Assembly (NCBI RefSeq): GCF_002007215.1
Contig: NZ_MUHX01000025.1
Coordinates: forward strand, 1 to 39,374
DNA: 39,374 nt
Direction of reading: 5' to 3'
DNA from: Pyramidobacter sp. C12-8
GTDB taxonomy: Bacteria; Synergistota; Synergistia; Synergistales; Dethiosulfovibrionaceae
In this document: piece after piece, positions 1-39,374 of the stretch
Layout of the letters: each line of letters opens with the position of its first letter
Numbering within the stretch: the first letter of the stretch is position 1
Translations under genes and position numbers: made by a program
Notes under the pieces: generated by a model
Seen by the model: the letters and a program-made list of their open reading frames with translations, nothing else
What the model was told of the DNA's origin: nothing
Databases searched by the model: none

Positions 1-728
1 TTGCGGAAGATCCCGGAAGTCTCACTATGAGACTTGCCGATTCCGGAAGTCTCACCATGAGACAGGTTGAAGGTTCGGAAGTCTCATCATGCGAATCCGG
101 AAGTCTCACCATGAGACACGAACATATACAAGAACATAAAACATCTCCTGTAGGAGAGGGGGGTGTGGGGGGAGAAAAAACGTCCCTCGCCATCCCCTTC
201 GAGGAAAACGGTTTCGATTTCGAAATTTCGAAGATCGTACAAGACGCTTATCCCGAAGAAAATCTGACGCTCGTGAAAAAAATGATTCCCCGTTGGCGCG
301 CGACCTACGGGGACGAACGGGTGCGCTTTCTCGTCAACAAGGCCATCAACTTCAGGCTGACGAATCCCGATAAAAAATACAAGAGCATGGCTCGCTTTCT
401 CGACACGTGGCTGCGGAGCGAACGTTCGACGCCGGAGACGAACGTTTCCCGGACCGAATACAAGCGCCTGGAGCGACGGGCGAAGGATATCGCCAAACAG
501 GTGATGGAGGATTGGCCGGGGCCGAAGACCGGCCGAGGAGGCGCCGAACGGGCTATCCTGCGGCGATTCCTGGAATTACCGAACGACGCGGCGAGGGACG
601 TCTTCCTGACGAATCTGGGGGACGAGATCCAGATCGCCGCGGAACAGGTGGAACGGCAAGGCGGGAAGACCTATGGGCTGTCCCGGCTGGATTTTTTCAT
701 TCTGGGGGTGAAGGTGGATGCGGAATAG
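1..728 (+). CDS. Phage replication protein (replisome-organizer-like), 5' end cut by window edge
   Basis: The reading frame is open through the left edge of the window, so the gene may begin upstream; internal ATGs at 27, 57 and 111 are alternative starts. The first ~30 visible codons are a repeated peptide (SGSLTMR three times) encoded by the palindromic DNA repeats at 12-117. After it comes a basic, charged, probably helical region of ~190 residues with no motif I can name. The next gene is a DnaB-type helicase and overlaps the end of this one by 11 bases. Repeats inside an initiator gene that precedes a helicase recall lambda O, whose origin iterons lie inside the gene. Role as initiator or helicase loader is inferred from context; the sequence alone does not prove it. 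A winged-helix N-terminal domain, if present, would lie outside the window. Confidence 0.6.
   Translation, partial: AEDPGSLTMRLADSGSLTMRQVEGSEVSSCESGSLTMRHEHIQEHKTSPVGEGGVGGEKTSLAIPFEENGFDFEISKIVQDAYPEENLTLVKKMIPRWRATYGDERVRFLVNKAINFRLTNPDKKYKSMARFLDTWLRSERSTPETNVSRTEYKRLERRAKDIAKQVMEDWPGPKTGRGGAERAILRRFLELPNDAARDVFLTNLGDEIQIAAEQVERQGGKTYGLSRLDFFILGVKVDAE
12..117 (+). repeat. Four palindromic repeats with built-in SD and ATG; possible phage origin iterons
   Basis: Four copies lie at 12-33, 42-63, about 74-93 (degenerate) and 96-117. The unit is TCCGGAAG followed by a palindrome with arms GTCTCA and TGAGAC around three bases; copy 1 has 8-bp arms. Start-to-start distances are 30, 32 and 22 bases, close to three, three and two helical turns. 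Each unit also holds GGAAG seven bases before an ATG, so each is a minimal ribosome-binding module. Copies 1, 2 and 4 are in the same frame and copy 3 is out of frame. They may be origin iterons, operators, or simply a coding repeat in a protein linker; more copies may lie upstream. Confidence 0.7.
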
Positions 729-2076
729 CAATTTGGCGCCGGATTTCGGCTATTGCGAGGAACGGATCGTGGCGGCCCCTTCGGACGCCGCCATGGAGCG
801 CGCCGTCATCGGCGACATGCTCGTGGACGCCGAAGCCGCTCAAGGGCTTGCCGCTTTGCTGACCGTCGGCGACTTCACGGACGGCAAGGCTTCGCGCCTT
901 TTCGAGGAGCTGTCGCGGCGCGTGGCTTCCGGAGAAAGTCTGAACTTGGTGGTGCTCACGTCCAGAGGCGTGCTGACGCAGAACGAGGCGGCCGGATACG
1001 TGGGAGCCACCAATTCCGCGCTGTCGTGGCGCGCTCACGCTCAGGTGCTGCGCGAGATGCGTCAGAGGCGGGCCTTTCTCCAGGCGGCGCGCTACCTGGA
1101 ACGAGCGGCGGATGACCGCAACAGCGACACGGCGGCGGTCCTGGCCGACGCGTGGGCGGAGCTGACCAAAGCGTCACGCATGGCGCTGACGGCGAACTCC
1201 GATCCTGACGCCGTCTTGGGAGCGTACGAGGCGGAGGTGCGCTCGTGGGAAGGGCTGCCGTTGGCGAATACGGGGATCAGGCTTCTGGATGGCGCCATCG
1301 GCGGCGGAATGCTCCCCGGCGAACTGATGGCCATCATCGGCGGCGACGGCAGCATGAAAACGTCGCTGGCGCTGGCGTGCGCCGAAAGCTACCTGCGCAA
1401 CGTGGGGCGGGACGTGTTGTATCTCTCGATCGACATGCAACCTCACAAGATCGCGCTGCGGCGGTTGCTTCCTCTGGCGGATACCAGCGAAAAAAATCTG
1501 CTGAACATGATGATCCGCGGGGAATCGCTTTATTCCACGGCGAGGGCGAACCGAGCGAAGATCGACAAGGGGCGCTTTCACCTGGCGGGCGGGCCGCTGG
1601 ATCTCAAGGGGATCGAGGCGCTGGTGAACCGTCTGCGCCCGGGGCTGGTGATTTGGGACTATCTCACCGCCACGGCCGGCTTCGAGAGCGAGCTGGAAGC
1701 TCAGCGAACCTGCACGGAGAAGATCAGGGAATGGCAGCAGCGTTACGACGCGACGTGGATCGTGCTGTCGCAGATGTCGGAGATCGCCAAAGCGGGGCAG
1801 CGGAACGGCGATTTCACCGGGCGGGCCTCGGGAGGCAACTCTTTGGCTCGAAACTGCGACACGATCATCGAGCTGTTCTTGGACGCACAGCCCGACGAAA
1901 ATCCGGAGCTGGGTTATTACAGGAATCCGCCGCTGATCGCCATGGTGGTGAAGTGCCGCAGCGGGCGGAAGGGATCCTGCTGGTCGCTGCGGTACAACGG
2001 GGCGTCCATGTCCTTTACGGGCGATGCCGTGGCCGTGGAACGCGTGAAGAAGCGAAAACCGGTGTACAGGATCTGA
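718..2076 (+). CDS. DnaB-like phage replicative helicase
   Basis: 452 residues. An N-terminal DnaB-N-like helical part (about 1-150; starts with the DnaB-like pattern DAAMERAVIGDMLVD) is followed by a RecA-fold ATPase. The P-loop is GGDGSMKTS at about residues 204-212; it has Met where most Walker A motifs have Gly, a form I associate with phage RepA/AAA_25-type ATPases. The Walker B strand is LVIWDYL, and a later segment (VLSQMSE, then GRASGGNSLARNCDT) fits the DnaB sensor and DNA-loop region. The role is unwinding at the phage fork, probably recruited by the upstream replication protein. ATG 718 overlaps the previous stop, which suggests translational coupling. Confidence 0.8.
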   Translation: MRNSNLAPDFGYCEERIVAAPSDAAMERAVIGDMLVDAEAAQGLAALLTVGDFTDGKASRLFEELSRRVASGESLNLVVLTSRGVLTQNEAAGYVGATNSALSWRAHAQVLREMRQRRAFLQAARYLERAADDRNSDTAAVLADAWAELTKASRMALTANSDPDAVLGAYEAEVRSWEGLPLANTGIRLLDGAIGGGMLPGELMAIIGGDGSMKTSLALACAESYLRNVGRDVLYLSIDMQPHKIALRRLLPLADTSEKNLLNMMIRGESLYSTARANRAKIDKGRFHLAGGPLDLKGIEALVNRLRPGLVIWDYLTATAGFESELEAQRTCTEKIREWQQRYDATWIVLSQMSEIAKAGQRNGDFTGRASGGNSLARNCDTIIELFLDAQPDENPELGYYRNPPLIAMVVKCRSGRKGSCWSLRYNGASMSFTGDAVAVERVKKRKPVYRI

Positions 2077-2078
2077 TC

Positions 2079-2579
2079 ATGCCTGATCCGAAAAAGGAGC
2101 TGCACGATCGGCAGAAACGGCTCTTCGCGGAGATCGTCGCGAGAAATACGGGGCTGAACTGCGTCTACGAACATCGTTTTGCGGCGCCGTCGCGGCAATG
2201 GAGGGCGGATATGGCCTGGCCGGAAGTCCGGGTGGCGTTGGAGATCGACGGCGGCACGTGGATCTCCGGCAGGCACAACAACCCGGCGAGCGTGTTGAAG
2301 GACTACGAGAAGGGCAACGGCTACGCGGCGAGAGGATGGCTGGTCTTTCACGCCCCGTGGAAATGGATCGAGCGTCCCGACGACTTGGCGGCTCAAGTCG
2401 TGCGGGCGATTCTGGAACGAGAACGGATGGAAGGAGGAGGGCGGCGTGATCGGCGAAGTGGAAGGACTGGCGCGGGTGATCGACATCATTGCCAGACGAT
2501 GCTGGAAAGGCCTGGCCGCTCTCCGAGGAGAAGCTCCGGAACCGACGCGCGAACAGTTGAGGGCGGCGTTTCTTCATAG
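2079..2579 (+). CDS. Small endonuclease-like phage protein (PD-(D/E)XK / Vsr-type fold suspected)
   Basis: 166 residues, starting two bases after the helicase stop. Residues ~1-120 look like a compact nuclease: an early HDRQKRLF helix, then ALEIDGGTW (acidic residues on adjacent strands) and later GWLVFHAPW. This resembles the small Vsr/DUF559-like nucleases found in phage replication modules. The last ~45 residues are Arg/Gly/Ser-rich and lie entirely in the 134-base overlap with the next gene, so they look like out-of-frame reading of that gene. An original stop near 2446 may have been lost. It could process replication or recombination intermediates; the fold call is tentative. Confidence 0.55.
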   Translation: MPDPKKELHDRQKRLFAEIVARNTGLNCVYEHRFAAPSRQWRADMAWPEVRVALEIDGGTWISGRHNNPASVLKDYEKGNGYAARGWLVFHAPWKWIERPDDLAAQVVRAILERERMEGGGRRDRRSGRTGAGDRHHCQTMLERPGRSPRRSSGTDARTVEGGVSS

Positions 2580-2994
2580 GCCGTCGAGATCCGTCGCGCC
2601 GGCGCTCCGCTTGAGGGCGGCAAGAGCTTCCGCCGATCCCAAGGACATTCGGGACGAAGACAGCTACCAGGCCGAATTCGAAAGCTATTTGTCCCTGGTC
2701 TCTTGGGAAGAGATCGTGGAGGCGGTCAGAGCCTTTCGGAAGAATCCGATGACGGCGCGAGACTGGGAGATCTACAGCCGGAGCGTGAACCTGAAAGCGT
2801 CGGTTCAGTCCCGGCTGCACTACGGCAGCGCCTATGACCGGCTGGCCGAGCTCTACGATCTGAACAAGAGTACCGTCTATGAAATCGTGCGCCGCACGCC
2901 GCGATGCATCGCCTACATGATCAGTACGAATCCGGGGCAGTCCTGTTATCGGCGCCGCGACGTGGAAGGGCAGATCACGCTACCGGAATTCTAG
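2446..2994 (+). CDS. HTH phage regulator, candidate late-gene activator or antiterminator
   Basis: 182 residues with a GTG start backed by a strong Shine-Dalgarno (AAGGAGG, 2431-2437, 8-base spacing). The C-terminal third contains a helix-turn-helix pattern, YDRLAELYDLNKSTVYEIVRR, that looks like a sigma region 4 or Mor/ArpU-type DNA-binding motif. The N-terminal half is basic and has no recognised domain. Position matters: it is the last gene before the regulatory gap (11-bp repeat array, -10-like box, terminator) and the packaging genes, which is where phages place late regulators such as Q or ArpU. The first repeat unit covers its stop codon. Function is inferred from the motif and the place. 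Confidence 0.55.
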   Translation: MIGEVEGLARVIDIIARRCWKGLAALRGEAPEPTREQLRAAFLHRPSRSVAPALRLRAARASADPKDIRDEDSYQAEFESYLSLVSWEEIVEAVRAFRKNPMTARDWEIYSRSVNLKASVQSRLHYGSAYDRLAELYDLNKSTVYEIVRRTPRCIAYMISTNPGQSCYRRRDVEGQITLPEF

Positions 2995-3082
2995 CCGAAT
3001 TCCAGACGAATTCTAGACGAAAGATAGCCGACGAATAACCGACAAATATCGGACGAATATCGGACAAATAACCGACAACAAA
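2984..3082 (+). repeat. Tandem array of nine 11-bp units
   Basis: The array can be cut without gaps into nine 11-base units starting at 2984, 2995, 3006, 3017, 3028, 3039, 3050, 3061 and 3072. The first four read like CCGAATTCTAG and the last five like CCGACAAATAT; every unit begins (C/A)(C/G)G followed by A or GA, and is AT-rich in its second half. Eleven bases is close to one helical turn, so equivalent bases face the same side of DNA. It begins in the last codons of the HTH gene and ends 5 bases before a TATAGT box. Binding sites for a late regulator, a terminase (cos/pac) site, or a bent-DNA element are all possible. Confidence 0.8.
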
Positions 3083-3086
3083 GGAT

Positions 3087-3092
3087 TATAGT
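3087..3092 (+). promoter_or_regulatory. Possible activator-dependent -10 box for late genes
   Basis: TATAGT sits right after the 11-bp array with no recognisable -35 at 16-18 bases upstream. A promoter lacking a -35 but preceded by phased sites would need an activator. The terminator at 3114 would then lie only about 15-40 bases inside the transcript. Weak on sequence alone. Confidence 0.25.
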
Positions 3093-3113
3093 GGTAGCGT
3101 TGGAATAAAAGCG

Positions 3114-3139
3114 AGGTCGCCTGCGGGGGCGGCCTTTTT
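3114..3139 (+). terminator. Rho-independent terminator before the packaging genes
   Basis: Stem GGTCGCC (3115-3121) pairs with GGCGGCC (3128-3134) with one G-U pair and a 6-base loop, followed by TTTTT (3135-3139). It separates the replication genes from the packaging genes. Confidence 0.7.
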
Positions 3140-3160
3140 CGTAGAAGCGAGGAATTTGCG

Positions 3161-3211
3161 ATGACAAGACGGGATTTTATCGGTGCGACCGTCGATCGGT
3201 CGCTGGTCTGA
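3161..3211 (+). CDS. Possible 16-residue leader peptide upstream of the HNH gene
   Basis: ATG 3161 has a Shine-Dalgarno-like GAGGAA (about 3150-3155) in front of it and reads 16 codons (MTRRDFIGATVDRSLV) to TGA at 3209-3211. The HNH start at 3215 is three bases further on and has no ribosome-binding site of its own, so reinitiation after this peptide would explain its translation. It could instead be a chance ORF. Confidence 0.35.
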   Translation: MTRRDFIGATVDRSLV

Positions 3212-3214
3212 ACC

Positions 3215-3640
3215 ATGCCCAGGAGAGCGAAGCACCCGTGTCCGCATCCCGGTTGCGGAGCGTTGGTGGAGGCGGGGCACAAATACTGTCCGCTGCACGA
3301 ATCGGAGCACCCAATCCGCCGGTCGGAATACGACAAGAAATACGACGCCAAGCGTCCGGAGTCTCACCGCTTTTACCATACCGCTCGCTGGCAGCGGCTT
3401 CGCAACGCCTATATCCGAAAACACCCATTGTGCGAGGAATGTATGAGGAACGGTCGGATCGCGGTGGCCAAAGTCGTGGATCACATCGTCGAGATCAAGG
3501 ACGGCGGACCGACGACGCAGTGGAGCAACCTTCAATCGCTGTGCATGGCCTGCCACAACGCGAAAACTTTAAAAGAAAAAGAAAATAGAGAAAGAAAAAG
3601 ACACTCGGGGGAGGGGTGGTCGCAATCGCTGGCGGAATAG
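3215..3640 (+). CDS. Phage HNH endonuclease
   Basis: 141 residues. An N-terminal zinc-knuckle-like part (CPHPGC at about 8-13, then CPLH) precedes a classic HNH fold: CEECMRNG (about 73-80), DHI with D89-H90, and NLQSLCMACHNAKT with a second Cys pair. Standalone HNH proteins of this type sit directly before terS in many HK97-like cos phages. There they are thought to help terminase cut DNA at cos during packaging. The start is kept at ATG 3215 because related proteins begin in the same way; it may be translated by coupling to the 3161 leader. The Lys/Arg-rich tail ends 73 bases before terS. Confidence 0.85.
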   Translation: MPRRAKHPCPHPGCGALVEAGHKYCPLHESEHPIRRSEYDKKYDAKRPESHRFYHTARWQRLRNAYIRKHPLCEECMRNGRIAVAKVVDHIVEIKDGGPTTQWSNLQSLCMACHNAKTLKEKENRERKRHSGEGWSQSLAE

Positions 3641-3676
3641 GACCCAGACCGTATTGTGGCCCGCTTTACACGCGCG

Positions 3677-3706
3677 CCCCCTATTTACGAAAAATTCGAC
3701 AGGGGG
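3677..3706 (+). other. Inverted repeat covering the terS ribosome-binding site
   Basis: CCCCCT (3677-3682) is perfectly complementary to AGGGGG (3701-3706) across an 18-base loop; the right arm is the terS Shine-Dalgarno. Folding would hide it and lower TerS translation. A G/C-rich palindrome next to terS could also belong to a cos nicking site. Both are speculative. Confidence 0.35.
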
Positions 3707-3713
3707 TGAGGGA

Positions 3714-4184
3714 ATGCCGGTCAGGGGGCCGAAGCCCAAGCCGGAGGCCTTGAAGAAGGTGAGCGCAAGGTCTCACAAAAAGAAAACGCAGAGCATGATT
3801 ATAGATTTCCCCACCCCCGACGATCTTTCCGCACTGCCGCAGAATGTCCGCCTCGAAGTCGAGGAAATCTGGTCGTTCCTGATCACGAACGACATCGCCA
3901 ATCCCATCGACCGGGGAGCCTTCTGCCGGTACATCGAACTGAAACGCATCTGCGACGAGGCCGCGAAGGACATGGACGAACGGGGCACGATCATCAGAGC
4001 CGGAACGGCGCGCGAAAGAGTGAACCCGTCCTGGCGGATTTTCAAGGCCGCGTCGTCGGAGGCTCTGAAGATCGAAGAGCAGTTCGGCTTGACTCCGTCG
4101 GCGCGGCGCCGGCTGCCTCTGACTCCCAAGGAGGAGGCGAACGGTTATGCGGCCCGTCGTCGGACGAAAGCCTCAAACGAATAG
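3714..4184 (+). CDS. Terminase small subunit, P27 family
   Basis: 156 residues from ATG 3714, chosen over an upstream TTG because a G-rich Shine-Dalgarno (AGGGGGTGAGGG) directly precedes it. The basic start (VRGPKPKPEALKK) followed by an acidic helical core (EVEEIWSFL, GAFCRYIELKRICDEA) and the C-terminal NPSWRIFKAASSEALKIEEQFGLTPSAR match the P27/Terminase_4 family. TerS recognises phage DNA and recruits TerL to begin packaging. The end overlaps terL by 38 bases. Confidence 0.85.
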   Translation: MPVRGPKPKPEALKKVSARSHKKKTQSMIIDFPTPDDLSALPQNVRLEVEEIWSFLITNDIANPIDRGAFCRYIELKRICDEAAKDMDERGTIIRAGTARERVNPSWRIFKAASSEALKIEEQFGLTPSARRRLPLTPKEEANGYAARRRTKASNE

Positions 4185-5844
4185 CTCGCGTTGGGCGCTG
4201 CGATACATCGAGATGGTTCGAAGCGGGCAGATCCCCGCCTGCCGGTGGATCCGCGCCGCCGTGGCCCGACACTTGGAAGATCTGAAGACCGCCGGCCGCC
4301 GCGGCTTCTATTTCGACGAAGCCGCGGCGGAAGACGCCTTGCAGTTCTTCTCCTACCTCCATCACAGCAAAGGAGAATGGGGCGGCAAAGTCTTCATCCT
4401 CTCGCCCTGGCAGCAATTCTTCGTCTATTGCCTGTTCGGCTGGAAGAGAAAGAAAGACGGCATGCGCCGCTTTCGCACGGCGTATCTGGAAGTCGCCAGA
4501 AAGAACGGCAAAAGTACCTTGGCGGCCGGCATCGGATTGTACATGCTAGACGGCGACGGCGAGCCGGGCGCCGAAGTCTATTCCGCGGCCACCCGGCGCG
4601 ACCAGGCCAAGATCGTCCATTCCGAAGCGACGCGAATGGTCAGATCCTCGGCGGAGATCAAGAACTTCGTCACCATTCAGAGCAACAACCTTCACGTCGA
4701 AGACACCGCCAGCAAGTTCGAGCCCTTGTCCGCCGACTACGACAGCCTCGACGGCCTGAACGTCCATTGCGCCCTCGTCGACGAAGTCCACGCCCACAAA
4801 AGCCGCGACCTTTGGGACATCCTGGACACCGCGACGAGCGCCCGCCGCCAGCCCCTCATGGTCGGCATCACGACCGCCGGCGTCAATCAGCGGGGAATCT
4901 GCCGCGAGCTGCACAACCACCTGGAAAAGATCCTCGACAAAGTCCTGACCGACGACGCCTTTTTCGGCATGATCTTCACCTTGGACGACGGCGACGACTG
5001 GGAAGACGAGAGCAACTGGGAGAAAGCGAACCCCAATCTGAACGTGTCGGTCAAGATCGACGACCTGCGCATCAAGGCCGCGCGCGTCAAGTCCTCGCCG
5101 TCGGCGCTGAACGCGTTCCTGCGCCTGCACCTGGACGTATGGACCTCGGCCGAAAGCTCGTGGATCCTTCCCGAAGTCTGGAACGCGTCCGCCGGCGCCG
5201 TCGATCTCGACGCCCTGCAAGGGCGCCCGTGCTACGGCGGCCTGGACCTCTCCACCACGACCGACATTTCGGCCCTGGCGCTGTGCTTCCCGATGGAAGA
5301 CGGCAGCTTCCAAAACCTGTACGAATTCTGGATCCCCGCCGACAATATCGAACGCCGCGTCCGCCGCGACCGAGTCCCGTACGATGCGTGGGTCCGCCAA
5401 GGACTGATCCACGCAACCGACGGAAACAGCATAGATTACGACTTCATCGAACACAGAATCCTCGAGCTGGCGGCCCAATACAAGATCAAGGAACTGGCGT
5501 TCGATCCGTACAACGCGACGGAGCTGACGAGCCACATGATCAACCACGGCCTGGAAATGGTCGAGTTTCGGCAGGGCTTTTTGAGCATGAGCCCGCCGGC
5601 CAAACGCTTCGAAACCCTCGTGCTGTCGAAGCAGTACCACCACGGCGGCAATCCGGTCATGAACTGGATGATGTCGAACGTGGCGCTGCGCCTGGATCCG
5701 GCCGGGAACATCAAACCCGACAAGGAAAAGAGCCGCGAGAAGATTGACGGCGTCGTCGCCGGCATCATGGCGTTGGCGCGCGCGATCGCCGCGGAGGGTC
5801 GCAAGCCCAGCGTTTACGCGAAACGCGGCCTGGTCGTTTTGTAA
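4147..5844 (+). CDS. Terminase large subunit (HK97-type, Terminase_1)
   Basis: 565 residues, a typical length. The ATPase half has an adenine-side helix (WQQFFVYCLFGWKRK), a Walker A-like VARKNGKST (about 116-124) and Walker B CALVDEVHAH (acidic pair near 211-213). The nuclease half has GGLDLSTTTD with D367 and DGVVAGIMA with D534, the usual metal-binding acids of the RNase H-like fold. It pumps DNA into the prohead and cuts concatemers. It starts inside terS and ends ten bases before the portal, so TerS, TerL and portal are one transcript. Confidence 0.95.
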   Translation: MRPVVGRKPQTNSSRWALRYIEMVRSGQIPACRWIRAAVARHLEDLKTAGRRGFYFDEAAAEDALQFFSYLHHSKGEWGGKVFILSPWQQFFVYCLFGWKRKKDGMRRFRTAYLEVARKNGKSTLAAGIGLYMLDGDGEPGAEVYSAATRRDQAKIVHSEATRMVRSSAEIKNFVTIQSNNLHVEDTASKFEPLSADYDSLDGLNVHCALVDEVHAHKSRDLWDILDTATSARRQPLMVGITTAGVNQRGICRELHNHLEKILDKVLTDDAFFGMIFTLDDGDDWEDESNWEKANPNLNVSVKIDDLRIKAARVKSSPSALNAFLRLHLDVWTSAESSWILPEVWNASAGAVDLDALQGRPCYGGLDLSTTTDISALALCFPMEDGSFQNLYEFWIPADNIERRVRRDRVPYDAWVRQGLIHATDGNSIDYDFIEHRILELAAQYKIKELAFDPYNATELTSHMINHGLEMVEFRQGFLSMSPPAKRFETLVLSKQYHHGGNPVMNWMMSNVALRLDPAGNIKPDKEKSREKIDGVVAGIMALARAIAAEGRKPSVYAKRGLVVL

Positions 5845-5853
5845 AAGGGGGTG

Positions 5854-7110
5854 ATGAAAAAGTTGAGACTGAAAATACCGTTTACGCGCCGTTCCTTGGA
5901 ATTGCGCTTTCTGGCGGGCGAAGAACCCAACGCGAAGTGGATGTCCCTATTCGGCTCCGCCACGTCGGCGGGCGTGCCCGTCAACGAGGAGACGGCCATG
6001 AGACTGTCTACCGTCTACGCCTGCATTCGAGTCCTTTCCGAATCCCTCGCGCAACTTCCGCTGAAAGTCTACGAAAGACTCCCCGGCGGCGGCAAAAGAG
6101 AAGCGCCGGACCATCCCCTTTATCCGCTGCTTCACCTTCGCCCCGATCCCGAACGCACCGCCTACTCTTGGAAAGAAACCTCCATGGCCCATCTATGCTC
6201 GTGGGGCAATTCCTACTCCTACATCGAACACGGCCGCGACGGCCGCGTCAAAGCCATCCGCCTCCTCAAACCCACGAACGTGACGCCGCGGCGGCTGGTG
6301 GAAAACGATCAGCTCGTTTACGACGTGAACGACGCGCACGGCGTTCCGCTGCGCTTCCTGCCGGAACAGATCCTGCACGTGCCGTGCCTGGGATTCGACG
6401 GCGTGATGGGATATTCGCCCATCTGCATGGCCGCCGAAACCATCGGCATCGGCATCGCCGCCGAACAACACAGCGCCTCTACCTTCGGCAACGGCGCGAT
6501 GCCCTCGGGAATCCTCTCCTACGAAGGCGAGCTGGACGACGAAGCCCTGCAGCGCCTGAAGACCGACTGGAAAAATTCGTTCTCCGGAGCGAAGAACGTC
6601 GGCAAGACCGCCGTGCTGGAAGGATCCATGAAGTACACGCCGCTGACCATCTCGGCGCTCGACGCGCAGCTGATCGAAACGCTGAAATTCAACCGCAGCG
6701 AAATCGCCGGCATCTTCCGCGTCCCCGGCCACCTGATCAACGATCTGGAACACGCGACCTACTCGAACATCGACCAACTCTCCCTCGAGTTCGTGATGTT
6801 CACGCTGGCTCCGCACCTGACGCGGTACGAACAGGCCATGAACTGGCGGCTGTTCCTGCCCTCGGAACGCGGCCGCTACTTCGTGGAATTCGTCACCGAC
6901 GGGCTGCTGCGCGGCGACGTGAAGAGCCGGTACGAAGCCTACCGGACGGCGATCAGTTCGGGCATGAAGAGCATCAACGAAGTCCGCGCCTCGGAGAACC
7001 TGCCGCCGATCGCCGACGGCGACGAGCATCTCGTCCAGGGCGCCATGATCACGCTGAACAAGGCTGTGGCGGAAGGACGGAAACAAGCCCAAGGAGGTGA
7101 GAAGGAATGA
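5854..7110 (+). CDS. Portal protein, HK97 family
   Basis: 418 residues from ATG 5854 (a GTG directly before it at 5851 is the alternative). The start is close behind a G-rich Shine-Dalgarno. Family features are the early TAMRLSTVYACIRVLSESLA helix, the LLHLRPDPERTAYSWKE segment, and the later GIFRVPGHLINDLEHATYSN followed by FVMFTLAPHLTRYEQAMN. Twelve copies form the ring at the capsid vertex through which DNA enters and to which the connector binds. The stop overlaps the protease start as ATGA, so the two are translationally coupled. Confidence 0.92.
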   Translation: MKKLRLKIPFTRRSLELRFLAGEEPNAKWMSLFGSATSAGVPVNEETAMRLSTVYACIRVLSESLAQLPLKVYERLPGGGKREAPDHPLYPLLHLRPDPERTAYSWKETSMAHLCSWGNSYSYIEHGRDGRVKAIRLLKPTNVTPRRLVENDQLVYDVNDAHGVPLRFLPEQILHVPCLGFDGVMGYSPICMAAETIGIGIAAEQHSASTFGNGAMPSGILSYEGELDDEALQRLKTDWKNSFSGAKNVGKTAVLEGSMKYTPLTISALDAQLIETLKFNRSEIAGIFRVPGHLINDLEHATYSNIDQLSLEFVMFTLAPHLTRYEQAMNWRLFLPSERGRYFVEFVTDGLLRGDVKSRYEAYRTAISSGMKSINEVRASENLPPIADGDEHLVQGAMITLNKAVAEGRKQAQGGEKE

Positions 7111-7721
7111 AAAAGGAATTGCGCTATTTCAAAGCGGAGCTGCGAGTCTCGTCCGAGGGCGACGCGCCGAAAAAAATCTGCGGCTACGCGGCCAGATTCA
7201 ACGAATTTTCCGAGATGATGGGCTGGTTCCGCGAGAAGATCGCGCCGGGCGCTTTCGCCGAAGCGCTGAAATCCTCGGATGCGCGCGCGTTGTTCAACCA
7301 CGACCCGAACCATATCCTCGGCCGCGAGTCGGCGGGAACCCTGAGCCTGCGCGAAGACGACGCCGGGTTGTTTTACGAAATCACCCCGCCCGACACCCAA
7401 TGGGCCAGAGACCTCGTGGCCAGCATCGAACGCGGCGACATCAAGGAAAGCTCCTTCGCGTTTTCCATGGCCGGCGGCATCGAAGAGTGGGACGACAGCG
7501 TCGAGCCGAGAGTGCGCACGCTGCACAGAATCGGCGAGCTGTTCGACGTGTCGCCCGTCACGTACCCGGCCTATCCGGGCGCGACCAGCGGCATCCGCAG
7601 CCTCGAGGACGTCCTCAAGGATCACGAGGAAGACAGGAAGAAACAGCGGAACCGGGACGACGTTCCCGGCTTTTTTATCGGCATAGAACGAGCGAGACTG
7701 GATCTCGCCGAAATCGAATAG
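7107..7721 (+). CDS. Prohead protease, HK97 / U35 family
   Basis: 204 residues. The fold markers are GYAARFNEFSEMMGWFREKI and GAFAEAL near the start, the catalytic His in LFNHDPN (H65) and the catalytic Ser in KESSFAF (S115/S116). The protease assembles inside the prohead, removes the scaffold-like delta domain of the capsid protein and then itself. The start overlaps the portal stop (ATGA) and the gene lies directly before the major capsid gene, the usual HK97 order. The Lys/Asp-rich C-terminal tail is probably the part that is removed on activation. Confidence 0.92.
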   Translation: MKKELRYFKAELRVSSEGDAPKKICGYAARFNEFSEMMGWFREKIAPGAFAEALKSSDARALFNHDPNHILGRESAGTLSLREDDAGLFYEITPPDTQWARDLVASIERGDIKESSFAFSMAGGIEEWDDSVEPRVRTLHRIGELFDVSPVTYPAYPGATSGIRSLEDVLKDHEEDRKKQRNRDDVPGFFIGIERARLDLAEIE

Positions 7722-7734
7722 GAGGAATGCAAAC

Positions 7735-8949
7735 ATGTCTCTGGACAAAGTGAACGAACTTCGCGCCGCCAAGGCGAAACTGGTGAACGAATCCCGCGCG
7801 CTGCTCGACCGCGCCGAAGAAGAAAAAAGGGAGCTGTCCGCGGAAGAGCGGGCGTCCTACGACAAGATCTGGGGCGACATCGAAAGCCTGACCACGCGCA
7901 TCAAGGACGAGGAGCGCCAGACCCTCGCCGAGGCCGAGATGAATTCTTTCGCGCCCGCGCCCTCCCAGGGCCAGCCGCAGGGGAAAACTCCGACCAAGGA
8001 AGAACAGCGCCTCAAGGCCTTCCGCCGTTACCTGGCCTACGGGCAGGTCGCGGAAGCCGAATACCGCGCCCTGGCGAACGACACCGACGCCGCCGGCGGT
8101 TACCTGCACGCCGCGGAAGAATTCGTCGCCCAGCTGCTCAAGGGACTCGACGACTCCGTCTTCGTGAGACAGCACGCGACCATGCTGAAAGTGACCAGCT
8201 CCGACGAACTCGGCATCCCCACGCTGGCGGCCGACATCTCCGATCCCAACTGGACGACCGAGATCGCTCAGGTCTCCGAGGATTCCGACCTCAGCTTCGG
8301 CCACCGTTCGCTGAAGCCCGTGCAGCTCTCGAAGAGAATCAAAGTCTCCCAAAAGCTTCTGCTCACCTCGGCTCTGCCCGTCGAGCAGATCGTCAGCGAG
8401 CGCATGGCCTACAAGTTCGCCGTCGCGCAGGAAAAGGCATTCCTTACCGGCTCCGGCAGCGGCCAGCCCCTGGGCGTCTTCACCGCCAGTCCCAACGGAG
8501 TGCCCGCGGCCCGCGACGTCAGCGCCGAGAACACGGCGACCGCCATCACCGCGAACGGCATCCTGAACGCCACCTATGCCATGAAGTCCAGCTACCGCAA
8601 CAAAGCCCGCTGGGTCTTCCACCGCGACGCCGTGAAGATGCTCGCCAAGCTCGTCGACAGCGAAGGACAGTACCTGTGGAGAACCGGCCTCGTGTCGGGA
8701 CAGCCCGACATGCTCTGCGGCATCCCCTTGGACGAGTCCGAATACGTCCCCAACACCTTCACCACCGGCCTTTACGTCGGCGCGCTGTGCTGCTGGCAGT
8801 ACTACTACATCGCCGAGCTTCAGGGCATGTGGGTGCAGCGCCTGAACGAGCTGTACGCCGAAACCTCGCAGATCGGCTTCATCGGCCGCGGCTATTGGGA
8901 CGCCGCTCCCGTGCTGCCCGAGGCCTTCGTCCGCGTGAAGCTGGGATAA
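7735..8949 (+). CDS. Major capsid protein, HK97 fold
   Basis: 404 residues with a good Shine-Dalgarno (AGGAGG) in front. Residues ~1-85 are a charged coiled coil, the delta domain that acts as scaffold and is probably cut off by the upstream protease. From about residue 110 the HK97 core is clear: NDTDAAGGYL, then the E-loop/spine region (ELGIPTLAADIS), LLLTSALPVEQIV, EKAFLTGSGSGQPLGV, and near the end QPDMLCGIPLDESEYVP. There is a longer-than-usual gap (37 bases) to the next gene. Confidence 0.95.
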   Translation: MSLDKVNELRAAKAKLVNESRALLDRAEEEKRELSAEERASYDKIWGDIESLTTRIKDEERQTLAEAEMNSFAPAPSQGQPQGKTPTKEEQRLKAFRRYLAYGQVAEAEYRALANDTDAAGGYLHAAEEFVAQLLKGLDDSVFVRQHATMLKVTSSDELGIPTLAADISDPNWTTEIAQVSEDSDLSFGHRSLKPVQLSKRIKVSQKLLLTSALPVEQIVSERMAYKFAVAQEKAFLTGSGSGQPLGVFTASPNGVPAARDVSAENTATAITANGILNATYAMKSSYRNKARWVFHRDAVKMLAKLVDSEGQYLWRTGLVSGQPDMLCGIPLDESEYVPNTFTTGLYVGALCCWQYYYIAELQGMWVQRLNELYAETSQIGFIGRGYWDAAPVLPEAFVRVKLG

Positions 8950-8986
8950 GACGGCCTGATGCGGCCGAAACAAGGAGGCGATCATC

Positions 8987-9247
8987 ATGAAAATGCGCAT
9001 GATTACGACCGCGGCGGGGCCGGACGGCGTCTATCCGGCCGACAGCGTCCAGGATCTCGGGGGCCCCTTCGCGCGGGCCCTCGTGGACGGCGGCTACGCC
9101 CTGCCCCTGGAACCAATGCCGACGGAGAGCGAAACGCTCGAACCGCCGCGGGACGCGACGCTCGAACCGCCGGAGACCGAAACGGCCGAGCCGGCGGCGG
9201 AGACCGCGGCTCTCCCGCGAGCCGCCAAGAAGACGAAACGGGGGTGA
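8987..9247 (+). CDS. Small phage protein between capsid and connector
   Basis: 86 residues with a strong ribosome site (AAGGAGG). The first ~40 residues (MITTAAGPDGVYPAD, then GGPFARALVDGGYA) look like the short beta-rich small phage proteins often found after the capsid gene, sometimes proposed to decorate or stabilise the head. The rest is a low-complexity Pro/Glu/Thr tail with repeated LEPP, ending in a basic KKTKRG. No function can be assigned. Confidence 0.7.
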   Translation: MKMRMITTAAGPDGVYPADSVQDLGGPFARALVDGGYALPLEPMPTESETLEPPRDATLEPPETETAEPAAETAALPRAAKKTKRG

Positions 9248-9253
9248 TCCCGA

Positions 9254-9592
9254 ATGAGCGGCGAGGCGGCAGTCGAACCGATCTCCCTGGCGGAAGCCAA
9301 GGCTCATTTGCGGGTCGTCGCCGACGATGAAGACGCCCTGATCTCCGTCTACATCGCCGCCTCGCGCCAATACGCCGAACACTACCAGAACCGCGTCTAC
9401 GCGGCTGGCGCCGGCGCGGACGGCGAACCCCGGACGCCCGAGAAGATGACCATGCTGGAAAAGGCGGCCTGCCTGCTGCTGATCGGACACCTTTACGAGA
9501 ACCGCGTGGCGGTCAACGTCGGCGGCGCCGTGACCGAAGTCCCCTTCGGGACGAAAGCGCTGCTTAGCCTGCGGCGGAAGGTGCCCGTATGA
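9254..9592 (+). CDS. Head-tail connector protein, HK97 gp6-like
   Basis: 112 residues. The N-terminal PISLAEAKAHLRVVADDEDALISVYIAASRQYAEHY, here quoted in part as LAEAKAHLRVVADDEDALI, is the signature of the gp6-like adaptor (RcGTA g6 equivalent), and the C-terminus (LLIGHLYENRVAV) matches too. The protein forms the ring under the portal. Confidence 0.85.
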   Translation: MSGEAAVEPISLAEAKAHLRVVADDEDALISVYIAASRQYAEHYQNRVYAAGAGADGEPRTPEKMTMLEKAACLLLIGHLYENRVAVNVGGAVTEVPFGTKALLSLRRKVPV

Positions 9593-9912
9593 ACCCCGGC
9601 AAGCTGAACCGCAAAGTCGCCATCGAGTTTCCCCGCGCCGAGAACGACGGCATGGGCGGGCGCTCCGTCGCGTGGATCCCCCTGTGTTCCGTGTGGGCGT
9701 GTTTCGAAAAGCCCGCCGCGACGACGGAGATCCAGCAGGGCGGCGTGGTGTCGGCCGTCACGTACCCGGTGACGATCCGCTACCGCGCCGACGTCAAGCC
9801 CGGCTGCCGCCTGATCTACGCCGGCCGGACTTACAGGATCCTCGACGTCTGGGACATCGGCATGGAGCTGACGCGAATGAACTGCGAGGAAGTGAAGCGC
9901 AATGCGCCTTGA
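9589..9912 (+). CDS. Phage head closure protein (stopper)
   Basis: 107 residues, starting in an ATGA overlap with the connector gene. The family pattern of SPP1 gp16 / HK97 gp7-type stoppers is present: MNPGKLNRKVAIEF at the start, then GGRSVAWIPLCSVWACFEK, the TYPVTIRYRADVKPGCRL strand pair and YRILDVWDIG. It plugs the connector channel after packaging and takes part in tail attachment. Confidence 0.85.
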   Translation: MNPGKLNRKVAIEFPRAENDGMGGRSVAWIPLCSVWACFEKPAATTEIQQGGVVSAVTYPVTIRYRADVKPGCRLIYAGRTYRILDVWDIGMELTRMNCEEVKRNAP

Positions 9913-10366
9913 CATCTCTCCGTCGAACGCCGAGCTGCGAGAGGCGCTGAATTCCATCTCCGCGTTCGATGCCCAGGCGCGCCTCCGCATCGAAGACGCC
10001 GTGCTCGTTTCCGTCAAGGAGATGGCCGGCCGGGCGCGCAGCCGCGTGCCGCGGCGCACCGGCAAGCTGAAGAAGTCCATCTTCTTCAGCTTCCAAAAAA
10101 CCAACTGCACGGGGTATTTCGGAGCGAAAGCGCCTCACGCTCACCTGATCGAACTGGGCGTGGAACGCTCGGACGAATATCCCAAGCACGCCAAAAACAA
10201 ACACGGCAAGCCGGCCGCACTGCGGATCATCGACACGGCGGCGGTGAGATTCGCGGCGCGTGCGGTCATTCCCAAACGCGCCAAGCGCCCTTTCATACGA
10301 CCCTCGTACGAAGAGGAGCGCCCCAACCTGATAAAACGATTGAAGGAGGCGGTCAAGAGCAAATGA
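9902..10366 (+). CDS. HK97 gp10-like tail component
   Basis: 154 residues, overlapping the stopper gene by 11 bases. The middle part, AGRARSRVPRRTGKLKKSI, followed by PHAHLIELGVE and the closing KRPFIRPSYEEERPNLIKRL, is typical of the HK97 gp10 / minor tail family that acts at the head-tail joint. It is strongly basic and short of hydrophobic stretches. The exact structural role of this family is only partly known. Confidence 0.85.
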   Translation: MRLDISPSNAELREALNSISAFDAQARLRIEDAVLVSVKEMAGRARSRVPRRTGKLKKSIFFSFQKTNCTGYFGAKAPHAHLIELGVERSDEYPKHAKNKHGKPAALRIIDTAAVRFAARAVIPKRAKRPFIRPSYEEERPNLIKRLKEAVKSK

Positions 10367-10764
10367 TGCGGCACATTCCCATGATCCCCCTGCAGCGGGC
10401 GGTCTACGAGGCGCTGTCGACGTACCAGACCGCCCCCGTTTACGACGACGTCCCCGAGGACGCGACGCCTCCGGCCGTGAGCTTCGGTTCTTTCACTGCC
10501 AAGCAGAGCGGCGCCAAGGCGCTTGACGCCTGGGACGTTTCCATGCAGCTCGACCTGTGGTCGAACTACGCCGGAAAGAAACAGATACAGGAAATGGCCG
10601 ACGACGTCGCTTCGGTGCTGACCAGCGTGAAACTAGACCTGTCCGCGGACGGGTTCGAAGTCCTGTCCTGCGACGTCGATTTTTTCGAGGCGTTCCCCGA
10701 AGACGAGGTGGGCTATCACGGCGTCTTGACTTTCGTGGCGAAAATCCAATATGTAGGAGGTTAA
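10363..10764 (+). CDS. DUF3168 tail terminator / completion protein
   Basis: 133 residues, starting in an ATGA overlap with the preceding gene (an adjacent second ATG at 10366 is an alternative). It begins IPLQRAVYEALS and contains PVYDDVPEDATPPAVSFG and WDVSMQLDLWSNYAGKKQIQ, the pattern of DUF3168 proteins (RcGTA g8, SPP1 gp17-like). These cap the tail tube and join it to the head. Confidence 0.85.
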   Translation: MMRHIPMIPLQRAVYEALSTYQTAPVYDDVPEDATPPAVSFGSFTAKQSGAKALDAWDVSMQLDLWSNYAGKKQIQEMADDVASVLTSVKLDLSADGFEVLSCDVDFFEAFPEDEVGYHGVLTFVAKIQYVGG

Positions 10765-10770
10765 CATCCC

Positions 10771-11223
10771 ATGCCCGTAACTTTGCCCGCCAACCCGTCG
10801 CAGAGCAACGCGACCGTTGGCAAGGATTATTTGCTTTACGTCAACACCGGTACCGCTGACGTTCCGGTATGGACGCTGATCGGCGGCCAGCGCTCGGCCG
10901 ACCTTTCCCGTTCGGCCGACGAGATCGACGTGTCCCACAAGACCAGCGGCGGCTGGAAAGGCTCCAAGGCCGGACTGCGCAGCTGGAGCATCGATCTCGG
11001 CGCCATGGTCGTGCTCGACGATACCGGCCTGAGCGCCCTCGAAACGGCGTTCCAGAATGGCTCCGAGATCAACGTCAAACTGAAATACCCCAACAACACC
11101 GTGCAGACCGGCTGGGGCTCGCTGACCGAGTTCTCCCTGTCCACGCCTCACGACGGCGCGGCCGAGATTTCGGGCACCATCAGCGGCAACGGACCGCTGT
11201 CCGCAAGGGCGGAAGATTCCTAA
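10771..11223 (+). CDS. Major tail tube protein (TP901-1 / Phage_tail_2 family)
   Basis: 150 residues. The protein shows NATVGKDYLLYVNTG, IGGQRSADLSRSADEIDVS and a C-terminal GAAEISGTISGNG, the beta-rich tube fold of the TP901-1 major tail family (RcGTA g9 equivalent). Hexamers stack to form the non-contractile tail tube. It needs to be made in large amounts; a perfect terminator hairpin at once after the stop (11224-11248) may reduce expression of the genes beyond it. Confidence 0.88.
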   Translation: MPVTLPANPSQSNATVGKDYLLYVNTGTADVPVWTLIGGQRSADLSRSADEIDVSHKTSGGWKGSKAGLRSWSIDLGAMVVLDDTGLSALETAFQNGSEINVKLKYPNNTVQTGWGSLTEFSLSTPHDGAAEISGTISGNGPLSARAEDS

Positions 11224-11248
11224 AAGAAGGGCCCCGCGCCCTTCTTTT
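11224..11248 (+). terminator. Terminator/attenuator after the major tail gene
   Basis: AAGAAGGGC (11224-11232) pairs perfectly with GCCCTTCTT (11238-11246) around a 5-base loop, followed by a short T run to 11248. A short T run suggests partial read-through into the tail assembly genes. Confidence 0.65.
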
Positions 11249-11270
11249 CGCATATGTGGAGGTTGTGTGA

Positions 11271-11630
11271 ATGAGACATGAAATCGTTTTCGATCATTTC
11301 GGCGAAGACCAGCGCATCTATTTCGACATCGGCCGGCTCGCGGCGCTCGAAAAGCTGATGGGGACGTCCATCCAAAAGATCATCGCGGAAGGCAACGTGG
11401 GGATCAATTTCGTCCTCTTCGGACTGACCGTCGGGCTCGGGCACCATTACGGGAACCGCTCGGCCATCCAGCGGAAACTCGAGGAATACTTCGCCGCGGG
11501 CGGCGACCTGAACGAGATCGCCGCGACCATCGTTCGGGCCGTCGTGGCCTCCGGCATTTTCGGCAAAGCGGAAAGCGCCGATCCCGAGCCCGACGAAAAA
11601 AACGACCGGGAGACCCAGTCGGAACGATAA
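11271..11630 (+). CDS. Tail assembly chaperone G (unshifted product)
   Basis: 119 residues with an AGG-rich Shine-Dalgarno (TGGAGG). It begins RHEIVFDHFGEDQRIYFDIGRLAALEKLMG and carries FGLTVGLGHHYG, quoted here in short pieces; this is the alpha-helical G-type chaperone (GTA g10-like) that coats the tape measure before tail assembly. The acidic tail (PEPDEKNDRETQSER) is encoded over a -1 slippery site at 11597-11603, so a share of ribosomes make the longer G-T form. Typical phages make only a few percent of the fusion; the rate here is unknown. Confidence 0.82.
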   Translation: MRHEIVFDHFGEDQRIYFDIGRLAALEKLMGTSIQKIIAEGNVGINFVLFGLTVGLGHHYGNRSAIQRKLEEYFAAGGDLNEIAATIVRAVVASGIFGKAESADPEPDEKNDRETQSER

Positions 11631-11968
11631 GCGACTGGGTCTCCTGGGCCGAGCCGCTGGCGTACGGACCGCTGAACCTGAAACCGCGCGAATTCGAGCG
11701 GCTGCAGCCGCACGAGTTCATGGCGCTGCTGCAAGGCTATCAATGGCGCCGCGACGAAGAGGCGCTTTTCTGGGGCAACTTCTTTTTGCCGATCACGAAC
11801 TACGTGATGGACAAAAACCATCGCCACGGCAGCCTGGCCGATTTCGTCGGGCACCTGCTCTCGCCGGCGATGAAAGACAGGATGGAACGCGAGCGCCGCG
11901 CGGCCAAAAAAGCCGACGCGGCGTATCTGCGCAAGACCTTTGGGCTTGACGGAAAGGAGGCGAACTGA
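11271..11968 (+). CDS. Tail assembly chaperone G-T fusion (-1 frameshift product)
   Basis: The second frame opens as CGA at 11603 after a -1 slip and runs without a stop to TGA at 11966-11968: residues such as DWVSWAEPLAYGPL, PREFERLQPHEFMALLQGY and FFLPITNYVMDKNHRHG are clearly coding, although no start codon with a ribosome site precedes them. The joined product (11271-11603 plus 11603-11968) would be about 232 residues. In lambda-like tails the T part binds the tail tube and the G part binds the tape measure. The stop overlaps the tape measure start (TGATG). Confidence 0.82.
11597..11647 (+). promoter_or_regulatory. Programmed -1 ribosomal frameshift site (slippery heptamer plus hairpin)
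   Basis: The heptamer A AAA AAC is at 11597-11603, in the right phase (zero-frame codons GAA AAA AAC). A 5-base spacer leads to a perfect 13-bp hairpin: GGAGACCCAGTCG (11609-11621) with CGACTGGGTCTCC (11632-11644). The stem can grow by a G-U pair and two G-C pairs. The 10-base loop holds the zero-frame stop TAA (11628-11630). Confidence 0.9.
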
Positions 11969-14754
11969 TGGCAACGATTGCCGATCTGTTGGTGAAGATC
12001 TCCGCCGACTCTTCCGAGTTTCGGAAAGAGCTGCGGGCCGTCCAGAGAAACATCAGATCGTTCATGGGTTCCGAAGTCTTCAAAACGTCGCAGCGCATGG
12101 CGCACGGTTTTGCGGGGATAACCGTCGCCGCCGGCGTTCTGGGCGCGAAGGCGATCCAGATGAGCGGCCAGATGGCGGTGGTGAACGTCGCCTTCGAAAA
12201 GCTGACGGGAAGCGCCGACGCGGCGAAAAAGCACCTCGGCGACCTGAACAAGTTCGCCGCCCAAACCCCGTTCGACGTCGCGGGCGTGAGAGAATCCTCC
12301 CGCCTGCTGCACGCCTTCGGAGTCGAAACCGAGCACGTCGTACCCATCCTGAGAACCCTGGGCGACGCCGCGGCCGCGACCGGCAAGGGCGACGAAGGGC
12401 TGGTGGAGCTGAGCAGGATCATCGGCCAGATCAGCGCCAAAGGAACGATCCTGAAACGCGACCTCGACCGCATCACCCAGCAGGGCATCAACTCCGCCCG
12501 GCTCATCGGCGACGAGATGGGCATGACGTCGGCGCAAGTCTACGAAGCGACCAGCAAAGGCGCGCTGTCGGCCGGCGACGCGCTCGACGCCCTGCTGAAA
12601 GGCCTGTCGAAGAAGTACGCGGGCCTGATGGACAGGATCTCCGGAGAAATCCCCATCAGCTTTTCCAACATGCAGATCTCCCTGAAGAGCATCCTCACCT
12701 CCATCGGCGACGACATCACCGAGAGTTTCGACTTGAAAGACGTCTTTGCGCGGTGCTCCGCCTGGCTGCTCGACTTCGCCGACGCGGTGCGAACTTCCGG
12801 CATCCGCAAGGCGCTGAACGACATGATCCCCGACAGCGTCAAGGCGAAAATCGTCGGCCTGAGCGCGGCCATCGCCACGATCCTGCTGCCGACCGTCGGC
12901 CTGCTTCTGATCAAGGTCGGCCTGTTGATTACCCCCTTCACGGCCCTCGCCGCCGCCGTCGGTCTCTGCGCGACGCTCATCTACGAGCACTGGGAGGAAA
13001 TCAAGAAGAGCTTCGACCGCGCCAAAGAATGGGTGGAAGATTTTTACACCGAACATATTGCATGGATCGTTGCTTGGGTAAACACTGGCATTGACCTGAT
13101 CAATAAGTTTTTCGACCAATTCGAGAGCGCCAAAGACAGGCTCACTTACAACGAGATGTTCCAATTGCTCGGTGAGTTTGGGATTGAGCAGAGAGACGAA
13201 CTCGCGAGCGGAGAAGCGGGAAAGGGGACTAAGAAGGACGCAGTTCATGGCAATCTTTCCGACCCCTCCGCGGTTGCAGCAAAGGCTCAAGAGCAGCAGG
13301 AAAAGCAGCTCGCTGCGGCGCGCGCCGCGCTGCGCAAGAGCGGCGGCAAAGGAAAGGGCGACGGAAAAGGCGGCAAGTCGTACGACGATCTCCTCAAAGA
13401 GGCGAAAAAAGTTTCCGACGCCATCGAAGACCAGTGGATCGATCTCATCGGCACGAAGATCGACGCGCTGGAAAAATGGCGCGGGGAAGAATCGGCCAAG
13501 CTGGAAGCGTCGCGGCGGGCCAACGAAAACTACGAGCGGGACAAGACGCGCCTCGAAGAAGTCTACGCCGAAAAGCGCCGGAGAATTCTCCAAGAGGAAG
13601 CGCAGGAAAAGCGGGAGATCTACCGTCGTATCGCCGACGGCTACGAAGACATGCAGGAGCGAATCTCCGCCGGTTCCCTTTACGGTTCCGCCCTGGAACT
13701 GCGCGACATGGCCAACGAGGCGCGGCGGAGCTACGAAGAGATCGCCTCCTTCTTCGACAGTCTCGGCCAGGACTACGCCACCGGCACCCGGAACCAAAAA
13801 GCCGGCATCCTGGCGGCGCTGGAAAAAGTCGGCATGGCCTATCGGCTTACCGAGGAAGACATTCTCGACCTCTCCGCGGAAAAAGCCGCGGCGCTGACCA
13901 GGGCGAAGCAGGCGGAATGGGACAAACAGACGGAGTATTTCCGGCAGTGCAAGGATCTTGAAGCCGACATTCAAGCCGCCCACGATCAAGCGTCCTTGTC
14001 CATGCTTCAAAGCGCGCTCTCCGAAGAGAACGCCGTCAGGCTGAACAACCTGGAAGCGCAAAAGACCATGCTCGACGCCTGGCAGGAAGCCCAGCTGGCC
14101 GCGCACGCCACGACGGCCCAGCTGATGAGCGACATGTACGCCACGGCCTTCGACTCCATGAGCGGCAGCATCGGCGACCTGCTCATGGGCACCAAGAGCC
14201 TGAGCGAGGCGTGGAAGTCCTTCGGTCAGTCGGTGCTGCAGGTCGTCGCCGATTACTTCGCCAAGAAGGTGGCGGGCATGCTGATGGTTGCCGTCGCCGG
14301 CAAATCCGCGCTGGCGACGCAAACGGCCGCGTCGGCGGCCGCGGGAGCCGCCACCGCGTCCGCATGGGCGCCTGCCGCCGCGGCCGTCTCTTTGGCCACC
14401 ATGGGGGGAAACAGCGTTCCGGCCATGGCGGGGATCTCGGCGACTCACGCGCTTTCCAGCTCTCTGTCGATTCCCGGACTGGCCGAGGGCGGCCTGGTGA
14501 CCGGCCCCACGCTGGCCCAGATCGGCGAGGGACGTTACAGCGAAGTGGTGGCCCCCCTCAACGACAAAGTGTTCAACAAGCTGGCCGCCGGCATCACGTC
14601 CCACGGCGGAGGCGCCGCGCCCGTCAGCGTGACCGTTCAGGCCTTCGACGCGAAGAGCCTGGAAAACTGGCTGGACAACAAGGGCGGCCGCGCTCTGGGC
14701 AAGTGGCTCAAGTCCCAGCGGCGCGAATTCGCCCTGATAGGAGGGGGAGCCTAA
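11968..14754 (+). CDS. Tail tape measure protein
   Basis: 928 residues. The N-terminal ~230 residues match the tape-measure domain (LVKISADSSEFRKELR at the start, QTPFDVAGVRESSRLL, and KGTILKRDLDRITQQG). Residues ~298-340 are strongly hydrophobic (ILLPTVGLLLIKVGLLI), probably the segment that inserts into the host membrane. A Gly/Lys-rich hinge at ~455-468 leads to long coiled coils (~470-560), and a second hydrophobic Ala-rich stretch lies near 770-830. The protein sets tail length and is ejected ahead of DNA. A patch around 13030-13260 is lower in GC than its surroundings and may be a recombination patch. Confidence 0.92.
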   Translation: MATIADLLVKISADSSEFRKELRAVQRNIRSFMGSEVFKTSQRMAHGFAGITVAAGVLGAKAIQMSGQMAVVNVAFEKLTGSADAAKKHLGDLNKFAAQTPFDVAGVRESSRLLHAFGVETEHVVPILRTLGDAAAATGKGDEGLVELSRIIGQISAKGTILKRDLDRITQQGINSARLIGDEMGMTSAQVYEATSKGALSAGDALDALLKGLSKKYAGLMDRISGEIPISFSNMQISLKSILTSIGDDITESFDLKDVFARCSAWLLDFADAVRTSGIRKALNDMIPDSVKAKIVGLSAAIATILLPTVGLLLIKVGLLITPFTALAAAVGLCATLIYEHWEEIKKSFDRAKEWVEDFYTEHIAWIVAWVNTGIDLINKFFDQFESAKDRLTYNEMFQLLGEFGIEQRDELASGEAGKGTKKDAVHGNLSDPSAVAAKAQEQQEKQLAAARAALRKSGGKGKGDGKGGKSYDDLLKEAKKVSDAIEDQWIDLIGTKIDALEKWRGEESAKLEASRRANENYERDKTRLEEVYAEKRRRILQEEAQEKREIYRRIADGYEDMQERISAGSLYGSALELRDMANEARRSYEEIASFFDSLGQDYATGTRNQKAGILAALEKVGMAYRLTEEDILDLSAEKAAALTRAKQAEWDKQTEYFRQCKDLEADIQAAHDQASLSMLQSALSEENAVRLNNLEAQKTMLDAWQEAQLAAHATTAQLMSDMYATAFDSMSGSIGDLLMGTKSLSEAWKSFGQSVLQVVADYFAKKVAGMLMVAVAGKSALATQTAASAAAGAATASAWAPAAAAVSLATMGGNSVPAMAGISATHALSSSLSIPGLAEGGLVTGPTLAQIGEGRYSEVVAPLNDKVFNKLAAGITSHGGGAAPVSVTVQAFDAKSLENWLDNKGGRALGKWLKSQRREFALIGGGA

Positions 14755-15330
14755 ATGACGCTGCCGGTGTTCCCGGAAATGCCGATCAAGTGGAAATCCA
14801 AGAAAACGCCCGTTTTCAGCACCTACGTGAAGGTGGCCGGAAGCGGGCGTCGCAAGTCCATGACCCATCAATCCTATCCCGATTGGGAGATCGAGTGCAG
14901 CCTGACGGGGCTGACCGACGAACAGATACGCCGGGTGGCGGGGTTTCTCCTGTCGGTGCAGGGACGGTTGTCTCCGTTTCTGTGGAAAGATCCCGAAGAC
15001 TATCGGGAGACGAACGTTCTTCTCGGTTACGGCAACGGCGTCAATCGAAATTTTCAGCTCGTGCGGCGCTGGGGCGCTCTGAATCCCGAGCCCGTGCGCG
15101 ACGTGGTCGCCGGCACGCTTCATGTTTTCTGCGACGGTCAGGAACAGGACGCCTACGATTTCGACGACGGACTTATCGCCCTCGCCATGGCTCCCGCCTC
15201 CGGCGCGGCGGTCACGGCGACCTTCGAATACTACTGGCGCGTGGCCATGGACGCCGATGACGTCGGTTGGAGCGTGGAGTTCTTCGACATCAACGAAATC
15301 GATAGTTTCAAGGTGGTGACGGTACGATGA
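14755..15330 (+). CDS. Distal tail protein, DUF2460-like (RcGTA g12 type)
   Basis: 191 residues, starting directly at the tape measure stop. The order FPEMPIKWKSKKTPVFST, then SYPDWEIECSLTGLTDEQI, LSPFLWKDPED and the closing FDINEIDSFKVVTVR fits the DUF2460 family, the Dit-like ring at the tail end that joins tube and baseplate. It overlaps the next gene by four bases (ATGA). Confidence 0.82.
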   Translation: MTLPVFPEMPIKWKSKKTPVFSTYVKVAGSGRRKSMTHQSYPDWEIECSLTGLTDEQIRRVAGFLLSVQGRLSPFLWKDPEDYRETNVLLGYGNGVNRNFQLVRRWGALNPEPVRDVVAGTLHVFCDGQEQDAYDFDDGLIALAMAPASGAAVTATFEYYWRVAMDADDVGWSVEFFDINEIDSFKVVTVR

Positions 15331-16181
15331 AAGAGACGACGGACGAGCTGCGCGATTACCTACACAATGCTGATTCGTTCCACGTCTGCGACCTGTACGA
15401 GCTGAAGCTCGCCAACGGAACGACCGCGTACTACGCCGACTACGACCGCCCCGTTACCGCGGGCGGACGCGTCTACGTCTGCGACGGCCCTCAGTTTACG
15501 CGGGACGGCATCAAGCTGTCGGCGGGGATCACCGTCGACAAGATGAGCGTGACCATAGACCTCGACGCGACCGACAAGGTCGGCGACGTTCCGCTGATTC
15601 AGCTCGCCCACAACGGCGGCTTGGACAACGCCACGCTGACGCTGAAAAGGGCGTTTATGAGCGAACCGGGAAAAATCGTCGGCACGCTGACCTTCTTCGG
15701 CGGCGCGATCGAGATCAAGGACGGCGGCGGCCTCTCCCTGGCGGTCGAAGTCAAGAGTGCCGTGCAGAAGCTGAACGTGGACTATCCCGTGCGGAAGTAC
15801 TATCCCACTTGTCCTTACGTCCTGTACGGCGCGATGTGCGGGCTCAAGAAATCGGACTGGGGGCGGAACGCTACGGTAACCGGCGTTCACGGCGACCGCG
15901 ACTTCCAGACCGGCGCGGCCATGACGGCCAACTACTACGCCCAGGGCGCGCTCGAATGGACGGGCGGGGCCAACGCCGGCGCCGTTAGCTCGGTCAAGCT
16001 CAATTACGCGGACGGGCGCGTCGTCCTGCTCGTGCCGACGGACGCCCCCATTCGGATCGGCGACGCCTTCACGATATATCCGGGGTGCAACAAGACCGTC
16101 GCCACCTGCCGGGACAAGTTCGCCAACCTGAACCGCAACCGGGCGACGCCGTTCATCCCTTTGAAGGAGACCCTCGTATGA
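15327..16181 (+). CDS. Baseplate hub protein, DUF2163 / phage BR0599 family (RcGTA g13 type)
   Basis: 284 residues. The N-terminal half (LYELKLANGTTAYYADYDR, SAGITVDKMSVTIDL) and the C-terminal cysteine-bearing part (YPTCPYVLYGAMCGLKKSDW, then GCNKTVATCRDKFANLNR and TPFIPL) match the BR0599/DUF2163 family. Conserved cysteines of the C-terminal part may bind an iron-sulfur cluster in relatives; this is known of RcGTA g13-type proteins and not proven here. The stop overlaps the peptidase start. Confidence 0.85.
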   Translation: MKETTDELRDYLHNADSFHVCDLYELKLANGTTAYYADYDRPVTAGGRVYVCDGPQFTRDGIKLSAGITVDKMSVTIDLDATDKVGDVPLIQLAHNGGLDNATLTLKRAFMSEPGKIVGTLTFFGGAIEIKDGGGLSLAVEVKSAVQKLNVDYPVRKYYPTCPYVLYGAMCGLKKSDWGRNATVTGVHGDRDFQTGAAMTANYYAQGALEWTGGANAGAVSSVKLNYADGRVVLLVPTDAPIRIGDAFTIYPGCNKTVATCRDKFANLNRNRATPFIPLKETLV

Positions 16182-16627
16182 CGGACGGCGATCGCGAGCG
16201 GGCAGTGGCGGAAGCGCGCCGCTGGATCGGCACCCCTTATCACAGCGGCGCGAAAGTCCTGGGCGTCGGCGTGGACTGCGTGCAGCTTTTGATCGCCGCT
16301 TACGAAGGCGCCGGCGTACTGTCGCCCGGCGAGGTGGAGACGGGATATTATTCGCCGCAGTGGCATCTGCACCGCAGCGAAGAACTGTACCTTCGGGGCG
16401 TGATGCGCTTCTGCGACAAAGTCGCCGAAGGGGACGAACTCCCCGGCGACGTGGCGCTCTTCCGGTACGGCCGCACCGTCTCCCACGGCGGCCTGGTGTC
16501 GAAGTGGCCGTACGTGATCCATTCCTACGTCGGCTTGGGTGTTGTCGAGAGCGCCGTCACGGACGCTCTTTTTTTGATGCGCGACGGCGCGAGCCGTCTG
16601 CGGGGCGTATATCGTCCGAGGAGGTGA
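16178..16627 (+). CDS. Tail-tip NlpC/P60 peptidase (RcGTA g14 type)
   Basis: 149 residues from ATG 16178, in an ATGA overlap with the hub gene. The catalytic Cys is in GVDCVQLL (C34) and the catalytic His in SHGGLV (H103); between them lies the expected EGDELPGDVALF strand. These tail peptidases cut peptidoglycan peptides so the tail can pass the cell wall during infection. It is not the lysis endolysin, which lies at 22671. Confidence 0.88.
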   Translation: MTDGDRERAVAEARRWIGTPYHSGAKVLGVGVDCVQLLIAAYEGAGVLSPGEVETGYYSPQWHLHRSEELYLRGVMRFCDKVAEGDELPGDVALFRYGRTVSHGGLVSKWPYVIHSYVGLGVVESAVTDALFLMRDGASRLRGVYRPRR

Positions 16628-16631
16628 GAGC

Positions 16632-19600
16632 ATGGCCGGATTGTTCGGCAGCGGCGGCACGACGTATATCGAGGGCAACCGGATCGGCGAATTCCAGATC
16701 AACGCTTCTTCGTACGGCGCCGACGTGCCCGTCGTCTTCGGCACGACGCGCGTCGCCGGCAACGTAATCGACTGGTCGGAGTTCACCGAACACGAAACGA
16801 AGACGGAACAGCGCGCCGGCAAGGGCGGCGGACGCCACACCACGGTCACCACGACGTACAACTACACCGTGAAGACCCTGATCGGCCTCTGCGAAGGGAC
16901 GATTTCCGGCGTCGGAAAAGTGTGGCGGGGAACGGACATCACCACGCTCTCGGCGTGTCGGCTCTCGCTGTTCCGCGGCGGGATGGGACAGGCCCCCTGG
17001 ACCGGCATGAAAGACGCGGCGCGGCGGCTGCCCTACAGCGCCCTGGCATACGTCGCCGGAGACGTCGATTTGAACGGCAGCGGGACGCTTCCCACGTTCA
17101 ACTTCGAAGTCAAGGGACTGCTGCTTTCGAGCGGCGACGGTATAGACGCCAACCCCGCCGACGTCATCGAGGCCATCGTGAGCGACTCCCGGGTCGGAGT
17201 GGGGCTGCCCGCGTCGACCATCGACCCCGACAGCCTCGACGATTACAGAGCTTTCTGCACGGCGGCCGACCTGTACATCTCCACGCCTCCCGACGTGGAA
17301 GGGACGGAAGCCTACAAGCTGATCAACTCCATCCTCGAAGCGACCAACAGCATCGGCTTCTGGTCGCAGAACAAACTGAAAATCGTTCCCATGCGGGACG
17401 AAGCCGTGACCGGGAACGGCGTGACGTGGCGCCCCGACATGACGCCGCTCTACGATCTGGACGAAAACGACTTCCTGCCGAGCGACGATGGCGCCCTGGT
17501 GGTCTTCGAACGCGCCGCGGACGCGGAGAGCTGCAACGAAATCACGGTGGAATTCCTCAACCGCGCCAACGGCTACGAGAAAGAGACGGTCAGCTTCCAG
17601 ATCTTGAGCGACATCTCCAAGAGAGGGCTGCGTCCCGCCGGCACGCGACAGCTTCATTTCCTGCATACGAAGAAACGGGCTTCCCACGTCGCCGAACAGT
17701 TGGCCATGAAAAGCGTCTTCGCGCGCAACCGCTACAAGTTCCATCTGGCCTGGACGTACTGCCTGCTGGAACCCGGGGACCTGGTGACGTTGACGGACAA
17801 GGTGCTGGGACTTCGCCGCGCATTGGCGCGGATCGTCCGCGTTACCGAAGCGGCCGACGGCGAGCTGGAACTGGAAGCCGAAGCCGCCTCGATCGGCACC
17901 TCTTCGCCGGCGCGGTACGACGTGGACGAAGACGAGCGTTCGACCCTGAACACCAACCTCGATCCCGGCAACGTGCGCCCTCCGCTGATGTTTGAACTGC
18001 CCCAGGAGACGAACCCCGGCGAAATGGCCATCGCCGCCAGCGGCGAGTCCGAGAACTGGGGCGGCGCTTTGGTCTGGGCGTCCTTCGACGGCGTCGCCTA
18101 CGAGCAGATCGCCGACATTCAGGGAGCCTGCCGTTACGGCACGCTCTTCGAGTCGTGCACCGCGGCGGCCACGACCCTGATCGTGCAGCTGGCGGAGCCC
18201 AAAACCCAGCTGATCAGCGTGTCGACCGTAGGCGCGGAAGCCAACATCACGCCCTGCTGGCTGGACGGCGAATGGGTGAACTACGAGACGGCGACGTTGT
18301 TGAGTTCCGGCCGGTACAGATTGGAAGGATGCCGAAGAGGACTCTACGGCACCAAGGCGAAGGCTCACGCCGCGGGCGCGCCCTTCGCGCGGCACGACAA
18401 CTCGGTGGCGACTTACAAATACCGTCTCGAAGATCTGGGACGGACCATGTTTTTGAAGCTGACGTCCTACAACTACTTCATGAGCAACGTACAGAGCATG
18501 GCCGACGTCGATCCTTACGCCTTCAACGTGGACGGACGCATCCTCGACGCTTCTCCGGGCGGTTTGACCGTGGTGCAGGACGCCTCGGATCGTTCCAGAA
18601 TCATCGTGTCGTGGGATCCCGTTACGGCCGTGCAGCCGAGAGGGTACCGTGTTTACGTCGACAACGCCGTGGCGGTGCGGGAAACCGCCGATACGAAAGT
18701 CGCTTTGACCAGGACCGCCAGCAAAACGATTGTCGTCGGCGTTTCCACCATCGACGTCACCGGCGCGGAATCCGCCGCCAGCACGGTCACGCTGCACGTG
18801 GCCGTCGAGCCGGAAGACGTGCAGGGGCTGGCCGTTTCGCAGTACCCCGACGAACGCACTCGCGTGAAGCTGAGCTGGGACACGGTGCCGGGCGCCGACA
18901 TCGCATATTACGAAGTGCGCGAGGGGCATTCCTGGGAGAGCGCGGCCGTCGTCTGTGCCAAAAGCCTGCTCACGCACGTGGATTTCCATATCGTCGAGCC
19001 GGGAGACTACACCTATTGGGTGGTCGCCTATACGGTCGGCGGCGTTCGTTCTCTGCACCCCCAGAGCGTGACCGGCGTATTCTCTCTGGCGCCGGCGCCT
19101 CCCACCGGATTGACGATTGCGCAGGACGGGAACGACCGCACGAAGCTGCTGATCTCGTGGACTGCGTCGGCGAGTACGGACGTAATCGGCTACGAGGTTC
19201 GAGACGGCCTGACGTGGACGACCGCCGTTCCGCTGGGAGCGACCAACGACACGAATATGACGATCGTGCTGGCGGCCTCGCATGATTACCGCATCTTGGT
19301 GCGGGCGAAAAACCGTCTGGGGCTTTGTTCCGACGCGGCCACCACCGCTTGCAGCGCCCGCGTGGAGCCGGCGCGGGTGACGGGCTTCCAGGCGACGCAG
19401 GACGGCGGTTTCGTGGATCTGATATGGAACAAGTCGCCCGAAGCGGACGTCGTCGGTTACGAAATCCGCGAAGGATTCCTGTGGGATTCGGCGAGCGTCG
19501 TCGCGACGGGCGTAACGCAGCCGGAGCTGACGACTCAGATCTCGGTGGAACGCGGCTACAAATACCTGATCAAGGCGATCAATCGGGGCGGCTTTTACTC

Positions 19601-20318
19601 CGCGCAACCGGCGGAAGCCGTGATTTCTCCCGAGAATCTGCCGGGAAAGAACGTCGTGGCCGACTGGGACAGCATCGCGCTGCAGGACGGCAGCCACGAC
19701 GGGACTTGTTTCGTTGAGAACCCGATCACGTTCGCCACGCTGCCCGGCCGTTTCTCGGATTATACCGGCGTTCGTTTCGTCGACGTCGGCGGCGAAACCG
19801 TGCTTTCTCTCGCGGAAGCGGCGACCTCGGGGATATGGACGTCGCCGGTCAGGGATCTGCTGCGCATGGTCTCGGCGGATCTGTCGGTCGATTTCATGAC
19901 CCAGAAAGTCGCGGGCAGTTTCGTGACGCTGGAATACCGCATCAGCCGCGACGGCGCCGCGTGGAGCGAATGGCGAATATTCCTGCCTCATCGTGAACGC
20001 TTCAGGTATCTTCAGTACCGTTTGACCTTGAGGCAGGGAACGGCGCAGAGAGCGCCTTGCGTGACGATCATGCGCATGATCGTCGATATGCCCGACGTCG
20101 TCAAGGCCGGGCGCGTCGAGATCCCGGTGGGCGGAACGGCGATCGATTACGGCTTCGAATATGCAATCCCTCCGACGCTGGTCATCACCGCGGACGGAGC
20201 CACCCGCCAGGGCCGCATCGTCGGCGAACCCGGCGTCTCGTCCGCGGCCGTGCGGGTGATCGACAACTCCGGCGCCGACGTAGGCGGCATCGTCAACTGG
20301 ACGGCCTACGGATATTGA
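16632..20318 (+). CDS. Large tail tip / host-specificity protein (J- or RcGTA g15-like) with FN3 repeats
   Basis: 1228 residues. The start (GSGGTTYIEGNRIGEFQINA, SSYGADVPVVFGTTRVAGN) is the Phage-tail_3 / megatron pattern, and TVTTTYNYTVKTLIGLCEG follows. A middle beta-rich hub region reaches to about residue 640. Four fibronectin-III-like repeats follow at about 640-728, 729-821, 822-910 and 911-996, each with a Trp near the start and the pattern GYEVREG or GYEIREG. The last ~230 residues look like a carbohydrate- or receptor-binding module (DGTCFVENPITFATLPG, later SRDGAAWSEW). It makes the tail tip that contacts the host surface. Codon use is uniform with the neighbours. Confidence 0.85.
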   Translation: MAGLFGSGGTTYIEGNRIGEFQINASSYGADVPVVFGTTRVAGNVIDWSEFTEHETKTEQRAGKGGGRHTTVTTTYNYTVKTLIGLCEGTISGVGKVWRGTDITTLSACRLSLFRGGMGQAPWTGMKDAARRLPYSALAYVAGDVDLNGSGTLPTFNFEVKGLLLSSGDGIDANPADVIEAIVSDSRVGVGLPASTIDPDSLDDYRAFCTAADLYISTPPDVEGTEAYKLINSILEATNSIGFWSQNKLKIVPMRDEAVTGNGVTWRPDMTPLYDLDENDFLPSDDGALVVFERAADAESCNEITVEFLNRANGYEKETVSFQILSDISKRGLRPAGTRQLHFLHTKKRASHVAEQLAMKSVFARNRYKFHLAWTYCLLEPGDLVTLTDKVLGLRRALARIVRVTEAADGELELEAEAASIGTSSPARYDVDEDERSTLNTNLDPGNVRPPLMFELPQETNPGEMAIAASGESENWGGALVWASFDGVAYEQIADIQGACRYGTLFESCTAAATTLIVQLAEPKTQLISVSTVGAEANITPCWLDGEWVNYETATLLSSGRYRLEGCRRGLYGTKAKAHAAGAPFARHDNSVATYKYRLEDLGRTMFLKLTSYNYFMSNVQSMADVDPYAFNVDGRILDASPGGLTVVQDASDRSRIIVSWDPVTAVQPRGYRVYVDNAVAVRETADTKVALTRTASKTIVVGVSTIDVTGAESAASTVTLHVAVEPEDVQGLAVSQYPDERTRVKLSWDTVPGADIAYYEVREGHSWESAAVVCAKSLLTHVDFHIVEPGDYTYWVVAYTVGGVRSLHPQSVTGVFSLAPAPPTGLTIAQDGNDRTKLLISWTASASTDVIGYEVRDGLTWTTAVPLGATNDTNMTIVLAASHDYRILVRAKNRLGLCSDAATTACSARVEPARVTGFQATQDGGFVDLIWNKSPEADVVGYEIREGFLWDSASVVATGVTQPELTTQISVERGYKYLIKAINRGGFYSAQPAEAVISPENLPGKNVVADWDSIALQDGSHDGTCFVENPITFATLPGRFSDYTGVRFVDVGGETVLSLAEAATSGIWTSPVRDLLRMVSADLSVDFMTQKVAGSFVTLEYRISRDGAAWSEWRIFLPHRERFRYLQYRLTLRQGTAQRAPCVTIMRMIVDMPDVVKAGRVEIPVGGTAIDYGFEYAIPPTLVITADGATRQGRIVGEPGVSSAAVRVIDNSGADVGGIVNWTAYGY

Positions 20319-20337
20319 TGAAAAGGAAGTGACGCCA

Positions 20338-21387
20338 ATGGCATACGATCCGCTGTTGCCCGCGGACGAAAGTTTTGTGGCCAACGGACCTGGAGAAATC
20401 CGCGCCAATCAGGAAGCCCTGAAAGACGGGCAAATCGTCGATGCCGGAAAACTGTCGGGCCTGAGCGTTGGACACAACGAAGGCAATCTTCCCGTCAGCG
20501 ACCGACAGGTCAATCTCGGACTCAACGCCGACATGGTCGACGGCAAGCACTCCTCGGCTTTTGCGGCGAACGTGCACGATCACGCCGTCGCCACCGTCGA
20601 TACCGCCGGTTTCATGAGCGCGACGGACAAAGTCAAACTGAACGAAGTGGCGGCGGGCGCCGAAGTCAACCAAAACGCCTTCTCCGAAGTCGCCGTGGGC
20701 AGTACCACTATTGTTGCCGACAATAAGCAGGACACACTGACGCTGGCCGCCGGCAACGGCATCGCGCTGACGCCGGACAGCACCAACGACAAGGTCACGA
20801 TCGCCATCAACGGCAGCTACAACGCGCCGACCGCCGACAAGCTGAAGACCCCCAGAACCATCAACGGCGTCGCCTTCGACGGCTCGCAGAATATTACGGT
20901 GAATCCGCCCTCTCACGCCGTCAACAATTCTACGTACGGGCTCGCCTCGGCGTCGGTCTACGGGCACGCCATGGCCTCGAGCACGACGCCGAAGCCTCCG
21001 GCGGCGACTGCGAACGTTGGATCGGAAACGTCGAAGTTCGCGCGGGGAGACCATGCGCACCCCTTACAAACGTCCGTTTCCGGAAACGCCGGCTCCGCCA
21101 CCAAGCTCGCCACCGCCCGCACGATCAACGGCGTTGCTTTCGACGGCACGAAAAACATCAGCATCCCAGCGACGGACAACACGAAAGCCCCCAAGCCCCA
21201 AGCCGCCGCCGGCGTAGGGCAGTGGGTGTATATACAGGCGACGAATTCTTTTAGTCTCCCCTCCGGAGGAACCTGGGCATATTACTGGAGAGGAGTAAAT
21301 AACGGGGGAGCCGGTGTTGCCGCGGGGGGGGCGACTATAAGCGCACAGGGGAGCTCCCCTCATGCGTTTGCCTGGCGTGTAGAATAG
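20338..21387 (+). CDS. Tail fiber protein with TINGVAFDG repeats
   Basis: 349 residues from ATG 20338, chosen because AAAAGGAAG lies about ten bases upstream; a GTG at 20329 overlaps that site and is less likely. The start (PADESFVANGPGEIRANQEAL) is a collar-like attachment segment. The shaft shows NADMVDGKHSSAF and two copies of a 24-residue unit containing RTINGVAFDG, both typical of fiber proteins. The C-terminal ~50 residues are Gly/Ala-rich with a W-Y-WRG pattern, the likely receptor-binding tip, and the DNA there is different in texture and holds a run of eight G. Confidence 0.82.
   Translation: MAYDPLLPADESFVANGPGEIRANQEALKDGQIVDAGKLSGLSVGHNEGNLPVSDRQVNLGLNADMVDGKHSSAFAANVHDHAVATVDTAGFMSATDKVKLNEVAAGAEVNQNAFSEVAVGSTTIVADNKQDTLTLAAGNGIALTPDSTNDKVTIAINGSYNAPTADKLKTPRTINGVAFDGSQNITVNPPSHAVNNSTYGLASASVYGHAMASSTTPKPPAATANVGSETSKFARGDHAHPLQTSVSGNAGSATKLATARTINGVAFDGTKNISIPATDNTKAPKPQAAAGVGQWVYIQATNSFSLPSGGTWAYYWRGVNNGGAGVAAGGATISAQGSSPHAFAWRVE
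20830..21165 (+). repeat. Two 24-codon fiber repeats
   Basis: The two units lie at 20830-20901 and 21094-21165. Both encode a (T/S)A-KL-T/A-RTINGVAFDG-NI pattern. The DNA is also similar, so they are possible sites for recombination and for change in fiber length. Confidence 0.7.
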
Positions 21388-21397
21388 GAGGCAAAGC

Positions 21398-21955
21398 ATG
21401 TACGAAAATCTAACCCGCAATCTCGACGGCAGCTACTCGTTTACGAAAAACGGCTATCCCTACAATTGCCCGAACATGGGCGAGTGGGAGCTCTCCGGGG
21501 AATACGCCGCCGTCCACGCCTACGCGCTTGAGCACCCCGACGAAGTGACGATCGAGCCAGAACCCGATCCGCCGACGCTTGAAGAGCTCAAGGCGGCGAA
21601 ACGTGTGGAGATCCTCGCTGCGCGCGACGCCGCCATCCGCACCGGCACGATGTGGCAGGGGCATCCGATCTGGACCGACGGCGACGCGCAGCGCCTCGCC
21701 CTGTCGGTCATGGCCGCGCCGACGCTGGCAGCCGCCGTCGGCAGTCCCGAGACGGTGCCGTATCCGACGTGGACGTGCAAAGACGGCTTTGTGATCCAGC
21801 TGGACGAGGCGTATGCGACGGATCTCTGTCTGACGATCCAGACCTACGTGACGGCCATGTACAACGCCGCCGCCGAACTGCTGACGCAGGTTGCGGCGGC
21901 GCAGAGCGCGGAGGATCTAGCCGCCATCGTCTGGCCGGAGACTTTTATAGGATAG
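21398..21955 (+). CDS. Fiber-associated protein with DUF4376-like C-terminus
   Basis: 185 residues, 10 bases after the fiber gene with an AGGAGG site. The first ~60 residues (NLTRNLDGSYSFTKNGYPY, GEYAAVHAYALEHPDEV) look like fiber-assembly or fiber-accessory proteins. From about 65 on (LEELKAAKRVEILAARDAAI, later WTCKDGFVIQLDEAYATDL and AAQSAEDLAAIVW) the protein matches the DUF4376 pattern often found in phage tail genes. It may help fold or attach the fiber. A strong bidirectional terminator follows. Confidence 0.65.
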   Translation: MYENLTRNLDGSYSFTKNGYPYNCPNMGEWELSGEYAAVHAYALEHPDEVTIEPEPDPPTLEELKAAKRVEILAARDAAIRTGTMWQGHPIWTDGDAQRLALSVMAAPTLAAAVGSPETVPYPTWTCKDGFVIQLDEAYATDLCLTIQTYVTAMYNAAAELLTQVAAAQSAEDLAAIVWPETFIG

Positions 21956-21960
21956 ACGAA

Positions 21961-21991
21961 AAGGGGGAACGCCTTCACGGCGTTCCCCCTT
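21961..21991. terminator. Bidirectional terminator between tail genes and hicAB
   Basis: AAGGGGGAACGCC (21961-21973) pairs perfectly with GGCGTTCCCCCTT (21979-21991) around a 5-base loop. The site ends + strand tail transcription and - strand hicB transcription (hicB ends at 22002). Confidence 0.85.
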
Positions 21992-22001
21992 ATTTGGGAC
22001 G

Positions 22002-22400
22002 TTACACGTACCGTTCCAGCTTCTTCCGCAGGGCTTCCTGCAGCAGCTGAGAGCAGTTGATTCCCCGTTTGTCCGCCATCTGGCTCATCCAGATCGGCAA
22101 TGAAACGTTTTTCCGTGTGGCGCGGGTGTCCGTCCGGGTGCGGTAGGAGAGCGTATCGGCCTTGATGACAGAACAGACTGTTCCCGGCGCGCGCTCCATC
22201 TGTTCCTGCGGAGTCGGAGAAGCGATTTCGAGTCCTTCGTCTTCGGCGACAACCAGCCAGGCGTTCATGGCGTCGGCGATCTGATCGATGGCGTCGGCCA
22301 GACTCTTGCCCGTGGTGACGCAGCCGGGTAGATCGGGGACGCGGGCGTAATAGCCTCCGTCGCCGATGGGAGTGAAAACCGCAGTGTAAATGTAAATCAT
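22002..22400 (-). CDS. hicB: HicB-type antitoxin
   Basis: 132 residues. The N-terminal half is the partly RNase H-like HicB fold (YIYTAVFTPIGDGGYYARVPDLPGCVTTG, quoted in part as GGYYARVPDLPGC), and the C-terminus (KNVSLPIWMSQMADKRGINCSQLL in part: LPIWMSQMADKRGIN) is a ribbon-helix-helix or HTH-like DNA-binding part. It blocks the HicA toxin and probably represses its own promoter. It lies 13 bases after hicA in the same direction with its own AAGGAGG. The pair is inserted between fiber and lysis genes and points opposite to them, a typical lysogenic-conversion (moron) place. Confidence 0.88.
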   Translation of the reverse strand: MIYIYTAVFTPIGDGGYYARVPDLPGCVTTGKSLADAIDQIADAMNAWLVVAEDEGLEIASPTPQEQMERAPGTVCSVIKADTLSYRTRTDTRATRKNVSLPIWMSQMADKRGINCSQLLQEALRKKLERYV

Positions 22401-22413
22401 GTGGGCCTCCTTG

Positions 22414-22599
22414 TCATCTCTGTTTTATTTTGGCTTCTTTGAAAATGTATCGCATGTCGTTTTCGTCGAAGTCATGGCGTTTGACCGGGATCATGACGCG
22501 CGTTTGCGGGTTGAAGTAGATGTCGTGGTTCGCGCCGGAGCGCTTGAAGACGAAGCCGTTCGCTTCGAGCGTTTTAATCGTTTTCTTTCTGGGGTTCAT
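22414..22599 (-). CDS. hicA: HicA-type toxin (mRNA interferase)
   Basis: 61 residues with an AGGAGG Shine-Dalgarno. The whole protein is the small HicA double-stranded-RNA-binding-like fold: KKTIKTLEANGFVFKRSG, then the catalytic His in SGANHDIYF, and PVKRH with a second basic patch. HicA cuts mRNAs and arrests growth when HicB is lost. In a prophage it may stabilise the lysogen or exclude other phages. Confidence 0.88.
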   Translation of the reverse strand: MNPRKKTIKTLEANGFVFKRSGANHDIYFNPQTRVMIPVKRHDFDENDMRYIFKEAKIKQR

Positions 22600-22631
22600 C
22601 TGCTTCCTCCTGTTATTCTCTTCATGACGTT

Positions 22632-22659
22632 ATTATACACAATTATACACAAAAAACAA
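22632..22659 (-). promoter_or_regulatory. hicAB promoter overlapping two tandem 10-bp repeats
   Basis: On the - strand a TTGTTT box (22654-22659) and a TATAAT box (22632-22637) are 16 bases apart, 33 bases before hicA. Two perfect direct repeats TTGTGTATAA lie back to back at 22643-22652 and 22633-22642, covering the -10 box. They are the natural candidate operator for HicB. Confidence 0.6.
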
Positions 22660-22670
22660 GAGGTGGTTTT

Positions 22671-23072
22671 ATGGCACGGGAAATGTTGTCGCCGCATTTT
22701 GCGAAAGACGAATGCGTGTGCCGGTGCGGCTGCGGACTGTGCAACGCGACGCCGCGGCTGCTGGCGCTGGCGGGAAAAATACGCGACCTGCTGGGCGAGC
22801 CGATGATCGTGACGTCGGTATGCCGGTGCCGCAAGCATAACGCGAAAGTCGGCGGCAGCCCGCGGAGCAAACACTTGAGCGGGCGGGCGATGGACTTTTA
22901 CTGCAAGCGCCTGTCGCCGCAGGCGGTTTACGACGCCATCGTCCGCGCCTGGGAGAACGGCGAGCTTTCGGAACTGGGTGGCATTGGGTTATATAACTGG
23001 GGCGTGCACATCGACATCGCCAAAGCGCCGGACGGACATCTGAGGACGTGGGATCGAAGAAAAGCGAGGTAG
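22671..23072 (+). CDS. Phage endolysin, peptidase M15 family
   Basis: 133 residues with Shine-Dalgarno AGAGGTGG. The zinc site is visible: H68 and D75 in SKHLSGRAMDF, and H113 with D115 in GVHID. The Cys-rich start (CVCRCGCGLC) and VTSVCRCRKHNAKVGGSP are typical of M15_3 / DUF882-like phage lysins. The enzyme cuts the peptide cross-links of peptidoglycan at the end of the lytic cycle. It opens the lysis cassette. There is no signal peptide, so release through the holin is expected. Confidence 0.85.
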   Translation: MAREMLSPHFAKDECVCRCGCGLCNATPRLLALAGKIRDLLGEPMIVTSVCRCRKHNAKVGGSPRSKHLSGRAMDFYCKRLSPQAVYDAIVRAWENGELSELGGIGLYNWGVHIDIAKAPDGHLRTWDRRKAR

Positions 23073-23076
23073 CTAT

Positions 23077-23451
23077 ATGCCGGGAGAGGAACAGCACGAG
23101 CGGACGTTGATAGACATCGCCATGACGGGAGGTGTGGGAGCGATGCTGGCCATGATTTTTCAGGGAGTGCGCGCCGGCCGCGAGCATCTTGGAGAACCTT
23201 TCGACGGCTGGCGTTTTACAGTGGGGCTGATCAGCGCCGGGGCGATCGGCGCGATCGTCGCTTGGGGGCTGAACGAGCTGGGCGTGAGCCGACAGCTGAG
23301 CGCGATCATTATCGCCATGTGCGGCTACGTCGGCGGCCCGCTCCTGGACATCGCCTATACGGAGATCCAGGAGACGGTCAAGGCGGCATTCGACGGCGTG
23401 CAGGAATGGCTGCTGAAAGGAAAGTGGGACCGCCGTGGGCATGATGAGTAA
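23077..23451 (+). CDS. Holin-like membrane protein
   Basis: 124 residues, four bases after the endolysin gene. Two or three hydrophobic segments are visible: about 13-27 (IAMTGGVGAMLAMIF), 48-64 (VGLISAGAIGAIVAWGL) and 73-87 (LSAIIIAMCGYVGG). The N-terminus is charged and the C-terminus acidic/basic and probably cytoplasmic. Size, topology and place fit a holin that opens the inner membrane for the endolysin; no family motif is distinctive enough to name a class. Confidence 0.65.
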   Translation: MPGEEQHERTLIDIAMTGGVGAMLAMIFQGVRAGREHLGEPFDGWRFTVGLISAGAIGAIVAWGLNELGVSRQLSAIIIAMCGYVGGPLLDIAYTEIQETVKAAFDGVQEWLLKGKWDRRGHDE

Positions 23452-23764
23452 TATCTTTGCCGCGGTCCTCGGAAAGGTAAGCCGCCGCTGGCTCTACGTA
23501 CTGGCAGCGATTGTCGTTGTCGCTCTGCTGGCAGCGTGGTACTGGCACGGCTATGACGGCCGCGGCGAGACGGACGCGCTGATCTCTCGCCTGCGCGAGA
23601 GCGCCGCCACGTCGGAGCGCCGGGCAGACGCCATTGTTGACGCCACCAGACAGAGGGAGGTGACCGCTCGTGAGACTGTGCGTAAAAAGACCGCTGAGCT
23701 GCCTGCTGACCGCCTCACTGCTGCTCTCGACGCTTTGCTCGCCGAGTACCGCAAAGACCGCTGA
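23435..23764 (+). CDS. Rz-like inner-membrane spanin
   Basis: 109 residues from GTG 23435, preceded by AAAGGAAAG. One N-terminal membrane anchor (about 17-37, YVLAAIVVVALLAAWYW) is followed by a charged helical periplasmic part (SRLRESAATSERRADAIVD, RQREVTARETV). This is the layout of the i-spanin Rz, which fuses inner and outer membranes in the last step of lysis of diderm hosts. It overlaps the holin by 17 bases and carries the start of the next gene inside it. Confidence 0.6.
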   Translation: MGMMSNIFAAVLGKVSRRWLYVLAAIVVVALLAAWYWHGYDGRGETDALISRLRESAATSERRADAIVDATRQREVTARETVRKKTAELPADRLTAALDALLAEYRKDR

Positions 23765-24053
23765 TGTGCAGCGCGTCCCCGGCGGCTACCTGCTGAGCGA
23801 GCAGGCCATGCGCGACACGGTGGCGGGATGGACGGCCGACCGCGAGAGCGTACGCGTGCTGCGGCAGGGCATGGACGAGCTGCGCGCGGAGATCGCCGCG
23901 CAGGCCGAGGACACGCGGCGCTTGGTCGGCGACCTGAAAAGGGAACTGGAACGGGAACGCGCCGCCTACAACGCCAAAATCAGGCGCGCCAAAGGTCAAG
24001 GACTGCTGTACGGCGTTCTGATCGGCTCGATAGGAATAATGATCGCAAAATGA
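23670..24053 (+). CDS. Spanin-partner-like protein starting inside the Rz-like gene
   Basis: 127 residues from GTG 23670, which has a very good Shine-Dalgarno (AGGGAGGTG, 23654-23662) inside the Rz-like gene; the two overlap by 95 bases in different frames. The N-terminus is a signal-like segment (LSCLLTASLLLSTLC) ending in a Cys, although the lipobox is not canonical. A coiled-coil middle (DELRAEIAAQAEDTRRLVGD and further) and a hydrophobic C-terminal end (LLYGVLIGSIGIMI) follow. The nested start recalls Rz/Rz1, but Rz1 lacks such a C-terminal segment. Function is inferred from place. Confidence 0.5.
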   Translation: MRLCVKRPLSCLLTASLLLSTLCSPSTAKTADVQRVPGGYLLSEQAMRDTVAGWTADRESVRVLRQGMDELRAEIAAQAEDTRRLVGDLKRELERERAAYNAKIRRAKGQGLLYGVLIGSIGIMIAK

Positions 24054-24054
24054 C

Positions 24055-24101
24055 AAACACCCTCTTGCCAATGGTATAATCGTTAGCGAGAGGGTGTTTT
24101 T
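24055..24101 (+). terminator. Terminator at the end of the lysis cassette
   Basis: AAACACCCTCT (24055-24065) pairs perfectly with AGAGGGTGTTT (24089-24099), followed by T to 24101. The 23-base loop contains an extended -10-like element, TGGTATAAT (24072-24080). Confidence 0.75.
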
Positions 24102-24232
24102 GCATTTGGACACGTGCGAAAAAAGCGTGCTAAAAGCCGTACCAGTAAAACGAAATTAGATTTTCTTATATAGTAATTGCAAGGGCAGAAGGATGTTGAT
24201 GTCCTAGTTACCGCCACCAATCAGAAACGTTC
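24102..24232. other. Unexplained AT-rich stretch at the probable prophage right border
   Basis: This stretch lies between the lysis terminator and the next terminator. It has no ORF with a ribosome site and is AT-rich, unlike either side. A small hairpin is possible around CACG...CGTG (24112-24134). Towards its end is GGATGTTGATGTCC followed by CGCCACCA; this looks a little like the 3' end of a tRNA but lacks the T-loop motif, so I do not call one. It is the best place for attR or for a small RNA that ends at the 24233 terminator. Confidence 0.4.
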
Positions 24233-24260
24233 CCCCCTCGGATCGCCGAGGGGGATTTTT
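24233..24260 (+). terminator. Rho-independent terminator
   Basis: CCCCCTCGG (24233-24241) pairs with CCGAGGGGG (24246-24254) around ATCG, then ATTTTT. No gene on the + strand lies directly before it, so it ends an unknown transcript or is the former terminator of a gene at the attachment site. Confidence 0.8.
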
Positions 24261-24327
24261 GTTCTTGTGTTCTGCGCGCTCTCGACCTGAGGTCATGCTC
24301 GTTTTCGTCAAAAATGGCAGAAGGCCT

Positions 24328-24356
24328 TTGCTCTTTTTAATGAGAACCAGTATGAT
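24328..24356 (+). promoter_or_regulatory. Promoter of the citXG-amr operon
   Basis: TTGCTC (24328-24333) and TATGAT (24351-24356) are 17 bases apart, 46 bases before the chosen gene start. A sigma-70-type promoter is likely. Confidence 0.6.
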
Positions 24357-24401
24357 AATGAAAATAAATCTGCCTGCGGGCATTTTATGGAAGATGATTT
24401 T

Positions 24402-25796
24402 ATGGACGTTGAACGGATTCTTGGAGAAAACGGCGTTTCTCTTGCGCAGATGCTGGCGGCGCGCGAGCGGCGGGCGGCGCGTCAACGGGACATGCTGCGC
24501 GGCGGCGGAAAAAGCCTGATCAGTTATACGCTGAACATGCCGGGCGAGATCAAACAGTTTCCTTTGGCGCAGGCGTTTTTTCGGCACGGGCTGGCGCGGC
24601 TGGAGCGGCATCTGGCGCGGAACGGGATCTCGATCGTCACAAAAGCATGCCGCGTCGAGCCGACGGGCAGCGAGGCCATGCTTTTGACCGACGGCGCGCC
24701 GGCAGACGTCAAAAGGCTGACTGTCGCCCTCGAGATCAGTTCGCCTGCGTCGCGGCTCTACGACATGGACGTTCTGGCTTCCGACGGGGTGAAAATTTCC
24801 CGTGACGCTTTGGGTTTGCCGCCGCGCCGGTGCGTGATCTGCGGGCGCGCCGCGATGGACTGCGCGCCGCGCCGGATCCATCCGGCGCGGGAACTGGCCT
24901 GCGCCGCCGTGAAGCTGATGTACGACGACGCCGTCGGCCGTTTTGCCGATACGGTCGCGAGCGCCGCTCAACGGGCGCTGCTGTACGAGGTCTGCGTTTC
25001 GCCCAAGCCGGGGCTGGTGGACCGCTTCAACTCGGGATCGCATCGCGATATGGACCTTTTCACGTTTATGGACAGCGCCGGCACGCTGGCGCCGTATTTC
25101 CACCTCTGTGCCGCGCTGGGGGCCGAAGCGGCCGAACAGGAGCCGGAGCGGCTTTTTCAATCGCTGCGGCTGCCGGGGATGGAGGCCGAAACGGTCATGC
25201 TGGAAGCGACCGGCGGCGTCAACGTTCACAAGGGCGCGATCTTCTCCGTCGGCGTGATCTGCGCGGCCCGCGGCTGGCTGTGGGGGCGCGGGGAAAACGC
25301 CGCGGCGGAGCGGTTGGCCGGCGTGGCGCGGAAGATGCTGACGGGGCTGAAAGATGAGTTTTCTCCGCAGGGACAGTCCGCGGGCGAGAAAATTTTTCGC
25401 GAAAGCGGCGTCACGGGGATCCGCGGCGAGGCGGCGGCCGGCTTTCCCGCGGTGATCGAATGCGGGCTGCCCGTTTTCGAACGGCTGTTAGCGGAGAATC
25501 TGCCGCTGAACGACGCCGCGGCGGTGACTCTGCTGCATCTGATCGGCGCCGCGGACGACACGAACATGATCCGGCGCTCCAGTTTGTTCCGCTTTCGTGA
25601 GGTACAACGCGAGATCGGCCGTCTGCTCGATGAAAAAACTGTGCCGGACATGGCGGGCATCGCCCGGCTCGACCGCCAGTTCATAGCGGAGAACCTCAGT
25701 CCCGGCGGCAGCGCCGATCTGCTGGCGTTGACGCTGCTGCTGCATTTTATGCGGGATTTCGAGAGTGAAAAAGCGCCATGGCGGAGTGAGAGCTAA
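24402..25796 (+). CDS. citXG: CitX-CitG fusion: citrate lyase prosthetic-group synthesis and transfer
   Basis: 464 residues from ATG 24402, preceded by GGAAG at 8 bases; ATG 24387 (five codons earlier) is the alternative. Residues ~1-165 match CitX (LISYTLNMPGEIKQFPLA, then PPRRCVICGRAAMDC), which attaches 2'-(5''-triphosphoribosyl)-3'-dephospho-CoA to the citrate lyase acyl carrier protein. Residues ~180-450 match CitG (VSPKPGLVDRFNSGSHRDM, FMDSA, TGGVNVHKGAIFSVG), which makes that compound from ATP and dephospho-CoA. Fused CitXG proteins are known. No citrate lyase subunit (CitDEF) is nearby, so the target lies elsewhere or is another carrier protein. It starts a probable operon; the next gene is 41 bases on. 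Confidence 0.9.
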   Translation: MDVERILGENGVSLAQMLAARERRAARQRDMLRGGGKSLISYTLNMPGEIKQFPLAQAFFRHGLARLERHLARNGISIVTKACRVEPTGSEAMLLTDGAPADVKRLTVALEISSPASRLYDMDVLASDGVKISRDALGLPPRRCVICGRAAMDCAPRRIHPARELACAAVKLMYDDAVGRFADTVASAAQRALLYEVCVSPKPGLVDRFNSGSHRDMDLFTFMDSAGTLAPYFHLCAALGAEAAEQEPERLFQSLRLPGMEAETVMLEATGGVNVHKGAIFSVGVICAARGWLWGRGENAAAERLAGVARKMLTGLKDEFSPQGQSAGEKIFRESGVTGIRGEAAAGFPAVIECGLPVFERLLAENLPLNDAAAVTLLHLIGAADDTNMIRRSSLFRFREVQREIGRLLDEKTVPDMAGIARLDRQFIAENLSPGGSADLLALTLLLHFMRDFESEKAPWRSES

Positions 25797-25837
25797 GCGG
25801 CTCGGGTCAACGTCTGTGTGTGAAAGGAGTGATCCAC

Positions 25838-27220
25838 GTGGCAATTCTTGGAGCTTTTGCGGTGCCTCATCCGCCGTTGATCCTTCCGGAAATCGGGCGC
25901 GGAGAGGAAAAGGGAATCCAGGCAACCATCGACGCCTATCGTGAAGCGGCCCGCCGGGCCGCGGCGCTGAAGCCCGACGTTCTGATCGTCCTGTCGCCCC
26001 ATTCCATCATGTATCGCGATTATTTTCACATCTCGCCAGGGCAACAGGCGCGCGGAAGCTTCGCGGCGTTCGGCCGGCCCGACGCGGCGTGCGCCGTTTC
26101 TTACGACGACGCGCTGGCGGAAGCGATCGGGTCTGAAGCGGCGGCATCCGGGATCCCTGCTGGGAAAAAGGGCGAACGCCGTGCCGAACTCGATCATGGC
26201 ACAATGATTCCATTGCGGTTCTTTTGTCAGTCGTGCGGCGCGATCCCTGTGGTCAGAATCGGTCTTTCGGGACTGCCGTTGCTCGAGCATTACAACTTCG
26301 GCAAGGCGATCGCCCGCGCGGCGGAGCGTTTGGGGCGCAGGGCCGTCGTCGTTGCCAGCGGCGACCTGTCGCACAAATTGAAAGCCGACGGGCCTTATGG
26401 TTTTGCGCCGGAAGGGCCCGAATTTGATCGGCGGATCATGGAGATTTTTTCGTCGGCCGACTTCGGCGCCATGCTCGAGCTCGATCCCGTTTTCTGCGAA
26501 AAAGCGGCGGAATGCGGTCTGCGTTCTTTTGTCGTCATGGCGGGCGCCTTCGACGGCTGCGACGTGGAGAGCGAGGTCCTGAGTTACGAGGGACCGTTTG
26601 GCGTCGGTTACGGCGTGGCCTGCTTCGTTCCCTGTGCCGTCGATGAAAGGCGGCGTTTCGATCAGCTGTTCCTGCGGCGGGAACGGGAAAAACTGCGTCA
26701 GACCGCCGCGTGTGAAGACGCCTATGTAAAGCTGGCGCGGCTGAGCCTGGAACATTATGTGAAGAGCGGCCGCGTGGCCGAGCTCCCTGACGGCTTGCCG
26801 GAAGATCTGACGAAGCGCCGCGCCGGCGTCTTCGTCTCCGTCAAGATTGCCGGCGAACTGCGCGGCTGCATCGGGACGATCGAGCCGGTCAGAGGTTCCG
26901 TCGCCGAGGAGATCCTCCACAACGCGGTCTCCGCAGGAACGCGCGACCCGCGCTTCGCTCCCGTAACCGAAGCGGAACTGCCGCGGCTCGTGTACGACGT
27001 GGACGTGCTTTCGCCGGCCGAAGAGGCGACAAAAGACGACCTCGACGTCAGGCGCTACGGCGTGATCGTCAGCAGCGGGCACCGCAAAGGACTGCTGCTG
27101 CCCGACCTCGAAGGCGTCGATACCGTCGAGCGGCAGCTGGACATCGCGCTTCGCAAAGCCGGCATCGAGCGCGGCGAAAATTACTCGCTTCAGCGCTTCG
27201 AGGTCGTGCGTCATCGATGA
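25838..27220 (+). CDS. amrAB: AmmeMemoRadiSam proteins B and A fused: MEMO + AMMECR1
   Basis: 460 residues from GTG 25838, chosen because AAAGGAG (25823-25829) stands 8 bases upstream. Residues ~1-270 are a MEMO / class III extradiol-dioxygenase-like domain: AVPHPPLILPEIGRG, LIVLSPHSIMYRDYF, ELDHGTMIPLRFF and ASGDLSHKL, with His positions where LigB-type enzymes bind metal. Residues ~285-455 are AMMECR1: YVKLARLSLEHYVKSG, AGVFVSVKIAGELRGCIGT in part, and DPRFAPVTEAEL. The two usually occur as neighbours or fused with the radical SAM gene; the joint function is not established, and redox or metal-linked modification has been proposed. It overlaps amrS by four bases (ATGA). Confidence 0.9.
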   Translation: MAILGAFAVPHPPLILPEIGRGEEKGIQATIDAYREAARRAAALKPDVLIVLSPHSIMYRDYFHISPGQQARGSFAAFGRPDAACAVSYDDALAEAIGSEAAASGIPAGKKGERRAELDHGTMIPLRFFCQSCGAIPVVRIGLSGLPLLEHYNFGKAIARAAERLGRRAVVVASGDLSHKLKADGPYGFAPEGPEFDRRIMEIFSSADFGAMLELDPVFCEKAAECGLRSFVVMAGAFDGCDVESEVLSYEGPFGVGYGVACFVPCAVDERRRFDQLFLRREREKLRQTAACEDAYVKLARLSLEHYVKSGRVAELPDGLPEDLTKRRAGVFVSVKIAGELRGCIGTIEPVRGSVAEEILHNAVSAGTRDPRFAPVTEAELPRLVYDVDVLSPAEEATKDDLDVRRYGVIVSSGHRKGLLLPDLEGVDTVERQLDIALRKAGIERGENYSLQRFEVVRHR

Positions 27221-28044
27221 AACGCTGTCAGCTGTGTTTCCACCGCTGCGCGTTGGAGGAAGGCCAGCGGGGCATCTGCCGCGCCAGAGTGTGCCGCGGC
27301 GGGCGCATCGTTGAGGAAAATTACGGCCGGATCACCTCGCTGGCCCTGGATCCGATCGAGAAAAAGCCTTTGCGGCGCTTTTACCCCGGCAGTTTCATCC
27401 TGTCGGTTGGAAGTTACGGCTGCAACTTGCGCTGCCCTTTTTGCCAGAACGATTCCATCGCCATGTCCGACGGAAGCGGCCTTGCCGTGCGGCGCGCCGA
27501 ACCCGTTCAGCTGGCGGAATTGGCCGGGGCACTCCGAGTCCGCGGGAACATCGGCTTAGCGTACACCTATAACGAACCCACAGTCAGCTATGATTTTGTC
27601 GTCGACTGCGCGCAGCTGATCCATGAGCGGAAGATGAAAAACGTTCTGGTCACGAACGGTTCTCTGCTTTCCGAGCCGCTGCGGCGGCTTTTGCCGCTGA
27701 TCGACGCCATGAACGTGGATCTGAAGGGCTTTACCGAGGCGTACTACCGCTGGCTGGGCGGCGATCTGGAAACGGTGAAGAACTTCATCCGCTGCGCCGT
27801 TGAATTCGGCTGTCACGTCGAGGTGACGACGCTGATCGTGCCCGGAAAGAACGACGGCGACGATGAAATCGAGCGGCTGGCGGCCTGGCTGGCGTCGCTT
27901 GACCGCAATCTGCCGTTGCATCTCTCGCGCTTTTTTCCGCACTATAAAGTTCAGGACAGACCGCCGACGCCGGTGGCGCGGATTTACCGCCTGGCGGAGC
28001 GCGCTCGCCGGCATCTGACCTACGTTTATGAAGGAAACTGCTGA
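27217..28044 (+). CDS. amrS: AmmeMemoRadiSam system radical SAM enzyme
   Basis: 275 residues. An N-terminal cysteine cluster (CQLCFHRCALEEGQRGICRAR) precedes the radical SAM motif C69-x3-C73-x2-C76 in GCNLRCPFCQN, which holds the 4Fe-4S cluster that cleaves S-adenosylmethionine. Further markers are AYTYNEPTVSYDFVVD, NVLVTNGSL and DAMNVDLKGF, as in PflA-like AmrS proteins. Family members are often ~330 residues; this one stops after HLSRFFPHYKVQDRPPTP and a short tail, so its C-terminus is on the short side. Its start overlaps the fused MEMO-AMMECR1 gene, so the three domains are made together. Confidence 0.9.
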   Translation: MKRCQLCFHRCALEEGQRGICRARVCRGGRIVEENYGRITSLALDPIEKKPLRRFYPGSFILSVGSYGCNLRCPFCQNDSIAMSDGSGLAVRRAEPVQLAELAGALRVRGNIGLAYTYNEPTVSYDFVVDCAQLIHERKMKNVLVTNGSLLSEPLRRLLPLIDAMNVDLKGFTEAYYRWLGGDLETVKNFIRCAVEFGCHVEVTTLIVPGKNDGDDEIERLAAWLASLDRNLPLHLSRFFPHYKVQDRPPTPVARIYRLAERARRHLTYVYEGNC

Positions 28045-28049
28045 AAAGA

Positions 28050-28092
28050 GAGCCTGATATGGTTGAATGACCGTATCGGGCTCATTTTTTTT
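28050..28092 (+). terminator. Terminator after amrS
   Basis: A 13-bp stem (28050-28062 with 28071-28083, two G-U pairs, 8-base loop) is followed by A and eight T (28085-28092). Strong rho-independent terminator. Confidence 0.9.
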
Positions 28093-28149
28093 GACCTTGG
28101 CATTAAAGATCGACGGCGGAAATGAGTGCGCTGTCAAAATTCTGTCTGT

Positions 28150-28175
28150 GCATGTCTTTTTTCAAAAAGACATGC
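28150..28175. repeat. Perfect 12-bp inverted repeat upstream of glnN
   Basis: GCATGTCTTTTT (28150-28161) and its exact complement AAAAAGACATGC (28164-28175) are separated by two bases. Partial CATG and GCAT copies follow to about 28230. With a 2-base loop a protein-binding palindrome is likelier than an RNA hairpin. It lies ~175 bases before glnN and 58 bases after a terminator. Confidence 0.65.
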
Positions 28176-28246
28176 ATGTAAATGGATTTTCATGTGCATA
28201 AATTTTGTATTTTGTGTGTATCTGCATGATCTTATCCCAATGGATG

Positions 28247-28255
28247 TGATATACT
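28247..28255 (+). promoter_or_regulatory. Extended -10 promoter candidate for glnN
   Basis: TGATATACT fits TGnTATAAT with one mismatch, ~93 bases before glnN. No good -35 is found, which extended -10 promoters can do without. The remaining gap (28256-28347) carries a GGGAGGT ribosome site and no ORF. Confidence 0.45.
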
Positions 28256-28347
28256 CTTGCATCATAAAAAGATGAATCGAAAAAAACGCTCGTGTCTTTC
28301 CTTGAAGGGTTGGGCACGGCAAACACATTTTCGGGAGGTCAGAGCAA

Positions 28348-30480
28348 ATGGATGAAGGCGTAACCCGTCCTGCGGAGATTTTCGGAATGCATGTTTTCGA
28401 CAAAGCGGCCATGAAAGAGCGTCTGCCGGAAGACGTGTACCGGCGCCTGATGACGGCGGTCGAGGGAGACGGCAAGCTCGACGGTTCGATTGCCGACTAC
28501 GTGGCGGCGGCCATGAAGGAATGGGCCCTTTCCAAGGGAGCGACGCACTACACCCATTGGTTCCAGCCGCGGACGGAAGTCACGGCGGAACGTCATATGG
28601 CCTTTCTCAACCTCGACGGGGAAGGCCACCCGATCCATACGTTCAGCGGCAAGGAACTGATCCAGAGCGAGCCCGACGCCTCGTCCTTTCCTTCCGGCGG
28701 CATGAGAAACACCTTTGAGGCGCGCGGCTACTGCACCTGGGATCCTTCCAGCCCGGCATTCATCGTCCTCAGCCACAAAGGCGGCACGCTCTGCATCCCT
28801 TCGGTATTCATCTCCTACGACGGTACGCCGCTGGACATGAAAACGCCGCTGCTGAAAAGCATCGGCGCCATCCAGGAACGGGCCATGCGTCTGCTCAAAC
28901 TGTTTGGCAACCGCACCGTGCGTTCCGTCGACGTGACCATTGGCGCGGAGCAGGAATATTTCCTCGTCGACGAGGAAAAGGCGCGCCGCCGTCCGGACAT
29001 CGAGTTGTGCCGCCGCACCCTGATCGGCGCGCCGTCGCCCAAGGCTCAGGCCGTGGAAGCCCATTATCTGGGCGCGATCCATCCGCGTGTCCTCGCCTTC
29101 ATGGAGGACGTCGAGCGCGATATGTACCGCCTCGGCCAAGTGCTGATAACCCGCCATAACGAAGTGGCTCCCGGGCAGTTCGAGTTCGCGCCCGTCCTCT
29201 CGGAAGCCAATCAGGGCTGCGACCAGAACCAGATGCTCATGGAAGTGATGCGCAAGATGGCGCGCCGCCACCATTTCCAGCTGCTGCTGCATGAAAAGCC
29301 GTTTGCCAGCGTCAACGGCAGCGGCAAGCACCTGAACGTTTCGCTGCGCGACAGCGAAGGGCGCAATCTGCTCAAGCCGACCAGCAACCCGAGGCGCAAT
29401 GTCCAGTTCCTTTCTTTTATCGCCTCGTTCCTGCTCGGCGTCAGCCGGCACGGCGGCCTGCTGCGCGCGTCCATCGCTTCGGCGGGCAACAGCTATCGTC
29501 TTGGCGGGCATGAAGCGCCTCCGGCGATCATGAGCGTCTACGTCGGCTCGCAGATCGACCGGGCTTTGAACGGTCTGGCCCAAGGCCTCAACGAAGACAT
29601 GACGGCGAAGGGGTCCATCGACCTCGGCCTGGACCGTCTGCCGACGTTGAACAGAGACGTCAGCGACCGTAACCGCACCTCGCCGATCGCCTTCACGGGC
29701 AACAAATGGGAGTTCCGCGGCGTCGGCGCTCCGCAGGCGCTCGGCGGCCCGCTGACCGTGATGCTGGCTGCCTGGAGCGAAGGAATCGAGCGCTTCTGTA
29801 CGGCGCTGGAGTCGCGTCTCATCGGCGGGGCGGACGTGGCTGACGCGGCGCTGGCCGTGATCAAAGACGCTTGGGAGGAATCGGCGAACGTGCGCTTTGA
29901 AGGCAACGGTTACGACGCGGCGTGGATCGAAGAGGCGAAGCGCCGCGGCCTGCCGGTGTGCAGGAATACGGTCGAAGCTCTGGATCAGTATCTGAGCAGA
30001 GAACATCGCGATCTGCTGGCGAATCTGGGGATCATGACGGACCGCGAGATCGTCGCTTATCATGAGGTGCGTCTGGAACAGTACAATGAAACGATGCTGA
30101 CGGAGATCGGCGTGCTGCGCGCGATGATGTTCGAGGGCGTGCTGCCGGCCATTTCGAAACAGCTGGCCTGCGAAGCCGGCGCGCTGTCCGCCCTGCCGGT
30201 GGAACTGCGTGCCCATATCGCCCCATGGGAGAAGAATCTGAAACGTCTGGCGGAGATCAAATGCGGCATCCTTGAGAAACTGGAAATGCTGGACGCCGTG
30301 GCGGGCTCGGTCAAGGACGGAGACGCTCACGCCGCCGCGAAGACTCTCGCCGGCGACGGCGCGTCGCTGATGGAATCGATCCGCGCCGACAGCGATGAAG
30401 CCGAGCGGCTCATTGCCAAAGAGTTGTGGCCTTATCCGACCTATACGGATATGTTCCGTATCGAAGACTTCAAACTTTGA
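28348..30480 (+). CDS. glnN: Type III glutamine synthetase
   Basis: 710 residues, normal for GSIII. Signatures are HYTHWFQPRTEVTAERHMAF in part, the family motif FPSGGMRNTFEARGY with TWDPSSPAF, the ATP/glutamate site EKPFASVNGSGKHLN, and RASIASAGNSYRLGGHEAPP in part as LGGHEAPPAI. It joins ammonia to glutamate using ATP in the cytoplasm as a large ring oligomer. GSIII lacks the adenylylation Tyr loop of GSI, so control is expected at transcription; a palindrome and an extended -10 precede it. It stands alone between two terminators. Confidence 0.95.
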   Translation: MDEGVTRPAEIFGMHVFDKAAMKERLPEDVYRRLMTAVEGDGKLDGSIADYVAAAMKEWALSKGATHYTHWFQPRTEVTAERHMAFLNLDGEGHPIHTFSGKELIQSEPDASSFPSGGMRNTFEARGYCTWDPSSPAFIVLSHKGGTLCIPSVFISYDGTPLDMKTPLLKSIGAIQERAMRLLKLFGNRTVRSVDVTIGAEQEYFLVDEEKARRRPDIELCRRTLIGAPSPKAQAVEAHYLGAIHPRVLAFMEDVERDMYRLGQVLITRHNEVAPGQFEFAPVLSEANQGCDQNQMLMEVMRKMARRHHFQLLLHEKPFASVNGSGKHLNVSLRDSEGRNLLKPTSNPRRNVQFLSFIASFLLGVSRHGGLLRASIASAGNSYRLGGHEAPPAIMSVYVGSQIDRALNGLAQGLNEDMTAKGSIDLGLDRLPTLNRDVSDRNRTSPIAFTGNKWEFRGVGAPQALGGPLTVMLAAWSEGIERFCTALESRLIGGADVADAALAVIKDAWEESANVRFEGNGYDAAWIEEAKRRGLPVCRNTVEALDQYLSREHRDLLANLGIMTDREIVAYHEVRLEQYNETMLTEIGVLRAMMFEGVLPAISKQLACEAGALSALPVELRAHIAPWEKNLKRLAEIKCGILEKLEMLDAVAGSVKDGDAHAAAKTLAGDGASLMESIRADSDEAERLIAKELWPYPTYTDMFRIEDFKL

Positions 30481-30499
30481 GTCGGAATATATCGGCCGT

Positions 30500-30541
30500 G
30501 CAAAAAGCGCCGTCTCTCGAAAGAAGGACGGCGCTTTTTGC
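30500..30541 (+). terminator. Terminator after glnN
   Basis: A perfect 15-bp stem (30500-30514 with 30527-30541, 12-base loop) carries A and T tracts on its sides, so it may work in both directions. The following gap to 30727 is AT-rich; TATAAT at 30634-30639 is a possible -10 with no clear -35. I see no gene there. Confidence 0.85.
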
Positions 30542-30727
30542 GCGGAGGCGCGTGTCGGTTTGAAGTTTGTCGCCGAATGGCGGGATGAGCTTTGTATAAA
30601 AAACACGACGAGAACCGGCATGAAATTTAATCGTATAATAGGAGCACGCGGACTCTTTTTATGCTAATATATTTATTTGTAATAAAAATCACGAATCTGC
30701 GTTAAATTTTGAGGGAGGGTGTGCGCT

Positions 30728-31423
30728 ATGGCAACACAGCTTCAGTTTTTAGGTCATGCCAGCTTCAAGATCCAGAGCGATTACAGTTCGATCGTGATCG
30801 ATCCGTTTTTCACGGGCAACCCCTATGCCTGCTGTACGGCGGATGATTTCATCGCGCTTGACGCGATGCTGCTGACGCACGGACATGCCGATCATCTGCG
30901 GGACGCGGCGGCTATCGCCAGACAAACCGAATGTGCCGTGATCTGCAACGATAAGATCGCCGAGTATCTAAGATCACAAGGCGTGAATCCGGAAACGATC
31001 ACGGTAATGAAAAGCGGCGAGAGCCGAAACTTCCTGTTCGGCAAGGTCGCTGTCGTGCCCGCGGTCCACACCTCGTCGATTCAGGCCGACGGGCAGGAAC
31101 TGCCTGACGGCGAACCCTGCGGCTACGTGATCGAAGTCGATAAGCACAAGGTTTATCACGCGGGCGACACCATGCTCTTCGACGGCATGAAAGAGCTGCG
31201 TTCCATGGCGATCGACGTCGCGCTGCTGCCGATCGGCGGAACCTACACGATGAACGCCGACGAAGCGGCGCAAGCGGCGGAAATGATCCATCCCCGTGAA
31301 GTCATCCCCATGCATTACAACACGTTTCCCAACATTATGGCGGATCCGCAGGCTTTTGCGAAAAAAGTCCCCGCCGACGTGGCCGTGGTTGTCCTTCAGT
31401 CCAGCGAAAAGGAAACGCTGTGA
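30728..31423 (+). CDS. Metal-dependent hydrolase, UPF0173 (metallo-beta-lactamase fold)
   Basis: 231 residues from ATG 30728; a GTG at 30719 is part of the ribosome site GAGGGAGGGTG and is less likely. The metal motif is THGHADHL (H51, H53, D55, H56), with AVHTSS, YHAGDTMLF and IPMHYNTFP giving the further His and Asp ligands. The family is small, widespread and poorly characterised; substrate unknown. The next gene is 75 bases on. Confidence 0.9.
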   Translation: MATQLQFLGHASFKIQSDYSSIVIDPFFTGNPYACCTADDFIALDAMLLTHGHADHLRDAAAIARQTECAVICNDKIAEYLRSQGVNPETITVMKSGESRNFLFGKVAVVPAVHTSSIQADGQELPDGEPCGYVIEVDKHKVYHAGDTMLFDGMKELRSMAIDVALLPIGGTYTMNADEAAQAAEMIHPREVIPMHYNTFPNIMADPQAFAKKVPADVAVVVLQSSEKETL

Positions 31424-31498
31424 CGGACTGCGAGCGGAAAAGCGGAGGAGCTGCCGTCGTTTTTTCCCTGAGCGTCTGAGCGGAAAAGAGGAATCCAT

Positions 31499-31855
31499 TT
31501 GAAATCGGTTCTTGTCTGCGCGGTTTTATTGTGCTGCAGCAACGTTTTTATGACGTTTGCCTGGTATGGTCATCTCAAAAGCCTCGCCGACCGGCCGTGG
31601 TTCGTCGCGGCCGCTGCCAGCTGGGGGATCGCGTTCTTCGAGTACTGCCTGCAGGTGCCCGCGAACAGGATCGGGCATCAGGCGCTTTCGGTGGGGCAGT
31701 TGAAAATTCTGCAGGAGGTCGTCGCCCTGACCGTTTTCGTGCTGTTTTCCACCTTCTATTTAAAGGAAAAACTGACGCTCGATTACCTGTGGGCGATGCT
31801 CTGCATTCTCGGCGCCGTGTTCTTCGTCTTCCGCAGCCGCATCATGGGAGCCTGA
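31499..31855 (+). CDS. DUF486 / DMT-superfamily small membrane protein
   Basis: 118 residues with a TTG start and AGAGGAA site. Four hydrophobic segments fill the protein: about 1-20 (VLVCAVLLCCSNVFMTFAW), 34-50 (AAAASWGIAFFEYCLQV), 72-88 (VVALTVFVLFSTFYL) and 97-112 (AMLCILGAVFFVF). The markers FAWYGHLK, YCLQVPANRIG and GQLKILQEV are those of DUF486, a compact relative of multidrug/EamA-type transporters. Substrate unknown. The adenosyltransferase gene follows after two bases. Confidence 0.85.
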   Translation: MKSVLVCAVLLCCSNVFMTFAWYGHLKSLADRPWFVAAAASWGIAFFEYCLQVPANRIGHQALSVGQLKILQEVVALTVFVLFSTFYLKEKLTLDYLWAMLCILGAVFFVFRSRIMGA

Positions 31856-31857
31856 AC

Positions 31858-32379
31858 ATGCTCGAACGCGGTTTCGTGCAAGTCTATACGGGCAACGGCA
31901 AGGGCAAAACCACGGCGGCGCTGGGGCTTGCCCTCCGCATGGCCGGGAACGGCGGGCGCGTTTTCTTCGGGCAGTTCATGAAAGGACAGCTTTATGGCGA
32001 GCATCGCGCCCTCTCGGCGCTGCCGCAGATCGACCTGCAGACGTTCGGCGGTCCCCGCTGCCTTCATCGTGAGGAAATGACCGAGAAAGACCGAGAGATG
32101 GCGCGGCGGGGACTGGAAATTTGCCGGCAGGCCATGCTCTCCGGGCGGTACGATCTGGTCGTGCTCGACGAGATCAACGTGGCGCTGTGGTTCGGATTGG
32201 TCTCCGATGAAACGGTAGAAAACTTTTTGGATGAACGTCCCGGAAGAACGGAGCTGCTTTTGACGGGGCGTTATGCGCCTCGTTGGCTCATTGAACGTGC
32301 CGACCTCGTGACCGAAATGAAGCTGATCAAGCACTACTACGACGCCGGGGTCATGGCCCGCGATGGAATCGAGCGTTGA
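31858..32379 (+). CDS. cobO: Cob(I)yrinic acid a,c-diamide adenosyltransferase (CobA/CobO/BtuR type)
   Basis: 173 residues. The N-terminal P-loop YTGNGKGKTTAALG (T11-G22) is the unusual nucleotide site of this family, and VVLDEINVALWFGLV and LLLTGRYAPRWLIERADLV match the rest of the fold. The enzyme moves the adenosyl group of ATP to the reduced corrinoid cobalt, for B12 synthesis or salvage. It directly follows the DUF486 gene and is probably cotranscribed with it. Confidence 0.92.
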   Translation: MLERGFVQVYTGNGKGKTTAALGLALRMAGNGGRVFFGQFMKGQLYGEHRALSALPQIDLQTFGGPRCLHREEMTEKDREMARRGLEICRQAMLSGRYDLVVLDEINVALWFGLVSDETVENFLDERPGRTELLLTGRYAPRWLIERADLVTEMKLIKHYYDAGVMARDGIER

Positions 32380-32387
32380 GCTGAGCG

Positions 32388-32415
32388 TTTGTCTGTGATA
32401 TCTTGTCTTTAGAAT
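32388..32415 (+). promoter_or_regulatory. Possible ptsI promoter
   Basis: TTTGTC (32388-32393) and TAGAAT (32410-32415) are 16 bases apart, about 28 bases before the GTG start. Moderate match only. Confidence 0.35.
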
Positions 32416-32443
32416 TCTGTACAGGGGCGAGGGAGGAAATTGC

Positions 32444-34195
32444 GTGAAGGGGCTGGGCGTATCTCCGGGAATTGTCATGGGGCAAGTTTACGTCGACTGG
32501 AAGGAACAGCTCGAGATAGAAAAAGACTATGTCGACGACGCCGAAGGGGAAGTGGAGCGTCTGAACCTGGCCGTAGCGACGGCCAGCGAAGAGATCCGAC
32601 GGCTTTATGGCGACGAGAAGACGGCCGTTGTTGACGGAGACGAAGCGGGCCCCGATTTGTACCGCGTCCATGGCGTGATGCTCGAAGATCCGGAATTTCT
32701 CGGTGAGATTCGAGACATGATCGTCGCTCAGAACGTCAACGCCGAATGGGCTGTCAAGACCGTGGCGGAAAAGTTCGCTCAGGTCTTCGAGAATATGGAC
32801 AACGACTGCCTGAAGGCCCGGGCCGATGACGTCAAAGACGTTTCGGCGCGCGTGTGCCGTCTGCTTCTGCATATCGAAGGCGGTGACCTGCTCAGGGACG
32901 AGCGGGAAGGCCTGATCCTTGTCTGCAAAAGCATGGGCACAGCGGAGATCTCGCTGATCCAGAAGAATAATATTGTCGGGTTGATCTGTGAAGAGGGAAC
33001 GATCGGTTCTCATGCCACCATCATGGCCCGCAATCAGCACAAGCCTGCCGTGGTGGGGCTGAGCGGAGTCGCCGACGACGTATATCGCGGCGATTTTATC
33101 ATTGTCGACGGCAATAATGGCGATGTTTTTATCAACCCGGACGAGAAAACGATCCGGGAATGTCGCGCGCGACAGGAACGGGAGAGTCTGTTTCAGCAGC
33201 GGTTGCGCAGTTTTGTGGGACGGCCGGCTTGCAGCGCCGACGGGGTGCTGTTGAAAGTTTACGGCAACGCGGCTTCCGATGCGGATATCAAGTCGATCGT
33301 GGAAGTTGACGGGCACGGCGTCGGACTTTATCGGACGGAATACATTTATCTGACCCGCGCGCATCTGCCGGCGGAAGGGGAACAGTTCTGGGAGTACAAG
33401 AAAGCGCTGCTGGCCATGAAGGGCCGTCCGGTGGTCTTCCGCACGCTTGACATCGGCGGCGACAAGATCCCCTCCTATCTGAACATGCCGGAAGAGAAGA
33501 ACCCGGCGCTCGGCCATCGGGCGATTCGTTATTCGTTGTCGCGCGTGGACATCTTCCGCAGCCAGATCAAGGCCATTCTGCGCGCCAGCGCCTACGGGGA
33601 CGTTTCCATCCTGCTGCCGCTGATTTCGGCCATTGACGAAGTGCGTTCGGCAAAAGCCGTGATTGATGACGTCAAGGAGGAACTTCGCCGGGAAGGGACG
33701 GCCTTCAATCCTCGCACTAAAGTCGGCGTCGTGGTGGAGACGCCTTCGGCCGCCGTCATTTCCGATCTGATCGCGTGCGAATGCGACTTTCTCAGCATCG
33801 GCAGCAACGACCTGATCCAATACACCATGGCCGTCGACCGCCTGGCCTCGGCGTTGTCTTATCTTTATTCGCCGTTCTCGCCCTCGGTCCTGCGCCTTGT
33901 GCAGACCACCATCAAAAATGGCGCGACGGCGGGCAAGCCCGTCAGTTTGTGCGGAGAAATGGCGGGAGATCCCCTGCTGAGTCCGATCCTTTTCGGCATG
34001 GGACTGCGTTCTTTCAGCGTCAACCCTTCCGAGATGCTGCGCACCCAGTGGATCCTTTCGCTGTTGAAAACCGAAGAAATGCGCGCCTGTGCTGATGAAG
34101 TGCTGAACTTGGCGACCGCGGGGGAGATCCATCGTTATTGTCGGGAGCATTTCTCGCGCTTCGTGTCCGGGGATCGCGTCCCGACGGAGCAATGA
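32444..34195 (+). CDS. ptsI: Phosphoenolpyruvate-protein phosphotransferase (PTS enzyme I)
   Basis: 583 residues, GTG start with GGGAGG seven bases upstream. The N-terminal half is the HPr-binding and swivelling domain with the phosphorylated His in IGSHATIMAR (H190). The C-terminal TIM barrel binds PEP: GLYRTEYIYL, RTLDIGGDKIPSY, VVVETPSAAV, IGSNDLIQYTMAVDR and the catalytic Cys in SLCGEMAGD (C503). It starts the sugar phosphotransfer chain PEP to EI to HPr to EII. The HPr gene is not adjacent. A terminator follows directly. Confidence 0.95.
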   Translation: MKGLGVSPGIVMGQVYVDWKEQLEIEKDYVDDAEGEVERLNLAVATASEEIRRLYGDEKTAVVDGDEAGPDLYRVHGVMLEDPEFLGEIRDMIVAQNVNAEWAVKTVAEKFAQVFENMDNDCLKARADDVKDVSARVCRLLLHIEGGDLLRDEREGLILVCKSMGTAEISLIQKNNIVGLICEEGTIGSHATIMARNQHKPAVVGLSGVADDVYRGDFIIVDGNNGDVFINPDEKTIRECRARQERESLFQQRLRSFVGRPACSADGVLLKVYGNAASDADIKSIVEVDGHGVGLYRTEYIYLTRAHLPAEGEQFWEYKKALLAMKGRPVVFRTLDIGGDKIPSYLNMPEEKNPALGHRAIRYSLSRVDIFRSQIKAILRASAYGDVSILLPLISAIDEVRSAKAVIDDVKEELRREGTAFNPRTKVGVVVETPSAAVISDLIACECDFLSIGSNDLIQYTMAVDRLASALSYLYSPFSPSVLRLVQTTIKNGATAGKPVSLCGEMAGDPLLSPILFGMGLRSFSVNPSEMLRTQWILSLLKTEEMRACADEVLNLATAGEIHRYCREHFSRFVSGDRVPTEQ

Positions 34196-34200
34196 TTTTT

Positions 34201-34233
34201 AAGAGAGCAATCCGCTGTGGTTGCTCTCTTTAT
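34201..34233 (+). terminator. Terminator after ptsI
   Basis: AAGAGAGCAA (34201-34210) pairs perfectly with TTGCTCTCTT (34221-34230), followed by TAT(T) bases. The gap from here to 34367 is AT-rich and holds no ORF. Confidence 0.8.
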
Positions 34234-34367
34234 TTTATGGACAAGGCCGCGTCGCGATTGTTTTTACATGATTAAGCGAAAGAACAGCATACGGTAGGAA
34301 ACAGCTGATAAACGAAATTTTATCGCGAAAAATCGCTAAAAGATAAAATATTTTTCTGTGATCACTC

Positions 34368-34395
34368 TTGAATTTGACCGCCAAAATTGTATCAT
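34368..34395 (+). promoter_or_regulatory. groESL promoter
   Basis: TTGAAT (34368-34373) and TATCAT (34390-34395) are 16 bases apart. The transcription start would fall at about 34402, at the edge of the CIRCE element. Confidence 0.65.
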
Positions 34396-34403
34396 AACCA
34401 TTG

Positions 34404-34430
34404 TTAGCACTCGAAGTGATTAAGTGCTAA
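34404..34430 (+). promoter_or_regulatory. CIRCE operator (HrcA-binding site)
   Basis: TTAGCACTC (34404-34412), 9-base spacer, AAGTGCTAA (34422-34430): this is the CIRCE consensus with one mismatch in the right arm. HrcA represses from it and releases on heat stress. Confidence 0.95.
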
Positions 34431-34481
34431 TAAAAATCACTTCGGAGATTTTTGTCGAACTCAGTATAGGAGGAATAAATA

Positions 34482-34769
34482 ATGCAGTTGAAACCCCTTG
34501 CGGATCGTATCGTCGTCAAAGTCGTCAGCGGAGAAGAAAAGACCAAGAGCGGTCTTTATCTGCCGGACACCGCGCAGGAAAAACCTCAGGAAGGCGAAGT
34601 CATCGCCGTCGGAACGGGGCGCATTCTCGACAATGGTCAGAAGCTTCCCCTTGAAGTGAAAGTCGGCGACCATATCGTTTTCAGCAAGTATTCCGGCACG
34701 GAGATCAAGCTTGACGGCGAGAAGCTCGTGATTTTCAGCGAGCGCGACGTTCTTGCGGTGATCGACTAG
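34482..34769 (+). CDS. groES: Co-chaperonin GroES
   Basis: 95 residues, the usual length, with AGGAGG in front. It begins [20 protein letters not shown] in part as [10 protein letters not shown], has the mobile-loop segment ([18 protein letters not shown]), and ends ILSERDV-like as [13 protein letters not shown]. Seven copies cap the GroEL ring and close the folding chamber. It is the first gene behind CIRCE. Confidence 0.97.
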
Positions 34770-34813
34770 TTTTTTTGGACAGACATCATTATTTTTTCAG
34801 GAGGAATTCATAA

Positions 34814-36451
<1,638 letters not shown>

Positions 36452-36480
36452 ACGGTGTTGTGCTGTTAAAAGCCAAATCG

Positions 36481-36522
36481 AGAGAAAGAAGAAGCCCGCC
36501 GTTGCGGGCTTCTTCTTTCTCT
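36481..36522 (+). terminator. Terminator after groEL
   Basis: A perfect 19-bp stem (36481-36499 with 36504-36522) closes a 4-base loop (CGTT). The right arm is T-rich in its lower part. Confidence 0.85.
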
Positions 36523-36566
36523 ATTATTTCTCTATTATCGAAAACGCGTATGACCGCAGTGGATTG

Positions 36567-36609
36567 AAAAAGTCCGAAGGCATGGTGCGAAGCCGGCCTT
36601 CGGACTTTT
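36567..36609 (-). terminator. Terminator of the PBP1A gene
   Basis: AAAAGTCCGAAGGC (36568-36581) pairs perfectly with GCCTTCGGACTTTT (36596-36609). Read on the - strand it stands right after the PBP1A stop (36612) and ends in TTTTT. Confidence 0.85.
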
Positions 36610-36611
36610 CA

Positions 36612-38936
36612 TTATTGAATATTGTATTTTTTGAGCAGTTCCTGATACCGTTCTTCAACGGAACGGTCGTCCTTTTTGATGTAATCGCGCCAGCTGCCAG
36701 TGCTGTTCCCCTCTGCTGGCGGGAGGTCGGGGGGGGGAGGAACGGGCGGCGGAATCTGGGAGGGATCGAAAATCGGAAGCTGATCTTGGGAGACCAGGAG
36801 TTCTTCATCCTTCTTGACGGCTTCGAGATCTGTCTTATCTTGATCCAAAAGCAGCAGTTGCGGTGCGTTGGAATCTTCCATCTCTGCCGCGCCCTCGGCG
36901 TGGAGCGGACAGGGGGCGGTGGGGATTCTGTCCGCAGGCATGTAGATATTGGTGACTTTTTTGCATTCCGGCGAGGCCGGAAAACCGCTTTCGACGCATA
37001 CGCGCATGACCCTGACGCCGCTTTCCTCGTCGGAAAGCTCTCTGGGAAAGACTTGGGGCGTTTCGAGGATTTTGACGGCGCTTCTGATGAACGAGGACCA
37101 TACGGGAAGGGCAACGTGACTGCCCGTCGCGTTTTTGCCGCCAAGCGGTTTCAGGTCATCATTTCCCGCATAAACGACGGCGACCAGTCCGGGGACGCCG
37201 CCGGCGAACCATGCGTCGGTGTAATCGTTTGTCGTGCCGGTCTTACCGAACATTTCGAATCCGGCAAGGCGCGCTTTGCTGCCGGTACCGGCGCGGATGA
37301 CTTCCTGGAGCATCGAACGAGCGATCATTGCCGTACCAGGCTGAAGGGCTTCTGTGATCTTCGGGGAATTCTGCTGAAGAACTTTTCCCTCGCGACTGCG
37401 GATCTCTCGAACGAAGTAGGGCTCGACGCGGCTGCCGTTATTGGCGAAAACCGAGTAGACGACGGCCATTTCCAGCGGCGTGACGCTGGCGACCCCCAAA
37501 CCAACGGAAAGCGTAGGGGTCAAATACGGCGAAGAGATCCCCATACGCCGGGCCGTCTCGACGACGTTCATCGGCCCCAGCATATAGGTCAGGCGCACCG
37601 CCGGAGTGTTATGTGAATGGGCCAGAGCGTTGAGCAGCGTTTCTTCTCCCACATACGTTTCACTGAAATTATGCGGCGTCCAGGCAGGTCCCGATGAATT
37701 GGGAACGCGCAGTGAAATCGGCGTGTCCATAATGTGGTCAATCGGGCGGTAGCCGGCTTCAAGCGCAGCCGCATAAACAATTGGCTTGAAAGCCGAACCG
37801 CTCTGCCGGAACGCCTGCGTCACCCGGTTGAATTTGCTTTGTTCGAAGTCTTTGCCGCCGACCAGAGCGAGGACCGCTCCGTCTGTCGGATCAAGCGCGA
37901 CGAGCCCGCCTTCGCTTTTCAACTTTTCCATGGACTCCTCCGCCGCTTGCTGCACGTCGAGATCCAGCGTCGTGTAGATCCTCATGCCGCCCTTGTAAAT
38001 CTTGTCGCTGCCGTAAACCGGGATCAACTCTTTGAAGAGAATGTGGCTCACAAAATAGGGCGCTTTATTGAAAGCGAGCTTGCTCTTCTCGGTCCGTTCG
38101 TTGAATTTCAACTGCTCTTGAGCGGCGGCATTTGCTTCTTCCCGAGTGATCCAGTCCAAATGGACCAGGCGGTTCAGCACATAATTCTGGCGAGCTTTGG
38201 CCAGGCTCATGTTCCTGATTGGAGAATATTTTTCGGGAGCGGCGACCAGGCCTGCCAAAATCGAAGCCTCGCCGAGCGTCAAATCGCTGGCGCTCTTGTT
38301 GAAGTAGCTGTGAGCCGCCGCGTCGATGCCCCAGGCGCCATGACCGAAATAGATCGCGTTGAGATACGTCTCAAGCAGTTTATCTTTGGAATAGAGCCTT
38401 TCCATGTGGAGAGAAATGATGGCTTCTTTGGCTTTGCGGTCCAGACTCTTTTCACTCGACAAAAAGAGATTTCTCGCCAGCTGCTGCGTGATCGTGCTGG
38501 CCCCCTGTCCGCCTTCGCCGCTAAACAGCGAACGCAGAATTGCCAGCGGCCGGATTCCCTTGTGAGAGTAAAACTGAGAATCCTCCGCCGCGAGAATCGA
38601 CATCACCATCCACTTTGAGAACTGTTCCAGCTTCATGGGCTTCCGGTTCTCAACGTACAGCTCCGTGATCACGCGGCCTTTGCGGTCGTAAACGATGCTG
38701 GCTTCATTCGCTCGATAAGCAAGAATCTCATCGTCAGTTGGCAACGTATCCGAAATCTTATTGATGTATAAAGCCAATCCTACAGAAACCACCGCGATAC
38801 AGACGAGGAGCGTCATCCCCAACCACATCAGAAATTTGTTCAGAAACGATTTTTTCCTTTTTTGGGGTACTTTTGCAGAAGTCTTCGGCCTCTGCGGTGC
38901 AGTGTGCCCCCCTTTAACGTTATTGCTGCTATTCAC
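36612..38936 (-). CDS. Bifunctional penicillin-binding protein 1A
   Basis: 774 residues from GTG 38936, chosen because GAGGTG stands six bases upstream; a GTG three codons earlier overlaps that site. A basic cytoplasmic N-terminus leads to one membrane segment (about 36-58). The GT51 glycosyltransferase follows with EDSQFYSHKG (catalytic E118) and GASTITQQLARNLFL. The transpeptidase has SAFK (S381, K384), SHN and KTG (565-567). It polymerises and cross-links peptidoglycan. The last ~100 residues are a Cys-containing loop and an acidic, Pro-rich tail (IPPPVPPPPDLPP); the tail codons include a run of nine C, seen as G at 36729-36737. Confidence 0.95.
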   Translation of the reverse strand: MNSSNNVKGGHTAPQRPKTSAKVPQKRKKSFLNKFLMWLGMTLLVCIAVVSVGLALYINKISDTLPTDDEILAYRANEASIVYDRKGRVITELYVENRKPMKLEQFSKWMVMSILAAEDSQFYSHKGIRPLAILRSLFSGEGGQGASTITQQLARNLFLSSEKSLDRKAKEAIISLHMERLYSKDKLLETYLNAIYFGHGAWGIDAAAHSYFNKSASDLTLGEASILAGLVAAPEKYSPIRNMSLAKARQNYVLNRLVHLDWITREEANAAAQEQLKFNERTEKSKLAFNKAPYFVSHILFKELIPVYGSDKIYKGGMRIYTTLDLDVQQAAEESMEKLKSEGGLVALDPTDGAVLALVGGKDFEQSKFNRVTQAFRQSGSAFKPIVYAAALEAGYRPIDHIMDTPISLRVPNSSGPAWTPHNFSETYVGEETLLNALAHSHNTPAVRLTYMLGPMNVVETARRMGISSPYLTPTLSVGLGVASVTPLEMAVVYSVFANNGSRVEPYFVREIRSREGKVLQQNSPKITEALQPGTAMIARSMLQEVIRAGTGSKARLAGFEMFGKTGTTNDYTDAWFAGGVPGLVAVVYAGNDDLKPLGGKNATGSHVALPVWSSFIRSAVKILETPQVFPRELSDEESGVRVMRVCVESGFPASPECKKVTNIYMPADRIPTAPCPLHAEGAAEMEDSNAPQLLLLDQDKTDLEAVKKDEELLVSQDQLPIFDPSQIPPPVPPPPDLPPAEGNSTGSWRDYIKKDDRSVEERYQELLKKYNIQ

Positions 38937-38983
38937 GGGATTCACCTCAGTAATTCAGAGTAACAACGAACACAGCATCGTCT

Positions 38984-39011
38984 ATTCTAGCGGAAAAAAA
39001 AAGTCAGTCAA
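38984..39011 (-). promoter_or_regulatory. PBP1A promoter
   Basis: On the - strand TTGACT (39006-39011) and TAGAAT (38984-38989) are 16 bases apart, about 48 bases before the GTG start, with a run of T between them. I see no gene in the remaining divergent gap, 39012-39123. Confidence 0.65.
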
Positions 39012-39123
39012 ATCTCTGGGCGAAGTACGGGAGAGAAAAATCGAGGAGGAAATCGAAGCGCAGCAGTGTTCGACCGGATCGGAACGATGTTTTTGCAATC
39101 GAATCGAGATGACAAATCGGGGC

Positions 39124-39152
39124 TTGCATTCTTAAAAGAGTAGTGGTATATT
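39124..39152 (+). promoter_or_regulatory. rRNA operon promoter
   Basis: TTGCAT (39124-39129) and TATATT (39147-39152) are 17 bases apart. It lies about 90 bases before the mature 16S start, a usual leader length. I find no clear boxA in the leader. Confidence 0.7.
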
Positions 39153-39244
39153 ATCCCGGTCGCGCCGAAATCGGCTGCGATGCAGCACCTTGAAAAGTGA
39201 ATATGGTGAAGAAGAGACAGCTAGTGCATGAGCTCGATCAATTT

Positions 39245-39374
39245 TCAACGGAGAGTTTGATCCTGGCTCAGGACGAACGCTGGCGGCGTGCTTAACACAT
39301 GCAAGTTGAGCGAGGATGGTTTGAGGAGACATATGTTGAATTGAATCATTCGAGCAGCGGACGGGTGAGTAAAG
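39245..39374 (+). rRNA. rrs: 16S ribosomal RNA, 5' end only
   Basis: AGAGTTTGATCCTGGCTCAG at 39252 is the universal 16S start; alignment to E. coli numbering puts base 1 near 39245. CGAACGCTGGCGGCGTGCTT and ACACATGCAAGT follow, and the window ends in CGGACGGGTGAGTAA (about E. coli 105-120). The rest of the operon lies beyond the window. The gene is in the same direction as the groESL side and divergent from PBP1A. Confidence 0.97.

Follow-up and report, generated by a model that had tools for sequence, protein, structure and literature searches.

Repeated DNA sites that serve late regulators have been described in two phages. In Lactococcus phage TP901-1, four imperfect direct repeats at -76 to -32 are the binding sites of the regulator Alt, and in Staphylococcus phage phi13 the late promoter P23 depends on repeats at the end of the Ltr gene itself (-107 to -42) and is abolished by their deletion (PMC13123087). 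The alt gene lies just before the packaging genes. Its repeats are spaced by 11 bp, begin right after its stop codon and are accompanied by a promoter core TATACT-TG-TATTAT (TATACTTGTATTAT) and by a hairpin with a T-run ahead of terS. The same or a similar core is present at other Lactococcus Alt loci, and most of the Alt loci examined have leader hairpins. In phi13, whose regulator belongs to Ltr family IV, 18-bp repeats are followed by TATAATTGCTGTGT and then by a hairpin with a T-run (L147:1950-2120). In Staphylococcus phage phi11, two TGGCAGT sites lie 11 bp apart after rinA, together with a core TATTAT-GA-TAGTGT (TATTATGATAGTGT) and a terminator-like hairpin ahead of terS (L157:5340-5490). 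We know of no description of the leader hairpin and of the -10/TANYRT-like hexamer at the phi11 RinA and phi13 Ltr promoters. Lambda Q, AlpA and GafZ are arranged in the order of regulator, promoter, early terminator and controlled genes, and AlpA and GafZ carry transcription past terminators that come after their promoters (PMC7969949, PMC11150451). Each of these three proteins has a short DNA site located between the -35 and the -10.

Here, we describe a prophage locus of Synergistota that shares much of this anatomy. The window, which is the whole stretch of 39,374 nt that was analysed, contains the following features around the locus:

27-728, replication initiator (phrog_8102)
718-2076, DnaB-like helicase
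between the helicase and HTH genes, small ORF of an uncharacterised phage family (phrog_503)
2446-2994, + strand, gene of an HTH protein (182 aa, pI 9.05), proposed late regulator and last gene of the early module
2983-3081, + strand, proposed operator array of nine 11-bp direct repeats, unique in the genome
3087-3092, + strand, -10-like hexamer TATAGT, position and form conserved after the array in relatives
3095-3100, + strand, second hexamer TAGCGT (TANYRT), in the NN-TANYRT pattern that follows -10-like hexamers
3113-3139, + strand, GC hairpin in the leader with T-run, intrinsic-terminator-like (hairpin dG -16.9; leader fold -18.3, z -2.2)
3215-3640, + strand, HNH endonuclease, first clear late gene (PF01844, phrog_144)
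3654-4184, + strand, terminase small subunit, terS (PF05119, phrog_83)
4147-5844, + strand, terminase large subunit, terL (PF20441/PF03354, phrog_9)
5851-7110, + strand, portal protein (PF04860, phrog_12)

The nine units of the array follow one another with no gap or slip in the frame NCSGA....TA. The identity at lag 11 is 0.76 over 99 bp, against a highest value of 0.58 in 20,000 Markov shuffles in which periods 4-24 were scanned, and the array is the top tandem-period signal anywhere in the window. The column information of the nine units amounts to 12.6 bits; elsewhere in the window it averages 3.5 and never exceeds 7.2. All units (9/9) share G at column 4 and A at columns 5 and 11, C2, C/G3 and T10 are nearly invariant, and the first units differ from the later ones in the middle alone. 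The lag-11 identity and the column information bear out the first-pass annotation, which had reported nine gapless 11-bp units; its coordinates (2984-3082) were off by one base. It had also placed the array correctly, on the stop codon of the HTH gene and ahead of the packaging genes; the first unit overlaps the final codons and the stop codon. The change of unit type halfway, as it was described, holds for the middle positions (ATTC vs CRAA) and not for the frame, which spans almost all units. Because the column counts show one frame through the units, the idea of a two-type array was dropped. The array sequence is present at a single place in the 2.67-Mb assembly. A blastn search of the array against phage records gave no match, and a pattern scan with the window's own units recovered this prophage from IMG/VR (L002) together with a single match that looks like chance (L003).

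The product of 2446-2994 has no Pfam or PHROG match, and 13-16 of its relatives have none at a meaningful E-value. A profile of the protein nevertheless finds more than 80 matches, which are distributed over 51 of 188 Synergistota genomes; closer subfamilies were used in the search for related loci, profile A1 being too divergent. The median pI of the family is 7.0 and that of its C-terminal HTH part 10.2. AF2 models show only helices, with an HTH at the C-terminus (pLDDT 80 for the window protein and 84 for L133). Foldseek searches with these models gave no significant match, to a regulator fold or otherwise; the best viral match, a phage protein, carries a sigma-70 region-4-like annotation (probability 0.93, E 0.1), and in a profile search of PDB sequences RpoH region 4 comes first (E 0.019). 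A sigma-region-4-like HTH in this family is a lead only. Alignment of the family (A7) with Alt by hhalign gives a probability of 0.1%, that is, no detectable homology, and Alt matches phrog_2198 (Alt-like transcription activators) whereas the window protein matches no PHROG. On sequence grounds, the HTH family falls outside the Alt family.

Some genomes carry additional copies of the HTH gene. A second one in the genome of the window (L066, G000:C10:91223-91705, minus strand) has neither an 11-bp array nor a promoter core, and L069 in the relative G001 is its near twin. Two adjacent HTH-family genes occur at L065 (G027:C7, where each match has an internal stop) and at L079 (G047:C8), which suggests duplication and decay.

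The DNA downstream of most family matches was read in the orientation of the gene. Among 65 non-redundant loci, a tandem array right after the HTH stop codon is significant (p<=0.02) in 18, with a period of either 11 (8 loci) or 12 (10 loci); the other 47 have no significant array at this place. Of the GC-matched control windows, 10/130 gave a significant array, and these arrays were scattered among eight different periods. In the pooled lag spectrum, peaks stand at 11, 12 and 22-24 and more weakly at 33-36, and a separate earlier run on periods gave the same picture. The units themselves differ wholly between loci, for example CTGTACATTTG (L116), AACTAAGGTATC (L117), ATGTCACAAATC (L129), GTTGATTATGAC (L089), CTTAATGGTACC (L076) and TCCTCTCGTAA (L126). 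IMG/VR contigs, several of them from phages outside the genome set, provide further arrays, such as five 12-bp units at L132 and five 11-bp units at L140. The layout thus recurs in related prophages with its 11- or 12-bp period; the loss of the period in related phages, which had been named beforehand as counting against the proposal, did not occur. Some homologues, L066 included, have neither array nor core downstream. A period that is kept while the sequence varies is what one would expect of protein sites arranged in a row. The HTH recognition helices that accompany ACTAAGG-like units (L112-L121, L141-L145, L071-L074, L117, L125) are fairly diverse, a combination that may reflect a shared specificity or conservation of the operator.

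With 10.5 bp per helical turn, a unit of 11 bp exceeds a full turn by 17 degrees and a unit of 12 bp by 51 degrees. Since both periods are in excess, the row of units winds around the helix. The earlier description of nine sites on one face of the DNA is therefore only approximate, as the drift over nine 11-bp units reaches about 150 degrees and many relatives have 12-bp units. A head-to-tail oligomer would suit both periods better than strict binding to one face, and a fixed 11- or 12-bp period combined with a free unit sequence across many loci points naturally to regulators that stand head to tail on the DNA.

The second conserved element is the promoter core, TATAAT-NN-TANYRT in the family. 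Within 150 nt of the HTH stop codon, 30 of 55 -10-like hexamers are followed by NN-TANYRT, compared with 9/403 elsewhere. The core of the window, TATAGT-GG-TAGCGT, fits the strict pattern except for the G at position 5 of the -10 hexamer. The position of Y and R suggests that transcription starts at the R of TANYRT, about 3099 in the window. There is no clear -35 element; the mean similarity to a -35 is 3.0 of 6, slightly above the 2.4 expected by chance, and some members may have a weak one. Relative to the predicted start, the array of the window spans about -116 to -18. It ends about 5 bp ahead of the -10, with most of its units further upstream, and the arrays of relatives also lie upstream of the predicted start, extending to about -20 to -60.

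The third conserved element, the leader hairpin, had been missed in the earlier annotation. If a hairpin with a T-run is counted at dG <= -10 and no more than 100 nt from the predicted start, the leader of 23/32 core loci has such a terminator-like element, against 9/192 background windows, and a looser count gives 41/50 vs 32/150. The leader RNAs implied across the core loci are 39-80 nt long, and that of the window would be about 41 nt if the terminator works. A 16-codon ORF (3161-3211, MTRRDFIGATVDRSLV) with a Shine-Dalgarno-like GAGG, possibly a leader peptide, follows the leader terminator and precedes the HNH gene.

Since the order of repeats, core and hairpin matches, the Synergistota family appears, by anatomy, to work like Alt, RinA and Ltr. 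As in those systems, direct repeats lie upstream of the start of the packaging operon, here nine 11-bp units and, across the family, arrays at 18/65 loci. Each of the described systems also differs from the present one. TP901-1 is a Firmicutes phage whose four units are imperfect, compared with nine clear units in the window, and the two proteins have no detectable similarity. Ltr of phi13 has 18-bp units and a second hexamer that matches only partly, and RinA of phi11 has two visible sites only; both are likened to the window by locus anatomy. The statement that no described match exists fails at the level of kind, as the repeats of TP901-1 Alt and phi13 Ltr have been described (PMC13123087). 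Our verdict, reached by analogy with these regulators, is that the Synergistota HTH proteins probably form a new family of late regulators of an already known kind, with an unusually long operator array.

We therefore read the array as the probable operator of a phage late promoter that the 2446-2994 protein binds and activates, and assign this reading a probability of about 0.78. The first-pass annotation had offered a platform for a late activator as one option, and the comparison (recurrent phased arrays, a conserved core and Alt/RinA/Ltr anatomy) supports it well. In the proposed sequence of events, the HTH protein would be made from the last gene of the early module and would occupy the nine repeats where its own gene ends, with one protomer on each unit and the protomers lined up head to tail. 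The bound row would replace the missing -35 and help the host RNA polymerase to open the promoter at TATAGT (3087), and the transcript would pass the leader hairpin and continue into the HNH, terS, terL and portal genes. As the regulator is encoded in the early operon, the late genes would be turned on only after that operon has made it. We infer that the protein binds these repeats and activates the promoter; it may also be needed for read-through of the hairpin. The proposal amounts to a testable late-gene switch for phages of an almost unstudied phylum, and to a new protein family that comes with a ready operator.

The hairpin also allows a mechanism like that of lambda Q, in which the promoter fires alone, the polymerase halts at the leader terminator, and the HTH protein held on the array loads onto it and allows passage. 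We regard this as possible but tentative, and it may act together with activation of initiation. As in Q-type systems, the terminator lies between the promoter and the controlled genes; it comes after the late promoter and not before it, at the frequency given above. The same order exists at phi11 RinA and phi13 Ltr, leader hairpins occur at most of the Alt loci examined, and the second -10-like hexamer near the start could be a sigma-dependent pause signal. However, although the array of the window comes to about 5 bp from the -10, it also reaches far upstream, in contrast to the short sites of Q, AlpA and GafZ. No known Q-like protein has a significant PDB sequence or fold match to the HTH protein, the AlpA complex 7xyb reaching only E 0.72. 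The hairpin could simply end early transcription or fold ahead of terS for another reason, and the Alt and Ltr repeats have been described in terms of activation. Within a literature set that included only a minority of subscription papers, no paper joins RinA and antitermination. A broader and more speculative idea, which we consider rather unlikely, is that Alt, RinA, Ltr and the Synergistota family are convergent promoter-loaded antiterminators, each lining up on phased repeats where its own gene ends, beside TATAAT-NN-TANYRT, and letting polymerase pass a leader terminator about 40-100 nt downstream. As the core and the leader terminator are common to unrelated regulators (the HTH family, Alt, RinA and Ltr), a full or partial antitermination role of such "late activators" is directly testable.

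The remaining explanations assign the array to something other than transcription. Terminase recognition sites are often repeats near terS, and the array is close to terS in the window, as would suit a pac- or cos-like site for TerS or terminase; a terminase-binding array had been considered in the first-pass annotation. Some family loci have a window-like HNH-TerS-TerL module downstream, but others have Terminase_3, GpA, Terminase_6N or Terminase_2, some with a DNA methylase first; by family assignment, the regulator-array-promoter unit is combined with unrelated packaging modules. Because unrelated terminase families follow while the array stays with the HTH gene, a terminase-binding site is very improbable and that option was given up. 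Moreover, 1-2 kb of genes often separate the array from terS, and the promoter core comes directly after the array. Slightly less credible still is an origin from a coding repeat that formerly extended the HTH protein at its C-terminus. It is true that the first unit is coding, and one frame from 3029 reads PTNNRQISDEYRTNNRQQR with no stop, but stops are present in the earlier part of this frame and the arrays of relatives are located beyond the stop codon of the gene. A 12-bp period, which would correspond to a 4-residue repeat, is found in half of the arrays, and a peptide search found nothing. It seems similarly far-fetched that the units are iterons bound by the phage replication initiator. 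The initiator and helicase genes lie just upstream, but a separate 30-bp repeat belongs to the initiator gene, the arrays follow the HTH gene and precede the promoter core, and the Alt and Ltr precedents are transcriptional.

Some minor observations concern the window as a whole. An 11-residue coding repeat of gut phages was tried as a candidate and rejected, since tblastn with the peptide returned nothing and a pattern scan gave three unrelated contigs that lack such an array. The 30-bp tandem repeat (6-91, 2.8 copies, partly coding) lies at the start of the initiator ORF 27-728 and provides candidate origin or initiator sites. At the other end, positions 39245-39374 are the beginning of a 16S rRNA gene; as the window stops inside it, the contig breaks at an rRNA operon.
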